A stretch of 64,000 nucleotides of DNA from NCBI RefSeq assembly GCF_027474845.2, contig NZ_CP107031.2:3239001-3303000 (forward strand), written 5' to 3'. The notes under the pieces were generated by a model that was given only the letters and a program-made list of their open reading frames with translations, was not told the DNA's origin and searched no databases. The number at the start of each line of letters is the position of its first letter. Positions within the stretch are counted from its first letter, which is position 1. The translations under genes were made by a program, and so were the position numbers. Below are positions 1 to 64,000 of this stretch, in pieces. This DNA is from Maribacter aestuarii (lineage in GTDB: Bacteria; Bacteroidota; Bacteroidia; Flavobacteriales; Flavobacteriaceae).

Positions 1-572
1 ATGTCTGGGGTGATTTGCCCGCAGGCGACCATATCGTTTACATCTACCATGAAAATGGATGTAGTAATTTTGTTGAATTTTCGGTAGACAGTTATGATCC
101 TTTAACACTGAACGCCATGAAAACTGGTCCAAACGAGCTAGTGGCTTCCGCAGAAGGTGGTTATGGAGGATATGAATATTTCTTCAACGGTGAGTCCTAT
201 GGGGAGGAGACTACCTATACTACCAATGAAAGTGGAATGGTCAACATCCGAGTGGTCGATGCTAATGGTTGTGTGGCTGAGGTTGCTATTCCCTTTGAGT
301 TTACGGGAATGCTGGAGATTCCAAATTTCTTTACTCCGGACGGGGATAACCAAAACGACTTCTGGGCACCAAGAAATAGGGAATTCTTTCCGGATATAGA
401 AGTTAAGATTTACGATCGTTACGGAAGGGTCGTAGCCATACTCGATGAAGTATCTGGCTGGGACGGTAAATACGAGGGTAATGAAGTTCCTACGGGTGAT
501 TATTGGTATGTAGTAAATGCTAATGACAAGAGTAAACAGCGTTATGTAGGTCACTTCACCTTGTACAGATAG
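1..572 (+). CDS. T9SS type B sorting-domain surface protein, C-terminal part
   Basis: The reading frame is already open at base 3, so this is the 3' end of a longer gene. The last ~85 residues form a gliding-motility-associated / type B T9SS C-terminal domain. It opens with the hallmark PNFFTPDGDNQNDFW, continues with an IYDRYGR strand and a GWDGKYEGNEVPTGDYWY turn, and ends in a FTLYR terminus. By family knowledge, such proteins cross the outer membrane through the type IX system and stay at the surface or are released. The preceding ~100 residues look like an Ig-like or SprB-type repeat (ANGCVAEVAIPFEF). The cargo function lies outside the window. A strong terminator follows at once. Confidence 0.9.
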   Translation, partial: VWGDLPAGDHIVYIYHENGCSNFVEFSVDSYDPLTLNAMKTGPNELVASAEGGYGGYEYFFNGESYGEETTYTTNESGMVNIRVVDANGCVAEVAIPFEFTGMLEIPNFFTPDGDNQNDFWAPRNREFFPDIEVKIYDRYGRVVAILDEVSGWDGKYEGNEVPTGDYWYVVNANDKSKQRYVGHFTLYR

Positions 573-594
573 GTTTTACAACAGATATTTTATT

Positions 595-627
595 AAAAGG
601 GAGACTTGAAAGAGTCTCCCTTTTTTT
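595..627 (+). terminator. Rho-independent terminator after the T9SS gene
   Basis: An 8-bp perfect stem (GGGAGACT / AGTCTCCC) with a 6-nt loop is followed by seven T and preceded by four A, so it could also work on the other strand. It sits 23 bp after the stop codon and separates the T9SS gene from the downstream hydrolase block. Confidence 0.85.
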
Positions 628-705
628 GCATTCAATTTGGCTAGAATCATTATTACATTTACAGCGAAATTTTAGTATTTTCAACTCGCCTTAAAAAGGA
701 GTAGC

Positions 706-1380
706 ATGAAAAAAATAGGCTTGTTTCTTTCCATTTTCCTTAATTTATTTTTAATCGGCTATATCTTTTTTAATTCTAATAGTGAAAAGAAGACTATAAC
801 AGAGATTAAGGAAGTTAATGGAGAAGTGATATATGATGAAAAGGGATTGGTCGTAGAACCAGTAAATATCGTAATGTTGGGCAATTCTATAACATTCGCA
901 GGAGATTGGCAGGACGAATTAAAGAGAAAGGATGTTTTTAATGGTGGAAAGCCCGGCTGGACTACACAACAGTTATCATGGGTCATTAAGAATTTTATCG
1001 TTCCCTACAAACCACGCGTTTGTTTCTTCAAAGGTGGCATAAACGACTATTCGCTGGGGATTGGTACTGATCGTATTTATGAAAATATGACTGTGATTAT
1101 GGATTCCATTAATGTCGTAGGAACTAAACCGGTATATACAACAACCCTATATCAGCGTGGGGTCGAGGAAAGAAATAGAGAAATTGACTTACTCAATGCA
1201 AGAATGCAAAAGTTTTGTTCGGAACGTGGATATGATTTTATGGATTTAAGACCTTTCCTCTGTAAAGAAGGCGATATCTTAGATGCCTATGTGCAAGATG
1301 ATAATACCCACTTAAAACCAGAAGCATACCCGAGATGGGCGGAAGCCATGAAGCCTATCCTTAAAAAATATGGATTATGA
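706..1380 (+). CDS. SGNH/GDSL-family hydrolase, membrane-anchored or secreted
   Basis: A 224-residue protein with an N-terminal hydrophobic segment (residues 4-22), probably a signal anchor or signal peptide. SGNH blocks are readable: block I LGNSITFAG (nucleophile Ser), block III KGGINDYS (Gly/Asn oxyanion residues) and block V DNTHLKPEAY (Asp-His). The family deacylates sugars or lipids; an acetyl or other acyl ester on a polysaccharide would fit the context. An unusually clear AAGGAG lies 5 nt before the ATG, notable in a genome where such sites are scarce. The stop codon overlaps the start of the next gene by 4 bp (ATGA), which implies translational coupling. Substrate unknown. Confidence 0.88.
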   Translation: MKKIGLFLSIFLNLFLIGYIFFNSNSEKKTITEIKEVNGEVIYDEKGLVVEPVNIVMLGNSITFAGDWQDELKRKDVFNGGKPGWTTQQLSWVIKNFIVPYKPRVCFFKGGINDYSLGIGTDRIYENMTVIMDSINVVGTKPVYTTTLYQRGVEERNREIDLLNARMQKFCSERGYDFMDLRPFLCKEGDILDAYVQDDNTHLKPEAYPRWAEAMKPILKKYGL

Positions 1381-4300
1381 AAAACCTGATTTACAATGGT
1401 AAAGTCATTTTGAAAAAGATTCTCTTCGCAGTTCTTATGTTAAGTTTAAACGCATATGCTCAGGATGATACTTTTGGAACTTGGAAGTACATAGAAATTG
1501 ATAGTACCAAACAGATGTGGGGTGATTGGGATCAACCGGACTGGCTTCGTTATTTTGGCTTGGATTCTGGCGATGTAAATAATGATGGTAATATGGATAT
1601 AATATCAGGGCGCTATATCTATCATAATCCGGGCGGAACCATGGAGGGAGTTTGGAAACGTACCGTTCTAGATGATAATGTAGACGGAATTCTCTATATG
1701 GACGTGGACAAGGACCCCTACGCGGATATTATCGCAATGGCTTTGCCAAATTTATACTGGTATGAGGCTACTAACTTAGAAGGGACCATTTATCAGCGTA
1801 AGAAAATAGGGGAAGTTCCTGCTACGTCCCATGTTAATAGTCAAGGGTTTGAAAAAGCCCAAATTATTGCCGGCGGCCTATCAGAATTCGTTATTGCTGG
1901 AAATGGGGATATCTATGCGGTAGAAATTCCAGTGGAAAATCCTGTAGAAACTGACTGGAAAATAAAGATGATCTGTCAGAATACCTCGGACGAAGGTATT
2001 GGTGTGGGTGACATAGATGGAGATGGGGATTTGGATATAGCAGCTGGTAGAAGACCTGAAGGAGCGGAGGAACCTAAAATTTTAGTTTGGTACGAAAATC
2101 CAGGGCATATAAATACACTGTGGAATCCTAACGTGGTTGGTGAAAGTATTCATCCCATAGATCGAGTTGAGGTATTGGATTTGAATAATGATGGTAAAAC
2201 GGATATAGTGGTTACTGAGGAGCGGTATCCAGGTTTGGAACCCGACGCTAATTTTTGGTGGTTCTCCCAAAATGATTTGAATTCATGGGAAAGAAATAAA
2301 ATTGTAACGCAATATTCCATCAATAATTTGGACATAACGGATATTGATAATGATGGCGACATTGATTTATTAACAGCCGAACACAAGGGAAAGGCGCTAG
2401 AACTCCAGCTTTGGAAAAATGATGGAAAAGGGAATTTTTCCAAAAATATTTTAGACACGGGAAAGGAAAATCATTTGGGTACACAGTGGGTCGATTTGGA
2501 TGCGGATGGTGATTTGGACATAATAGGGGCAGGCTGGGACCAGCATAAATACATGCATGTGTGGCGCAATGATGCTGTAATATCGCTAAAGTCTGGAATG
2601 ATATTTAAAGAACATCCGTGGACTCCGGATACAGTGAGCGATAGTGGCAAATTCTTGAGGGTAGGAGGTAAACTGGATTACAAAATAAATGAAGACCATT
2701 TTCCCAAAAGTGGGCATGACCAAGGTTTTATATCATTTGATCAAAAAATTGACTTGTCCAACGCCGTATCAGCTGAAGTATTGGTGGAAAGGGTTCAATC
2801 CCATGAGGACACAAAAAATTTAAAAATTCAATTCAACAAAGGCAAGCCCATTTATGTACCGGAACCTTCTTTAATTACCCCATCTGCTACGGATTACATG
2901 TTTCATAGCACCATTAAAGTACCAGTTCCTCTGAAAGATTTGATAAACGGGTACAATGCTTTCAAGCTCACCGTAGATAAAGAACAGTCATGGGATTGGC
3001 CTCAAAACCTTATATATGGTATTGTCCTACGAGTTTATTACAAAGATATGGTCGTTCCAGAATTAACACTAAACGGGGTAAGTCCAGAAGGTAAACTAGG
3101 AAATGAAGTACAATTATCGCTTAGTGGTGCAGACCAAGGTAATGTAGCACAGGTGGATTATATCGGTTTATATGAGGATGTAAATACCCAAGGGGACGGT
3201 AAATACCTTCAGTGGCAGTTTCGTTACCATCGTGGAGAAATTACAAATCACATTGGTACTTCCACTACAGCGCCTTTTATGGTTACCTGGGATACGAGTT
3301 GCATTCCCGACCAGTCAAATCCAATAAGACTAGCAGCGGTCGTAACAGATAATCGAGGTTTTAAGCATGTACTTTCCAAAGTCGATAATTTATCACTTGA
3401 TAGGGATTTTAAAATTAGTTTGGCCAAACCTTTTGGTACCGAACCTTTTTGGACAACTCGTAACGGAGAACATAATCAATATTGGGTCATTGAGGACGAG
3501 ATAAACAACATTCAAGAGGCGAGGGCGTATTGGAACAGTTGGAGTCCCTGTTATTCAGAGGGCTTTAGAATCAATAACATAAAATATGAGCCTGTCTCGG
3601 GTACACCTTGTTACGACTCCCATTGGCACGATGAGAGATTAGAAGATTTTTCCTCTTTAAATACGGGTAAAGTGAAGTTGACAACATTGAAAACCCCATT
3701 ACATGATGGTCAGATGGTACACGGTATGGATGTGCAATGGCCGGGTATTATGCTTAAAATAAAGAGCGACAGTAAACCTGAAAAGGCAATCTTAATCACA
3801 GAAGGGAGTTATGAAAACAGATCTCATTTTATAATTAGACAAGGAAAAATTACATATTATTATGATAAGGCAGGTGGGGGTTTTTCCAGAATAATTGACA
3901 GATTTGGTAATGATTGGGTGAGTTATAAGTCGGAGCCTTGGGACCAATATCCGGCTTCGGCTGCATCTGCTTACAGGGGTCTACCAAATTTGGTATTCAA
4001 ATCCGATACTGACGGCGGTGCCGGACATCCCGGTCATGACAGGTGCACCTCTAAAATAGTCGATGAGAATAAAATAAGAACAACATCACTGAGTGGGTCA
4101 TGGGAATGGGAATGGACTTTTTTTAATGATTATGTCCAATTGGATGTTTTAAAAAGCGAAAAAGGAACTCCTTATTGGTTTCTTTATGAAGGAACTCCTG
4201 GCGGTAGCTATGACCCCGCAAGAACGTACTTCGGCACAAATAAAACAAAACCATCAACCGAGATTCCTGATTTTTATAAAGGTACGATTGATTGGGATGA

Positions 4301-4589
4301 GCTTGAATGGGCATATTTTGGTAAGGAGAATGTTAAAACTACCTTTTTTGTCGCTCATGTTGATAAAGATGACCATTTGGATTTGATGTCTTATCTTGGA
4401 AACTCTGAAGACGGTGCCCTAAGTGGGGATGGAATGACAGTCTTTGGTTTTGGTCGCAATGAAAAGACAGAGCCCTTGCTCATGGGGAACAACACTTTTT
4501 TAATTGGAATGGTCGATTACAATGTAAACGAACAAGATAAACACACAGAATTGTCCAGACACATTCAAGAACTAATAGCTAGCAAATAA
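1377..4589 (+). CDS. Large secreted FG-GAP/VCBS repeat protein with an unidentified C-terminal module
   Basis: 1070 residues with a signal peptide ending near NAYAQDD (residue ~29). The first ~400 residues carry FG-GAP/VCBS beta-propeller repeats with Ca-binding loops such as DVNNDGNMDI, DIDGDGDLDI, DLNNDGKTDI, DIDNDGDIDL and DLDADGDLDI. The middle (~400-680) looks beta-rich and may hold carbohydrate-binding or Ig-like folds. The last ~390 residues form a separate Trp/Tyr/Gly-rich module (GGGFSRIIDRFGNDWVSYK, LYEGTPGG) that I cannot assign; it may occur in other secreted marine bacterial proteins, an impression from memory only. There is no T9SS tail and no lipobox. The gene overlaps the SGNH hydrolase and is followed 2 bp later by another FG-GAP gene. 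A role in binding or processing a glycan is inferred from context. Confidence 0.8.
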   Translation: MKNLIYNGKVILKKILFAVLMLSLNAYAQDDTFGTWKYIEIDSTKQMWGDWDQPDWLRYFGLDSGDVNNDGNMDIISGRYIYHNPGGTMEGVWKRTVLDDNVDGILYMDVDKDPYADIIAMALPNLYWYEATNLEGTIYQRKKIGEVPATSHVNSQGFEKAQIIAGGLSEFVIAGNGDIYAVEIPVENPVETDWKIKMICQNTSDEGIGVGDIDGDGDLDIAAGRRPEGAEEPKILVWYENPGHINTLWNPNVVGESIHPIDRVEVLDLNNDGKTDIVVTEERYPGLEPDANFWWFSQNDLNSWERNKIVTQYSINNLDITDIDNDGDIDLLTAEHKGKALELQLWKNDGKGNFSKNILDTGKENHLGTQWVDLDADGDLDIIGAGWDQHKYMHVWRNDAVISLKSGMIFKEHPWTPDTVSDSGKFLRVGGKLDYKINEDHFPKSGHDQGFISFDQKIDLSNAVSAEVLVERVQSHEDTKNLKIQFNKGKPIYVPEPSLITPSATDYMFHSTIKVPVPLKDLINGYNAFKLTVDKEQSWDWPQNLIYGIVLRVYYKDMVVPELTLNGVSPEGKLGNEVQLSLSGADQGNVAQVDYIGLYEDVNTQGDGKYLQWQFRYHRGEITNHIGTSTTAPFMVTWDTSCIPDQSNPIRLAAVVTDNRGFKHVLSKVDNLSLDRDFKISLAKPFGTEPFWTTRNGEHNQYWVIEDEINNIQEARAYWNSWSPCYSEGFRINNIKYEPVSGTPCYDSHWHDERLEDFSSLNTGKVKLTTLKTPLHDGQMVHGMDVQWPGIMLKIKSDSKPEKAILITEGSYENRSHFIIRQGKITYYYDKAGGGFSRIIDRFGNDWVSYKSEPWDQYPASAASAYRGLPNLVFKSDTDGGAGHPGHDRCTSKIVDENKIRTTSLSGSWEWEWTFFNDYVQLDVLKSEKGTPYWFLYEGTPGGSYDPARTYFGTNKTKPSTEIPDFYKGTIDWDELEWAYFGKENVKTTFFVAHVDKDDHLDLMSYLGNSEDGALSGDGMTVFGFGRNEKTEPLLMGNNTFLIGMVDYNVNEQDKHTELSRHIQELIASK

Positions 4590-4591
4590 TT

Positions 4592-5842
4592 ATGATTATG
4601 ACAATAAAACAAAAACAACCGATAATTCTCGCAATATGTATACTCGGTGGGTTTATTTATTCTTGCAAAGAGGATAAAAAGAAAGTATTAAATGAAAGCG
4701 ACGAGACGATAAGTAAAGAATTAGCTTTTGCCCAGCGTAAGATTGTGGATAGCGCAAAATTTTGGTGGGCACATACCCCAAAAGATGTAACAGGTGATGG
4801 CATCGCAGATGTCCTATTCATTAATAATAACGCCTCAGGGGGCTATTTGGGCTTCTACAAGGGGCAAAAGGAAGACGGATTATGGGAGCTAAATATAATT
4901 TCGGAAACACCCACCACCGGCGGACTTTTTGCATCCGGAGACTTAGAGGCAAAAGATATAGATTCTGATGGCGACATTGACGTAATTGCCGTACGGCACC
5001 CTGGGGAATGGACAGATGCGGGTGCCAGTGCAGAACTATTTTGGTATGAAAATAATACCGGGGAATGGATTTCGCATTCCATAGGAGTTGTTCCTGACGC
5101 CGTTAAAGATGTGAGTTTTGCGGATTTTGATAATGATGGTAAGATGGATTTGTCAATTCTAACATTTGATGAACATACCTTAAGTATTTTTAAACAAAAT
5201 GCTGCAGATAATTGGGAACGCGTGCAGTTTATTCAGAACGATTTTTTGCATGAAGGAATGGACGTAGGTGATATTAACAATGATGGGTATCCGGATATTG
5301 TGGCGACAGGAATGGTTTACTATAATCCTGGGGCTACACTTACTAACGATTGGCCAACAGAAAATCTAGACGAGATGTGGAACAATCAAGAAGGAGATTG
5401 GTCCAGAAATGGAACTAAAACCTTTATGCGAGATGTTGATGGCGATGGTAAGACAGAAATTTATATGGCACACTCTGAGCGTGCGGGATATCCTCTTATT
5501 GCCTATAAAAAAGTAGGTTCTAAATGGGAAAGTAGAGTCATTAAAGATAGTATTCCAGCATGTCACACGTTGCAGGTCTATGATTTCGATTTGGATGGCG
5601 ACTTTGACGTTTTGGCAGGTATCAACTATGGAAGGGCGGTTAACTTGGATAAAACCAATTTTGACGTTTCGATATTTTTGAACCAAGGCGATTATATGAA
5701 TTATGAAGAGATGGTCATTGAAAAGGACGGAATTTATAATGGACAGGCTTTGGACTATGACAATGACGGGGATATTGATATTTTCAGATATCCAAATCAC
5801 GAGTCTAAAGATTTCTATATTTTGGAGAATAAACTAAATTAG
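4592..5842 (+). CDS. FG-GAP/VCBS repeat lipoprotein
   Basis: 416 residues. The N-terminus carries a lipoprotein signal with lipobox GFIYSC (Cys at ~25), so the protein is probably tethered to the outer membrane. Nearly the whole mature part consists of FG-GAP-like repeats with acidic loops (DIDSDGDIDV, DFDNDGKMDL, DINNDGYPDI, DVDGDGKTEI, DFDLDGDFDV, DYDNDGDIDI), enough for a seven-bladed propeller. Start at 4592 or 4598; both leave the lipobox intact. It lies 2 bp after the previous gene and 5 bp before the esterase, so an operon is likely. Molecular role unknown; ligand binding at the cell surface is the usual inference. Confidence 0.85.
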   Translation: MIMTIKQKQPIILAICILGGFIYSCKEDKKKVLNESDETISKELAFAQRKIVDSAKFWWAHTPKDVTGDGIADVLFINNNASGGYLGFYKGQKEDGLWELNIISETPTTGGLFASGDLEAKDIDSDGDIDVIAVRHPGEWTDAGASAELFWYENNTGEWISHSIGVVPDAVKDVSFADFDNDGKMDLSILTFDEHTLSIFKQNAADNWERVQFIQNDFLHEGMDVGDINNDGYPDIVATGMVYYNPGATLTNDWPTENLDEMWNNQEGDWSRNGTKTFMRDVDGDGKTEIYMAHSERAGYPLIAYKKVGSKWESRVIKDSIPACHTLQVYDFDLDGDFDVLAGINYGRAVNLDKTNFDVSIFLNQGDYMNYEEMVIEKDGIYNGQALDYDNDGDIDIFRYPNHESKDFYILENKLN

Positions 5843-5847
5843 GATTA

Positions 5848-6570
5848 TTGAGAGTATATATTTATTACTTGTTTGTATTGTGTATTTGTCAGAGTTGTGC
5901 ATCCCAATCAAAGCCGGCTTTGGTAGATGCAGCTTTGGAAACTACTGTCAAGGAAAAACTAAATTATTACCTCTATTATCCCGAAGATTATGAAGAAGAA
6001 CCGGAAAAGAATTTTCCTATTCTTCTTTTCTTACATGGGGGAGGGGAAGCTGGGGACAGTTTGGTCGCAATAAAACGAAATGGTCCGCCCAAACTGATTG
6101 TGGATGGAAAGAAATTTCCCTTTCTTATTTTGGCTCCTCAGAACCCCTATCAAAAAAAGTGGTGGAATACACGAGCACTAAAACAATTATTGGATACCAT
6201 TGTCGCCAATAATAGAGTGGATAAAAATAGAATTTACCTTACGGGATTAAGTAGGGGAGGAGGAGCGGCATGGGAGATGGCGGTCCAATATCCAGAAACG
6301 TTCGCCGCTCTTGCCGTTGTTTGCGGTATGACCCCGGTGCCTTACGCATCTTGGCTAAATAAGAAGATGCCCATATGGGTTTTTCATGGTGAGGACGACG
6401 AATCGATTCCAATTTCAGAATCTGAAACAATGGTAGCCAAGTTAAAGGAAATGGGATATCCCGTAAAATTTACCAAGTACCCTGGAGTAGGCCACAATTC
6501 CTGGATTCAAGCTTATAGAACGGATGAACTTTATGATTGGTTCATGGAACAAAGTTTAATCAAGAATTAA
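5848..6570 (+). CDS. Alpha/beta-hydrolase lipoprotein (esterase / prolyl-oligopeptidase-like)
   Basis: 240 residues from a TTG start. A short hydrophobic leader ends in LCICQSC, a likely lipobox. The alpha/beta-hydrolase core shows the oxyanion-hole motif LFLHGGGEAGDS, the nucleophile elbow GLSRGGGAA (Ser), the acid region VFHGEDDESIP (Asp) and the catalytic His in GVGHNSW. This pattern matches small secreted esterases related to PHB-depolymerase or feruloyl-esterase-like enzymes. With the SGNH hydrolase it gives this block two candidate deacylases, which would suit an esterified polysaccharide. It is the last gene of the + strand run and ends 3 bp from the convergent FG-GAP/ASPIC gene. Confidence 0.85.
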   Translation: MRVYIYYLFVLCICQSCASQSKPALVDAALETTVKEKLNYYLYYPEDYEEEPEKNFPILLFLHGGGEAGDSLVAIKRNGPPKLIVDGKKFPFLILAPQNPYQKKWWNTRALKQLLDTIVANNRVDKNRIYLTGLSRGGGAAWEMAVQYPETFAALAVVCGMTPVPYASWLNKKMPIWVFHGEDDESIPISESETMVAKLKEMGYPVKFTKYPGVGHNSWIQAYRTDELYDWFMEQSLIKN

Positions 6571-6573
6571 AAC

Positions 6574-9500
6574 TCATGGCTTGAACTGCCTTGTTTCCTT
6601 ACCTAAATTATCGTAAAATGTAATTTTAGTAATATTAGGTGTCAATTGTATATTTCTTCCAGATTGTGATTGAAAACTATCACCCCAATATCGCTCTACA
6701 AGTCTTTTTGAGCCACTTTTGAGTTCTAAAATAGCTTTTACTTCCGTAAAACCGAATTCTTCATGGCTAATGGGTAATTTCCTTTGATATTCGAAAACCC
6801 TAAGAGAATCATTGTTCTGTGAAGCGATGACTAGTTCCTGATTTGGTGAAATTCTTGTAGAAACTATTGCCTTTGCATCTCCCGGAACAAAAAAATGTGA
6901 CATTTCTAAAGGAACGTTCTTTATTTTTCCATTACCCTCGTTCACCATGGTAAGTCCAACGAGTGCGTCTGCCATACCCTGTTGTACTTCCATACCAAAA
7001 TCATTGCCAACCATTAAAAAGTCAATGAACTCATCACCATTTAATTCTTTTGGTAATATCCCATAAACTGGTCCGTACTGTGCCTCAATGGGTAAAGCAT
7101 GAAGTTTAAACTTTCCGTTACCCAGATTTTCCACCCACGAAGTTTCCATATAGTTAAAGGACAGTACAGTGGCATCCTCTAAAAGCCCATCGGAGAACAT
7201 TTCAGGAAGGGTGGAGGCTCCGAATTCTCCAAAGGAATTGAATTTTTTCCGAATACCCACGTATTGTTTGGTAACATCTTGCCAGGGATGGTATAAGTAT
7301 TCTTTCTTTACTCCAACACTATCCCTTAAATAATAGGAAATTAAAGGGTCAATTGTACCATTTTGGTCCAAATCCTTCGCATATAGCCTTATGGGCTGAT
7401 CTGCCGTACCCTGAAAATTGATGTTCCTTCCAAAATTACCTGCTACATAGTCCATATCCCCATCATTGTCTAAATCGGCGGAAGCTAAGCTGTTCCACCA
7501 GCCATGTTGATCTTGAAGATCGGACGTATTGGTAATTTCCTCCAACTTTCCATTTACATTTTGAAATAAACGCAGTGGCATCCACTCGCCTGCAAGAATA
7601 AGATCCGGCCAAAAATCTCCATTAAAATCGGTCCATAAGGCATCGCTAATCATTCCCGGAAATTCGAGTTCTTTATTTACTTCGGAGGTCACATCAACAA
7701 ACTTGATGTTATTACCTTCGGACCGATTTTCAAAAATATAGGATCGGTCTGCCTTTGGGTAGGAAAAGGGCAAAACCCTGCTACCTACGAACAAGTCCAA
7801 ATCGCCATCCCTATCATAATCCGCTGCTTTTACGGCAGAAGAATTGGACATCAAATCCGGAATAGCACTGGAGAAATCGGTGAAATTACCCTCTCCGTCA
7901 TTGATCATTAGAACATCTTTGTAATAGGCATTGCCAGAGGGGTATTGGCCACAACCTCTTGCAATATAAAGATCTAAATCTCCATCATTATCCGCATCAA
8001 AAAGAAGAGTTCCAGCATCCTCTTCCAGTTTATCTTTTTTGTAGCTAACATTTTTTTGCTGAAAGGTGCCGTCTTTTTTTTGAATAAACCAAGTTTCGTC
8101 TTGACCTCTGCTTCCTGCAATAAAAAAATCTTCTAGATTGTCATTGTTTATATCTCCTACAGCCATAGCTGGTCCATATTGCGAAAATTTGTGCGGTAAG
8201 GTTCGTTGAAAATTAAAATCTATGAAATCTTCGTCCTTGCTTAAGTAATCTAGGCCATGCTTTTTAGAGGCCTCTGCAAATAATGGTGTTTGAGTATTTC
8301 TATTTGATTTTGTGCTATTCGGTTGGTAGTTTACCTCTAAAAGTTGATTACTGGCTAAATTTTCTAATTTCTGAATTTTCCCATCCGGCCATTCAATCAG
8401 GAGACTGTCCACTTGCTTGGTGTTTCCTAGGCCTAGATGGATAGTTTTTTCAGGTTGTGACAAATAGCCCCTACCAGAAAGTACGGATTGCTTTTGCTGT
8501 TTGCCGTCATAATAGGCTTTAACAACCGAGCCTATAGCTGCAGGATTTAATTCCGGACCAACGAGTGCTACCCTAAGATAGTTATCCTTTTGGCCACGGG
8601 AAGATAGATGGTTTTCCAAAAGCGTTGCTTCATCATTAATATTATTGATAACCAAATCCAAATCTCCATCTTTATCTAAATCTCCATATGCCGCGCCATT
8701 GGAAAATGTTCCGAAATTAAGCCCCCACTCATTGGTCACATCTTTGAAACCTTCCCCTTGTAAATTTTTAAAAATGAAATTAGGGATTTTGATTTCCGGA
8801 ATGGCCGAGATTAATTTCTCTTTACTAACGAGTCTACTCGCGGTCATTCTGAAGTCACCAAAGTCCCTGTCCGTAACATCCTTGGGAAAGCCATTGGTGA
8901 TTAATAGATCTTTCCAACCATCATTATCATAATCGGCAAATAAGGGCGCCCAGCTCCAATCGGTTTCTTGCACACCGGAGAACATGCCAATATCTCCAAA
9001 AATAGGTAAATCGGTATCTGGGTTTGTTCCTAGGTTTTGCTGTAATGTATTTCGTGTATACTGGTATTCGTATAGGTATTTTCTTGTAAAAATTTCTTTT
9101 TGATAGCTGCTAGGCCCTTGAAAGAGTTTTTTTCTCTTGTTGTAATAAGGCTGCATTTCTGTGGTAAAAATATCCATTTTACCATCGTTGTTCACATCCG
9201 TAATATCGCTACCCATGGATGAAAGACTAAAGTGCTTGAAAATTTCACCAGCTCTGTTGGTAAATGTACCGTCGTGATTGTTGATGTATACCAAATCGTT
9301 GCTCAGGAAATCATTGGCTACGTAGATGTCCGGCCAACTGTCTTCGTTAAAATCATAGATTAATGTGCTGTGACTGTAACCATGGTATCGAATTCCCGCC
9401 TTTTCAGATACTTCAATAAACTTTCTTTGTTTCAGACTATCCACATATACATTTTCATATAGTACATCTCTACTCAATGAAGTGCCATCATCGGTAAGCG

Positions 9501-10131
9501 GACTAAATTGATTTGGATTAATACCCTCAATACGGTTTACTCCTATAAAAACATCAAGGTCACCATCCATATCATAATCGAAGAACTGGGCATGCGAAGA
9601 ATATGAGCTGTCATCAAGACCGTAGGTAGCTGCCTTTTCAATGAAGCTGGGGACACCGTTCTCATCGTAACCTTCATTTATGTAGAGTAAGTTCTTTCTT
9701 TGGGTACTATCTTTTCTAAACGTGTTACATACATAAATGTCCTGCTTTCCATCTAGATTAATATCTATTATGGTTACCCCGGAGGACCATTGCAAGCTAT
9801 CGTTCTTTTGTATTTTCGCTGTTTTTGAGATGTCCTGAAACCGGAGCCCGCCTTTGTTCAAATAAAGTCTGTTTTGAACTTGATTACCTGAGAGAAATAC
9901 ATCGTCCAAACCATCACCGTTGACATCGCCTAAAGCCACACCAGCTCCGTTGTAAACAAATTCGTTATCCAGAATATTAATGGAATCGTTCTCCGTAAGT
10001 TTATTGTTAAAATCTAATCCAGACGCTGTGGAAGGTACTATCGTAAATAACGTTTTAGGAACTTCATCCTCACAACCAATAATAAAGGTCGCTAGGGATA
10101 AAATGAGGCATTTAAAAATCCGATTATTCAT
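6574..10131 (-). CDS. FG-GAP/VCBS + ASPIC/UnbV lipoprotein (CRTAC1-like)
   Basis: 1185 residues from the chosen ATG at 10131. A start 57 bp further upstream is open but would place ~19 residues before the lipoprotein signal; the ATG gives MNNRIFK... with lipobox FIIGC. Two sets of FG-GAP repeats (residues ~50-560 and ~650-1150, e.g. DVNGDGLDDV, DYDMDGDLDV, DYDNDGWKDL, DLDNDGDMDY) flank an ASPIC/UnbV domain (~560-630, with GRGYLSQPEKTIHLGLG and IEWPDGK). Proteins of this architecture are common beside SusC/SusD pairs in marine Bacteroidota, where they are thought to be accessory surface proteins; their biochemical role is not established. It lies downstream of SusD on the same strand, but a terminator in between can uncouple it. 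Confidence 0.88.
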   Translation of the reverse strand: MNNRIFKCLILSLATFIIGCEDEVPKTLFTIVPSTASGLDFNNKLTENDSINILDNEFVYNGAGVALGDVNGDGLDDVFLSGNQVQNRLYLNKGGLRFQDISKTAKIQKNDSLQWSSGVTIIDINLDGKQDIYVCNTFRKDSTQRKNLLYINEGYDENGVPSFIEKAATYGLDDSSYSSHAQFFDYDMDGDLDVFIGVNRIEGINPNQFSPLTDDGTSLSRDVLYENVYVDSLKQRKFIEVSEKAGIRYHGYSHSTLIYDFNEDSWPDIYVANDFLSNDLVYINNHDGTFTNRAGEIFKHFSLSSMGSDITDVNNDGKMDIFTTEMQPYYNKRKKLFQGPSSYQKEIFTRKYLYEYQYTRNTLQQNLGTNPDTDLPIFGDIGMFSGVQETDWSWAPLFADYDNDGWKDLLITNGFPKDVTDRDFGDFRMTASRLVSKEKLISAIPEIKIPNFIFKNLQGEGFKDVTNEWGLNFGTFSNGAAYGDLDKDGDLDLVINNINDEATLLENHLSSRGQKDNYLRVALVGPELNPAAIGSVVKAYYDGKQQKQSVLSGRGYLSQPEKTIHLGLGNTKQVDSLLIEWPDGKIQKLENLASNQLLEVNYQPNSTKSNRNTQTPLFAEASKKHGLDYLSKDEDFIDFNFQRTLPHKFSQYGPAMAVGDINNDNLEDFFIAGSRGQDETWFIQKKDGTFQQKNVSYKKDKLEEDAGTLLFDADNDGDLDLYIARGCGQYPSGNAYYKDVLMINDGEGNFTDFSSAIPDLMSNSSAVKAADYDRDGDLDLFVGSRVLPFSYPKADRSYIFENRSEGNNIKFVDVTSEVNKELEFPGMISDALWTDFNGDFWPDLILAGEWMPLRLFQNVNGKLEEITNTSDLQDQHGWWNSLASADLDNDGDMDYVAGNFGRNINFQGTADQPIRLYAKDLDQNGTIDPLISYYLRDSVGVKKEYLYHPWQDVTKQYVGIRKKFNSFGEFGASTLPEMFSDGLLEDATVLSFNYMETSWVENLGNGKFKLHALPIEAQYGPVYGILPKELNGDEFIDFLMVGNDFGMEVQQGMADALVGLTMVNEGNGKIKNVPLEMSHFFVPGDAKAIVSTRISPNQELVIASQNNDSLRVFEYQRKLPISHEEFGFTEVKAILELKSGSKRLVERYWGDSFQSQSGRNIQLTPNITKITFYDNLGKETRQFKP

Positions 10132-10187
10132 TTTGGAATAGGTATAGATGTTACTTACAAAGATGCACGAACCTGTAAAAAGAAACA

Positions 10188-10220
10188 AAAAAAGGCTGCC
10201 AATTTTGGCAGCCTTTTTAG
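10188..10220 (-). terminator. Rho-independent terminator between susD and the ASPIC gene
   Basis: GGCTGCC/GGCAGCC arms (extendable to 9 bp) around an A/T loop, with an A-tract on one side and a T-tract on the other, so it is bidirectional in form. It starts 24 bp after the SusD stop and ends 57 bp before the ASPIC start. It would attenuate read-through from susCD into the ASPIC gene. Confidence 0.85.
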
Positions 10221-10243
10221 CTATTTAATTTGATTACTAAAAA

Positions 10244-11995
10244 TTAGTAACCTGGATTCTGAGATAAAACATCCGAACCTTGAATATCTATTTGCGTTTG
10301 TGGAATTGGATAAAATTCATTTTTACCACCTGTAAAGCTAGCTCCACCAAATTTGGTAACCAAGTACTGAGACTCGTAAGCCAAATAATCGTTAAGTTCT
10401 TGTGCAGCTACACCCCATCTAACCAAATCAAAGAAACGATGTCCTTCTCCAGAAAGCTCCAATTTACGCTCCAACCTAACCGCAGCAGTTGCGAAATCTT
10501 TGTTAGGAAAAGAAGTGTACTCTGAGATTACGTAGTTAGCGGCATCGGTTCCATCTGCATTTTTAACCCAGTGCTCAGAGTTTGCGGCTCTTGCACGAAC
10601 TAGGTTAACATATTCCAATGCTTTGTCCAATGTACCGGCCTCAATTTCTGCCTCGGCAGCCATTAAGAGAACATCTGCATAACGAATAATGGTATAGTTC
10701 ATTGTGGCATATCCTCTAGTCCAAGAGCTACCATCTGTAAATGAATTTTCCTGAGATCTGTAATAAATATACTTCTTAGGAGAATAGGGTCCGGCATAAG
10801 GGAAACTTCTTATCCAAGCAGAACCTGGGTGCTCTATCCAATCCAAATATGGAATACCTTTTCTACCAATAGAGTGATCTATTCTAGGATCTAATGGATC
10901 TGGATCTTCTACAAAGGTTGCTTCATCATTCCCGTTAGTAAAGACATGTCTATAGATGTTATCTACTTCATTTTCTGGATTGTTGTAGGATCCGTCCAAT
11001 AATGGAAGTCCGTCCGCTCCAGTTCTAAAAGAATTGGAAAGCTCAATACTAGGTTGGAAGAATCCACAGCAGTTACCGGGACCATCAGGACCTGTGTTGT
11101 AAGGGTAGTTCAAATCATCATAGTAGTTCGCGTTTTGAGTGCTACCTGTGTTATTAGCTGATTCTACATCCATGACCGCTTCGGCGTGGTTGTCGTTTTC
11201 AGCATTGTATATTTGAGCATAGTCATCCAATAGGGCATACTTCAAACCATTGGAAGTAACCCCGTTTGCAATAACATCGTCGAACCAAGTTTTAGCTTCC
11301 GCAAATTTTTGTTGGAACAGTTTGGCCTTACCCATGTAAGCGGCAGCTGCCCATTTATTCACCCTACCCGCATCTGTAGTGCTTGGAAGGTTGTCGTAAG
11401 CATACTGAAAGTCCGCCTCTATTTGAGCCCAAGCATCCCCATTATTAGGAACTAACGGAATATCGGCTGCAAGTACTGTTTCGTCAAAAACAGGAATTTG
11501 ATTAAAATGCTTCTTAAGATCAAAATAGAAATGACCTCTTAACATTCTGGCCTCCCCAGAGATTCTTGCAGCATCTGCAGCAGTAACATCGGTAGCGCTC
11601 GACAAAGCCCTAAGAACTGTATTAGCTCTACTAACACCTTCAAAACGACCATTCCAGAGTAAGTTCAAATCACCTTGTGTAGGGTCGGTTTCATAACGCT
11701 GTACAGGATTTATGGAAGAGTAATCCCCAGCATCCGTACCTTTATTGGCTTCGCCCCCCAAGATAGACCCAGTAACCCAGTGGTTAGGACCTTCAAAACG
11801 GTTACCGAATACTCCGTTAAGAGCGGCATACGTACCTATTAATAAACCTTCAATACCATCTTTGGTGCCCACCTGAGCATCCGCTAAGGAGCCCGTGGGT
11901 AAAACTTCCAAGAATTCATCGCTACATGAGACCCCGAACATAAGGAGTGACATGGCGATAACGCTTGTCTTTTTAAATTTAGTCATTGTTTTCAT
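10244..11995 (-). CDS. RagB/SusD-family nutrient-binding outer-membrane lipoprotein
   Basis: 583 residues. The lipoprotein signal ends in FGVSC, followed by the typical SusD N-terminus (SDEFLEVLPTGSLAD). The C-terminal part has the conserved ERKLELSGEGHRFFDLVRWG segment and ends ...YPIPQTQIDIQGSDVLSQNPGY, both classic for the family. SusD proteins sit on the SusC barrel as a glycan- or peptide-binding lid. It lies 64 bp downstream of SusC, the usual order. The first ATG (MKTMTK...) is chosen; an internal ATG nine bases later is equally possible. The substrate cannot be read from the sequence. Confidence 0.95.
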   Translation of the reverse strand: MKTMTKFKKTSVIAMSLLMFGVSCSDEFLEVLPTGSLADAQVGTKDGIEGLLIGTYAALNGVFGNRFEGPNHWVTGSILGGEANKGTDAGDYSSINPVQRYETDPTQGDLNLLWNGRFEGVSRANTVLRALSSATDVTAADAARISGEARMLRGHFYFDLKKHFNQIPVFDETVLAADIPLVPNNGDAWAQIEADFQYAYDNLPSTTDAGRVNKWAAAAYMGKAKLFQQKFAEAKTWFDDVIANGVTSNGLKYALLDDYAQIYNAENDNHAEAVMDVESANNTGSTQNANYYDDLNYPYNTGPDGPGNCCGFFQPSIELSNSFRTGADGLPLLDGSYNNPENEVDNIYRHVFTNGNDEATFVEDPDPLDPRIDHSIGRKGIPYLDWIEHPGSAWIRSFPYAGPYSPKKYIYYRSQENSFTDGSSWTRGYATMNYTIIRYADVLLMAAEAEIEAGTLDKALEYVNLVRARAANSEHWVKNADGTDAANYVISEYTSFPNKDFATAAVRLERKLELSGEGHRFFDLVRWGVAAQELNDYLAYESQYLVTKFGGASFTGGKNEFYPIPQTQIDIQGSDVLSQNPGY

Positions 11996-12059
11996 AGTTA
12001 ATTTTTGTTAAAGATATTATTTTTTCCTGACATAAGTATCACATTTTTATCACGTTACC

Positions 12060-15000
12060 TTATATTCCTAATTCCAAAGTTATCAAATACTGTGGAGATA
12101 CGGGATAGTTACCCACATCAATACCAAAGTTGGTGTCCGCACCACCACCAATTCCTGGATCAAGACCGCTATAGTTCGTAATTGTCCAAATGTTGTTAGC
12201 GGATAGTCCAATTTTAAATTTGCTTAAACCTAATCTATCGGTTAAGTCTATAAAATCATAGGATAATGCCAAACGCTGTAATCTTACATAAGTACCGTCC
12301 TCAACATACCAAGAGTTACCTGCACCACTTGTACTTAAGTTGGACGCACTTTCCCAAATTGGTGCGGCGGCATTATTCCCCAATTCTGGAGTCCAAGAAC
12401 GTTTCGCATTTTGTCCTTTAGCGGAACCTTCAAAAGTTCCAAAAAAGTCTGTAAACCATTTGGATTGGTTAAAGATTTCATTACCTACCGAAGCAAACCA
12501 ATAGGTTTCGAACTCTATGTTCTTATAGCGTAAGTTGATAGTAGCACCACCAGTATAATCTGGAACCGGACTACCAATGAATGTCCGGTCATCTGGAGTA
12601 ATTACGCCATCACCATTAACGTCGGCATATCTGAAACGTCCCAGACCTTTTCCATCTTGGGCTGGAGAATTCGCAACCTCTTCCGCACTGTTGAAGTACC
12701 CTATAACTTCATATCCAAAGAAAGAAGACAACGGTTGTCCTATTGCGTTTCTAGTAGCTTGAATACCTCTGTATGCCTGTCCATCAAAAAAGTCGATTCC
12801 AGGAGCTAGCGCAGTAATTTCATTCTTTAGGAAAGAGTTGTTCAAGGTAACGGTGAATGATAAATCTTCGGTAAAGTTTCCACGACCGATAATCTGGAAG
12901 TCAACACCTGAGTTGGCCATTGTAGCAATGTTTACCGAGGGAGCAGAAGCAAAATTTCCTGTAACACCCGCTAATGGTAATTGATACAATAAATCTTCGG
13001 TATCTTTTTTCCACCAATCAAAAATAATCTCTAATCTATTATTAAAGAAGCCTGCATCAAAACCGATATTGGTAGAAGTACTGGTTTCCCACTTGGCATC
13101 CGGGTTACCTATCCTACTCTGTGCAAAACCTTCATCTGCACCACTATTTTGACCTGCTATAGGATAAAATGTGTTTCCTCTATTGGAGGCATAAAGAGAA
13201 TATTGGTTATTGGGATCCACGTTATTGGAGTTACCCATTTGTCCCCATCCACCACGTACTTTTAAATCAGATATAAAATCCTGGTTTTGCATAAACGGCT
13301 CTGCAATGACACGCCAAGCTGCGGAAATTGCAGGGAACGTTCCATAACGATTATTACCTCCAAAACGAGAGGCACCGTCACGACGAATAACCCCAGTCAA
13401 GTAATAACGCTCATCAAAGTTATAATCCAATTTCCCAAAAGTGGAGAAAAAGTTTACCCCTTTGAAAAGTCCACTATTCACTACCGGACTTTGAACCACA
13501 CTTAAACTCTGGAAATCCAAATCTGTAGAGAATGGGTTAATACCACTACCATTAATAAATCTACCTGTACCCGTATTCAAGGCTTCTAAACCTGCGAAGG
13601 CTGTTATTTTATGCTTTCCAAATAGCTTTTCATACGAAGCTGTATTAGTAAAAGTCCACTGATATGAATAAAAACTTCCCTCAGAAAAACTATTACTGGC
13701 CTGTGGCTCTGAATCCCCTAAATATCGGAATCCGTAATTCACATTATGTCCGTTGGTATATTGCCCGCCTAGACTTGTTCTCAATGTTAGTCCGTCAAAA
13801 GGTCTAATCGCAGCGTAAATATTTCCAAAGCCTTGTATGGCATAGTTTATGTCATCCGCCGCATCCAAACTTTGTACCCGAACAGGGTTTCTGGGATTGT
13901 TAAAACCTGAAGCTCTTGTACTTGCAAAACTTCCGAACTCGTCCCTTACAGGAATGATGGTAGGCATTCTGTAGGCTGAAAGAATCACGGACTCGTCATC
14001 CGCACCTCCAATACCACCATCACCTCCAAAACCACCAACCACTGATCGGTAAGTCACCTGAAAGTTCTCGCCGATGCTCAGCCACGGTGTCACGTCCACT
14101 TCAGAGTTAAAACGTGCCGTATATCTGGAAAAATCATTATTTAAGAGAACCCCGGCCTGGTTTTGAGCCGATAAACCAATATAAAAGCGACTATTCTCAT
14201 TGCCACCATCAAAGCCTAAAGTAAATCTGCTAAGTGGCGCAATTCGCGTAAGTGCCTTATACCAATTAGTTCCTGCCAAATTTGGACGAATTAAGAAAAC
14301 ATTTTCTGGATCGGCTTCATAGTTAGCCCTGATCTGAGCCAAATCTATATCAGACTCAAAAACACCGTTCTGACCATCTGCATGCAAATAATCCGGGAAC
14401 CTTGGTGTAGGGTTGCTACCGTACTGGGGATGTGTGTATTCTGGTGTAGTACCGTTTGCCGCAGCATTATTTTCGTAACCTATATGGGTATATTCCGCCA
14501 TTTCCTGAGGATTCAGGTTTTGCGGGGCTCCTGCTACATTGGGATCACTGACACCACTAGCTACGTTTAAGGTAATTCTTGTTTTACGTTTCGTTTTAGA
14601 GCCTGGCTTAGTCGTGTATACTACCACTCCGTTGGCTGCCCTAGCACCATAGATGGATGCTGCCGCAGCATCTTTAAGAACGGTGGTAGTGGCGATATCG
14701 TCAGGATTTAAGAACTCCGTATTTCCTACGGGAACACCATCTACTACATATAAAGGTTCGTTACCACCAAAGGCACCGAAACCACGGATACGAATCTGAC
14801 TTGTAGTACCGGGCTGTCCGTTGGTTAAAACAGTAACACCGGCAACCCTACCTTGTAGTTGTTGTTCAACGTTACCAGAAGGAATTGCTGCCAACTCTTC
14901 TGCTTTTACAATGGATACCGCCGCAGTGGTTTCTCTTTTGGTCTCCGTAGCATAACCCGTAACGATTACCTCATCTAGTTGGGCTGAATCTTCAGCTAAG

Positions 15001-15368
15001 GTAACATTTACGGTTGATTGACCACCCACTGCAACTTCTTGCCTTACAAAACCTAAATAGCTAAAAACCAACACAGCACCTGGTTCAACGTTTAAGGTAT
15101 AGTTACCATCAAAGTCGGTTTGAGTTCCGTTAGTAGTTCCCTTTTCGACAACGTTGGCTCCAGGTAAGGGCACACCTTCACTGTCTATGACCGTACCTGT
15201 TACTGTATTCTGTATCGAGATACCGACCACTACATTGGGTACGTTTGTTTTTGCATTTGCCAAAGCCATCTGGACCCCAAGACAAATGAATGCCGATAAA
15301 AGTCCCATTTTGAGGAAATTCCTCTTCTTTTTGGCCTTTACCGAATTGTAATCATGTTTTTGATTCAT
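12060..15368 (-). CDS. SusC/RagA-family TonB-linked outer-membrane receptor
   Basis: 1102 residues. After a signal sequence (~1-40) comes a CarboxypepD_reg-like beta-sandwich (~55-140, VTGTVIDSEGVPLPGANV...) and the SusC signature LDEVIVTGYATETKRE. Next is the plug domain (~150-260; IRIRGFGAFGGNEPLYVVDGVP, TTTVLKDAAAASIYGARAANGVV), then a long beta-barrel ending in a short strand (PQYLITLELGI). It imports glycan fragments with TonB energy together with the SusD just downstream. No anti-sigma-interacting extension (STN domain) precedes the sandwich, so control is probably by another regulator; a palindrome in the upstream gap is a candidate site. Confidence 0.95.
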   Translation of the reverse strand: MNQKHDYNSVKAKKKRNFLKMGLLSAFICLGVQMALANAKTNVPNVVVGISIQNTVTGTVIDSEGVPLPGANVVEKGTTNGTQTDFDGNYTLNVEPGAVLVFSYLGFVRQEVAVGGQSTVNVTLAEDSAQLDEVIVTGYATETKRETTAAVSIVKAEELAAIPSGNVEQQLQGRVAGVTVLTNGQPGTTSQIRIRGFGAFGGNEPLYVVDGVPVGNTEFLNPDDIATTTVLKDAAAASIYGARAANGVVVYTTKPGSKTKRKTRITLNVASGVSDPNVAGAPQNLNPQEMAEYTHIGYENNAAANGTTPEYTHPQYGSNPTPRFPDYLHADGQNGVFESDIDLAQIRANYEADPENVFLIRPNLAGTNWYKALTRIAPLSRFTLGFDGGNENSRFYIGLSAQNQAGVLLNNDFSRYTARFNSEVDVTPWLSIGENFQVTYRSVVGGFGGDGGIGGADDESVILSAYRMPTIIPVRDEFGSFASTRASGFNNPRNPVRVQSLDAADDINYAIQGFGNIYAAIRPFDGLTLRTSLGGQYTNGHNVNYGFRYLGDSEPQASNSFSEGSFYSYQWTFTNTASYEKLFGKHKITAFAGLEALNTGTGRFINGSGINPFSTDLDFQSLSVVQSPVVNSGLFKGVNFFSTFGKLDYNFDERYYLTGVIRRDGASRFGGNNRYGTFPAISAAWRVIAEPFMQNQDFISDLKVRGGWGQMGNSNNVDPNNQYSLYASNRGNTFYPIAGQNSGADEGFAQSRIGNPDAKWETSTSTNIGFDAGFFNNRLEIIFDWWKKDTEDLLYQLPLAGVTGNFASAPSVNIATMANSGVDFQIIGRGNFTEDLSFTVTLNNSFLKNEITALAPGIDFFDGQAYRGIQATRNAIGQPLSSFFGYEVIGYFNSAEEVANSPAQDGKGLGRFRYADVNGDGVITPDDRTFIGSPVPDYTGGATINLRYKNIEFETYWFASVGNEIFNQSKWFTDFFGTFEGSAKGQNAKRSWTPELGNNAAAPIWESASNLSTSGAGNSWYVEDGTYVRLQRLALSYDFIDLTDRLGLSKFKIGLSANNIWTITNYSGLDPGIGGGADTNFGIDVGNYPVSPQYLITLELGI

Positions 15369-15458
15369 AATCCTTAAGTTGTTTGTTAGTTTAAATTAAT
15401 TATTCAATTTCTTTCTTTTTTTAAGTTTACATGAGTAATGCAAATGTTAAAAAAAAAC

Positions 15459-15466
15459 CAAATTTA
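15459..15466 (-). promoter_or_regulatory. Candidate Bacteroidota -7 box for susC
   Basis: On the minus strand this reads TAAATTTG, a full match to the Bacteroidota -7 consensus TAnnTTTG, about 91 bp upstream of the susC ATG. No well-spaced TTTG -33 element is evident; the nearest is too close. The call rests on the -7 box alone. Confidence 0.35.
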
Positions 15467-15690
15467 GCATAATGATAACAAAATTATGTGAAAAATCTAT
15501 CGTGAGCTGTCGATAATTTGCCGTATCAAGAGTCAAAAATATTCTTAAATTATTGGCAATATCTCGGTTTAAGCCCCTTTTTATTTGGTTATCAATAGAT
15601 TAAGTAAGCATATATTGTAGGATTTCGCAATGAAGGATTTTAACAATTTAATTCATAATTGTTGTTAAAAAGTAGGTTTTTTACTGCATT

Positions 15691-15727
15691 CTATAACGTT
15701 ATAGCTATGATGGCTAAAACGTTATAG
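15691..15727. promoter_or_regulatory. Candidate operator: 14-bp palindrome plus a repeated half
   Basis: CTATAACGTTATAG (15691-15704) is a perfect 14-bp palindrome centred on CG, the symmetry typical of LacI/GalR-family operators. Ten of its bases (AACGTTATAG) recur at 15718-15727, 23 bp away, roughly two helical turns. It lies ~320 bp upstream of susC. No LacI-type gene is in the window, so the regulator is unknown. Confidence 0.35.
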
Positions 15728-15807
15728 GTAAAAAAATTAAGAAAGAATTATGTTAATGAAAAGTTTAGTTTGTAGTGGGCTATTTTGTAATTAAAATATA
15801 GATATTC

Positions 15808-16985
15808 CTAAACTTTTTTACAGCTAATGATTATCAGTTTTTGTAATTCGTTTTTCGTAAAAAAAAGATACTTTTCTCCTCCTTCTTTCCATTTGGTCTT
15901 TTTTCTGATTTCGGATACGGATATCGGGAAGTTTCTGGTGGATATGTTTGCTTTCTCATACCCTAGTGATTTTATGCTTTTTTTATTGAAAGGCAATACA
16001 TCTTTAATTTTGAAGACACGGCCAGGAAACTCTTTTAACTCGTTGGACGTATACATATGTGAATGTTGGTGAAGTTTAGTAAGACCAAATTCCTTTCCAA
16101 GTAGGCGATAGGCACCTGATTTTAAAATGGTGGCGTTAGGTTCATACAAATATTCCTGAGGAAGGGAAAATTTTGAAATGGCGTCTTTTTCCTCTTGAAG
16201 TAGAAATGTGAATATCTGATTCCCGTTCTTTCCATGATCAATGGTTTTGACTTTTATGGGGCCGGTGAACCCTTTTTTTAATATCCAAAGTAATTCTTTT
16301 ACCTCGTTATCCACACCTATTATGTGTATTTCAGAAACATGCTTCAGTTCTTCCAAACCTGCATCGATATCTAATAGAGGCCCAGTCTTAATAAGAATAT
16401 TGTGGGACTTGGAAAAAAGAAAGTCGAGACTTTGAGTTACGTCAGGTTTACATTGTGATAAAAAATAAACCCTTTTATTTTTTTCATCTCGGCGTGATGG
16501 ATCTATATATATCCAATCATATGAGATAGCACTATCGGCCAAATATTGGAGACCATCTCCGTGCACCACCTTAATATTATTCGCATTAAGTTGCTTAAAA
16601 TTATGTGAAGCAATTTTGGACAGGATTATGTTTTCTTCCAAATGGTACACCTCGGTTATTTTTTTGCTGAACGCATAGCTATCCACACCAAAGCCACCCG
16701 TCATGTCCAAAAGGGTTTTCCCTTCTACGAGTCCTGCCTTATAATTGGCCGTAACTTCAGAGGAAGTCTGGGAAATATTTAATTTGTTGGCGTAGTAGAT
16801 ATGAGTAGTAGCGAACCAGGTCGGGAGTTTTTTTTGCTTTTAGCCTTTGCTTCAATTTGCTCGGCCAGTTCTTTTGTGGAGATATTGGGAAAGGGACTTT
16901 CCTTAAATAACAAACTAAGTACATCTGTATTAAGGTGGTCCAAAATATAACGCTGCACTTCCTGATTTAGCAAATCCTCGTTCAC
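15808..16985 (-). pseudogene. Class I SAM-dependent methyltransferase (THUMP-like), split by a frameshift
   Basis: Two frames form one protein. The 5' part (16985-~16824) encodes MNEDLLNQEVQRYILDHL...KELAEQIEAKAKSKK; the 3' part encodes LPTWFATTHIYYANKLN, then the SAM-binding motif LLDMTGGFGVDSYAFSK and a DPSRRDEK motif IV-like segment. The break lies at eight A (minus strand, 16824-16839 area). Nine A would read S-K-K-K-L-P and give 392 residues, which fits this flavobacterial methyltransferase family from memory. Slippage on A_AAA_AAA, a real deletion or a sequencing error are all possible. The start follows the AI-2E gene stop by 7 bp, so it is the last gene of a DUF4159-AI-2E-methyltransferase operon. 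RNA substrate unknown. Confidence 0.75.
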
Positions 16986-16992
16986 CTTTGTA

Positions 16993-18093
16993 CTATAAAT
17001 TTTGGGTCAAAGATTTTACTATTTTGTTATCGTTTAAAAATTCTTTAAGAATTACCTTAATAGCCGTATATCCCGGTACGGCTACAATCATTCCAACAAC
17101 TCCAAAAAGAAGCCCGGCAATGATGATGATTAGAAATATTTCTAAGGGATGAGATTTTACGCTGTTGGAAAAAATAAAAGGTTGCGAAAAAAAGTTGTCC
17201 ACCAATTGTCCGATGAGAAGACCTATAGCAACATAACCTGCTTTTGGTAAAATTACTTCACTAAAGTCCGAGCCCAAATTGCTGGTCATTGTTAGTGTCA
17301 GCATAAGAACACCCCCAATAATAGGACCTATATAGGGGATAATATTAAAGAGTGCACAGAGAAAGGCGATCACGATGGCATTTTCAATACCAACGATTAA
17401 GAGTACAATGGTGTAAATAACAAACAGAATGAAAATTTGCAGCAGTAGTCCAACAAAATATCTGGAAAGCAGTCCGTTAATTTTCTCTATGGAATTGATA
17501 GTTCCTTGCTCTTTGGTTTTAGGTATGAAGGTGAGTAAACCTTTTTGGAAAAGTTTGCTATCCTTTAGAAAAAAGAAGGCGATGAAAAGGATTGAGAATA
17601 GACCGATGCTGAAGGTGCTAAGTACATCTAAAAAAGAATTCAAAAGATTTGGAATGAACCCGATATCCAATCCTTCTATTATATTCTTCTCAATTTCGGC
17701 CTCTTCAATAACCTCCTCCACCACGTTCGAGGAGATACCCAAATAATCTGTAATTTGAATGTATAGGGTGTCTATACTGCCTTGAAGCTCATCGATATTT
17801 AAAAGCGAAAGATTTTTACTTTGCTCCGACAATAAGGGGACAAAGAGCGCTAATATTCCTGCTAGCACACCAACCATTAATATCATGGTAGCTATTACGG
17901 CCAAGATATTCGGGAATTTTAGTCTTCTTCTAAAAAACAGGACCAATGGCCTTCCAATCAATGCAATTACTGCAGCAATGGCCAAATATGCGAGTACTGA
18001 CCTTATGGTGTACAAGAAATATAGTACCAATAGGATACTTACAATGATTGCAATTGCTCTCAAAATTCCGTTGGCAAGTGTTTTAGCGGACAT
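16993..18093 (-). CDS. AI-2E family (PerM/UPF0118) membrane transporter
   Basis: 366 residues with about eight hydrophobic helices. Two lie near the N-terminus (ILRAIAIIVSILLVLYFLY and an LAYLAIAAVIALIG segment), followed by a central amphipathic region and a C-terminal bundle with the conserved NIIPYIGPIIGG motif, typical of the PerM family. Members export small molecules (autoinducer-2 in TqsA, Na+/H+ exchange in others); the substrate here is open. It starts 2 bp after the DUF4159 gene, in the same operon. Confidence 0.9.
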   Translation of the reverse strand: MSAKTLANGILRAIAIIVSILLVLYFLYTIRSVLAYLAIAAVIALIGRPLVLFFRRRLKFPNILAVIATMILMVGVLAGILALFVPLLSEQSKNLSLLNIDELQGSIDTLYIQITDYLGISSNVVEEVIEEAEIEKNIIEGLDIGFIPNLLNSFLDVLSTFSIGLFSILFIAFFFLKDSKLFQKGLLTFIPKTKEQGTINSIEKINGLLSRYFVGLLLQIFILFVIYTIVLLIVGIENAIVIAFLCALFNIIPYIGPIIGGVLMLTLTMTSNLGSDFSEVILPKAGYVAIGLLIGQLVDNFFSQPFIFSNSVKSHPLEIFLIIIIAGLLFGVVGMIVAVPGYTAIKVILKEFLNDNKIVKSLTQNL

Positions 18094-18095
18094 GG

Positions 18096-18746
18096 TTAGG
18101 TTTTAAATGCGTATGCAATTATATTGGCACCCATTTGTAGGGCTTTTTCCCTTATTTCCTGAGGGTCATTGTGTACTTCGGGGTCTTCCCATCCATCACC
18201 GAGATCGGATTCCAAGGTAAGTAATAATACTAACCTATTATCAATAAAAATTCCCATGGCTTGTGGCCTTTTGCCATCATGTTCGTGAACTTTGGGCAGC
18301 CCCATGGGAAAGTTGTATTCCTGATTAAAAATTGGGTGGTCCGCTCCAATTTCCACTAAGTCGTTGTCTGGAAACAACCGCTCCAACTCCCGTGTGATAT
18401 AAGGTTTCATCCCGTAATTATCATCAATATGCAAGAACCCACCTCCGATCAGGTAATTTCGTAGATTCTCCAGTTCCTCTTCGGAAAAAACAACGTTGCC
18501 ATGCCCGGTCATATGTAGAAAAGGATATTGAAAAATGGAAATGCTACCCGCCTCTACAGCTTCTGGCTTATTCTTTAATCGTGTTCCGATCTTCGAATTA
18601 CAAAAATTGATAAGGTTTGGTAAAGCAGTAGGATTAGCATACCAATCACCTCCTCCTTGATATTTTAAAATAGCTATTTCTTGAGCACTAAGGGAAGAAA
18701 TCATAAAATAGACCCAAAAAAGCAAAACCAGCGTAAGTTGTTTCAT
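18096..18746 (-). CDS. DUF4159 secreted protein
   Basis: 216 residues with a signal peptide cleaved after LSAQ (~22). The body matches DUF4159 as I know it: KYQGGGDWYANPTALPNLI, FLHMTGHGNVVFSEEE, GGFLHIDDNYGM, and the late EIGADHPIFNQEY and GDGWEDPEVHNDPQE segments. The fold is a glutamine-amidotransferase-like / ThuA-like flavodoxin layer. Function is unknown; in other bacteria the domain is found near MoxR/DUF58 genes, which are not seen here. Its start lies 42 bp from the divergent DUF1223 gene. Confidence 0.88.
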   Translation of the reverse strand: MKQLTLVLLFWVYFMISSLSAQEIAILKYQGGGDWYANPTALPNLINFCNSKIGTRLKNKPEAVEAGSISIFQYPFLHMTGHGNVVFSEEELENLRNYLIGGGFLHIDDNYGMKPYITRELERLFPDNDLVEIGADHPIFNQEYNFPMGLPKVHEHDGKRPQAMGIFIDNRLVLLLTLESDLGDGWEDPEVHNDPQEIREKALQMGANIIAYAFKT

Positions 18747-18788
18747 AAAGATCCGAATAAAGTAGTATCAAATTTACATAATATCAAA

Positions 18789-19559
18789 ATGAAACGTCTT
18801 ATTATACCTTCGTTGTTTGCCATAATACTAACTTTTATGGCATTCAAGGAATTTAACGAATCCAAATCCTCCGATACCATTGGAGAATCATCTGTAATTT
18901 TAGAAAATGGTATCGTTGTATTGGAATTGTTTACTTCGCAAGGATGTTCCAGTTGCCCCCCGGCTGATATTCAATTGGAAAGGGCAAAGAATGAGTATCC
19001 GGAAAATGTTTTTGCGCTCTCCTATCACGTAGATTACTGGAACTATATCGGTTGGAAAGATCCTTTTAGCAGCAGGGCATTTACCATAAAACAGCAAGCT
19101 TATAACAGGAAATTCGAAAGTCAAAGTAATTATACACCTCAGTTAGTGATTAACGGTGTAGAACACTTTGTAGGGTCTAATGGAGCTAAGTTAACTTCCA
19201 AGATTCATCAGTACCGAAATAAAATACCGGAAAACACGATCAAAGCAGTTGGGACTAGAGGGGAAGATAGGATTACGTTCAAATATGATATTGGCGGGAT
19301 TTTGAAAAATAAAAAGCTCCGTGCCGTATTGGTCCTTGATGAGCGGACTACACAGGTGAAAAGGGGTGAGAATAAGAATAGAACGTTGAAAAACGCCAAT
19401 ATAGTAATCGCGGAAAAATATCAAGAAATTTTATCGGGTAAGGGTTCCGGCTTTATTGAAATACCAAAAATTGCCAAGGAAAATGAGAAGATTTCGTTCA
19501 TACTGCTCATTGAAAAAAACAACTTGGAAATTACTGGAGCGGAAAAAGTTGAAATTTAA
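18789..19559 (+). CDS. DUF1223 thioredoxin-like protein
   Basis: 256 residues from the ATG at 18789; an upstream extension overlaps the neighbour and precedes the signal sequence, so it is rejected. A hydrophobic leader (MKRLIIPSLFAIILTFMAF) exports or anchors it. The domain begins with VVLELFTSQGCSSCPPAD, a CxxC thioredoxin-like site typical of DUF1223. It continues with FALSYHVDYWNYIGWKDPF and the conserved TPQLVINGVEHFVGS cis-Pro-like loop. A redox role in the periplasm is inferred. The 3' end overlaps the convergent rsmE stop by 4 bp. Confidence 0.88.
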   Translation: MKRLIIPSLFAIILTFMAFKEFNESKSSDTIGESSVILENGIVVLELFTSQGCSSCPPADIQLERAKNEYPENVFALSYHVDYWNYIGWKDPFSSRAFTIKQQAYNRKFESQSNYTPQLVINGVEHFVGSNGAKLTSKIHQYRNKIPENTIKAVGTRGEDRITFKYDIGGILKNKKLRAVLVLDERTTQVKRGENKNRTLKNANIVIAEKYQEILSGKGSGFIEIPKIAKENEKISFILLIEKNNLEITGAEKVEI

Positions 19560-20262
19560 CGACCATTTATAAGGGCTACCGTGGTACAGGCCACAATTGC
19601 AGCTGTTTCCGTACGTAATCTATTGTCGCCCATGGATACGGACGTATAACCGTGCTTGGTTGCATTTTTAATCTCCGATGGGGTAAAATCCCCTTCTGGC
19701 CCAATTAAGATGGTGATAGGGTTGTCTGGCGCAACGGTTCTTTTTAATTCAAAACGTTCGGAATTCTCACAATGGGCCATAAAGAGGAGCCCTTTTCTCG
19801 GTTCCTCCAAAAAATCGTTCAAAGAAACAGGTTCGTTTATTTTAGGTAGATAGGATTGAAATGACTGCTTCATGGCAGCTTGGACTACTTTTTTATAACG
19901 TTCCAGCTTAACGACTTTTCTTTCGGAGCGTTTACATATTATAGGTGTTATCTCGTGGACTCCAATTTCTGTGGCTTTTTCTAGAAACCATTCGTAGCGA
20001 TCATTCATTTTAGTAGGCGCAACGGCCATGTGCAACCAATGTTTTTTCGGGTAATCCCTTTTAACTTTTACAATTTCGACCGTACAACTTTTGGGGTCGG
20101 ATACTGTAATCCTGGCGGTAAAAAAAGTCCCTTGCCGTTGGTAATCCGTAATTGGTCATTGACCTTTCCCCGCAATACCTTTACAATGTGCTTGCTTTCA
20201 CCACTATCAAAGGTGAAGTTTTTAGAGTCTTTGTCCAGTTCCTCGTTAAAAAATAGTTGCAT
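19556..20262 (-). pseudogene. rsmE: 16S rRNA (uracil-1498-N3)-methyltransferase RsmE, split by a frameshift
   Basis: The N-terminal part starts MQLFFNEEL... with ESKHIVKVLRGKVNDQLRITNGKG, the PUA-like domain of RsmE. The C-terminal part has the SPOUT-knot motifs ILIGPEGDFTPSE and GDNRLRTETAAI. They are joined if the seven A at 20120-20126 (plus strand) are read as eight: the text then runs LFFTARITVSDP...KKHWLHMAVAP and gives 235 residues, the usual length. RsmE methylates N3 of U1498 in 16S rRNA. The start lies 4 bp after the tsaD stop, which supports it. As RsmE is near-universal, an assembly error seems likelier than real loss. Confidence 0.85.
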
Positions 20263-20266
20263 AAAA

Positions 20267-21328
20267 TTAGATGACGTACCTAGCTTGGGCGGTGATGGTC
20301 TGCTCGGAAAAATCTTTGTTTTTAAATTTATAAAATCCAACGATACCAATCATGGCGGCATTATCGGTACAATATTCAAATTTTGGAATATGTGTGGTCC
20401 ATCCCAATTTCTGCTCGGAATCTTTAATCGCTTTTCGAATTCCTGAATTAGCGGATACACCACCACCTATGGCAATTCTTTTAATTCCAGTTTCTTTAAC
20501 CGCTTTTTTAAGCTTTTCCATTAGAATGGTCACAATGGTGTACTGTATAGAAGCACAGATGTCCTCCATATTCTCTTCAATAAAGTTAGGCTTTTCCGAC
20601 ATGTTTTTCTGTATAAAGTAGAGAATACTGGTTTTAAGGCCGCTAAAACTGAAATTTAGCCCTTTTACTTTTGGTATTGGAAATGGGAAGCGTAAGGGGT
20701 CTCCATTGGAGGCATGTTTGTCCACTAAAGGACCTCCCGGATAAGGTAATCCCAATAATTTGGCGCTTTTGTCAAAAGCTTCGCCTACTGCATCATCCAA
20801 GGTCTGACCAAGGATTTGCATGTCAAAAAAATCATTCACTCTTACGATTTGCGTATGCCCTCCGCTTATGGTCAATGCTAAAAAAGGAAAGTTAGGAGTG
20901 GTCATGCTTTCATCCTTTATAAAATGGGCTAGAATATGCGCTTGCATATGGTTCACTTCTATTAGAGGAATACTTAGGCCTAATGCTAAAGACTTGGCAA
21001 AAGAGGTGCCCACGAGCAGGGAGCCCATAAGTCCAGGTCCACGGGTAAATGCTATGGCGGATAACTGTTTTTTATCGATATTTGCTTTAGCCAATGCTTG
21101 ACTAACTACAGGAACTATGTTTTGTTGATGTGCGCGGGATGCCAACTCAGGAACAACGCCGCCATATTCCTCGTGGATTTTTTGATTGGCCACCACATTA
21201 CTTAGCACAGTATCATTACGTAAAACGGCCGCAGAGGTGTCGTCGCAAGAAGATTCAATAGCAAGGATAAAAATAGTTTCGTTGTCCAACAGGTTTGGAA
21301 TAAAAATTGGAATACAAAGGTAAAACAT
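20267..21328 (-). CDS. tsaD: tRNA N6-adenosine threonylcarbamoyltransferase TsaD
   Basis: TsaD/Kae1 family, ~340-353 residues. Motifs: AIESSCDDTSAAV, the metal-binding HMQAHILAH, the ASKR-type FTRGPGLMGSLLVG, SGGHTQIV and the late IGGGVSANSG and TDNAAMIG. It transfers the threonylcarbamoyl group to A37 of ANN-decoding tRNAs, with TsaB and TsaE encoded elsewhere. The ATG at 21328 adds a hydrophobic stretch unusual for the family; a TTG at 21289 (giving DNETIFILAIESS...) is the more likely start. Divergent from tamB by under 50 bp. Confidence 0.95.
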   Translation of the reverse strand: MFYLCIPIFIPNLLDNETIFILAIESSCDDTSAAVLRNDTVLSNVVANQKIHEEYGGVVPELASRAHQQNIVPVVSQALAKANIDKKQLSAIAFTRGPGLMGSLLVGTSFAKSLALGLSIPLIEVNHMQAHILAHFIKDESMTTPNFPFLALTISGGHTQIVRVNDFFDMQILGQTLDDAVGEAFDKSAKLLGLPYPGGPLVDKHASNGDPLRFPFPIPKVKGLNFSFSGLKTSILYFIQKNMSEKPNFIEENMEDICASIQYTIVTILMEKLKKAVKETGIKRIAIGGGVSANSGIRKAIKDSEQKLGWTTHIPKFEYCTDNAAMIGIVGFYKFKNKDFSEQTITAQARYVI

Positions 21329-21372
21329 AAAGCCCTATCAAAAAATTAAGAAAAATACTGATTCGGACCATC

Positions 21373-24300
21373 TTGGTCCTTCTGTTGACATGTATTTTGG
21401 GCACTATAATACTTTCGTTACCGGTTGTACAAACGCTTTTGGCTACATATGCGACCAAAACCATCAACAAGGAGTTTGGTACCAACATCAATATAGAAAA
21501 GTTAAGGGTGTCATTAATCTCATGGGACACCGCTTTAAAAGGTATTCATATAATAGATTATCAAAAGGACACACTCTTCCATGTTAATGAACTCAATACA
21601 TCCATCCTAAGCGTAAAGAACTTAATAAACGGGAAGCTTGAATTCGGTGATATAGAGATTGAGCAGCTAGATTTTAAACTAAAGATTTATTACGGCGAAA
21701 GAACCACCAATCTGGAAGTGTTCATTGATAAATTGGATGATGGTAAGCCCAGGGCACCCGGTACGCCCCCATTTTTCTTTTCTTCTTCTTTTGTTGATAT
21801 ACAAAATAGTAGATTCCAATATATTGATGCTAATCTTGAAAACCCGGAAATACTCAGTTTTACCGATTTAAATATTCAGGCGGATAATTTTCAAATCTTG
21901 GGACCCGAAGTTTCCGCGGATATCGGTAATATGTCCTTCGTAAGTCAAAGAGGAATTCGGGTAGAAAATTTAGCCACTAATTTTAAGTACACGAAGCAAC
22001 AAATGCGTTTCGATTCTCTCAAAATTAAAACGCCCCTTTCCAATTTGGACGGTAACCTCGTGTTTAATTATAACAGGGAGGATTTCAAGGACTTCTTGAA
22101 CAAGGTCAACGTCGTGGCTGACTTTCAGGAATCAACCGTTTCCTTTGACGAAATTAACCTAGTCTATAACGAATTCGGTAAGGGAAAATTAGCCACTTTT
22201 TCTTCCAGTATAAACGGGGTTTTGAACGATTTAAATGTTAATGAATTATTCCTTTTTTCAGACAATACTGGGATTAGGGGGGATTTCAATTTTAAAAATC
22301 TCTTCAACAAACAAAGGCCTTTCATTTTGGACGCCCAAATGAAAAATGTGACCAGTAGTTACTACCAATTAAATGCTTTGCTGCCTAACTTAATAGGAAA
22401 TTCTCTGCCTTCCGCCTTTAGTAAATTGGGTCAATTCACCATCCGGGGAAATGCCTTGATAACTCAATCTTCTGTTGAGGCAAAAGTAAACCTGAACACG
22501 GCCATAGGAAGTAGTTATTCGGACATTGTTCTCAGTAATATTAATAATATCGACAATGCTACCTATAAAGGCTTCATTTCATTGATAGATTTTGATTTAG
22601 GTGATTTCGTTGAAAGCAAAAGCCTTGGAAAAACTACCTTGGATTTTAATGTGGAGGGACAAGGGTTTGTAAAGGAAAAGTTGAATACGGAGGTCATTGG
22701 ACAGGTATATACTATTGAGTTCAATCGATACAACTACAGGGATTTAAAGGTTTCCGGTATTTTGAAGGAACAATTGTTTGATGGGTCCTTACAAAGTAAT
22801 GATGAGAACATTAAGTTCGATTTTAAGGGATTGGCAGATTTTGGTGAATCACGTAATAACTTCAATTTTAAAGCTTCGGTTGACTATGCAGATTTTAAGA
22901 AATTGAATTTCATAAACGACAGCGTTTCCATTTTCAAAGGCAACGTGAGCATGGATATCAATGGGACCACATTGGATAATATTGTGGGTGATATAAAGTT
23001 TGAGCAGACTAATTATCAAAATGTAAATGACACCTATTATTTTGATGATTTTGAGGTAACCTCTTCTTTTGAAAATGATTCTGTAAGGACCATACGAATT
23101 AACTCACCGGATATTATTACAGGTTACATGAAAGGCAACTTCAGGGTAAAAGAACTGGGAAAACTGGTTCAAAATTCACTTGGTAGTATTTACACGAATT
23201 ATAGGCCGTTCGAAATTTCCAGTGGTCAAAACCTTGCTTTTAACTTCAAGATATATAACAAGATAGTGGATGTCTTTTTTCCTGATGTAAGGTTTGACCC
23301 CAATACATTCATTAAAGGAAATATTGTGGCGGACGAGGGTGATTTCAAATTAAATTTTGAATCACCGAGTATAGAGGCTTTTGGGAACGCCGCGGATAAC
23401 ATTGAAGTAAAAATTGATAATAAGAACCCGCTGTTCAATACGTATGTTTCAGTGGGAGATTTGAATACTCCGTATTATAATCTTAAAGATTTCAGCTTAA
23501 TAAACACAACGCTTAAAGACACCTTGTTTTTTAGATCGGAATTTAAGGGAGGCAGCGAATTCAATGATAGCTATAATCTCAACTTTTATCACACTTTTAA
23601 TAAAGAAAATAAGTCGGTAATTGGCCTTAAAACCTCGGACGTCACTTTTAAAGGGAATAAGTGGATATTAAACAAAGAAGGTGATACCCAAAACAAAGTC
23701 ATCATCAATAGATCTTTAGACAGTATTTCCATTCAGGAAATTGTGATGAATAACGATGAAAAAGAGCAAATTCGTCTTAGGGGACAGTTAGCGGATTCTA
23801 CCTACAAAGACTTGGAGTTACAGTTTAAGATTGTTTCCTTGAATAAGATTACCCCTGTGATTGACAGTCTTAAACTACAGGGAGAAGTTAACGGTACCCT
23901 GAATGTATTGCAAAAAGACGGTATTTATCTTCCTTCCTCAAATCTAAACATTTCTGATTTTGGTATTAATGATATTGGTCTTGGAGATTTAGCCATAAGT
24001 ATCGCAGGAAATAGGGACTTAACAGAATTTCAGGTAAACTCCCAATTAACGGATAACGGAATCGAAAAGTTTGGGGTAGCTGGGAATATAGAAAATAGGG
24101 GAGATATGCCCACGGCAAACCTTCTGGCAAATTTCAATAATTTTAATTTAGAACCGTTCAGTCCGCTGGGAGAAGGGGTCATAGACCATATTCGAGGTGA
24201 TATAGACGGGAGTGTGAATATAACAGGGCCAGTGGACAACCCTAATTTTGACGGTCTCCTAACGCTGGACAATGCAGGAATTGCCATACCGTATTTAAAT

Positions 24301-25809
24301 GTAGATTATGGTTTTGCTCCGCGGTCGCGGGTAAGGTTAACCAATCAGACTTTTGATTTTGAGAATATAGCCCTGACAGATGTAGACAAGAATACCAAGG
24401 CCAATATAGATGGAACCATTTCGCACCGTTATTTTAAGGATTGGGTGCTCAATCTGAATGTAAATACCAATAACAATCGCTTTTTAATTTTGAACACTGA
24501 ATTTAAAGAAGGTGATCTGTATTACGGCACTGGTTTTTTGAATGGAACCGGACGTATTTATGGGCCTACCACGGCATTAAATATTACGGTAGACGGTAGT
24601 ACGGCACGAGGCACTTCATTGAAAATTCCTTTGAGTGATGTTGCCAGTGTAGGGGATTACTCGTTCATAAATTTTGTCGAGAAGAATAATCTTAAAACCA
24701 TAGAGGAGCAAAGGCAATTAAAAGATTATCAAGGCCTTGAGCTGGAATTTAACTTAGATGTAACTCCTGATGCCGAAGTTGAAATTGTCACCGACACCAG
24801 AACTGGAAGTTCCCTAAAAGGCACTGGCGAAGGTATTTTATTGATACAGATAAATACCAACGGTAAGTTCGAAATGTACGGTGATTTTGTTGTGGTGACC
24901 GGAGAATTTAACTATAAATTCGGGGGTTTTATTGATAAAAAATTCACGGTGAAACCTGGGGGTACCATAAATTGGGACCAGAAGCCTTTGGAAGCGGATT
25001 TGAATATGGAAGCCATTTATTCTTTAAATGCTAATCCTGCTCCACTGCTAGATGATCAGGGTTTTACCAGAAGAATACCGACCAACGTAGTTATTAAACT
25101 AACAGATGAGCTGCAAAGCCCGAATATTGAGTTCGGTATTGAATTTCCAGGCACAAATTCTATTGTTCAATCGGAGCTGGAGTATAAACTTCAAGACCCA
25201 ACTGTTGAGGAGAAAAACGCTATTTTTCTCTTGGCCCAGGGAACTTTCGTGAATGATCAGAATGGCATCAACCAACAGGCCATTACCGGTAATTTAGTTC
25301 AGAGCGCCTCTGGAATCTTGAATTCCATTCTCAGCGGAGGTAATGATAAGTTGAATTTTGGTCTTTCCTATGAACAAGGAGCGCTCAATACTGATATTGA
25401 AACCGATGACCGTATAGGGGTTACCGTCTCTACGCAAATCAGTGACCGGGTCCTTTTCAATGGTAAAGTCGGGGTTCCTGTAGGCGGTGCAAGCGAAACT
25501 TTGGTCGCCGGTGATTTTGAGATACAGGTAATTTTGAACGAGGAAGGTACGTTAAGCGCCAAATTTTTTAGTAGACAAAGCGAAATACAGGCATTTCTGC
25601 CCGATCAACAAGGCTCTACGCAAGGCGCTGGACTTTCTTACCAAGTAGACTTCAACAGTTTTAAAGAGCTATTCAAAAAAATCTTTAATAAGGATAAACC
25701 GGACACGCCGTTGGTACCGGTAGAACAGGAGCGACCTTCTGTAATGGGAAAAGATAGTCTATTGCAATTTTATTCCAAACCTAAACCCATTCAAAAACTA
25801 TATAGGTAG
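21373..25809 (+). CDS. tamB: TamB-family translocation/assembly module protein (DUF490)
   Basis: 1478 residues. An N-terminal membrane anchor (LLLTCILGTIILSLPVV) is followed by a long beta-helical, AsmA/TamB-like body and the C-terminal DUF490 domain (~1130-1440, GDFVVVTGEFNYKFGGFIDKKF, then EYKLQDPTVEEKNAIFLLAQG). TamB-type proteins bridge the periplasm and help outer-membrane lipid transport or protein assembly. No ATG lies near the start: the frame is open back to a stop at 21328-21330 with only TTG, CTG or ATA/ATT candidates, so TTG at 21373 is provisional. Divergent from tsaD, which suggests a compact shared promoter. Confidence 0.9.
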   Translation: MVLLLTCILGTIILSLPVVQTLLATYATKTINKEFGTNINIEKLRVSLISWDTALKGIHIIDYQKDTLFHVNELNTSILSVKNLINGKLEFGDIEIEQLDFKLKIYYGERTTNLEVFIDKLDDGKPRAPGTPPFFFSSSFVDIQNSRFQYIDANLENPEILSFTDLNIQADNFQILGPEVSADIGNMSFVSQRGIRVENLATNFKYTKQQMRFDSLKIKTPLSNLDGNLVFNYNREDFKDFLNKVNVVADFQESTVSFDEINLVYNEFGKGKLATFSSSINGVLNDLNVNELFLFSDNTGIRGDFNFKNLFNKQRPFILDAQMKNVTSSYYQLNALLPNLIGNSLPSAFSKLGQFTIRGNALITQSSVEAKVNLNTAIGSSYSDIVLSNINNIDNATYKGFISLIDFDLGDFVESKSLGKTTLDFNVEGQGFVKEKLNTEVIGQVYTIEFNRYNYRDLKVSGILKEQLFDGSLQSNDENIKFDFKGLADFGESRNNFNFKASVDYADFKKLNFINDSVSIFKGNVSMDINGTTLDNIVGDIKFEQTNYQNVNDTYYFDDFEVTSSFENDSVRTIRINSPDIITGYMKGNFRVKELGKLVQNSLGSIYTNYRPFEISSGQNLAFNFKIYNKIVDVFFPDVRFDPNTFIKGNIVADEGDFKLNFESPSIEAFGNAADNIEVKIDNKNPLFNTYVSVGDLNTPYYNLKDFSLINTTLKDTLFFRSEFKGGSEFNDSYNLNFYHTFNKENKSVIGLKTSDVTFKGNKWILNKEGDTQNKVIINRSLDSISIQEIVMNNDEKEQIRLRGQLADSTYKDLELQFKIVSLNKITPVIDSLKLQGEVNGTLNVLQKDGIYLPSSNLNISDFGINDIGLGDLAISIAGNRDLTEFQVNSQLTDNGIEKFGVAGNIENRGDMPTANLLANFNNFNLEPFSPLGEGVIDHIRGDIDGSVNITGPVDNPNFDGLLTLDNAGIAIPYLNVDYGFAPRSRVRLTNQTFDFENIALTDVDKNTKANIDGTISHRYFKDWVLNLNVNTNNNRFLILNTEFKEGDLYYGTGFLNGTGRIYGPTTALNITVDGSTARGTSLKIPLSDVASVGDYSFINFVEKNNLKTIEEQRQLKDYQGLELEFNLDVTPDAEVEIVTDTRTGSSLKGTGEGILLIQINTNGKFEMYGDFVVVTGEFNYKFGGFIDKKFTVKPGGTINWDQKPLEADLNMEAIYSLNANPAPLLDDQGFTRRIPTNVVIKLTDELQSPNIEFGIEFPGTNSIVQSELEYKLQDPTVEEKNAIFLLAQGTFVNDQNGINQQAITGNLVQSASGILNSILSGGNDKLNFGLSYEQGALNTDIETDDRIGVTVSTQISDRVLFNGKVGVPVGGASETLVAGDFEIQVILNEEGTLSAKFFSRQSEIQAFLPDQQGSTQGAGLSYQVDFNSFKELFKKIFNKDKPDTPLVPVEQERPSVMGKDSLLQFYSKPKPIQKLYR

Positions 25810-25962
25810 GCCTATCTTTAATTACCAATTCATATTTTAATGTCGACGTTGTGCTAATTTGTAACAGCGCAAACGATTTAGAAGGTTTTAGTGCGATTTA
25901 CAACGACCTTCCATTTCTTTATTGATAGAACTTTTAGTATTTTCGTTGGCTTAAATTTTTTC

Positions 25963-27974
<2,012 letters not shown>

Positions 27975-28000
27975 TCACATATAAGTTTTGCAAGGAATTT

Positions 28001-28045
28001 CCTGAAAATAAGGTATTTTTTACCTATTTTCAGGATTCTTTTTTT
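28001..28045 (+). terminator. Rho-independent terminator after gap
   Basis: CCTGAAAATAAGGTA pairs with TACCTATTTTCAGG (14 bp with one bulged A) around a T loop, followed by a run of seven T. It lies 27 bp after the gap stop and before the kinase gene. Confidence 0.88.
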
Positions 28046-28058
28046 AAATGGATAGGAT

Positions 28059-28910
28059 ATGATTCTAATAGTTGATAGTGGTGCAACAAAGTCTGATTGG
28101 ATTGCATTGGATGAAAAAGGTAATCAGCTTTTTTTGACACAGACCTTGGGATTAAGTCCAGAGGTATTGACAAAGGATGTTATTGAAGATCGTTTGGCCA
28201 ATAACTTTGAACTTTCCAAAAACAGGGAAAAGGTCTCTAGGCTTTATTTTTATGGTGCAGGTTGCGGTACGGATAGAATGAAAAAATTCCTAAAGGATAT
28301 ATTTACGGATTTCTTTCCAAATGCAAAGGCAGAGGTTAAAGAAGATACGTACGCGGCAATCTTCGCTACTACAAAAATCGGTCATCAAGGAATTGTTTGC
28401 ATTTTGGGAACGGGGTCTAACTGTAGTTATTACGATGGTCATCAACTATTTCAAAAGGTAACGTCCTTGGGCTATATTCCCATGGACGATGGCAGTGGAA
28501 ATTTCTTCGGTCGTAAATTAATAAGGGATTATTATTTTCATAAAATGCCTCAGGATTTAGGTATCCAATTTGCCAAGAAGTATAACCTCGATGCGGATGT
28601 CATCAAGGAAAATCTATATAAACAGCCCAACCCGAATACCTACTTGGCCACTTTTGCTAGATTTCTGATCGAGAATAAAGACCACCCCTATTCAAAAGGA
28701 GTTATAGATAAAGGTTTTCAGCAATTTATTAATAACTATGTGATGCAGTTTGAGCTGGCGACTAAAGTACCTATTAACTTCGTAGGTAGTATTGCCCATT
28801 ATTTGCGTGATGAACTTACTGCGGTTTTGGAAAGGAATGATTTAATCGTTGGTGTTATTCGGCAAAGACCCATAGAAGGGTTGGTCGAATTTCACCGGGA
28901 GAATATGTAG
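28059..28910 (+). CDS. BadF/BadG/BcrA-type ATPase, N-acetylglucosamine-kinase-like
   Basis: 283 residues. The actin-like fold begins with the phosphate-1 loop ILIVDSGATKSDWIA and has a phosphate-2 motif GIVCILGTGSNCSYYDG and an adenosine-motif-like NFVGSIAHYL. This pattern fits the eukaryotic-type N-acetylglucosamine kinase branch of the BadF family, common as a single gene beside gap in Flavobacteriia. It probably phosphorylates an amino sugar, perhaps one recovered from peptidoglycan. No iron-sulfur Cys cluster is seen, so it is not the reductase-activating type. Confidence 0.85.
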   Translation: MILIVDSGATKSDWIALDEKGNQLFLTQTLGLSPEVLTKDVIEDRLANNFELSKNREKVSRLYFYGAGCGTDRMKKFLKDIFTDFFPNAKAEVKEDTYAAIFATTKIGHQGIVCILGTGSNCSYYDGHQLFQKVTSLGYIPMDDGSGNFFGRKLIRDYYFHKMPQDLGIQFAKKYNLDADVIKENLYKQPNPNTYLATFARFLIENKDHPYSKGVIDKGFQQFINNYVMQFELATKVPINFVGSIAHYLRDELTAVLERNDLIVGVIRQRPIEGLVEFHRENM

Positions 28911-28913
28911 TTT

Positions 28914-29294
28914 TTATTTAACCGCTATCATGGATATCTCCACGTTCACGAACTTGGGAAGGTTGGCAACTTCTACCGTTTCCCTTGCGGGTGCGGTATC
29001 GGCATCAAAGTAAGAACCGTAAACTTCATTTACGTTTGCAAATTGGTTCATATCGCTAAGGAAAATAGTGGACTTAACCACATTTTCAAAAGTCATCCCA
29101 GCTTCAATAAGTATCGCTTTTAAGTTTTCCATCGATTGTTCGGTCTCTTTTTTTATATCCCCTGTTATCAATTTATTAGTTTGAGGATTTAAAGGTATTT
29201 GACCGGAAATATATAATGTATCTCTGGCTAGTACGGCTTGATTATAAGGGCCAATTGGAGCAGGTGCATTTGTAGTATTTATGATTTTCTTCAT
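28914..29294 (-). CDS. RidA family protein (reactive imine deaminase)
   Basis: 126 residues, full family length. Characteristic stretches are APAPIGPYNQAVLARDTLYISGQ, a central VVKSTIFLSDMNQF and the C-terminal PARETVEVANLPKF with the conserved Arg. Such trimeric proteins hydrolyse 2-iminobutanoate/2-iminopropanoate released by PLP enzymes. Convergent with the kinase (3-bp gap) and downstream of lptD by 13 bp. Confidence 0.95.
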   Translation of the reverse strand: MKKIINTTNAPAPIGPYNQAVLARDTLYISGQIPLNPQTNKLITGDIKKETEQSMENLKAILIEAGMTFENVVKSTIFLSDMNQFANVNEVYGSYFDADTAPARETVEVANLPKFVNVEISMIAVK

Positions 29295-29307
29295 GATATT
29301 TTTATTA

Positions 29308-32088
29308 TTAATTACGTACAGGCTGACTTCGATTTTCCCACTTTAAATCTTTTAAAATCGATGATTTAATTCCAATAAAGAAATACCAGCGTTTATATTG
29401 CCCGAAAGGGGTCCAATTAAAGCGCATTACGAAACTTTTAAGATCACGCTCAAATCTTAGCTGGGTAAGTGTAAATCCCTTGTTCTTGAAATCATATCCG
29501 GAAGAACCTCCAACTTTCCAACGCGGGGATAGCGTGATATCTCCTGAAAACATCAGGGAGTGACTGCTAAACTCATTTTGCCGTGCTGCATTTGTATAAC
29601 TAGCAGAATATGCCAGTCTAAAATCCCAAGGTATTGTAGTACCATATAAGGGATTTTCCACATCTTCATCCTCATCGTTCCTTTCACGAATAGGGTTATC
29701 CGCAAAATTATCTGCGCGACCAAAGAGATCATCGGTTCGTCCACCACTCTGGGCTACGTAATCAAACTCATCAATTTCTTCTTCCTCTTTATCGCCCCTT
29801 TTTTTACCAAAAGTTTCGTTATTGATGGAATAACTAACATTTACATTGGCACGGGTAAGCCGCAAAAGGCTACCTCCGTTATCAATATTGAACGTATTAA
29901 TCCTGCGACCATTATTGTCTATTGCGTAGGGATCCAGACCGGCTGCAAAGTTTATAGCCATTTTATTGTTCAAAATGTTGGTGCCTCCATTAAGGCTCAA
30001 AGGACTTAAGCGCAAGGAGTCTGATTCCAAATTATACCCCGTGGATATATTAAAGTTACTAAGAAGAGGAATCTTCTTGGGTTCTAGTTTGGTGGAATCC
30101 TTATCCCTCACTTTTGCTTCCAGTGTATTGGCAAGAGAGAAGCTAAGACTGTTGGACCTTCCTAACCTAGGTGCACCGTTAAGCGTTCCTTCAAAACGAC
30201 TGTACTGTACTGACTCACCTGTCTCAGTATCAATTATATATTCATCGTAAAACTGGTCAAAAGATGGTGCATAACCATAACTCAACTGGGGTCGCATCAC
30301 ATGCCTAATGGCCTGTATTTTTTTATCCTCACCAAAATTAAATGTTCCGTAAAGTGTAGTTCCGATACTCGCACTTAGGTTATATTGATTATACCGGTCA
30401 AAACCACTTATAGTGTCTCTGACCACGGTTTCGGTTTCTGTATCAAAACGTTGCTCAAAAGTCTCCAAGGCCCAAACGTCCTCGTAGGTTCCGCCCATAC
30501 TCACACTAAAAAATTTAGCTATTTTAAAGTTGGTGCTAATTGGAATCCGATTTCTTGCACCGACCTTGGCGTTATCGAACATTCTGCCGGTTAGAAAATC
30601 CTCATCGTTAGTTGTGAGACTGTTCTGTGCGTTAAAATCATATTGAAAATTGATATTTTGAATCGCCCCTTTCTTAATACCATCTCTTCTGGCGAAAGGA
30701 AAAATACGCTCCATACTTGCCTGAAGCGTCGGTAATGTCATTCGAATATTATCAACATCTGAGTCGGTTGCTGTAGGCGAGGTCAATTGGGAATGCGTAG
30801 CCGTTACACTCATATTTACTGATGGATACGCTGGAAACGTTCTGGAATACGAAATGGACGAGGATAAGGTATTGTTTTGCGTATTGGGCAAATTTCGTTG
30901 CTGCAACGAATTCCGATAATATTCACTACTTCCTAAGTTGACCGAAGCGGAAAATCGGGAATTGGGACTTGCTTTGGGATCTTGGGAGTGAGACAGTTGT
31001 ATGTTGTAATTTCTGGTTAAGCTATAATCGCTAAAGCCTCTTTGGCTGTTAACTTGGTTCTCATACCTGAAATTAAAATTACCACGGTATCTATATCGTT
31101 TGGTATAAATAGAGGTCGACCTAAAACCCCAACTTCCATTAGTATAAAAGTCTCCCGTTAGGGTTAAATCGGCATAATCCCCAATGGGAATATAATATCC
31201 CATATCTTGAAGAAAATAACCTCTATCGGGGTCGTTTCCAAAAGTGGGCATTAAAACCCCAGCCGCTCGTCCCACCGAAAGGGGGAAATAAGCAAATGGC
31301 ATTGCAATGGGGGTTGGAACATCGGCTATATAAAGATTGCTAAATCCGGCGATAACCTTCTTTTTAGGTACAAACTTGGCCTTTCTAACCCTAATATAAT
31401 AATCGGGATTAATTGTATCCTTGGAAGTGGTCAACTTTCCTTCACTTAAAAAATAAACGGAATCGTTCTCTTTTTTAGTAATTTCCGCATAGACTTTCAT
31501 GGCATCGCTTCCTAAAGCACCGGCAGCGGCCTGTTGTTCCGTTCGGGAATTCCATATCAAGGCTTTTTGGGTATCAAAATTGAAGCGAATAGAATCCGGA
31601 ATTACAATATTCGACCCTTGTTTAAAGTAGGGTAACTGCGTATAGTTTCCCAAAGAATCCTTTATACGGCCTGCAGAAACTTCGTTTTTAATGTAATCCA
31701 TGATAATGATGCCCGCCTTTAGTTCCGTATCCTGGTAATAGATTTCTGCCTCGTTGTAGAGGTATATTTTATTTTCTTTTTGGCTTAGTTTTACATAATC
31801 CTTTGCCTTATAGGTAATTTTATCCAACAATAAGGCTGGTTTTTGGTTCAAGGAATCAGCTGTTAAGGAATCGGCGACCACGGAATCGTTAGCTACAGGT
31901 TCTGGAAAAAGTGGAGCAATTATGGTATCTTTTGCAACCTTAATGGGAAGGGGCACTATCCTGTCCTCCTGTGCTTGCATCAAAAACGCACCAACAAAAA
32001 GAATGAAAAGGAAAAGTACGTACTGTTTATTTGATTGCAAGGCTATATATCCTATTTTTGTAAAGGTTTGGCGGTTGAATAGAGCCAC
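29308..32088 (-). CDS. LptD-like LPS assembly outer-membrane protein
   Basis: 926 residues. A signal sequence (around FLFILFVGAFLMQAQ) precedes a periplasmic OstA/LptA-like domain (~90-260; KITYKAKDYVKLSQKENKIYLYN, NEVSAG) and a large LptD-type barrel. The barrel ends ...RFNWTPFGQYKRWYFFIGIKSS followed by a short charged tail. Bacteroidota LptD homologues insert lipopolysaccharide into the outer leaflet. The first start is a GTG at 32088; a TTG at 32040 directly before the hydrophobic core is also plausible. Divergent from the amidase gene across 67-97 bp. Confidence 0.85.
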   Translation of the reverse strand: MALFNRQTFTKIGYIALQSNKQYVLFLFILFVGAFLMQAQEDRIVPLPIKVAKDTIIAPLFPEPVANDSVVADSLTADSLNQKPALLLDKITYKAKDYVKLSQKENKIYLYNEAEIYYQDTELKAGIIIMDYIKNEVSAGRIKDSLGNYTQLPYFKQGSNIVIPDSIRFNFDTQKALIWNSRTEQQAAAGALGSDAMKVYAEITKKENDSVYFLSEGKLTTSKDTINPDYYIRVRKAKFVPKKKVIAGFSNLYIADVPTPIAMPFAYFPLSVGRAAGVLMPTFGNDPDRGYFLQDMGYYIPIGDYADLTLTGDFYTNGSWGFRSTSIYTKRYRYRGNFNFRYENQVNSQRGFSDYSLTRNYNIQLSHSQDPKASPNSRFSASVNLGSSEYYRNSLQQRNLPNTQNNTLSSSISYSRTFPAYPSVNMSVTATHSQLTSPTATDSDVDNIRMTLPTLQASMERIFPFARRDGIKKGAIQNINFQYDFNAQNSLTTNDEDFLTGRMFDNAKVGARNRIPISTNFKIAKFFSVSMGGTYEDVWALETFEQRFDTETETVVRDTISGFDRYNQYNLSASIGTTLYGTFNFGEDKKIQAIRHVMRPQLSYGYAPSFDQFYDEYIIDTETGESVQYSRFEGTLNGAPRLGRSNSLSFSLANTLEAKVRDKDSTKLEPKKIPLLSNFNISTGYNLESDSLRLSPLSLNGGTNILNNKMAINFAAGLDPYAIDNNGRRINTFNIDNGGSLLRLTRANVNVSYSINNETFGKKRGDKEEEEIDEFDYVAQSGGRTDDLFGRADNFADNPIRERNDEDEDVENPLYGTTIPWDFRLAYSASYTNAARQNEFSSHSLMFSGDITLSPRWKVGGSSGYDFKNKGFTLTQLRFERDLKSFVMRFNWTPFGQYKRWYFFIGIKSSILKDLKWENRSQPVRN

Positions 32089-32185
32089 AAGTTTCTGATG
32101 TCAAACTTACATATATTTTTTAATCCCCTGTTAGGGTATTACCATAATTTTAACCATGACAAGGGCTTTGAAAACCCATATGAAT

Positions 32186-33463
32186 ATGAGAATTAAACGA
32201 CTTTTAGTTGTACCATTTTCGGTATTATGTCTTGCATTATTTTCCTACACCGCATCAGAATCTAAAACTGTAGCCAACGAACCCTTTGTAGTTGTCTTGG
32301 ATGCCGGTCATGGTGGACATGACCCTGGTAACCTTGGAAACGGTTACTTAGAAAAGCAAATAGCGCTGAACATTGTGCTAAAAGTTGGTGAAATCTTATC
32401 CAGCAACAAGGATATAAAGGTCATTTATACACGCAAGGACGACACGTTTATTGATTTATATGTTAGAGGAGAAGTCGCTAACAAGGCAAATGCAGACCTT
32501 TTTGTCTCGGTACATTGTGATTCACATTCATCCGACGCAAACGGTGCCGGAACGTTTGTTCTGGGATTACACGCTAATAAACAGAATTTTGAGATTGCAA
32601 AAAAGGAAAACTCGGTTATCTATTTAGAGGATAACTACGAGACGAGGTATGCGGATTATGACATCAATTCGCCTGAATCGGTTATAGGCCTAACTATTAT
32701 GCAAGAAGAATTTTTAGATCAAAGCATAGCTCTGGCCAAAATGATTCAAGACAATTTTTCCGACAAGTTGAAGCGGAACAATAGAAAAGTCAAACAGGCG
32801 GGCTTTATAGTTTTGCATCAAACCTTTATGCCCAGTGTGCTGGTAGAAACGGGTTTTTTGACCAACAAAGATGAAGGGGCCTATTTAGATTCCAAGAAAG
32901 GACAATTAGAAATGGCCACGGCTATAGCCAATGCTATTGTAGAATATAAGAAAGGTGTTAGCGTCTCAAGCCCTTCTATTGCTAGTGCTGAACCTATACC
33001 GCCAAAGGCTGAGGAACCTCTTCCAACGGAGGAACGTCAAGAAAAACCTCTTGTTGCCGTTGAAAATGAGACTGAAGAAGCTCTCCCAATAGTCAAGAAA
33101 GAACCTGTAGATAAAATTGATGATGTCCAAGTAGATAATAACGACGTGGAAAACAACGTAGTAAAGGAGGTCGTGAACAATGAAGCGTCAAAGCCTACCG
33201 CTGTAGCTAATGATATTATTTACAAAGTGCAGATAATGGCAAGCGGAAAGGACCTTGCCCTAACCAGGGACAATTTTAATGGATTAGGAATGCTTTCCAA
33301 AGAGCCTTTTAATAATCTTTACAGATATATGTACGGCGAGACCAATTCTTATAGCGCTGCGAAAAAAATTCAGTCCAGTGCCGTTTTAAAAGGTTATAAA
33401 TCGGCTTACATTGTCGCTTATAAAGATGGGGTACGCGTACCTGTACCTAAGGACTTGGAATAA
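32186..33463 (+). CDS. N-acetylmuramoyl-L-alanine amidase (Amidase_3) with SPOR-like tail
   Basis: About 425 residues from the ATG at 32186; ATGs at 32156 and 32180 are in frame but sit before the signal peptide. After the leader comes Amidase_3 (~35-255): Zn ligands in LDAGHGGHDPG, YLEKQIALNI (Glu) and VSVHCDSHS, and the catalytic Glu in VLVETGFLTN. A Pro/Glu-rich linker (~260-345) leads to a C-terminal ~75-residue segment (YKVQIMASGKDL...YIVAYKDGVRVPV) that looks like a SPOR domain, which binds denuded septal glycan. It cleaves the stem peptide from MurNAc during daughter-cell separation. Followed by MlaD. Confidence 0.92.
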   Translation: MRIKRLLVVPFSVLCLALFSYTASESKTVANEPFVVVLDAGHGGHDPGNLGNGYLEKQIALNIVLKVGEILSSNKDIKVIYTRKDDTFIDLYVRGEVANKANADLFVSVHCDSHSSDANGAGTFVLGLHANKQNFEIAKKENSVIYLEDNYETRYADYDINSPESVIGLTIMQEEFLDQSIALAKMIQDNFSDKLKRNNRKVKQAGFIVLHQTFMPSVLVETGFLTNKDEGAYLDSKKGQLEMATAIANAIVEYKKGVSVSSPSIASAEPIPPKAEEPLPTEERQEKPLVAVENETEEALPIVKKEPVDKIDDVQVDNNDVENNVVKEVVNNEASKPTAVANDIIYKVQIMASGKDLALTRDNFNGLGMLSKEPFNNLYRYMYGETNSYSAAKKIQSSAVLKGYKSAYIVAYKDGVRVPVPKDLE

Positions 33464-33529
33464 GTTTTTCAATTAGAACTTTTAAGTTGTAATTATTTCT
33501 AATTTTGTTTTAACTATAAAATACATTTA

Positions 33530-34495
33530 TTGAAACTATCGAGGGAACTTAAAACGGGAATTATAGTAATCGGTGGAATCCTATTGTTTGTAATGGGATT
33601 CAGTTATTTAAAATCCACACCATTATTCGATAACAGTAAAACCTTGTACGCAATTTATCCTAATGTAGGAGGCTTGCAAGCAGGTACCGTGGTTTCCATA
33701 AACGGTTATGGGGTAGGTAAGGTAAATGATATTAAGTTCAAGGATACCCAAGGGAATTTGATTGTTACCTTTAGTGTTAGCAGTGATTTTAAATTTTCAA
33801 AGAATAGTAGGGTAGAGCTCTATGATACTGGTATCATTGGCGGTAAGGGACTTCAGATAATTCCGGTATTCGATGGTGCCCCTGAGGCGCAATCCGGTGA
33901 TACACTTTTAACAGATACAAGACCTGGTCTTACGGAACTAGCACAGCAAAAACTGACTCCATTGTTTAGAAAGTTTGAATCCGCCGTTTCGGATGCCGAT
34001 TCTGTCCTCATAAACGTTAATGATGTACTGGACTCTAAAACAAAGAAGGACTTGCAGACAGCCATTAATGGACTAAGTGAGCTTATGACCAGTCTCAACG
34101 GTAGTGCCAAAGTGCTGAACAATATTTTAAACAACAATCAAGGCAAGCTAGACAGTTCTCTAACCAATTTTGAGACATTGACCTATAATTTCGCCAAACT
34201 TTCGGACTCTTTGAATAATGCCGGGTTGGGTAGGACACTATCCAGTTTGGAATCTACCGTTGCGAATTTAGATATGATAATGGCCAAGATAGAAAAGGGA
34301 GACGGAACTTTAGGTAAGCTCATGAACGACAAGGAGTTGTATACAAATTTGAACAGCGCCTCTAGGGAATTGGATTTGTTGCTTCAGGATTTTAGGCTGA
34401 ATCCTAAGCGCTACGTCAATGTATCTGTTTTCGGTAAAAAGCAAAAGGACTATATGGTGCCTGAAGAAGATCCAGCAGAAAAAATCGAAGAATAA
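33530..34495 (+). CDS. MlaD/MCE-family lipid-transport protein
   Basis: 321 residues from a TTG start, which puts the family-typical KLSRELKTGIIVIGGILLF at the N-terminus. One transmembrane helix (~9-28) is followed by an MCE domain (~35-115, YPNVGGLQAGTVVSINGYGVGKV) and a long helical tail rich in Asn/Leu/Ser. MlaD proteins form periplasmic hexamers that shuttle phospholipids with an ABC transporter (MlaE/MlaF, not encoded here). It lies between the amidase and the Fe-S protein genes, with 3 bp to the latter. Confidence 0.92.
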   Translation: MKLSRELKTGIIVIGGILLFVMGFSYLKSTPLFDNSKTLYAIYPNVGGLQAGTVVSINGYGVGKVNDIKFKDTQGNLIVTFSVSSDFKFSKNSRVELYDTGIIGGKGLQIIPVFDGAPEAQSGDTLLTDTRPGLTELAQQKLTPLFRKFESAVSDADSVLINVNDVLDSKTKKDLQTAINGLSELMTSLNGSAKVLNNILNNNQGKLDSSLTNFETLTYNFAKLSDSLNNAGLGRTLSSLESTVANLDMIMAKIEKGDGTLGKLMNDKELYTNLNSASRELDLLLQDFRLNPKRYVNVSVFGKKQKDYMVPEEDPAEKIEE

Positions 34496-34498
34496 TTT

Positions 34499-35836
34499 AT
34501 GCAGTACTTATCCAATATTCTCTTTGCCATTCTTTTAATCGCCGGGATTGGTTTTTTTGCAAAGAATATAGCACGTCTCAGACGCAATATCAATTTAGGT
34601 AAATCGACGGATGCCTCCGATAATAAGGGCCAGCGTTGGAAGAACATGGCCAAGATTGCACTTGGACAAACAAAAATGGTTGTTAGGCCTATAGCTGGTA
34701 TTTTACACATCATAGTTTATGTTGGTTTTGTTATTATCAATATTGAAGTTTTAGAAATTATCTTGGATGGTTTGTTGGGTACACATCGTATCTTTTCTGG
34801 ACTTGGAATAATCTATGATATACTCATCGCTTCGTTTGAAATATTAGCTTTATTAGTCATAGTAGCGGTAGTAATCTTCTGGGCGAGGAGAAATGTGATT
34901 CGATTAAAACGATTCATGAAGCCAGAAATGGAGGGGTGGCCTAAAAAAGATGGAAATCTCATCCTGTACATAGAACTAGTGCTAATGGCCCTGTTTTTGA
35001 CGATGAATGCTACTGATTTTCAGTTACAATTGAACGGAGCGAATCATTATGCCAGTCAATCTGGTATCATGGGCTCTTTTCCGGTAAGTCAATATTTATT
35101 GCCAATTTTTGAAAACACGTCCAACCAAACTTTGATACTTATAGAGCGTACTGCGTGGTGGTTACATATTGCTGGAATATTGTTTTTCCTCAATTATCTT
35201 TACTATTCAAAACATTTACATATTCTGTTAGCCTTTCCCAACACCTACTATGGTAGGTTAGTACCAAAGGGACAATTTGAAAATTTAGAGGCAGTAACCA
35301 ATGAGGTTAAATTGATGATGGACCCATCTGCAGACCCATTTGCAGCTCCTCCTGAAGATGCGCCTGTACCTGACAAATTTGGCGCATCCGACGTAATGGA
35401 CTTGAGTAGGATTCAACTGTTAAACGCCTATACCTGTACAGAATGTGGGCGCTGTACGAGCGAATGTCCAGCTAATCAGACCGGTAAAAAATTATCACCT
35501 AGGAAAATTATGATGGATACCCGTGACCGTTTAGAGGAAGTAGGTAAGATAATGGATAAGAATGATGGGGAATTCAAAGAAGATGGCAAACAGTTATTGG
35601 ACGATTATATAACTCGTGAAGAATTATGGGCCTGCACCACATGTAATGCCTGTGTAGAGGCTTGTCCAGTAAGCATAGATCCATTGTCCATCATCATGGA
35701 TATGCGACAGTACCTAGTAATGGAGAATTCTGCAGCACCCACTGATTTGAACAATATGATGGGGAATATCGAAAATAATGGGGCACCTTGGCCATTTAAT
35801 CAGATGGACCGTTTAAATTGGAGTAACGAATCTTAA
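34499..35836 (+). CDS. Membrane (4Fe-4S) oxidoreductase, HdrC/DsrK-like
   Basis: 445 residues. The N-terminal half has about five hydrophobic helices (an ISNILFAILLIAGIGFF-like start, a LHIIVYVGFVIINIEVL region, ELVLMALFLTMNATDF and others) like a NarI-type cytochrome b domain. The C-terminal part carries two [4Fe-4S] motifs, CTECGRCTSECP and CTTCNACVEACP. It probably passes electrons between the membrane quinone pool and its partner encoded 8 bp downstream. The physiological donor is unknown. Confidence 0.87.
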   Translation: MQYLSNILFAILLIAGIGFFAKNIARLRRNINLGKSTDASDNKGQRWKNMAKIALGQTKMVVRPIAGILHIIVYVGFVIINIEVLEIILDGLLGTHRIFSGLGIIYDILIASFEILALLVIVAVVIFWARRNVIRLKRFMKPEMEGWPKKDGNLILYIELVLMALFLTMNATDFQLQLNGANHYASQSGIMGSFPVSQYLLPIFENTSNQTLILIERTAWWLHIAGILFFLNYLYYSKHLHILLAFPNTYYGRLVPKGQFENLEAVTNEVKLMMDPSADPFAAPPEDAPVPDKFGASDVMDLSRIQLLNAYTCTECGRCTSECPANQTGKKLSPRKIMMDTRDRLEEVGKIMDKNDGEFKEDGKQLLDDYITREELWACTTCNACVEACPVSIDPLSIIMDMRQYLVMENSAAPTDLNNMMGNIENNGAPWPFNQMDRLNWSNES

Positions 35837-35844
35837 AGTATATT

Positions 35845-36636
35845 ATGGCAAGTGAACTAAAAGTACCCACCATGGCAGAGCTCTTTGCCGCTGGCACTAC
35901 CCCCGAGGTTTTGTTCTGGGTGGGATGTGCAGGTAGTTTTGATGATAGGGCAAAGAAAATAACCAAGGCTTTCGTTAAAATCTTAAATAAGGCCCAAGTA
36001 TCTTTTGCTGTCTTAGGAACCGAAGAAAGCTGTACTGGGGATCCTGCAAAAAGGGCGGGGAATGAGTTTCTTTTCCAAATGCAAGCGGTAACCAATATTG
36101 AAGTAATGAATGCCTACGGGGTCAAAAAAGTAGTTACGGCATGTCCACATTGCTTTAACACCTTAAAAAACGAGTATCCTGGACTAGGAGGCACTTATGA
36201 AGTTGTTCATCATACTCAGTTCTTGAAACAATTATTGGAAGAAAAACGAATCACTATGGAAGGTGGCGCTTTCAAAGGTAAACGTATAACTTTTCACGAT
36301 CCGTGTTATTTGGGCAGGGCCAATGGCGTATATGAAGCCCCTAGAGAACTCATCAGAAAATTGGATGCGGAGTTAGTAGAAATGAAGAATTGTAAGCAGA
36401 AAGGCTTATGTTGTGGTGCAGGTGGAGCCCAAATGTTCAAGGAACCGGAGAAAGGGGATAAGGATGTGAATATTGAACGCACGGAACAGGCCTTGGAAAC
36501 AAAACCGGAAATAATTGCTGCTGGATGCCCATTTTGTAACACCATGATGACGGACGGTGTCAAAAATAAAGAAAAAGAGGATTCCATAGCAGTTATGGAC
36601 ATAGCAGAGGTCATAGCGACCGCAGAAGATTTATAG
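35845..36636 (+). CDS. CCG-domain (Fe-S)-binding protein, HdrB/GlpC-like
   Basis: 263 residues with two cysteine-rich CCG modules. Module 1 has FWVGCAGSFDDRA and TACPHCFNTLKNEYP; module 2 has TFHDPCYLGRANG, GLCCGAGGAQMF and AAGCPFCNTMMTDG. This is the heterodisulfide-reductase-like catalytic or electron-transfer unit. It is paired with the membrane Fe-S protein just upstream, with 15 bp to the next gene. Confidence 0.9.
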   Translation: MASELKVPTMAELFAAGTTPEVLFWVGCAGSFDDRAKKITKAFVKILNKAQVSFAVLGTEESCTGDPAKRAGNEFLFQMQAVTNIEVMNAYGVKKVVTACPHCFNTLKNEYPGLGGTYEVVHHTQFLKQLLEEKRITMEGGAFKGKRITFHDPCYLGRANGVYEAPRELIRKLDAELVEMKNCKQKGLCCGAGGAQMFKEPEKGDKDVNIERTEQALETKPEIIAAGCPFCNTMMTDGVKNKEKEDSIAVMDIAEVIATAEDL

Positions 36637-36651
36637 TGCTAATAAAAAATT

Positions 36652-37134
36652 ATGTTAGTAGATTTTAATACATTACCGGACACCTCTAGAGTATGGATTT
36701 ATCAAGCCAATAGATCTTTTACGGATACCGAATTACAAGAGATTTCTAGCGAATTGGATAAATTTCTGTCACAGTGGACCGCTCATGGCCAAGGTTTAAA
36801 AGCCGGTTACGAAGTTCGGTATAAACGCTTCTTGATTATTGCACTGGACCAAAGTAGCCAACCCGCCACCGGTTGCTCCATAGACGCTTCTGTTCATTTT
36901 ATTCAAAATTTAGAAAAGAAATACGGAGTTGAATTGCTGGACAAAATGAACGTTTCCTACAAACAAGGTGAATATGTGGCCTACAAAACTTTATTGGAAT
37001 TTAAAACCATGGCCAAACAAAGGGCGATTTCCAAAAACACCATCGTTTTTAATAACCTTGTGGCCACGAAAGGAGAATACAGAGAGCACTGGGAGGTGCC
37101 TGCTTCGGAAAGCTGGCATGCACGTTTTGTCTAA
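36652..37134 (+). CDS. Conserved flavobacterial protein of unknown function
   Basis: 160 residues, no signal peptide and no membrane helix. Readable conserved features are SRVWIYQANRSFTDTE, the cysteine-containing TGCSIDASVHFIQNLEKKYG and a C-terminal HWEVPASESWHARFV. Homologues are often labelled 'ABC transporter ATPase' in databases (memory), but I see no Walker A, Walker B or signature motif, so I do not use that name. It follows the Fe-S pair by 15 bp and ends 84 bp before the GH3 fusion. Confidence 0.8.
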   Translation: MLVDFNTLPDTSRVWIYQANRSFTDTELQEISSELDKFLSQWTAHGQGLKAGYEVRYKRFLIIALDQSSQPATGCSIDASVHFIQNLEKKYGVELLDKMNVSYKQGEYVAYKTLLEFKTMAKQRAISKNTIVFNNLVATKGEYREHWEVPASESWHARFV

Positions 37135-37218
37135 AAGTCTCGTTTGCCAAATACCCTTTTCATTAGGTTTTATCGATGAAATGCAATAATTTTCTTGCTT
37201 TAAAGTTATCTCCATACA

Positions 37219-40137
37219 GTGAAATCTATGCGCCCTTTTTTATTAACCTCACTTTGTTTACTTGGTTTTCTAGGTCTTTTTGGACAGAATCCATTAGTCG
37301 CTTCTGATAGTCTTTCGCAAGTCGCATGGGTAGATAGTCAGTACGAGCAAATGACTTTGGAGCAGAAAATTGGCCAATTGTTCATGGTCAATGTCGCTTC
37401 CGATCAATCTTCCAAGGCGATAGATACTATTAAGAAACTTATTAAAGAGCAAGAAATTGGGGGCTTAATATTTTCTAAAGGAGGCCCTTTGAGACAAGCA
37501 GAGCTTTGTAATGAATTTCAGTCCATATCAAAAATTCCGCTCCTTATAGGTATGGATGCAGAATGGGGTCTGGCTATGCGATTGGACTCCACCTATGCAT
37601 TTCCATGGAATATGACCTTAGGGGCCATTCAGAATAATGAAATTGTAGAAAAGGTAGGATATCGTATAGGAGAGCACGCTAAACGTTTGGGGGTACACAT
37701 CAATTTTGCTCCGGATATCGACATCAATACAAATCCTTTGAATCCCATAATTGGAAATCGTTCCTTTGGTGAGAACAGGGAAGTAGTAGCTGAAAAGGGG
37801 ATTGCCTTTATGAAAGGTATGGAAAGTGCCGGAGTATTATCAAGCGGAAAACATTTTCCAGGACATGGGGATACCGCTGTGGATTCCCATCATGACCTTC
37901 CGATAATCCCATTTTCGAGGGAAAGACTGGACAGCTTGGAACTGTATCCCTTTAAAAGGCTGATTAAGGAAGGGTTAAGTAGTGTTATGGTGGCACACTT
38001 GGAAGTTCCGGCAATGGAATTAAAGGAGGGCTTGCCATCATCCTTATCCGAGCAGATTATTTCTGGAATATTAAAAGAAGAAATGGGGTTTGAAGGCCTG
38101 GTCTTTACGGACGCTTTAAACATGCAGGGGGCGTCTAAATACGGAGATAAGGGAGAAGTAGAGCTAGCCGCTTTTATTGCAGGAAACGATATGTTGTTAA
38201 TGCCTAAAAATGTAGTGGATGCTAAGGAGAAACTTCTAAAGGCTTACAATCGTGGAAAAATAAGTGAAGGTCGTTTGGCCTTATCCGTGAAGAAAATCCT
38301 TATGGCCAAGTATAAGGTAGGATTACATAAGTACGAACCGATAGATAAGGAAAATCTCTATAAAGATTTGAATTCGTTAGAAGATGATTTGATATACGAG
38401 GAAGCTATTGAAAGTGCTATTACGGTTGTTAAAAATAATTTTGATCTCTTAGGCATCAAAAATCTACAGAACAAGAAAATTGCCTATGTCAAATTTGGAG
38501 ATGCACCAAGTGATGCCTTTATAGAAGAATTGAACAAATATGCAGCGGTAACACAGGTGAATGGAAGTGATATCGCTAATTTAAAGAGTAAATTATACGA
38601 ATATAATTTGATAATTATAGGGCATCACAAAAGCAATGATAGCCCATGGAAAGCCTACGAGTTTTCTAAAACCGAACTTTCTTGGTTGCAAGAGATAGCG
38701 AATCTTAGGACATCCAATCTCATCCTTTGCGTTTTTACCAAACCTTATACCTTGTCCAATATTCAAACCTTTAAGAGTATTGATGCCGTTGTGATGTCTT
38801 ATCAGAATAGTGATTTAGCGCAGCGCAAAACGGCTGAATTACTATTTGGAGCTATTCCGGCTTTAGGTAAACTTCCGGTCACAGCTCATTCTGAATTTCC
38901 TGTGGGAACCGGTATAGAATTGTCATCACTTCAGCGATTAGGATATAGCAAGCCTGAGCGGGTTGGGCTAAGTACTCAAAAATTGAACGATATTGACAGA
39001 TTGATGCAGAATGGACTGGACAGCTTAATGTTTCCTGGTGCTCAGGTCCTGGTTGCTCGAAAAGGAAAGGTGGTCTATGAAAAGAGCTTTGGAAAACCTA
39101 TCTATTCCTCGGATTCGGATGTACGGGGAGACGATTTATATGATTTGGCATCACTTACCAAAATCCTGGCCACGTTACCTATGCTTATGAAGATGGAGGA
39201 AGAGGGGAAAATAGCTTTGAACGACACCTTTGAAGAATTGGTGCCCGGTTATTCTAATACGGAAATAAAGAATGTGACCGTTTTAAAGGCCTTGTCCCAC
39301 TATGGTAGGTTGCCAGCTTGGATCGCTTTTTATGTTAGCACTTTGGATAAGGACCGAAAGCCTTCCAAAGAATTTTACCGAAGCACTGCACTACCTGGCT
39401 TTTCGACAAAGGTTGCCGAAAATTTATTTTTGGCCGATGCCTATAAAGATTCTATTTATGACCGGATTGGAAGGCAAGACTTAAAATCCAATAGGTATAG
39501 ATATAGCGATGTTCCCTACTATGTTATGAAAAAATATATTGAGGATACGTACGGTGAACCCCTGGATAAACTTACACAAGATTTTTTATATAATAGACTC
39601 GGGGCCAATTTTACGACCTATAACCCATTAGATAAATTTCCAAAAAACAAGATTATTCCTTCTGAAGAGGATAAGTACTACCGTTACCAAACCGTTCACG
39701 GTTATGTGCATGACATGGGTGCGGCCATGCAAGGTGGAGTAGGAGGGCATGCAGGATTGTTCAGTAATGCTAACGATGTGGCTAAGATTATGCAAATGTA
39801 TTTGCAGGAAGGTTATTACGGGGGTGTCCAATTTTTTGATTCACGTACGGTGCAAAAGTTTAACAAATGTTATTTCTGTGATAAAAAAGTCAGAAGGGGA
39901 GTAGGATTCGATAAACCTCAATTAGAAAATAGTGGTCCTACTTGTGGTTGTGTTTCAAGAAAGAGTTTTGGACATAGCGGCTTTACAGGCACATATACCT
40001 GGGCGGACCCAGATGAGGAAATTGTTTATGTCTTTCTTTCCAATCGTACCTATCCCAGTGCATCGAACACTTTATTAGTTAAATCTGCGTTAAGAACCAG
40101 AATTCAACAAGCTATTTACGACGCCATTTTAAATTAA
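37219..40137 (+). CDS. GH3 (NagZ-like) + serine hydrolase (beta-lactamase-like) fusion, secreted
   Basis: 972 residues with an N-terminal signal peptide (LLTSLCLLGFLGLFGQN). GTG at 37219 or ATG at 37228 could start it. Residues ~30-360 are a GH3 N-domain: GKHFPGHGDTAVDSHHDLP (His/Asp pair near ~210) and the nucleophile in GLVFTDALNMQGA (~294). A linker domain (~370-560) follows. The C-terminal part (~580-970) is class C beta-lactamase/DD-peptidase-like: SxxK in LASLTKIL (~643), a YSD element (~759) and HSGFTGTYTW (~918). The fusion is known in Bacteroidota and probably cleaves N-acetylglucosaminyl linkages of muropeptides plus an amide or ester bond. Confidence 0.9.
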   Translation: MKSMRPFLLTSLCLLGFLGLFGQNPLVASDSLSQVAWVDSQYEQMTLEQKIGQLFMVNVASDQSSKAIDTIKKLIKEQEIGGLIFSKGGPLRQAELCNEFQSISKIPLLIGMDAEWGLAMRLDSTYAFPWNMTLGAIQNNEIVEKVGYRIGEHAKRLGVHINFAPDIDINTNPLNPIIGNRSFGENREVVAEKGIAFMKGMESAGVLSSGKHFPGHGDTAVDSHHDLPIIPFSRERLDSLELYPFKRLIKEGLSSVMVAHLEVPAMELKEGLPSSLSEQIISGILKEEMGFEGLVFTDALNMQGASKYGDKGEVELAAFIAGNDMLLMPKNVVDAKEKLLKAYNRGKISEGRLALSVKKILMAKYKVGLHKYEPIDKENLYKDLNSLEDDLIYEEAIESAITVVKNNFDLLGIKNLQNKKIAYVKFGDAPSDAFIEELNKYAAVTQVNGSDIANLKSKLYEYNLIIIGHHKSNDSPWKAYEFSKTELSWLQEIANLRTSNLILCVFTKPYTLSNIQTFKSIDAVVMSYQNSDLAQRKTAELLFGAIPALGKLPVTAHSEFPVGTGIELSSLQRLGYSKPERVGLSTQKLNDIDRLMQNGLDSLMFPGAQVLVARKGKVVYEKSFGKPIYSSDSDVRGDDLYDLASLTKILATLPMLMKMEEEGKIALNDTFEELVPGYSNTEIKNVTVLKALSHYGRLPAWIAFYVSTLDKDRKPSKEFYRSTALPGFSTKVAENLFLADAYKDSIYDRIGRQDLKSNRYRYSDVPYYVMKKYIEDTYGEPLDKLTQDFLYNRLGANFTTYNPLDKFPKNKIIPSEEDKYYRYQTVHGYVHDMGAAMQGGVGGHAGLFSNANDVAKIMQMYLQEGYYGGVQFFDSRTVQKFNKCYFCDKKVRRGVGFDKPQLENSGPTCGCVSRKSFGHSGFTGTYTWADPDEEIVYVFLSNRTYPSASNTLLVKSALRTRIQQAIYDAILN

Positions 40138-40154
40138 AAGGTAGTTTTGTAAAG

Positions 40155-41294
40155 ATGAAAATAGCAATTGTATGTTACCCTACTTTTGGGGGTAGTGGGG
40201 TGGTAGCCACGGAATTGGGAATAGCACTGGCCAATAGGGGTCATCAGGTTCACTTTGTTACTTACAGGCAACCAGTTCGTTTAGAGCTTTTAAGTCATAA
40301 TATCTTTTTCCATGAAGTACATGTTCCGGAGTATCCCCTTTTTCATTATCAGCCCTATGAACTAGCTCTATCAAGTAAATTAGTAGACACTATAAAGCTG
40401 CATGAAATTGATTTACTCCATGTACACTACGCCATACCGCACGCCTACGCTGGCTATATGGCAAAAAAAATGTTGGAGGAGGAAGGTATTTACGTTCCAA
40501 TGATAACAACCCTGCACGGAACCGATATTACTTTGGTTGGCAAACATCCATTTTATAAACCTGCAGTAACGTTTAGTATTAATCAGTCAGACGTAGTTAC
40601 GTCCGTATCGGATAGTTTGAAACAAGGAACACTAGAAATTTTCGACATTCATAAGGAAATAGAAGTAATCCCAAATTTTATCGATTCTAGAAAATATAAT
40701 ACATCTTTCACAGACTGCCAACGTACTAATATGGCGGATGAAAATGAACGTATCATTACACACATAAGTAATTTTAGAAAGGTTAAACGTATACCCGATG
40801 TAATTCATGTTTTTCATAAAATACAACAACAGCTACCAGCAAAGCTCATCATGGTAGGTGAGGGTCCAGAAAAAGAGGGGGCTGAAAGACTTTGCGAAAA
40901 GTTGGGAATTTCCAACCAAGTAATTTTCTTAGGTAATAGTAATGAAATAGATAAGATTCTCTGTTTTTCCGATTTGTTTTTGTTGCCCTCTGAGTCCGAA
41001 AGTTTTGGACTGGCGGCATTAGAGGCCATGATTAATAAGGTTCCTGTCATTTCCAGTAATGCTGGTGGTATACCCGAAGTAAATATGGATGGTGTTACCG
41101 GTTTTCTGAGCGAAATAGGCGACATAGATGACATGGTAGAAAATGCAATAAGTATTCTGAAAGATGATACTACGCTAGAGCAGTTTAAGACAAATGCTGT
41201 ACGAGAGGCGCAAAAGTTTGATATTACCAAAGTGCTACCCCTGTACGAAGAGGTATATCAAAGGGCATACAAAAGCAGGTTGAAGAATGCTTAA
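40155..41294 (+). CDS. bshA: N-acetyl-alpha-D-glucosaminyl L-malate synthase BshA
   Basis: 379 residues, GT4 glycosyltransferase fold. The N-terminus MKIAIVCYPTFGGSGVVATELGIAL and the segments VHVPEYPLFHYQPY, LLHVHYAIPHAYAGYMAK and LHGTDITLVG are specific to BshA. The nucleotide-sugar site has a SESFGLAALEAM motif. It joins UDP-GlcNAc to L-malate, the first step of bacillithiol synthesis, a thiol used by many Flavobacteriia. It overlaps the next reading frame by 8 bp, so the two are likely co-transcribed. Confidence 0.95.
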   Translation: MKIAIVCYPTFGGSGVVATELGIALANRGHQVHFVTYRQPVRLELLSHNIFFHEVHVPEYPLFHYQPYELALSSKLVDTIKLHEIDLLHVHYAIPHAYAGYMAKKMLEEEGIYVPMITTLHGTDITLVGKHPFYKPAVTFSINQSDVVTSVSDSLKQGTLEIFDIHKEIEVIPNFIDSRKYNTSFTDCQRTNMADENERIITHISNFRKVKRIPDVIHVFHKIQQQLPAKLIMVGEGPEKEGAERLCEKLGISNQVIFLGNSNEIDKILCFSDLFLLPSESESFGLAALEAMINKVPVISSNAGGIPEVNMDGVTGFLSEIGDIDDMVENAISILKDDTTLEQFKTNAVREAQKFDITKVLPLYEEVYQRAYKSRLKNA

Positions 41295-41750
41295 AAAATC
41301 GTTTTCACTTTTTTTATTAAATGCGATGCTTGTTCTTTTCTCTTGCAAAGGACAAAAGAACGCAGCTTCCGAGGATGTTAAGAATTTTCCTGATATGGAA
41401 TTAATAATGGAAGAGAATTACAGCGGTTCAGAAGTAGAAGAAACCCTGATTATTAAAGATCAAAAATCTTTAACGGCTTTTTTGGAAAAATTAATAGAAC
41501 TCGAAAACCTGGTCTACCGATTCCAGAGGTCGACTTTGATAAAGAAATGATCTTTGTTTGGTGTGCCGGAGCCGAGGTTTCCGAGATGCCAGAATTGCAC
41601 TTAACTAAGGAAACAAAGGATGCTTATATTCTTTCGAAAGAGCTGAAAACCAGCAAAACTGAAACTAAATCAGTAACAAGTCCATTTCGAATTTACAAAC
41701 TACCGAACAATTCAAAAAAGATAGTTTTTAATAAAGCAGATAATCGGTAG
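41287..41750 (+). pseudogene. Small lipoprotein of unknown function, split by a frameshift
   Basis: The first frame gives a lipoprotein leader with lipobox LVLFSC and runs to TAFLEK; the second carries PGLPIPEVDFDKEMIFVWCAGAE... to NKADNR. They join if the five A in GGAAAAATT near 41487 are read as six, giving ...FLEKINRTRKPGLPIPEVDFDKEM... and 154 residues. I do not recognise the family; it is compatible with small envelope lipoproteins that bind a partner protease or ligand. Translation begins inside the bshA gene. Confidence 0.7.
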
Positions 41751-41857
41751 GAATGGATAGTTCATCTATCCGTCGAAAATAATCACCTTACATGGTACTT
41801 TTTTGTTGGGTCATTTGGGTAGGCGTAATTTTACGTTTCAAACCCAAATCTTAACCT

Positions 41858-43042
41858 ATGAAAACCTCATTGCTTTTATGTTGTCTCTTAGTATTTGCTA
41901 TCCACAATACGGCAATCGGACAAGAAGAACTTCAGCTTACCTCCAAAGATAGTATCGTACAAAAATCCTGGATTTTAGGTTTAGGCTATAATGCTATCGA
42001 CGATTCAGGAAACGTTTTTGATGGGTTATTTAACGTTGGGGAGGAGTGGAATATCTTGCCCTATCCCTCCAGATTGAGTATTGGAAAATACTTTAAGAAC
42101 GGATTGGGTATTGAGGCTATTGGTACTTACAACAAATATAAAGAAGGGAATATTATAGATGGGGTAGAAAATGCTACAGATATAAATTATTACGGTTTTG
42201 ATACGAGAGTTTCCTACGATTTAAATAAGATTATTGGTCATACTGCATGGTTTGACCCTTACATAGGAATAGGTGCCGGCTACTCGGATGCTAATAATGT
42301 AGGAAGAGGTACCTATAATGCCGTTATAGGTTTCAGAACGTGGTTTTCTGACAAATGGGGTCTGGATTTTAACTCTTCGGGAAAGTGGGCTATGAGCCAG
42401 TCGAACGGAGCTACGAACCACATTCAACATGCGGCAAGTATAGTTTATCAATTTGGAATAGAAAAAGGGCTGTCAAAAAGGGGAGAAGAGAAGTTAGCGA
42501 TGTTGACGGCTTTAGAGAGAGAAAGACAACGACAAATGGATTCCGTAGCAGAGGTCAATAGATTAAAGGAGGAAGCTTTACTTGCAGAACGGCTTAAAGA
42601 AGAAAAGGAAAAAGCTGAGATGGCTGCTGCTGAGAGAGCCAAGTTAGATGCGCAAAATAAAAGAAAGAGTATCATTAAAGATAAAATAGACGCCCTCGGT
42701 TTTGTTTATTTTGATTTGAACTCTTCTGTTTTAAATAGAAAATCTCAACAAATACTAGACTCATTGGCCATAATTATCAATGATAATCCAGGTTTGATTT
42801 TGAAAATCACTTCGCATACAGATTCTCGTGGATCATCGAATTATAACGATTGGTTGTCCCAAAGAAGGGTTGAAAGAACGAAAGACTACTTGCTGAAGAA
42901 GGGGATTGTTTCATCACAATTGACTACTGAGGCTTTTGGAGAGCGAATGTTGCTCAACGAATGTGATGATAACACTTTCTGTTCCGAAGAAAAACATAAG
43001 GTGAATAGGAGATCGGAGTTTGTTATATTGAAAATGAAATAA
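41858..43042 (+). CDS. OmpA-family outer-membrane protein
   Basis: 394 residues, signal peptide ending near NTAIGQ. Residues ~25-205 look like an eight-stranded OmpA-type barrel (SWILGLGYNAIDDSGNVF..., AASIVYQFGIEKGL). A charged helical linker follows (~210-270; ERERQRQMDSVAEVNRLKEE), then an OmpA_C domain (~280-392; VYFDLNSSVLN, HTDSRGSSNYNDWLSQRRVERTK) that binds peptidoglycan. A Cys pair (ECDDNTFCSE) in the last loop is typical of Flavobacteriia. Convergent with the ATP-grasp gene across 75 bp. Confidence 0.92.
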   Translation: MKTSLLLCCLLVFAIHNTAIGQEELQLTSKDSIVQKSWILGLGYNAIDDSGNVFDGLFNVGEEWNILPYPSRLSIGKYFKNGLGIEAIGTYNKYKEGNIIDGVENATDINYYGFDTRVSYDLNKIIGHTAWFDPYIGIGAGYSDANNVGRGTYNAVIGFRTWFSDKWGLDFNSSGKWAMSQSNGATNHIQHAASIVYQFGIEKGLSKRGEEKLAMLTALERERQRQMDSVAEVNRLKEEALLAERLKEEKEKAEMAAAERAKLDAQNKRKSIIKDKIDALGFVYFDLNSSVLNRKSQQILDSLAIIINDNPGLILKITSHTDSRGSSNYNDWLSQRRVERTKDYLLKKGIVSSQLTTEAFGERMLLNECDDNTFCSEEKHKVNRRSEFVILKMK

Positions 43043-43117
43043 ACAATTATTTTTCTAAATAATTACATTGCATTTGAAATAATCATTTAATTTAATAAAA
43101 CATTGTAGATTATTTGG

Positions 43118-44161
43118 TCAATTTTTTAGTTTCTCAACTAAATTTTTAATATGATTATTTCTTAGCAAGCCTCCATGGGCAACATCAGACATATGAAGAT
43201 CTGGAGTATCATTTGCTTCTATAATTATTGGGCCATTTGGCGTAATTGCAACATCCCATCCAATCCATCGGTCTGGGATGTAGTCAAGAGTATTTAAAGC
43301 AAGTTCACAAGCTTCCTTATAGTAAGGAATTATAAAGTTTTTAAATTGATAATTGGAATTTGGATGAGATGTCAGTTTTTCTCCTCCATGCTCCATTGTA
43401 CGATAACCATAACTTTTTAGCGTTCCATTTTTTTCGTTTATACCTATGTAAAGACCTCCAGCAGATCCATTATCTACTACACTGTCGCCAATTCCAAATC
43501 TCATAAAAGTGGAAACAATTTCTTTTTTACCTAAATCTGTAATATAGGTAACAATTCTTAAAGTATTTAGTGATTTTTTGTGAATTTCGTTGACCTTGGG
43601 GTGTTGTTCAACTACTTCAGAAAAAATATGGCTTCCTTCTAATAAAACATTTTGATAGGCAGTAAGCTGACTAGGTAATTCATCTTTATTTAAAATGAAG
43701 CAACCTTTTCCCCCATAAAGATCAAGTGGTTTTACAAAGATTTTTTCCACGCTCCAATTTTCGAAAAGATTAAAGAAAAAATCTAGTAATTCGTCTTTAG
43801 CTTTAATATTTCTGATTTTGTCTTGATAGAAATATTGATTTGATAAATGATATCCAAGAAGTATTGGGGTCTTAAGAGAATATTTTTTCGAAAAAAGCGC
43901 AAATGTTAGTTTATTATTGATGATAGAAGTATTTTGTATTTTATGAAGTTCTTTACTCTTATGTATAAGATCTCCTTCCTTTGTCCCCAAGTAATCATAT
44001 ATATTTGTTTCATCCTTCTTATACAAATGCTTAAAATAATATAGTGGCATCTCCTTTTTAATATACCAAAGAGAGATAAACTCCTTTAAAATTTGAGACA
44101 AGTTTTTTTTATTCTTGTCCTTTAGAAAAATTTTAAATCTTTTAAAAGCCGTTCTATTCAT
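43118..44161 (-). CDS. Sugar-transfer-associated ATP-grasp protein
   Basis: About 347 residues from the ATG at 44161; an upstream TTG adds three residues. Features of the family: KIFVKPLDLYGGKGC (ATP-binding lysine and glycine loop), EVVEQHPKVNEIHKKSLNTLRIVTY, VDNGSAGGLYIGI, and the terminal WIGWDVAITPNGPIIIEAND (metal-binding Glu/Asn). Members are found in polysaccharide clusters and probably ligate an amino acid or similar carboxylate to a sugar; the precise substrate is unknown. Convergent with the OmpA-like gene. Confidence 0.85.
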   Translation of the reverse strand: MNRTAFKRFKIFLKDKNKKNLSQILKEFISLWYIKKEMPLYYFKHLYKKDETNIYDYLGTKEGDLIHKSKELHKIQNTSIINNKLTFALFSKKYSLKTPILLGYHLSNQYFYQDKIRNIKAKDELLDFFFNLFENWSVEKIFVKPLDLYGGKGCFILNKDELPSQLTAYQNVLLEGSHIFSEVVEQHPKVNEIHKKSLNTLRIVTYITDLGKKEIVSTFMRFGIGDSVVDNGSAGGLYIGINEKNGTLKSYGYRTMEHGGEKLTSHPNSNYQFKNFIIPYYKEACELALNTLDYIPDRWIGWDVAITPNGPIIIEANDTPDLHMSDVAHGGLLRNNHIKNLVEKLKN

Positions 44162-44379
44162 AACTCGCAAATAAAATTACTATTTTACTTTAAAAATTAC
44201 TAGAAAAATTTGAACACATTAACAAATAAAAAAATGATATTTCTTCGAATGATTTTAATAGAACAGTTGAAAGATTTATCTTCATTTTTAATTCAAGCAA
44301 GGTATTAATATTAATTACCTTTTGATAAGTTATATACAGTAAAAGTTTTATCCTTAGTTTTTAAAAGATTTAAGCAAAT

Positions 44380-44950
44380 ATGATTAAATGGGCTTTGTTA
44401 ACTAGTTTTTGGGGTAAAAATGCAGTGGATGTGATTGAACATTATTCCAAAAAAAGAAATTAATAAAATCGGTCTACTTATATATGAAGCGGAAAACTGT
44501 GGTGCCGTTCATGTTGCAAAAAAGAATGGTATTCCTGTTGTATTAATTAAACCTAGCGAATATCTTACCCAAATAGAATATCAAAATGAAATACTTAAAA
44601 GTTTAAAAAGGAACAATATCTCCCATATTTTCTTACTTGGATTCCAATATTTAATTCTTAAAGAAATTTTAGATGCTTATCCTAATAAGATAATGAATGT
44701 TCACCCTTCACTATTCCCTAGTTTTTTGGCCACAAAGACCGCTATACAAGATGCTTTGAACTACGGCGTTAAGATTACCGGAATTACAACACATATTATA
44801 GACAATGAATATGATAAGGGGATAATTCTATATCAAGAACCTATTAGAGTAAAGGAAGGCGATACATTTGAAAGTTTATATCCTAAATTTTCCCAAATTG
44901 GTATTTCAATCATATTAAAAACAATGAATAGGATTGAAAGCGGTAAGTAA
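44380..44950 (+). pseudogene. Formyltransferase-family protein (PurN-like), frameshift near the N-terminus
   Basis: An ATG frame from 44380 encodes MIKWALLTSFWGKNAVDVIEHYSKK and then runs out. The next frame carries INKIGLLIYEAENCGAV, the formyl-transferase core with Asn-His of NVHPSLFPSFLATKT, and the catalytic-Asp region IIDNEYDKGIILYQE. Reading six rather than seven A at 44449-44455 fuses them into 189 residues (...HYSKKEINKIGLL...), with a standard N-terminus. Unlike the other frameshifts, this one needs one base fewer. It is the only + strand gene inside the minus-strand cassette and may formylate an amino sugar of the polysaccharide. Confidence 0.75.
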
Positions 44951-44977
44951 GTTATGAAATATAAAATGATTTCAATT

Positions 44978-46048
44978 TTAGTTATTTTTTTTTGATTTAG
45001 ATACTAATTTAGATTTATAAAAAATTGATTCAAAATATTTGAAAGAAACGCTGGCAACTGCTATTGTGGTGAATATTACGGCAATGTTCAAGGAGCAAAT
45101 AAATAATATTTCAGAAATAAAATACGATTCTAAACTAAATTTCGTCACTAAAAAAAGAATACCTGTAAGAACTATCATATGATACATATAAATACCGTAA
45201 GACACTTTACCCAAGTGATTTATAATTTTACTTTCTATATTAAAAACTGGATAGTATGAAATTAGACTTATCAAGAGACCGCTTACAATCATATTAAAAA
45301 AGTGAAAAAGGAATCTATTTTCGAAATCAAATATATTGGTAACAAAACTTAAAATAAAAACTGCATACACAATTAGGTGAACAATTTTGTTATTAAAAAT
45401 ACTTGTTTTCATTTGCTCAAAAATAATTGCCAAAAGTCCGCCAAAGAGGAAATAGAAATAAAAATTATAGTGTACAAATGCATTGGTAAAAGCGAATAAG
45501 ATTAGACAAATTATTAAAACAACAGATAGTAGTTTAATAGTTTTTCCCTTGAAAGTTAAAATAAGTAATGGTATGAAAAGATAAAACTGTTCTTCTACAC
45601 CTATACTCCATAATACTTCTAAAATCCCTCCTACACTATAAAAAGAGGTGAAAACATTCGGCATAAAGAAAATGAAATATAATAATAATTTGTCTAAGGA
45701 GTAATTAATTTCGAAATCAATATTAAACAGAGGCAACATAAAATGATAAATAAACAGCCCAACGAACAAAACTAGATAGTACACAGGATATAATCTAGAA
45801 ATTCGTCTTGCATAAAATCGTTTTAGGTTTATGGTATTATTTTTTCTTAACTCAAGCCATAATAAACGTATAATTAGAAAACCGGAAAGAGTAAAAAAGT
45901 AGAAAACACTTAAAGTTCCTTTGTGAAATATAGGATGGTCATTGAATGATGCAATATTTAGTGTTTTAGAGACCAATGGTATATGTGTAATTACAACGAA
46001 AATTGACAATATAAATCTTAGAGCATAAAGATTAGGTAGTTCTTTCAT
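44978..46048 (-). CDS. Acyltransferase 3 family (OafA/YrhL-like) membrane protein
   Basis: 356 residues with about ten hydrophobic helices. It starts LPNLYALRFILSIFVVITHIPL, the hallmark of the acyltransferase-3 fold with its R..A...V..H pattern, then GFLIIRLL and LEVLWSIGVEEQFYLFIPLLI (E-Q-F-Y-L signature). Such enzymes O-acetylate or succinylate cell-surface sugars. The neighbouring ATP-grasp and sugar-transferase genes suggest a polysaccharide acceptor. Confidence 0.93.
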   Translation of the reverse strand: MKELPNLYALRFILSIFVVITHIPLVSKTLNIASFNDHPIFHKGTLSVFYFFTLSGFLIIRLLWLELRKNNTINLKRFYARRISRLYPVYYLVLFVGLFIYHFMLPLFNIDFEINYSLDKLLLYFIFFMPNVFTSFYSVGGILEVLWSIGVEEQFYLFIPLLILTFKGKTIKLLSVVLIICLILFAFTNAFVHYNFYFYFLFGGLLAIIFEQMKTSIFNNKIVHLIVYAVFILSFVTNIFDFENRFLFHFFNMIVSGLLISLISYYPVFNIESKIINHLGKVSYGIYMYHMIVLTGILFLVTKFSLESYFISEILFICSLNIAVIFTTIAVASVSFKYFESIFYKSKLVSKSKKNN

Positions 46049-46142
46049 AAAGTTTTTTTGATTAGAAAGGATGTCCTGAAAGAAGTCTCAGTTCTGGATT
46101 ATTTGAAAGAAATTTGTTTCAATGAAAATTTAATTACAAAAC

Positions 46143-47150
46143 CTAAATTTTAATTAATCTGTCGCATTTCGCAAAGGAGAGATTGGGTAAATAATTATTA
46201 TGTCTCTTAACGTCTTTAACCCCATTCAACCAATCAATATAAATACCCGGGGTATTAATCCCTGCTTGGTGAGAAAAAGGATAGCCACCACCAAATCTAG
46301 GATTCATTTCAAGAAAATAAACTTTTTCATCTTTAACAAAAAAATCACAATCCATATTTCCGATATGACCTGAATGTAGACTTACCTTTTTAGCTATTCT
46401 TGAAAATTTTTCATCAATGACAGAAACTGCTTTGTCAGTCTCGCCAGAACGCATTACTAATTTTTGTCTAACGAAGGAATCATAATAATTACCATCAAAG
46501 TCGTTCAAAATATCTATACCATATTCCTCCCCTATAATTTTCTCTTGAACTAAAATACTCTCGTATGGTCTATTAAAATTTCCCTTTTCTGGTCCTCCTT
46601 TTTTTAGTTTTTCTATATTTAAATTGTAGGAGAGTATTAACTCTTCTTTGCTGTCAACTGAATCTATACCTATAGATGCGCTTCCCCACCTTGGTTTTAC
46701 AATTAAAGGAAAATTTATTTCAGAGTTATTCAAGCCTACTAAGGCTTCATCAAGACTTTTATAGGTCTTAGGAGTTGCAATCTTATGCAGCTTAAAAAAA
46801 TTATATGTCTTCCATTTGTCAAAAGCAATATCTATAATTCTTTCATTTGAAATTATAAGTTTAGCTCCAGATAGCTCAAGCTTTTCCTTGTTTTTTGACA
46901 AAACGGGTAATTCCAAATCGTTTAAGGATATAATAGCATTAACTTTTTCTTCAAGAATAATTTTTCTAAGAGCATCAATGTAATCTGGACTATTAATTGA
47001 TGGTACTTTTCTTGCGATGTCTGCATCCACTAGGGCAGGTGCGGTTAGTTGTTTATCAGCAGCGATTATATTACCTTTTCCATTAAGGGCTTCTTTAAAA
47101 TAATTTATCAAATAGTTTCGCCTTCCAGCACAGGTGAATAATATGTTCAT
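46143..47150 (-). CDS. ATP-grasp ligase, carbamoyl-phosphate-synthase/PylC-like
   Basis: 335 residues. The N-domain MNILFTCAGRRNYLINYFKEAL is followed by a pre-ATP-grasp region and then the ATP-grasp core: FPLIVKPRWGSASIGID (P-loop-like Gly-rich region), ILVQEKIIGEEYGIDILNDF and YFLEMNPRFGGGYPFSHQAG (metal-binding E-x-N-x-R). In surface-sugar clusters such proteins attach an amino acid or other acid to a nucleotide sugar or glycan. Located between the acyltransferase and the sugar transferase; its substrate is not predictable. Confidence 0.87.
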   Translation of the reverse strand: MNILFTCAGRRNYLINYFKEALNGKGNIIAADKQLTAPALVDADIARKVPSINSPDYIDALRKIILEEKVNAIISLNDLELPVLSKNKEKLELSGAKLIISNERIIDIAFDKWKTYNFFKLHKIATPKTYKSLDEALVGLNNSEINFPLIVKPRWGSASIGIDSVDSKEELILSYNLNIEKLKKGGPEKGNFNRPYESILVQEKIIGEEYGIDILNDFDGNYYDSFVRQKLVMRSGETDKAVSVIDEKFSRIAKKVSLHSGHIGNMDCDFFVKDEKVYFLEMNPRFGGGYPFSHQAGINTPGIYIDWLNGVKDVKRHNNYLPNLSFAKCDRLIKI

Positions 47151-47313
47151 CTATTTAATTTTTTTAACTTCAATTAATTTTCAAAATTTTGATTCCCATT
47201 TTTTAATCCTGTCTATTTTGATAACTATTAAATTGATAATTACCTCATAGAACTAACCAGTTCTCTATAAATCCTTTTATGGAAGATTGATTTTTAAAAT
47301 CAATCTTAATATT

Positions 47314-47949
47314 TCATTCAAATGGTTTTATGGTTCTTGCTCTATACTCATCAAAAGAATGCATTTCTTCATTTAAGTCTATGTCAGAGGCGTTCATGAT
47401 TTTTTTTAAAGTTTTAAGTAGTATTTTAAAATCATTATAAAACGAAAGGTTTTTAACATATATTACATCAAGCTCTAATTTTTGATCCCAGTTCAAACTA
47501 TTTCTACCTGAAACTTGAGCCAAACCTGTTATTCCTGGTTTAACACTGTGCCTTATTTTTTCCCTATTGGTGTAAAAAGGTAAGTAACGCATTCTAAGAG
47601 GTCTTGGACCAACTAAGCTCATGTCACCTTTAATTACATTTAGTAATTGAGGAATTTCATCTAAGGAAGATTTTCTAAGAAAGGAGCCAAATTTAGTCAT
47701 CCTTTCATTATCAGGAAGTAATTTACCATTTACGTCCTTTTTGTCATTCATTGTCTTAAACTTCATAATAACAAATTCTTTTTCATTTTTTCCTGGTCTA
47801 GACTGAAAGAATATAGGTCTTCCCTTATTGATTAGAGTCAAAACAACATAAACAATTAGAAAAATTGGAAGAAGAGTAATAAATCCAATCACAGACACAA
47901 TTACATCAATCACTGGTTTGAAAAATATGCTGTACATTTTTTTGTTCAA
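47314..47949 (-). CDS. Initiating sugar (polyprenyl-phosphate glycosyl-phospho) transferase
   Basis: 211 residues, short PglC-like form with one N-terminal hydrophobic segment (VIDVIVSVIGFITLLPIFLIV). Conserved blocks: FVIMKFKTM, SSLDEIPQLLNVIKGDMSLVGPRP and KPGITGLAQVSGRNSL. The family moves a sugar-1-phosphate from a UDP-sugar to undecaprenyl phosphate, the first step of capsule/O-antigen synthesis. The terminal part is slightly long (ends in ...EYRARTIKPFE). With Wza, Wzc and CapD at the right end it indicates a Wzy-type capsule/EPS locus. Confidence 0.95.
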   Translation of the reverse strand: MNKKMYSIFFKPVIDVIVSVIGFITLLPIFLIVYVVLTLINKGRPIFFQSRPGKNEKEFVIMKFKTMNDKKDVNGKLLPDNERMTKFGSFLRKSSLDEIPQLLNVIKGDMSLVGPRPLRMRYLPFYTNREKIRHSVKPGITGLAQVSGRNSLNWDQKLELDVIYVKNLSFYNDFKILLKTLKKIMNASDIDLNEEMHSFDEYRARTIKPFE

Positions 47950-48252
47950 TCAGAAACTAAAGGAGATTAAAAATCTTTATCCTAGTCTTCACTAAGTTAG
48001 ATATAATAATCTACCATTAAAAATTCTAGGAGCGTATTAAGTTTTTACTTTGTAAATATATTAATTGTATTCTTCAAGATTCTATTTAATAGGTAACTTG
48101 CTTTTTAAGCCGATAATTTACTGATATTGACAATTATTAAACTCAGGTTTTTTAAAGGTAAATTGCCAATGTGAGAGTTTCGCCAAAAGCATCTAACGTA
48201 CAATCTTTCTCGGGCTACAGTTTTTTTTTACATATAATAGGTTAAATTCAAT
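47950..48252. other. 303-bp intergenic gap in the polysaccharide cassette
   Basis: AT-rich. I see no open frame that resembles a protein, no strong hairpin with T-tract and no tRNA. It is upstream of the sugar transferase and downstream of the first FemAB-like gene, so a promoter for the former may lie here. Confidence 0.5.
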
Positions 48253-49326
48253 TTACTCTCGATATCGCGGAAAAAATCCTTTAGAGATGTCAAAAATCTG
48301 TGATACAGGAACCTCAACATTTAGGTTCATCACTAAACTTTTATATTTTTCTATATTAATAATTTTTCTTCCTGTATGGAAAAATACATTTTCATCTAAA
48401 GGGAAGAATGTTTTTTTGTATTTATACAAGGAATCATTATCAATTTGTCCTCCTCCTAATACATAATATTTGTATTCATTATCTCTTGCCCAATTAATTA
48501 CATTAAATTTGAGGAAATCATTTGGTCTGAATTTGAAATACGTAGCATCAGTGCCCCCGAGGAAAGAATAAACATGCTTATCATCCATTAAAAGTAATTC
48601 TACAGAAATTACCAAATTATTCTTTTTTACCAAGGCCAATGCTGAACAGTCCCCATTATTTTTTAGAAATTTGATAAAATAATCAAGTGAAAAATGATAT
48701 CTTTTTTCAGCATTATTTCTAATCATTGTGTCAAGATATATCTTATAAAATACTTTGATAGAATCCAAATCGATTTCGGATTGAAGAATATCAAATTCCA
48801 ATTCATATTTTAAAGCTTTTCTTATGTTATTACGAACTTTTTTACTGAAATTACTCCATTGAGTTTCATAATGTACTATTTGTCCCTTCACGTTTTTCAA
48901 TGTTTGTACAACAAGACCACTATAATGCATATGATTGTTATTAAGACTGAACCTTATAAATTCTGAAACTACATTATTCTCTTTATACCACAAATCCACT
49001 GCCTTCCAAAATTGAATGATGATATTCGGTTCAATATCTTTATTGAATATAGGACCGCTGTAGCTATAAGGGCTAATGACGTCATAAAACTTTTTCTTGG
49101 TTATTGGGCAAATGATAGTACGGAGATAGAACAACATTAAAATCCTTGGATTATCATCTGTGCTAAACACAAAGTATTTAAGGCCTTCAGAGTCAACTAA
49201 AGGATTCAATAATATCTCTAGCCGGTAAAAGGGATTTGCGGTATTGATTTGTTTTAAATAATCTTTGTATTTTGGATAGTCTTGTTGAGTAGAAAGATTA
49301 TGAATTTGTAGGGGACTAATTTTCAT
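48253..49326 (-). CDS. FemAB/GNAT-like (Acetyltransf_6) protein, copy 1
   Basis: 357 residues, no signal peptide. It resembles FemAB-type GNAT proteins: DYLKQINTANPFYRLEIL, the N-half YDVISPYSYSGPIF, the basic NNIRKALKYELEF patch and the C-half VYSFLGGTDATYFKFRPNDFLKF, KYYVLGGGQIDNDSLYKYKK. FemAB proteins transfer an amino acid from tRNA or an acyl group to peptidoglycan or sugars. A clear paralogue lies at 51248-52332, on the other side of the FAD-binding protein gene. Confidence 0.82.
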   Translation of the reverse strand: MKISPLQIHNLSTQQDYPKYKDYLKQINTANPFYRLEILLNPLVDSEGLKYFVFSTDDNPRILMLFYLRTIICPITKKKFYDVISPYSYSGPIFNKDIEPNIIIQFWKAVDLWYKENNVVSEFIRFSLNNNHMHYSGLVVQTLKNVKGQIVHYETQWSNFSKKVRNNIRKALKYELEFDILQSEIDLDSIKVFYKIYLDTMIRNNAEKRYHFSLDYFIKFLKNNGDCSALALVKKNNLVISVELLLMDDKHVYSFLGGTDATYFKFRPNDFLKFNVINWARDNEYKYYVLGGGQIDNDSLYKYKKTFFPLDENVFFHTGRKIINIEKYKSLVMNLNVEVPVSQIFDISKGFFPRYRE

Positions 49327-49427
49327 TCAATCAATTTAAGATTTTTCAACGAATATCAATGTGTGTCTTTTTCCAAAGCTAAAGAATCTAAATACTGAAA
49401 AATAATTTAAGCCTGAATGCTCATATT

Positions 49428-51031
49428 CTAGTTTTTATCCGCTTTTAGGTTTACGCTATTTTCCGAATGAACGATATCATACATTATTTTATCTGCTAAC
49501 AAGCCACTACTCCAGATAATCCTCCCACAATGTTCTAAATGCCACATTGCTTTGTTGTCAATTACATTGCCTGCAAGCAAAGGCCCGGCAATAAAAAAAT
49601 TATCACTTGATTCAAAATCACTATTTATCTTAAAACCTATTTTTGACTTATTCGGTACGACTAGGGATTTTGATATTAATTTCTTAAGAAATTCAGGGGC
49701 ATCACTACTTTCAAGCGTAGTAGCGCCCATACAATTGATTATTAAGTGAATGTCCTTGTCAATATCTATTTTCTGCTGAGATGCCGTATCTACGTAGGTT
49801 ACCCTTAGACCATCCATATCTTCAATTTCATGAATCTTATAGAATCGTCCTGCAATATGATTTAATTTATCTCGCTGTTTTAATTCTTTGACTACACTAG
49901 TATAGTGAGACCCAGCGCATCGTTGTTTTCTACCAATATCGTTACCGTGAAAACATGCAAAATTTTCCAATTCATCATAGTGCAATAACCCTAGAAGACC
50001 TCCAATTTCACCAGAAATTGTATCAACAGTAGATGCGGCCCCTAGACTCATTTCATGTGCTCTGTCTAAATCTTCATATGCTGCCTTGGCTATGTCATTG
50101 GCAGTAATGACTTTTTTGCTTTTAAGGGCAGTTAGAGATTTTGGCTTAAAGTCCTTTCTTTTTCATAGTCAATGTCCGAATCTGGCATTAAACCATGGGA
50201 TGACAAAACGGTATAGCTGGTAATCTTGTCGTTTAAGTCAATGTGGTCCACAAAACTATATAGTGTCTCCAAGCCACTGGCGTTAGCACCAATTACTAGA
50301 ACATTTGTCGCTTTGCCATTTCTTGACCTAAGGAATTCTTTAATTAAACCTATATTGAATGAAAGATTTTTATTGTAAATATCATTAAGTACAAGATATC
50401 CATGACCTTTAATAATTAATTCTTCTTTGAAAATTTTTCTTGTAGGCAATGATCCTATAGACAGGACTATGTTTTCGCTGTAAATAGAAATCTCATTTTT
50501 TAGGATTACTTTGAACAAGTTGGTTTCTTTGTTAACATCTAAAACCTCGCCATTTGTGTATGTCATCTCAATTAGTCCAGCATTTTCACATCTACTGAGT
50601 TCACTGACAGTTTTTTCTCTAATAAATCTTCCAAAGAAAAATCTTGGAATATAAAGTTCGTTCCAATTATTTGAATCTATAAAAGGTCTATTGTTTTCTA
50701 CCCAGATTTTTGCTTGCTCCCCGCCATGCTCTAAAAACTCATCCAATAAAGACTCTTTCCTTTCATCTAACCATTGGACAAATAATAGACGCTCATCAGG
50801 CGGAAGAAAATTATTTAGGGCATTAATAAGCAAAACCGCCTTTCCAGATCTATCACCATAAGGTATACCCGCAAAGAAATCCGGTGATTTATCAATTATT
50901 CTTACCCTAAATGGTATATTTATTGGTTGTTCCGTGAGAATTTGCGTAATTCTCAACAACGCATAAGCGGTGGCAATCCCAGCTCCAATAAATGTTATAT
51001 TCTCTTTTTTCAATTCTATAGAATTAGTCAT
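49428..51031 (-). pseudogene. FAD/NAD(P)-binding oxidoreductase (NAD_binding_9-like), split by a frameshift
   Basis: The N-terminal half (to ~50155) has a FAD Rossmann motif ITFIGAGIATAYALL, the segment SPDFFAGIPYGDRSG..LLINALNN typical of the FAD-NAD(P)-binding family, and a second dinucleotide motif VLVIGANASGLET. The C-terminal half begins MSLGAASTVDTISGE... and ends ...LLADKIMYDIVHSEN. Adding one base to the A-run near 50155-50163 (minus strand GAAAAAGAAAGG) gives ...YEK-RKDFKPKSLTALKSKK..., continuous through 534 residues. The enzyme probably oxidises or hydroxylates a small substrate; identity unknown. It lies between the two FemAB paralogues. Confidence 0.72.
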
Positions 51032-51247
51032 GTTTTTAACTCAAATGCAGTGATGTTGGAATTTTAAAAAACATGCGAAGTTTCAATCGAATTTTGTTGT
51101 CCTAATCGTAATTCCACTTTAACTTCCTTAGGAAAATTTAAATTAATCATAGTTGTTGCAATTAGCAATAATAAAGGATTTCTTTTTCATCAATCTAAGT
51201 AAGTGTAAGGTCCATATTTAAATTTCATTTAGAACGCAGAGTTCAAC

Positions 51248-52332
51248 CTAATTTTTTCTATATAAAGGAAAATATCCAGAATCTAAATTGATTTCTCCAT
51301 TATCTTGCTTCTCCCCAACACTGTTACTTTTAACAAGTTCATGGTAAATTTCCGTGTTTAGAACTTTTCTTCCCGTATAGAAACTTAAATCCTCATCTTT
51401 TGGAAAAAACTTTTTTTGTACTTGTAAAGACTGTCACCATCTGAAAGTCCACCTCCTATAATGTAATACTTTAAGCCTTTTTTTCTTGCCCAATTAAGCA
51501 TATTAATTTTCAAAAAATCATTAGGCCTTACATGAAAATATTCAGAATTGGTTCCGCCCAAAAAGGAATACATGGTGTCATTAGATAAAAGTACCAATTC
51601 AGTTGAAACTGCTATTTCCCCCAGATACACAATAGCAAGTGAACATCGTCCTTTATTTTTTAGAATGAAATTTGAAAAATACTCTAAAGTGTGATAGAAA
51701 TTGTCTTTAGCATCATGTCTATCCATAGTACCTATGTAAATAGAATAGAACTCTTCAATTTGAGTTGATTGGATTTCATCGTGCCATAATTGAAATTCTA
51801 AATCATACTTCTGGGCATTATTATAATTTTTCCTAACAGACCTATTAAAATTGTTCCATAAGACTTGCTCATCTAGAATATTGCCTCTAACATTAGAAAG
51901 CGTGTGAACAACCTTCCCGGAATAGTTTCTATGATTTCCTGAGAAATTAAATCGGATAAATTCGGAGATAATATTTTCGGCCATATACCAGTCATCAACT
52001 TCTTTCCAAAAATCACGAAGAATATCTACTTTACAATTTTTTTCCAAAAGTGGTCCCGTATATCCCCATGGACTAGAAACATCCTTATATGTTGTCTTCC
52101 TTCCCTTGGTTATTATTGGATTGAGATAGAAAGGCATTAAAACCTTAGGACTATTTTCAACAAAAAACACAAAATACATGAGATTATTGTTTTTTTGATA
52201 GTCTACATTTAGTAGTTCATATTTATAATAAGGATTTTCTGGGTCAACCATATTAAGGTGATGCTTATACCTCTCTACGCCAACTTTTGATGAAATTTCA
52301 TGTACCTCCAAAGTTTTCAATAATATGCTCAT
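51248..52332 (-). pseudogene. FemAB/GNAT-like protein, copy 2, frameshift near the C-terminus
   Basis: Paralogue of the 48253-49326 protein with shared landmarks: NPYYKYELL, YKDVSSPWGYTGPL, FIRFNFSGNHRNYSGKVVHTLSNVRG, YSFLGGTNSEYFHVRPNDFLKI and YYIIGGGLSDGDSLYKYKK. The open frame ends prematurely after SFFQKMRI, but one more T in the six-T run (minus strand, 51404-51409) restores FFPKDEDLSFYTGRKVLN... to a C-terminus GYFPLYRKN that matches the paralogue's GFFPRYRE. Repaired length is 361 residues. Presumably a transferase acting on the same or a related acceptor. Confidence 0.75.
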
Positions 52333-52671
52333 TTCTAAAATTTGCTAAAGGACTTTGTCTAAGGTATTCCAAATATTATAGATTATCATACTAGGTGTTC
52401 CTTGCACATTATAAAAATACGCATTCTTATCATTTTCGTTTGTTGTTGTCCTAATTATTGGTTGAATTTGATACATTATTGGATTAACTTCATGTATTGA
52501 TAATGTACAACCCTATTATTTTTTATGATAACATACCACTATATCATTTATAGAATTTAATCTGAATAACTATTGGTAGAAGTCAATTGAAGTTCAAAGA
52601 CTACCATAGGATATTATCGGTATTTCAGGACTTCTTTTAGCTCACTGTAAGAATTTATTCTCAGAAAGTTG
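52333..52671. other. 339-bp intergenic gap
   Basis: AT-rich. It lies between the start of FemAB copy 2 and the 3' end of the giant T9SS gene on the same strand, so it would contain the promoter of the cassette running to 43 kb. No clear TTTG/TAnnTTTG pair, hairpin or RNA gene was recognised. Confidence 0.5.
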
Positions 52672-54075
52672 TTAGTGTTTGACTATAAACTGTTTGCTCA
52701 AAATTTGATTTTCCCCTTTTAATTTAAGTAGGTAAGTGCCGTTTGATAGTTGGGAAATATCCAATCTTCCATTAAAACCTTCAGAATTAATATTTTGAGA
52801 AATCACTAGTTTTCCGGAAAAATCAAAAATTTCGATTACTAATAACTCAACATTCTGTGACTTAAATTCAAATTCTAAATTTATATGGGAATTTGCAGGG
52901 ACCGGCGAAAGAATAAGGTGGTTCTTGTCAATATTACTGCCTAAAACCGGCAGTCGCGCTGTCAAAGGAGTGGAGCCAATACAAAAGTTGGTAGACTCTG
53001 ATGTAGTAAAAGTGCCTCCTGATGCTAAAATGGTTCCATCGGATTTTGTTACGCTGTAATTTCCGTCGCCATATTGCCCACAGCATATGCCATCTCCATA
53101 GCTATCATAGATTACGAAATCATAACAACCCTGTTCCAAACATACACTTTCGGTCAGTGTTGTAAAGTCATCGGCATTTGTATACCCAGATCCCGATAAG
53201 ACCGCTACACCATTCGAATTTAAAAGCTCCCAAGAGGTCTCTCTGGCATAATCGTCAAATAGAATAGATACGGTAACTTCTTCACATGTATCGGAATCAC
53301 ATCCGTCCGGAATGCCATCATTGTCGCTATCTATCGAATCATCACTTCCTTCGCAGATGTCGTCATCGTCGCACACCCCGTCGTTGTCGGAGTCGGGGCA
53401 CGTGCCTCCTTCGGCTATGGTCGTTGTTCCCAGGTCCTGTTCGCAGTCTCCTTCTCCCCATCGTGTAAATATACGGTAGTCCCCAGGTGCAAGGTCCTGC
53501 ACGGTGAAGGAGCCACTGTCGTCCGGTACGCTGTAAGCCTGGGGCCAGGTGGCCCCGCCGTCGATACTGAACTCCATGGCAGTCCTCGTTCCACCGTTCA
53601 CCGCATCTTCCTGGAAGGTGAAGGTGATGGAGCCGTCGCTGGCGCCCGTCACCGTTTCGTCCGTACCGGCTACGGTTGCCGTGGGGACATCGGTGCCGGT
53701 ACAGGGTTCCGGGGTCCCGCATTCGTCGGGCGTTCCGTTGCCGTTGGTGTCCTCGAACAGGGTTATGTTCCTGAAATAGGAATCTCCTTCCGCGCTGGCA
53801 TCGTCGTCCGTTATCAGTACCATGTACCGGAAGGTCCCGTTAATGCGTGTTCCTATGGGCACGCTGTAGCTCTGCCATGTTCCGTCCCCTGGGTAGGGGG
53901 CTGCCGTAAAGTCACCTGCGTACCCTTGGTTCCCGTACACCACGGCCCCGGTCCTCTGGTTGAGGTCCAAGGTGTTCTGGTTGAAGGCGACCTCGTGTAT
54001 CTCCCCTTCGGTATCGCTCCTGAAGTCGAAGGTCAGCACTGTATTGGGCGTAAAGTCGTAATCTATCTCGATCAC
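52672..54075 (-). pseudogene. C-terminal part of the giant secreted protein, separated by an in-frame TGA; T9SS type A sorting domain
   Basis: This segment is in the same frame as the upstream part (54079-58011) and directly follows its TGA at 54079-54081. The junction reads TGNA-stop-KVIEIDYDFTPNTVLTFDFRS; homologous modules have Trp at that place (memory), so TGG-to-TGA is the simplest explanation. It then carries a repeated domain (TGASDGSITFTF), a second TSP3-like Ca-binding stretch (CPDSDNDGVCDDDDIC), a Cys-rich module (GDGICCGQYGDGNYS) and a C-terminal type A T9SS sorting domain (LILSPVPANSHINLEFEF...LSKQFIVKH). Without read-through this export signal is lost. Independent translation from a GTG at 54075 would lack a signal peptide and seems unlikely. 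Confidence 0.8.
53353..53400. repeat. 48-bp direct repeat, copy 1
   Basis: Identical base for base to 54253-54300. On the minus strand it encodes CPDSDNDGVCDDDDIC, a TSP3-like Ca-binding stretch. The sequences on both sides diverge at once, so the identity is sharply limited. Confidence 0.95.
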
Positions 54076-54078
54076 CTT

Positions 54079-57000
54079 TCAGGCGTTACCGGTCATATAG
54101 ATGGTGCTTCCCCCGTCCTGTAGGGCATAGGTGCCGTTGTCCTGTCCCGGAAAGGCCGTTATCTGGTAGTCGTTGAAGTTTGTTGCCGGACAACCCTCGC
54201 ATGCATCGGGTATGCCGTTTGCGTCCACGTCGATGGAATCGTCCCCTAGCGGGCAGATGTCGTCATCGTCGCACACCCCGTCGTTGTCGGAGTCGGGGCA
54301 GTTGTCGGCTCCCTCGGTAATGGTGACGAACTGGTTTGGGTTGGGTGCTGTTACCTCGTCGACTATGCCTGAGGGCCATCGGACCACTATCCTGTCTATT
54401 GTGGTGGCGCTCCCGATTCCGAAGTGCTGGGTGAAGGAGTTGAACACGCCGTAGCCCTCCCCGGACCTGACCTCCCTGATCTGCGTTCCCCACGGACCGT
54501 GGAGCTCGACTCTGGCGCCTATGCCGTTGACGTTGCTCTGTACGCCTGTTAGCTGTACGTTGAGGAAGTTGTTGGCGTTGCCCTGGTTGAGCCAGAGCCT
54601 GTCCTTGACGGTGGTGGGGGTGTTGAGCCCTGTGGCGTACCCGGCGTATATGTCCAGGAACCCGTCATGGTTCAGGTCGCCCACGGTAAAGGACTGTACG
54701 GTATTGGAGTTGAAGGGGTTGTCGGCGAGCGCGAAGGTGCCGTTCCCGTTGTTGTAGAACAGGAAGTGGTTGTCCCCGGAGACCATCAGGTCCAGGAACC
54801 CGTCGTTGTTGAAGTCCTTAAAGAACCCCTGTACGCCGTAGAGGTTCTCCGGTGCCAGTGTGGGCAGGAGTCCGCTCGATGCGGTGACCTCGGTGAAGGT
54901 CCCGTTCCCGTTGTTGCGCATCAGGTTGGGCCCGCTCCCGTGGTTGATGATGATGGCGTCCATGTCGCCGTCGTTGTCGATGTCCCCGAAATCGGTGAGC
55001 CACGTCTGCTCTCCGTTCTTGAGGTTGGCCGCCGCGGCGTCCTCTGTAAAGGTGCCGTCGCCGTTGTTGCGCATGAGCATGTTGATCCTCCTGGGGTCTG
55101 TGGGGTCGGTGACGCCCCCTCGGCACTTGGAGATGTAGAGGTCCAGGTGGCGGTCGTTGTCGTAGTCGACCCACATGCTGGCGTAGTTCCCGGAGTTGTC
55201 GCTCGCGGGCACGGTCTCGGTGTCGAGTATGGTCTCGTTGACGCTAAAGGTGCCGTCGCGGTCGTTGATGTATATGTTGGACTCCGCGTCGTCGTTACAG
55301 GCGAATATGTCGGCCCACCCGTCGTTGTCGATGTCGGCGAAGTTGCTGCCCTGTATGAACAGTAGCGGTCCCGGCAGGTATTGGGAGGTATAGGAGTCGT
55401 TGCCGTTGTTGTTGGCGATGACCTTTACCCCGTCGTAGTAACCTCCGGAGAGTATGTCGTTGTAACCGTTGTGGTCCATGTCCGCGACGGTGACGCTCCA
55501 CTGTATCCTACCGTCGTTGAGGATGTTGGGCACGGGCCCGAAGTTGTACTTGTCGAAGGGCTGTCCGGGTGCGTTCTGGTACTGTACGGAGAGGTTCCTT
55601 CCGTTGTCCAGCTGTACGATGTCGTCCCTTCCGTCGCCGTTCATGTCCGCGACGGCCATGACCAGGCCGCTGTAGTTGTCCCCCTGCAAGAGGGAGGTGG
55701 CCTCGGTGAAGGCCACTGCCGAAGCGTCCGTGCTCATGCTTACGGTGATCACTGTGGTGTCCTCTCCGGTGTCCTGCCCGTCGTCCACGGTCAGGGTCAC
55801 GGTATAGTCGCCCGGTGCGTCGTAGGTGTGGGCCACGGTCTCCCCTTGAGCCGTGGTGCCGTCCCCGAGGTCCCAGTCATAGGTGAGGGCGTCCCCGTCG
55901 GCGTCGGAGGAGGCGGAGGCGTCGAAGTCCACGGGCAGGGGTGCGGTACCGTTGGTGACCGATGCGGTGATCACGGCCTGTGGCGGGTTGTTGGCGATGG
56001 GCGTCAGGGAGTTTATCCAATCGGCGATGAGCTGCACGCCTGCGGCGTCCACGACGTCCTTGGCAATGGGGGGCATCTCCACGTTCTGCTGCAGGGAGTT
56101 CATCCTGTGGTGCATCAGGGAGCTCCCGGTCTGTTGGGGCACGACCACTTTACCATCGGGGAGTCCCAGGTCGTAGGCCACGTCCCCGTACACGATGTTC
56201 TGGTCCACGAGCGGGGTGGTGTAGCGCGCGTCGAACTGTGCGATGTTGTCCACGGTGGGGTTGTGGCAGCTGGCGCAGTTCACGTCTATGTAGCTCCTCG
56301 CCCTGTCCTCGAGGGACCTGGAGAGGTCGTCCTTTGCCGCCACGGCCATGTAGTTCCCCGCATTGGCTTCGGTGATGTTCTCGGCGATGATGCCCATCTC
56401 GCTCAGGTTGGCCAGCTGGTTGGCCGACACCCCCCCGGGATAGGTGATGGTCTTGTTCAGGTTCCTGGTCTTGGGCCCCAGTACGCTACCGTTCTGCGGG
56501 AAGTGGCAGGCCACGCACTCGGCCCTACTGGGATAGTGCCAGCTCTGCACAGTACCGTCGACGTCCACGTCCTCGTCCAGGGACCCCACCAACAGTTCGG
56601 CATCGGTCTGCGCGGCGTTCCACTTGTAGGTGAGGTAGTAGTAGACGTCGTCGTCCCCCTTGACCTCGAAGCGTGTCTCCAAGCGCTTTCCGCCGAGCTC
56701 GAAGTGCTTGATCAGCACGGACCCCCTGGGGAAGTCCCATGCATCGGTGTCGGAGAACACGATCTGCTCCTCCGCGGTATCGTGGGTGCCGTCGTTGGGC
56801 ACGGCCATCCACCTGGACTTGGAGGCGCCGTCCGACCAGAAGGGCTCCACCATCTCGTAGGGGACCACCCCGTCGCTGGCCGTGAGGGCGGCCAGGTCCG
56901 AGAAGGCGCCCGTCTCCGATAACAGGGCGGGGGCGAAGGGACCGCTAACGTCGTCCGGTGTACCCACCGGGAGGTTCCCGTTAAGGAACTTGCCGATGGC

Positions 57001-58011
57001 TCCATTACCACCGGTATTTATATTATTAAATTCATTGTAAATGGCCGTAAGTTCAGAGGGTGTTAGAGCAGCATTGTAAAATCCAGCCGCTTTCATTGTG
57101 CCATTACCATATTCTTTTAATCCGGTATTGCTTGGGGAACTTCTTAACCCATTAATCAAAATATCTAAATCTGGGTGACTCGTTGTACCCACTGTTGTGC
57201 CGGAATAGATTTCAATACCATTGTGGTATTTCTTGTGAATATTACCATTGACGGTTAGTGCAATTACATCTCCTTCCTGTATGGTTGCTGGGGTATTCCC
57301 ACTAAATCGATTTCCAATTACGCTAAAAATACCTGAATTGGAATAATTGAGTCCGAATTGCCCCTGGTTGTAATGGTATCCTTTGGAAAATAGCCAACAA
57401 CTAGAGGTTGAGCGCCTTTCACCAACTACGTATACCAGCGAAAAATTATCCGTGCCACCTACAAAATTTAGTGCATTCGTAATCTTACCTAAATTCAGTA
57501 AAGCGGTGGGTGCCGAAAAATCCAATTCCTTATCTCCATTGGATGCAATATTCACAGTAACATCTACTGCCGTAATAGTGGCAACGGATTTTTGGTCTGT
57601 CACAGAAATAACCAGGTCTCCATCGTTGCCTAATTGCTCTTCCCCAGTAATCCATGTGACCAATGATGGTAAGTCTGCACTGATCGGAATTAAGGGTGCA
57701 AAGGCTGAAGAGAATATATGCTCATCATAAGGTATCTTTGGTGACTTTTTTAAAATGTCTTTTTGTTTGATTGAACCTTTTAAATTTTCTTTGGAAACAG
57801 AATTATAAATAAGGGAGAATCGATTTGAGTCAAAATCAACACCATTAATTACATCATTGACATTGAGCATTACCAAATCCTCATTTAAAAGTTCATCTGG
57901 ATGAGATTTAAACGCTGTGTAACCAATAATAATTAATACCACAATCAAGGATGCAAAGGCTAACATTACCCCTTTGTCCATTTTAAATGTTCTTTTATTC
58001 ATACAATCCAT
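54079..58011 (-). CDS. Giant multidomain secreted protein: LamG + diheme cytochrome c-like + PKD + FG-GAP + ASPIC/UnbV
   Basis: 1310 residues before an in-frame TGA. Start at 58011 or 58002 (MNKRTFK...). N-terminal helix (~12-30); a LamG-like domain (~130-310); a region with two heme-binding CxxCH motifs, CVACH (~498) and CASCH (~577), similar to the SO2930/TIGR03806 family (SDGVVPYEMVEPFWSDGASK; MHHRMNSLQQNVEMPP). Then a PKD domain (~675-755, SASSDADGDALTYDWDLGDG), FG-GAP repeats (~765-1130), an ASPIC/UnbV domain (~1150-1230, VRSGEGYGVFNSFTQHFGIG) and a TSP3 stretch (~1237-1265). It continues in the same frame after the TGA. Most of it has a GC-rich, foreign-looking base composition. Probably a surface protein with possible redox capacity. 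Confidence 0.85.
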   Translation of the reverse strand: MDCMNKRTFKMDKGVMLAFASLIVVLIIIGYTAFKSHPDELLNEDLVMLNVNDVINGVDFDSNRFSLIYNSVSKENLKGSIKQKDILKKSPKIPYDEHIFSSAFAPLIPISADLPSLVTWITGEEQLGNDGDLVISVTDQKSVATITAVDVTVNIASNGDKELDFSAPTALLNLGKITNALNFVGGTDNFSLVYVVGERRSTSSCWLFSKGYHYNQGQFGLNYSNSGIFSVIGNRFSGNTPATIQEGDVIALTVNGNIHKKYHNGIEIYSGTTVGTTSHPDLDILINGLRSSPSNTGLKEYGNGTMKAAGFYNAALTPSELTAIYNEFNNINTGGNGAIGKFLNGNLPVGTPDDVSGPFAPALLSETGAFSDLAALTASDGVVPYEMVEPFWSDGASKSRWMAVPNDGTHDTAEEQIVFSDTDAWDFPRGSVLIKHFELGGKRLETRFEVKGDDDVYYYLTYKWNAAQTDAELLVGSLDEDVDVDGTVQSWHYPSRAECVACHFPQNGSVLGPKTRNLNKTITYPGGVSANQLANLSEMGIIAENITEANAGNYMAVAAKDDLSRSLEDRARSYIDVNCASCHNPTVDNIAQFDARYTTPLVDQNIVYGDVAYDLGLPDGKVVVPQQTGSSLMHHRMNSLQQNVEMPPIAKDVVDAAGVQLIADWINSLTPIANNPPQAVITASVTNGTAPLPVDFDASASSDADGDALTYDWDLGDGTTAQGETVAHTYDAPGDYTVTLTVDDGQDTGEDTTVITVSMSTDASAVAFTEATSLLQGDNYSGLVMAVADMNGDGRDDIVQLDNGRNLSVQYQNAPGQPFDKYNFGPVPNILNDGRIQWSVTVADMDHNGYNDILSGGYYDGVKVIANNNGNDSYTSQYLPGPLLFIQGSNFADIDNDGWADIFACNDDAESNIYINDRDGTFSVNETILDTETVPASDNSGNYASMWVDYDNDRHLDLYISKCRGGVTDPTDPRRINMLMRNNGDGTFTEDAAAANLKNGEQTWLTDFGDIDNDGDMDAIIINHGSGPNLMRNNGNGTFTEVTASSGLLPTLAPENLYGVQGFFKDFNNDGFLDLMVSGDNHFLFYNNGNGTFALADNPFNSNTVQSFTVGDLNHDGFLDIYAGYATGLNTPTTVKDRLWLNQGNANNFLNVQLTGVQSNVNGIGARVELHGPWGTQIREVRSGEGYGVFNSFTQHFGIGSATTIDRIVVRWPSGIVDEVTAPNPNQFVTITEGADNCPDSDNDGVCDDDDICPLGDDSIDVDANGIPDACEGCPATNFNDYQITAFPGQDNGTYALQDGGSTIYMTGNA
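54253..54300. repeat. 48-bp direct repeat, copy 2
   Basis: Identical to 53353-53400, exactly 900 bp away (300 codons) and in the same reading frame. Together the copies flank the premature TGA at 54079-54081. Confidence 0.95.
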
Positions 58012-58012
58012 A

Positions 58013-58031
58013 TGTCATACGATGTATGACA
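58013..58031 (-). promoter_or_regulatory. Inverted repeat at the start of the giant gene
   Basis: TGTCATAC-GAT-GTATGACA, eight-base arms with a three-base centre, lying directly upstream of the ATG at 58011. It could be an operator or, in the mRNA, a hairpin over the ribosome-binding region. Protein partner unknown. Confidence 0.35.
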
Positions 58032-58320
58032 GATTTAGTATTAATAGAAAATTTCTGGGGGAACTGCTTTGACAGCTAATATATTAAGCAATAGGACGAT
58101 ACTACTAACAAAAGCTAGTAAACTAGATAAAAAACAAAAAATAATAGTCCAATTGTAATAATACTTTAATTTATTAGAATTTCATAAAATAACCTTATTA
58201 ACTTTTAAAAAAGATATTAGAAAACTTAAAAATTATGGATAATAAATTTTTAATTTCAGATTTTGGGTAAGATTTAAGATTAACTCAAGCATTCTACCAA
58301 CCTTACTAATTAAGATTAGT

Positions 58321-58328
58321 TATTTTTG
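58321..58328 (+). promoter_or_regulatory. Candidate -7 box for mnmE
   Basis: TATTTTTG matches the Bacteroidota TAnnTTTG consensus and sits 11 bp before the mnmE ATG, implying a very short leader. A -33 TTTG at correct spacing is not evident, so this is tentative. Confidence 0.3.
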
Positions 58329-58339
58329 TTTAGATACCC

Positions 58340-59728
58340 ATGAGAAGAGATAAACCTATAATTGCGCTTGCCACTCCTTCAGGTTCTGGAGCAATAGCCG
58401 TAATTCGTATTTCAGGAAATGAGGCAATAGAAATAGCATCAGCGGCTTTTAAATCTATTTCTGGAAAGATACTGAATCAACAAAAAAGCCATACCATACA
58501 CCTTGGTCATATTATGGATGGCGATCGGTTGTTGGATGAAGTCCTGATTTCGGTATTTAAAAGTCCAAATTCTTATACTGGAGAAAATGTAGTAGAAATT
58601 TCTTGTCATGGCTCATTGTTCATTCAACAAGAGATTATCCAATTATTTTTACGAAGGGGCTGTCGCACTGCAAAAGCTGGTGAATTTACCCTTAGGGCAT
58701 TCTTAAATGGAAAAATGGATTTGAGTCAGGCAGAGGCTGTCGCTGATCTCATTGCTTCCGAAACAGAAGCCAGTCATCAAGTTGCATTACAACAAATGCG
58801 TGGTGGATTTAGTAATCAGATAAAAAAACTAAGGGACGAATTAATACAATTTGCCTCCCTTATTGAACTGGAACTGGATTTTGCGGAGGAGGATGTAGAA
58901 TTTGCCAATCGAGAGCAGTTTGAGGTTTTATTGGATAAAGTAGGAAATATTTTAAAAAGATTGATAGATTCTTTTGCCATTGGAAATGTAATAAAAAGTG
59001 GTATTCCAGTAGCTATTGTTGGCGAACCCAACGTAGGAAAATCAACTTTGTTGAACGCTCTTTTAAATGAGGACCGGGCATTAGTTTCAGAAATTGCTGG
59101 AACTACAAGGGATACTGTAGAAGATGAGATCTCCATTGGAGGATTTGGTTTCCGTTTTATTGATACGGCCGGAATCCGAGAAACTGTTGACGTAGTTGAG
59201 GGGATGGGTATACAGCGAACTTTTGAGAAAATTGCCAGCGCCCGGGTTATTATCTATCTCATAGAGGCTCAAAAAGTCAGAAATGAGATTGAGCGATATA
59301 AAGCAGAGATCGATAACATTTCTGCTAAATATCCCAAGACGCCGTTAATAATTATTGCCAATAAGTTAGATATGGTAGGTGATGAAGAGAGGGCGCATAT
59401 TCAATCTCAAATTAATAATGTGCATTTATTATCAGCTAGGGATGGTAAAGGGGTAGAAGACTTGAAAATAAGGTTATTAGAACTTATAAATGCCGGGGCC
59501 ATTCATAGTCAGGAGACCATTATTACCAATACAAGACATTATAATGCTTTACTGAAGTCATTGGAAGAAGTTGATAAAATAAAATTAGGCCTAGAGGAAG
59601 ATGTTTCAGGTGACCTTTTGGCTGTTGACATACGACAAGCACTTTATTATCTAGGGGAAATAACCGGTGAAATTACATCCGACGATCTTTTAGGAAATAT
59701 ATTCGCCAATTTCTGCATCGGGAAATAA
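58340..59728 (+). CDS. mnmE: tRNA modification GTPase MnmE
   Basis: 462 residues, full length. The N-domain (IIALATPSGSGAIAVIRISG; SYTGENVVEISCHGS; AGEFTLRAFLNGKMDLSQAEAV) binds the folate cofactor. The G domain has G1 GEPNVGKST (~228-236), the TTRD switch, G3 DTAGIRE and G4 NKLD. The C-terminus is the classic FCIGK with its catalytic Cys. With MnmG it installs the cmnm5 group on U34 of several tRNAs. CpsB-type phosphatase follows by 29 bp. Confidence 0.98.
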   Translation: MRRDKPIIALATPSGSGAIAVIRISGNEAIEIASAAFKSISGKILNQQKSHTIHLGHIMDGDRLLDEVLISVFKSPNSYTGENVVEISCHGSLFIQQEIIQLFLRRGCRTAKAGEFTLRAFLNGKMDLSQAEAVADLIASETEASHQVALQQMRGGFSNQIKKLRDELIQFASLIELELDFAEEDVEFANREQFEVLLDKVGNILKRLIDSFAIGNVIKSGIPVAIVGEPNVGKSTLLNALLNEDRALVSEIAGTTRDTVEDEISIGGFGFRFIDTAGIRETVDVVEGMGIQRTFEKIASARVIIYLIEAQKVRNEIERYKAEIDNISAKYPKTPLIIIANKLDMVGDEERAHIQSQINNVHLLSARDGKGVEDLKIRLLELINAGAIHSQETIITNTRHYNALLKSLEEVDKIKLGLEEDVSGDLLAVDIRQALYYLGEITGEITSDDLLGNIFANFCIGK

Positions 59729-59757
59729 GTCTAATTTAGATTTTACATTGCATATTC

Positions 59758-60501
59758 ATGTTTGATTTTTTTTCAAAGAAATATTATTTAGTAGATGAAT
59801 TAGATGGATTCGTCGATATACACAACCATATCATTCCAGGAATTGACGATGGAGCAAAAAATGTTCAAGAATCAGTTTCTTTAATTAAAGCTTTTGGTGC
59901 TATAGGTGTTGAAAATTTCATATGTACTCCTCATATCATGTCTAATTATTATCCAAATGATAGCAATAGTATTTTTGAAGCATTAGACCTACTTCATATT
60001 GAATTAGAAAGAATAGGATTGAAGGATGTCACACTTAGGGCTTCCGCAGAACATATGATCGATGCAAATTTTGAGAATTTAGTGCAAGAGAATAAGGTGC
60101 TTACTCTAGATGAAAATTATCTATTAATGGAAATGTCCTATTTGCAAAAGTCAATCAATTTCAAACAAGCGGTTGGAAAAGTTAAAGAAAAGCGACTTTT
60201 TCCAATTTTGGCTCATCCGGAACGCTACGTTTATATGCACGGTAGTATGTCTAACTATCAAAAAATAAAAGAGCAAGGAGTTTTATTTCAATTGAATATG
60301 TTGTCTTTGGGAGATTATTATGGTGGGGAGGTTAAAAAAGCTACGGTTCAACTTCTAAAATCCAATCAAATAGATTTTATTGCTTCTGATGTTCATAATG
60401 AAAGACAGTTTATATATTTGAAAGAACTCACTCTAAGCAAAAACTTACTAGAACTGGTACGTCCAGTAATTGAAAGGACCAAATACAATTTCAACCCTTA
60501 G
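59758..60501 (+). CDS. CpsB/YwqE-type tyrosine-protein phosphatase (PHP fold)
   Basis: 247 residues, no signal peptide. PHP metal-binding motifs: VDIHNHIIPGIDDGA near the N-terminus, FICTPHIMSNYYPND, LRASAEHMID, PILAHPERY and DFIASDVHNERQ. The family dephosphorylates the tyrosine-rich tail of Wzc-like kinases, which cycles capsule/EPS export. The Wzc-like kinase gene lies convergently only 14 bp away, which fits this pairing. Confidence 0.93.
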   Translation: MFDFFSKKYYLVDELDGFVDIHNHIIPGIDDGAKNVQESVSLIKAFGAIGVENFICTPHIMSNYYPNDSNSIFEALDLLHIELERIGLKDVTLRASAEHMIDANFENLVQENKVLTLDENYLLMEMSYLQKSINFKQAVGKVKEKRLFPILAHPERYVYMHGSMSNYQKIKEQGVLFQLNMLSLGDYYGGEVKKATVQLLKSNQIDFIASDVHNERQFIYLKELTLSKNLLELVRPVIERTKYNFNP

Positions 60502-60515
60502 ACTATTCTGGTCGC

Positions 60516-62885
60516 TCAGAATTTCCACCATTTTGTAGTGCCCTTCCCATAATGATAACCATACTTTCCGCCGTAGCCTAAGTTGGACTCTTTCACATCA
60601 TTTACGATGAACGATAAACCTGGTAATTTTCCTTCTTCCTTTAGTTTCATAGGAAATTCAATGACTTTTTTCTCTGTATTCCCCGCCCTTGTTACATACA
60701 GAATTTGATCGGCGTACTCAGTTAATAAAAGAGTGTCTGTCACGACCATTAGCGGAGCGGTATCAACAATTACATAGTCATAATGCTGCGATGTTTCCTC
60801 AAAAAGTTGTTTCATTCTATCCCCCATCAATAATTCAGACGGGTTTGGAGGTACTTTACCTGAATATATAATATCTATAGTACTAGTATGTACAAGCAGG
60901 GATTTAATGATATCTTGACTTGATAGGCTATGGTTAAATAAGTATTCTGTTAAACCTTCGTCACCAGTTTTTTTCGATACTTTTAGTTTATCCACGTTCT
61001 TTCCCGCAAAAAAATTATGAAGTTTAGGATTACGAATATCCGCTCCAATAAGTAGTACTTTTTTTTCCGTGCTTGCCAAAATCATGGCCAAATTTGAAGA
61101 GATAAACGTTTTTCCCTCCCCAGGAACGGTGGAGGTAACGAAAATAATATTGTTGCGTCCGTTCTTTTTTGATTTTATTATATAGTCCAGATTCGTTCTT
61201 AGAATTCTCATGGACTCGCTTAGTACAGAACGATCATCTTTTTTTACCAATAAATCGTCTTTTCTCCCTACACTTGGAATTTCACCAATAACATTGATTC
61301 CTTTAACCAAGTTCTCTAACTCATTCTTATTATTTATTTTATTATCTAGCAACTGGTTCACATAAATAATGGAAAATGGAACTAAGAGTCCTAGAATTAG
61401 TGAAGCTAAATAGACAATTGTTTTTTTTGGCTTAACTGGTCCCTGCTGAATCAAATATGCATAATCAATAATTTTGGATTTTGGTGAACTGGAAGCCATG
61501 GTTATTTGTGATTCTTCTCTTTTTTGTAGTAAGTAGAGGAAAAGTGATTCTGTTGTTTGCTGTTGTCTCTCTATATCCCTCAATTCTCGGGAATTTTTGG
61601 GAGCTGAATAAATTTTAGAATTAATTCGCGATAACTGACCAGATAGATTATTTACTTGTAGTCCTAGATTTCTCTCCATTCCGCTCAGACTGGAACTTAT
61701 ACTTTGCTTTAAACCGACTAACTGCTGGTCTAAATTGACTATTATAGGATTTTTTTCATCTGCACTTTTTAGAAGTCTTTTTCTTTCGAGGACTAATTCA
61801 TTATAGCGAGCCGTTGTGTTAGCTATACTACCATCGGAAAGACCTACGTTGGAAGGAAGGACTTCAAATCCGTTTTCTTCTGATAAATAACTGTTCATGC
61901 TGGAAGCTATATTCAATTGGGTACGTGCGTTTTCCAACTCCTGTCTATTGGAGGCACTTACATTTAAGGCGATATTGGATTCATTTGCAATATCTGTCAC
62001 TCCTTTTTCGGTTTTAAACTCTTGCGCACTTTGGTCTACAGATGTTAATTCTTTAGAAATTTCCCTTATCCTTTCATCAATAAAATTAGAAGTTCTATCA
62101 GCAATAATTTTCTTATCTTCTACAGCATTTGAATTATAAACTTCCACTAACTTATTTAAAATGTCCAAACCTTTTTGAGGTATAGGGTCGGTAAGAGATA
62201 TGGTAATAATATTTGAAAGTTCATCTGTAGCACCAATTGCTACTTTCTGCTGATAAGATTCGGCAACCGAAACCACAGGTGTAATATTTATTCTGATTTT
62301 TTGTCCAATATAATCCTTTAGATAATCTAAGTTTGGCGTAATAACGATATCACCCAAAGGCGTTGATATATTTTCTCCGTAGGAGAAAATCTTAGAGGGA
62401 CTATCCAAATCTAGACTGTAACCAAAAGAACTACTTGAAGAAAGCTTGCTGAAAAAGGTGAAATCTGAACTGTTAATGATTGAATCAGTAGCTATAAAGT
62501 TAATTTTGAATGGCCTTCTGTTATATATTTCCGAATTTTTTACATTGCCAAGAACAGTATATTTAACATTCAGTTGCAGGTCTTTGACAACTTGGATAAA
62601 ATTAGATCGAGAATTTAATATCTCTATTTCATCCTCAATTTTATTTACACCTTCGCTCAAAAACTCTAAATCACTAAAAGCAGCCAATTCAGATGAAGAA
62701 TTTTTTTCTTCTAGAATATGTAATTTTGCCTGAACGGCGAATTCAGGTGTCGTATACCTAAGATAGATCATTGCAATGAAAATCCCTATTCCACAGCAAA
62801 GTAGAAACCATTTCCAATGTCTGATATAGCCTTTTAATACTTCGGCTAAGTTCATATTAGAATTGATTAAGTCTTTTGATTCCAT
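60516..62885 (-). CDS. Wzc-like polysaccharide co-polymerase and tyrosine autokinase
   Basis: 789 residues. Wzz domain between two helices (first ~24-43, WKWFLLCCGIGIFIAMIYL; second ~485-508, IVYLASLILGLLVPFSIIYV) with a coiled-coil-rich periplasmic part (~260-450). The cytoplasmic BY-kinase has Walker A STVPGEGKTF (~586), Walker A' LIGADIRNPKL and Walker B YVIVDTAPLM. The C-terminus has a Tyr-containing tail (GYGGKYGYHYGKG), shorter than in E. coli Wzc. It controls capsule/EPS chain length and works with Wza (63 bp... next gene upstream) and the CpsB phosphatase. Confidence 0.94.
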   Translation of the reverse strand: MESKDLINSNMNLAEVLKGYIRHWKWFLLCCGIGIFIAMIYLRYTTPEFAVQAKLHILEEKNSSSELAAFSDLEFLSEGVNKIEDEIEILNSRSNFIQVVKDLQLNVKYTVLGNVKNSEIYNRRPFKINFIATDSIINSSDFTFFSKLSSSSSFGYSLDLDSPSKIFSYGENISTPLGDIVITPNLDYLKDYIGQKIRINITPVVSVAESYQQKVAIGATDELSNIITISLTDPIPQKGLDILNKLVEVYNSNAVEDKKIIADRTSNFIDERIREISKELTSVDQSAQEFKTEKGVTDIANESNIALNVSASNRQELENARTQLNIASSMNSYLSEENGFEVLPSNVGLSDGSIANTTARYNELVLERKRLLKSADEKNPIIVNLDQQLVGLKQSISSSLSGMERNLGLQVNNLSGQLSRINSKIYSAPKNSRELRDIERQQQTTESLFLYLLQKREESQITMASSSPKSKIIDYAYLIQQGPVKPKKTIVYLASLILGLLVPFSIIYVNQLLDNKINNKNELENLVKGINVIGEIPSVGRKDDLLVKKDDRSVLSESMRILRTNLDYIIKSKKNGRNNIIFVTSTVPGEGKTFISSNLAMILASTEKKVLLIGADIRNPKLHNFFAGKNVDKLKVSKKTGDEGLTEYLFNHSLSSQDIIKSLLVHTSTIDIIYSGKVPPNPSELLMGDRMKQLFEETSQHYDYVIVDTAPLMVVTDTLLLTEYADQILYVTRAGNTEKKVIEFPMKLKEEGKLPGLSFIVNDVKESNLGYGGKYGYHYGKGTTKWWKF

Positions 62886-62945
62886 ATATTAGAAAGAATT
62901 AGATCTGCAACCGTCAAAGGGAGTTTTGTGTGAACTAAAAGAAGT

Positions 62946-63725
62946 TTAATTACTACTGGTTATAATAAAAACCGATGAGGTTATTACAACTGATGCAATT
63001 GATACCCAAATTGATGCTCTTGTATCTAAGGAAGAGGAAGAGACCGCTGATTTATTAGGTTCAACATAAACCACATCATTTTGTGTAAGGTAGTAAACAG
63101 GAGAATTCAAGGATTCCTTTTTGGTTAAATCAATTCTAGTGTAAACTTTAGTTCCATTAAAATCTCTAATAACCAACACGTTATCTCTCATACCTTTTAT
63201 TGTCAAATCATTTGCTAGACCCAATGCTTCTAAAACAGTTATTTGTTCACCATTTACTAAGTAAGTGCCTGGGCTTCTAACTTCACCTAGTATAGTTACA
63301 GTAAAGTTCTTCAAACGAAGATTTATTATAGGGTTTTTAAGATATGGTTCCAATTTTTCCTTTAATAATTCTTTGGTTTCCTCCGGAGACATTCCGACAA
63401 TTCTGACATTTCCGATGACTGGAAAATCTATTTCGCCATTCTTGTCTATGATATAATCTATTTGTTCGGCTCTTATTCCACCCTCCTCAGAACCTTTAAG
63501 TAAATTAAAAGGAAGGCTCGCTTCAGGATCAAGGGTCGATACATGTACACTTATAACATCATCAATTTTAAATTTCTGAGTATGAGAATTATCACTTATT
63601 ATAGTCTCGTAGTCTTGGGCATTTTGAAAGTAAACGATTTCCTTTTTACTAGTACATGAAAAGGTAATAATACACATTATGATAACTATGGAACTGAGAC
63701 GTAGAGATTTTATTTTTTCTAGCAT
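62946..63725 (-). CDS. Wza-like polysaccharide export lipoprotein
   Basis: 259 residues. Lipoprotein leader with lipobox ITFSC (Cys ~24). Then the Poly_export domain (~45-125; FKIDDVISVHVSTLDPEAS, IDKNGEIDFPVIGNVRIVGMSPEE) and a SLBB domain (~140-200; VTILGEVRSPGTYLVNGEQITVLEALGLAND). A C-terminal hydrophobic segment (WVSIASVVITSSVFIITSS) may be the outer-membrane helix of the octameric pore. Lies 60 bp upstream of Wzc in the same direction. Confidence 0.94.
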   Translation of the reverse strand: MLEKIKSLRLSSIVIIMCIITFSCTSKKEIVYFQNAQDYETIISDNSHTQKFKIDDVISVHVSTLDPEASLPFNLLKGSEEGGIRAEQIDYIIDKNGEIDFPVIGNVRIVGMSPEETKELLKEKLEPYLKNPIINLRLKNFTVTILGEVRSPGTYLVNGEQITVLEALGLANDLTIKGMRDNVLVIRDFNGTKVYTRIDLTKKESLNSPVYYLTQNDVVYVEPNKSAVSSSSLDTRASIWVSIASVVITSSVFIITSSN

Positions 63726-63762
63726 GTTATTCTATTTTGTTTCCTGCAAGAATAATGAAAAA

Positions 63763-64000
63763 TTATGACTGAACAATCTTTAAATTGGGTTTACTTAGAC
63801 CCTCAGTTTTATCTTCTTTTTTATCCAATTCGCACAAATCAGAGTTTTTAGATATATACTCCGGAACAATTTCTTTCATTAACTTGACTGTATTCCCGTT
63901 AAAAAACATATTTGTAATGCAAAGCTCATCAATTTTAGACCTTGTCTTTGCATAATCCAATTCTCGGACCTTGCTAATTTTTATTTTTTTATGGTAAGTG
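63763..64000 (-). CDS. CapD/FlaA1-like nucleoside-diphosphate-sugar epimerase/dehydratase, C-terminal end
   Basis: Partial: the reading frame is open to the window edge and contains about 79 residues, ending ...SKPNLKIVQS. The stretch KIKISKVRELDYAKTRSKIDEL and then VKLMKEIVPEYISKNSDLCELDKKE fits the C-terminus of membrane-associated 4,6-dehydratases/epimerases of the FlaA1/CapD family (recalled as REYDY...MKEIVPEFISNNS). The family makes modified UDP-sugars for the first step of glycan assembly. It precedes Wza on the same strand, the expected order in such loci. The N-terminal Rossmann domain is outside the window. Confidence 0.75.
   Translation of the reverse strand, partial: TYHKKIKISKVRELDYAKTRSKIDELCITNMFFNGNTVKLMKEIVPEYISKNSDLCELDKKEDKTEGLSKPNLKIVQS

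Follow-up and report, generated by a model that had tools for sequence, protein, structure and literature searches.

The GC-rich part of a surface-protein gene of Maribacter aestuarii has, on balance, probably gained its G+C where it stands, through GC-biased gene conversion (gBGC) between paralogues and repeats. The gene lies in the window analysed here, a stretch of 64,000 nucleotides, and has composition borders and a paralogue in the same genome, with which it shares one conversion tract; across the genus, an identity of at least 90% between copies is linked to raised G+C at third codon positions (GC3). The gene and its parts are as follows.

52672–58011, minus strand: whole surface-protein gene with one in-frame stop inside (open reading frames in one frame; Pfam)
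57001–58011, minus strand: N-terminal part, AT-rich, GC3 0.31, absent from the paralogue (composition; homology search; paralogue comparison)
53362–57000, minus strand: GC-rich part, GC 0.614, GC3 0.89 falling to 0.74 (composition)
56037–56999, minus strand: segment 92–100% identical to the paralogue in 75-nt windows, read as a conversion tract (paralogue comparison)
55180–55620, minus strand: segment with mostly 61–83% identity to the paralogue, 64% at the protein level (paralogue and protein comparison)
54253–54300, minus strand: 48-bp direct repeat (acidic repeat), copy 1 (sequence identity)
54079–54081, minus strand: in-frame TGA stop (translation)
53401–54252, minus strand: GC-rich segment between both 48-bp repeats (genome search)
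53353–53400, minus strand: 48-bp direct repeat, copy 2, near the right composition border (sequence identity)
52672–53361, minus strand: AT-rich tail that carries a sorting domain for type IX secretion (Pfam; composition)

A sequence-only reading of this stretch had described a jump from AT-rich to GC-rich and back, and its counts are exact, with 16 of 60 nucleotides being G+C at 57781–57840 and 38 of 60 at 54901–54960. The GC content is 0.371 at 57001–58011, 0.614 at 53362–57000 and 0.386 at 52672–53361, and 0.372 in the remainder of the window outside the gene. A three-segment fit to third codon positions places the breakpoints at 57000 and 53493, with GC3 values of 0.31, 0.85 and 0.37, and the largest deviation over 100 codons reaches 40.4, a value that 200 permutations within the gene, with a maximum of 20.4, never approached. 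The return border, earlier put at about 53.3 kb, is thereby moved slightly to 53493, near the second of the two identical copies of the 48-bp repeat, but a first fall in GC3, from 0.89 to 0.74, already lies near 54402, inside the GC-rich part. The host background was sampled as 258 open reading frames of at least 200 codons, from 20 evenly spaced 20-kb stretches and the stretch of an SprB-like gene, and has a mean GC3 of 0.359 (sd 0.049, maximum 0.52), while the highest GC3 among 1670 windows of 100 codons in the 20 stretches (400 kb) is 0.61. The gene keeps the same frame throughout, as had been proposed, but the TGA interrupts it, leaving open reading frames at 54079–58011 and 52672–54075. 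The translation contains two CxxCH motifs. The FG-GAP_3, PKD_4, UnbV_ASPIC and Por_Secre_tail domains were all found with Pfam, and the presence of these four places the product among the ASPIC/FG-GAP type IX secreted surface proteins; of the domains previously suggested, LamG and cytochrome c were not found in the window protein at E ≤ 1e-3.

The paralogue is located at about 598.4–603.1 kb (G000:C1) of the same single-contig genome. Homology with it starts at nucleotide 1013 of the gene (56999), coinciding with the left composition border at 57000, and the N-terminal part before this point had the window's own protein as its sole match in a homologue search. The gene conversion invoked by the sequence-only reading is supported by the tract at 56037–56999, after which identity to the paralogue is only 61–88% over the next 0.8 kb. 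At 55180–55620 the closest protein is P0002, and the paralogue's patch, which is lower in GC, is closest to P0013, P0004 and P0003. In the paralogue, stretches more similar to the window gene have a higher GC3 (Spearman 0.87, p 1.8e-7, 22 windows of 120 nt), and GC3 in the window gene also correlates with identity to the paralogue (Spearman 0.47, p 0.028, 120-nt windows), the window gene retaining GC3 values of 0.82–0.88 where paralogue identity is only 63–75%. No second copy of the whole segment 53401–54252 was found in the host genome.

An unrelated SprB-like gene in the same genome contains a 99.95% identical repeat with a GC3 of 0.60, a unique part at 0.31 and an older 79% repeat at 0.27. 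Among SprB repeats orthologous in eight species, the local GC3 shift grows with the identity of the repeats at that place within their genome (permutation p 0.0028), although the effect is small. A tandem pair found in two species (G005/G034) shows concerted evolution, its copies being 99.67% and 99.93% identical within the genomes and 81.9% between the species. The shared part of this pair has a GC3 of 0.67–0.70 and the part present only in the longer copy 0.32–0.33; of the homologues that lack a near-identical copy, the closest (71% protein identity) has 0.37 overall. In the rRNA operons, which are untranslated and multi-copy, the shared leader and spacer have GC contents of 0.48 and 0.43 compared to 0.31 in intergenic-like sequence, a difference confounded by RNA function; beyond about 5.1 kb the sequence of the operon stretch is given as N.

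Fifty-four loci were examined across the genus, with identity taken between copies within a locus and the GC3 excess corrected for amino acids. Where copies are at least 90% identical, the excess is positive in 17 of 17 open reading frames, which come from 13 loci in 13 genomes and average +0.258 (Wilcoxon p 1.5e-5), the three smallest values being those of L177 (a 96% repeat, +0.04), L197 (+0.05) and L198 (+0.08). Copies of 75–90% identity show a positive excess in nine of 28 cases (mean -0.009), among them one raised repeat in L185 (+0.30). The unique parts of second tandem copies are raised too, with GC3 values of 0.55 (L162) and 0.57 (L185). Two L158 reading frames and one from L185, all raised in an earlier measurement, were excluded by the size limits of the survey, and L153 was omitted as it is contained in L185. 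Outside the genus (103 loci), the excess is positive in 14 of 21 cases at 90% identity or above (mean +0.049) and in 11 of 18 at 75–90% (mean +0.046), so that no threshold is apparent there; L093 (815 codons) and both reading frames of L241 show no excess.

Under GC-biased conversion, near-identical copies within a genome would keep exchanging sequence through homologous recombination, the partners being the window gene and its paralogue here and tandem paralogues or internal repeats in related species. Heteroduplex mismatches would be resolved toward G or C more often, and GC3 would therefore climb only in segments with a near-identical partner now or in the recent past, staying at the genome level elsewhere and producing sharp borders where homology ends. 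The expectation that the effect vanishes in diverged copies holds in the genus but not outside it. GC-rich tracts would likewise be expected to have a partner, but none was found for those of G007 and G030 or for window positions 53401–54252; a past partner would suffice, and we infer that the GC-rich stretches of the window gene now lacking a close partner formerly had one. Also weighing against this explanation are the raised unique parts of second tandem copies, the high GC3 of the window gene where the paralogue has diverged, and the GC-rich closest relatives of several GC-rich units. The enrichment itself would be caused by the repair bias. On the side of enrichment in place, the core has a GARP/FYMINK ratio of 1.05 versus 0.70–0.92 in 29 relatives. 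At conserved sites 14 changes lead toward GC codons and four away (p 0.031), and among 29 control rows only P0041 (7 to 2, p 0.18) leans equally with at least nine changes.

The sequence-only reading had instead derived the core from a high-GC donor. In its fullest form, this explanation holds that a GC-rich bacterium supplied the core, which conversion then carried to the second locus, the other GC-rich segments in the genus being separate imports, and it appears unlikely. In its favour, the window gene itself was probably acquired, because its core is so rare: no full core was found in 35 same-genus genomes (at most nine candidates scored per genome), 23 of which have partial matches of 41–49% over at most about 415 residues, and only two of 397 family genomes, including its own, have a match at E ≤ 1e-150. 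The core also keeps a high GC content along its whole length, including places where that of the paralogue is lower, and its use of Leu TTR codons (4/61) is of the GC-rich type. Against a GC-rich donor, the closest relatives found are AT-rich in their DNA or in amino-acid make-up. A search of 5.8 billion proteins (7986 candidates scored, 120 of 2797 matches listed) gave P0002 as the closest listed protein at 76% identity, with many others at 66–70%; P0002, judged from its protein only, has an AT-type amino-acid make-up. Nine readable relatives (60–68% identity) are AT-rich in their DNA (GC3 0.21–0.40). No close GC-rich relative of the core occurs among the matches listed from proteins, GTDB genome contigs (the best 80 of at least 485 relatives), viral contigs and genus and family genomes, the 29 related viral loci reaching at most 37% identity. 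The Arg codons of the core are of the resident type, with AGG making up 16 of 23 AGG, CGC and CGG codons compared to 858/1560 in the genome sample and 184/1826 in 14 chosen GC-rich loci (Fisher 2.5e-11 for core versus these loci, which individually range over 0.04–0.42); in the SprB repeat (0/5 AGG) this fingerprint is uninformative. An alien segment would have its closest relatives in GC-rich genomes and share their codon preferences, which is not what was found, although P0002 was judged by protein only. Import is further opposed by the AT-rich genus homologues of the GC-rich G007 N-domain (61–67% protein identity) and of the G005/G034 pair (69–71%), and by the same enrichment in the duplicated part of the otherwise AT-rich SprB gene. 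When the parts were compared separately, the core, the following segment and the tail matched one set of family members with the same layout (P0009, P0016, P0018, P0026), the two later parts having been compared with the core's 120 listed proteins, and for the N-terminal part no relative was found. An ancestral composition bias of the family, which had been named as the alternative to transfer, is rejected, as the relatives follow the composition of their own genomes.

Some domains, for example those of discoidin type, may instead be intrinsically GC-rich modules copied between genes, with duplication following GC-richness. This explanation, which is rather improbable, draws on the discoidin-type units of G002, G023, G030 and G010, which are GC-rich, as are their closest DNA relatives in the set, even though G030 is single-copy, and on the units of G026 (with G025) and G033 (with G004), which also have GC-rich closest relatives. 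However, none of the 1670 host windows exceeds GC3 0.61, and hence no pool of GC-rich single-copy modules is seen in those 400 kb, the domains concerned belong to several different types (Pfam on two genus proteins), and the closest relatives of the G007 and G028 units are AT-rich. Selection acting on how surface proteins use codons or are expressed would fit the strong genus cases, mainly large surface-type proteins, but such genes were the ones sampled. It is made highly improbable by GC3 shifts inside one reading frame at repeat borders, an excess that survives amino-acid correction, the lack of any average excess in the 75–90% repeats of the genus and, as a weak hint confounded by RNA function, the raised GC of the untranslated rRNA leader and spacer. 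The abrupt border within one contig could reflect an assembly chimera of two organisms, but 13 genus assemblies show a similar pattern and the host genome, a single contig, has a second locus, and the likelihood of a chimera is close to negligible.

By sequence, the gene belongs with the ASPIC/FG-GAP/PKD surface proteins of the Flavobacteriaceae that carry a type IX tail (76% identity to P0002), and differs from them in its composition, its N-terminal part without relatives and its interrupted frame. Some of these relatives bear the source-given name TIGR03806 family. Enterobacterial Rhs genes similarly combine a large, G+C-rich conserved core with an A+T-rich C-terminal tip (PMC2935791), in a different protein family. 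In mammalian X-chromosome palindromes, the conversion-homogenised segments are also GC-richer than single-copy flanks, human arms being reported at 46.3% GC and flanks at 41.2% (PMC8981503); the present case is bacterial and the shift far larger, with GC3 rising from about 0.3 to 0.6–0.9 in the strong cases. The same bias was proposed for bacteria by Lassalle et al. 2015 (PMC4450053), who described higher GC in recombining genes. They set genes that show signs of recombination against genes that do not, while here the contrast lies within single genes, at the ends of intragenomic homology, and the word beginnings "paralog" and "duplicat" are absent from the text of that paper as available. No equivalent of paralogue gBGC in bacteria was found among the papers listed in the literature searched, most subscription journals lying outside it.

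The existence of gBGC in bacteria has long been debated and is disputed (Lassalle et al.). Intragenomic repeats carry an internal control in the unique remainder of the same gene, which removes many confounders. We tentatively propose, with slightly less than even confidence, that strong GC-biased conversion between intragenomic copies operates in the Flavobacteriaceae, raising GC3 from about 0.3 to values of up to 0.9, shifting amino acids and turning DNA that stays near-identical within a genome into GC islands, and that the same process could underlie other bacterial GC-rich multi-copy gene cores that are usually taken for foreign DNA. If so, these repeats would provide a direct test system for bacterial gBGC, intragenic GC islands would not be foreign DNA by default, and composition would serve as a marker for recombining surface-protein repeats.

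The window covers 64 kb of a source genome assembled as a single contig of 3.86 Mb, and two features define the gene discussed here:

52672-58011, minus strand: secreted surface protein in one long frame, from ORFs in frame and Pfam domains
54079-54081, minus strand: in-frame TGA interrupting this gene

The sequence-only reading had placed the gene in one reading frame, which holds for its extent but not for its continuity, given the TGA. An AT-rich N-terminal part precedes a core with two CxxCH motifs, PKD, FG-GAP and ASPIC domains, after which come acidic repeats and the type IX sorting tail. G+C at third codon positions (GC3) passes through three levels, 0.31 (up to 57000), 0.85 (to ~53493) and 0.37 (thereafter), against a host background of 0.359 +/- 0.049 (maximum 0.52; 258 ORFs sampled from the genome); this jump is far beyond chance and bears out the AT-rich/GC-rich/AT-rich mosaic proposed earlier. 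Elsewhere in the window, a FAD/NAD(P)-binding gene (49428-51031) is seemingly split over two frames, with PF13454 in the ORF at 50132-51031, and ~510-aa genes with a similar start adjoin the family gene in several same-genus genomes (loci L156, L159-L161, L164, L167 and L168). MnmE (58340-59728) is at most 74% identical to any other protein among the matches listed, which suggests that few members of this lineage have been sampled.

A single relative of the core is encoded in the same genome (~598.4-603.1 kb), behind genes which by eye look like a trp operon. This paralogue is likewise a composition mosaic and likewise disrupted, by a frameshift. Homology between the two genes starts at 56999, the composition border, and in 75-nt windows their identity starts at 92-100% for the first kb, drops to 61-88% for another 0.8 kb, recovers to 88-96% for ~0.5 kb and is 76-84% afterwards. 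Among 66 proteins compared, the nearest relatives of the diverged patch differ (P0002 for the window gene; P0013, P0004 and P0003 for the paralogue), which, together with the highly identical segments, shows partial homogenisation of two distinct family lineages and thus the gene conversion suggested at the outset. GC3 tracks local identity closely along the paralogue (rho 0.87) and more weakly along the window gene (rho 0.47). The paralogue's acidic repeats form a tandem array (L007:8400-9750, GC ~0.6-0.68), abruptly AT-rich beyond.

Of 35 same-genus genomes, 23 had matches; the family genes of these were fetched, the loci being picked by protein match and not by composition. Mosaics of the same kind occur in many of them, and the type of domain that is GC-rich varies with the species, examples being:

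G005: GC-rich GSDH-type N-domain, with relatives in G034 and G007
G002 and G023: GC-rich discoidin and Ig repeats

Most GC-rich segments are alike in having a near-identical copy within their own genome. Repeat and unique parts of ORFs were compared by amino-acid-corrected GC3. Where repeats of at least 90% identity span 60 codons or more, they exceeded the unique part in 17/17 ORFs (13 loci, 13 genomes; from 54 loci examined in the genus; mean excess +0.258, p 1.5e-5), although these are not fully independent, two each coming from L162 and L174 and three from L185, with L174/L175 and L197/L198 being orthologues. The weakest are L177, L197 and L198 (raised by at most 0.08). Repeats of 75-90% in the genus show no excess on average (9/28 positive, mean -0.009). 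N runs occur in the GC-rich repeat region of L164 (G026) and L168 (G025). A tandem pair is 99.67% identical within G005 and 99.93% within G034, and 81.9% identical between these genomes (77.3% in the unique downstream part), a pattern that shows concerted evolution. The homogenised part has a GC3 of 0.67-0.70, against 0.32-0.33 in the sequence unique to the longer copies; the second copies are also raised in their short unique parts (0.55 and 0.57), and the G030 homologue (71% protein identity), which has no near-identical copy, has 0.37 overall.

The same pattern is found in the genome of the window in an unrelated SprB-like gene, identified by Pfam search with some of the best matches fetched. 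Raised GC3 (0.60) begins and stops with a tandem repeat of 99.95% identity, as compared to 0.31 in the unique part and 0.27 in an older 79% repeat. When orthologous SprB repeats from eight species are compared, GC3 is shifted higher where the local identity within a genome is greater, a small effect (r 0.21, permutation p 0.0028), with +0.036 in windows at 98-100% identity (n=16).

The main rival, acquisition of the core from a donor, is unlikely. The closest protein among the matches listed, P0002 (76%), has an amino-acid make-up ratio (GARP/FYMINK) of 0.77, within the range of other relatives (0.70-0.92), with the core an outlier (1.05); at conserved sites 14 core changes run toward GC-rich codons and 4 away. 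Among loci with readable DNA, nine at 60-68% identity have GC3 of 0.21-0.40, and by eye the relatives' loci share the composition of their surroundings. Arginine usage is the best fingerprint: AGG makes up 16/23 of the G/C-ending arginine codons in the core and 858/1560 in its own genome, which the core resembles, unlike 14 hand-picked GC-rich loci (184/1826; single loci 0.04 to 0.42). Leucine usage (TTR 4/61) is of the GC-rich type, as a donor predicts, but would also be expected from enrichment in place. With readable relatives AT-rich, P0002 of AT-type make-up and arginine usage resident, a GC-rich donor, and with it the proposed high-GC origin, is not supported as far as tested. A protein search detected no relative of the N-terminal part. 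The post-core segment and tail match the same-layout relatives P0009, P0016, P0018 and P0026, in a comparison with the 120 listed core matches (of 2797).

A GC-rich module would also account for units whose nearest DNA relatives are themselves GC-rich, namely discoidin-type units (G002, G023, G030, G010), G026 with G025, and G033 with G004. The window gene is itself GC-rich without a close partner at 53401-54252 and in diverged core parts, and no partner copy was found for the GC-rich tracts of G007 and G030, where one was predicted; these observations run against the conversion reading given below. Relatives of the G007 tract in G033, G004 and G011 are AT-rich (61-67% identity, GC3 0.16-0.24), and since these genomes hold two family copies each, loss of a former partner is plausible for G007.

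GC-biased conversion between near-identical copies is most likely how the GC-rich segments arise. Such copies would convert each other repeatedly, mismatches would be resolved toward G/C by a presumed repair bias, and GC in the shared segment would climb until the copies diverge or one disappears. Of this scheme, the data show the copies, the conversion, the concerted evolution and, within the genus, the link between identity and GC. Within partial coverage of the literature, no report of conversion-driven GC enrichment in bacterial paralogues was found. Near-identical copies in primate X palindromes are GC-rich by the same logic on a small scale (PMC8981503). Lassalle et al. propose recombination-derived gBGC in bacteria (PMC4450053), Ely states that no observation of it exists (PMC8153448), a 2026 preprint on Mycobacterium tuberculosis paralogues reports conversion frequency not associated with GC content (PMC13061034), and Rhs genes have G+C-rich cores and A+T-rich tips (PMC2935791). 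Two rRNA operons of the genome (877001-887000 and 3105001-3115000) share a leader with GC of 0.48 and a spacer with 0.43, outside tRNAs, versus 0.31 in intergenic-like sequence, a comparison confounded by RNA function.

Outside the genus (103 loci) the fit is poorer: 14/21 ORFs are positive for repeats of at least 90% (mean +0.049) and 11/18 for repeats of 75-90% (mean +0.046). L093, L241 and L251 are clear negatives, and strong cases occur in other Flavobacteriaceae genera (L238, 0.60 vs 0.29; L242, 0.48 vs 0.29). The SprB-like gene at L238:5425-19999 has GC3 of 0.50-0.78 in its first repeat block and mostly 0.2-0.3 outside. The force may be lineage-specific, or may be set by the duration of copy exchange.
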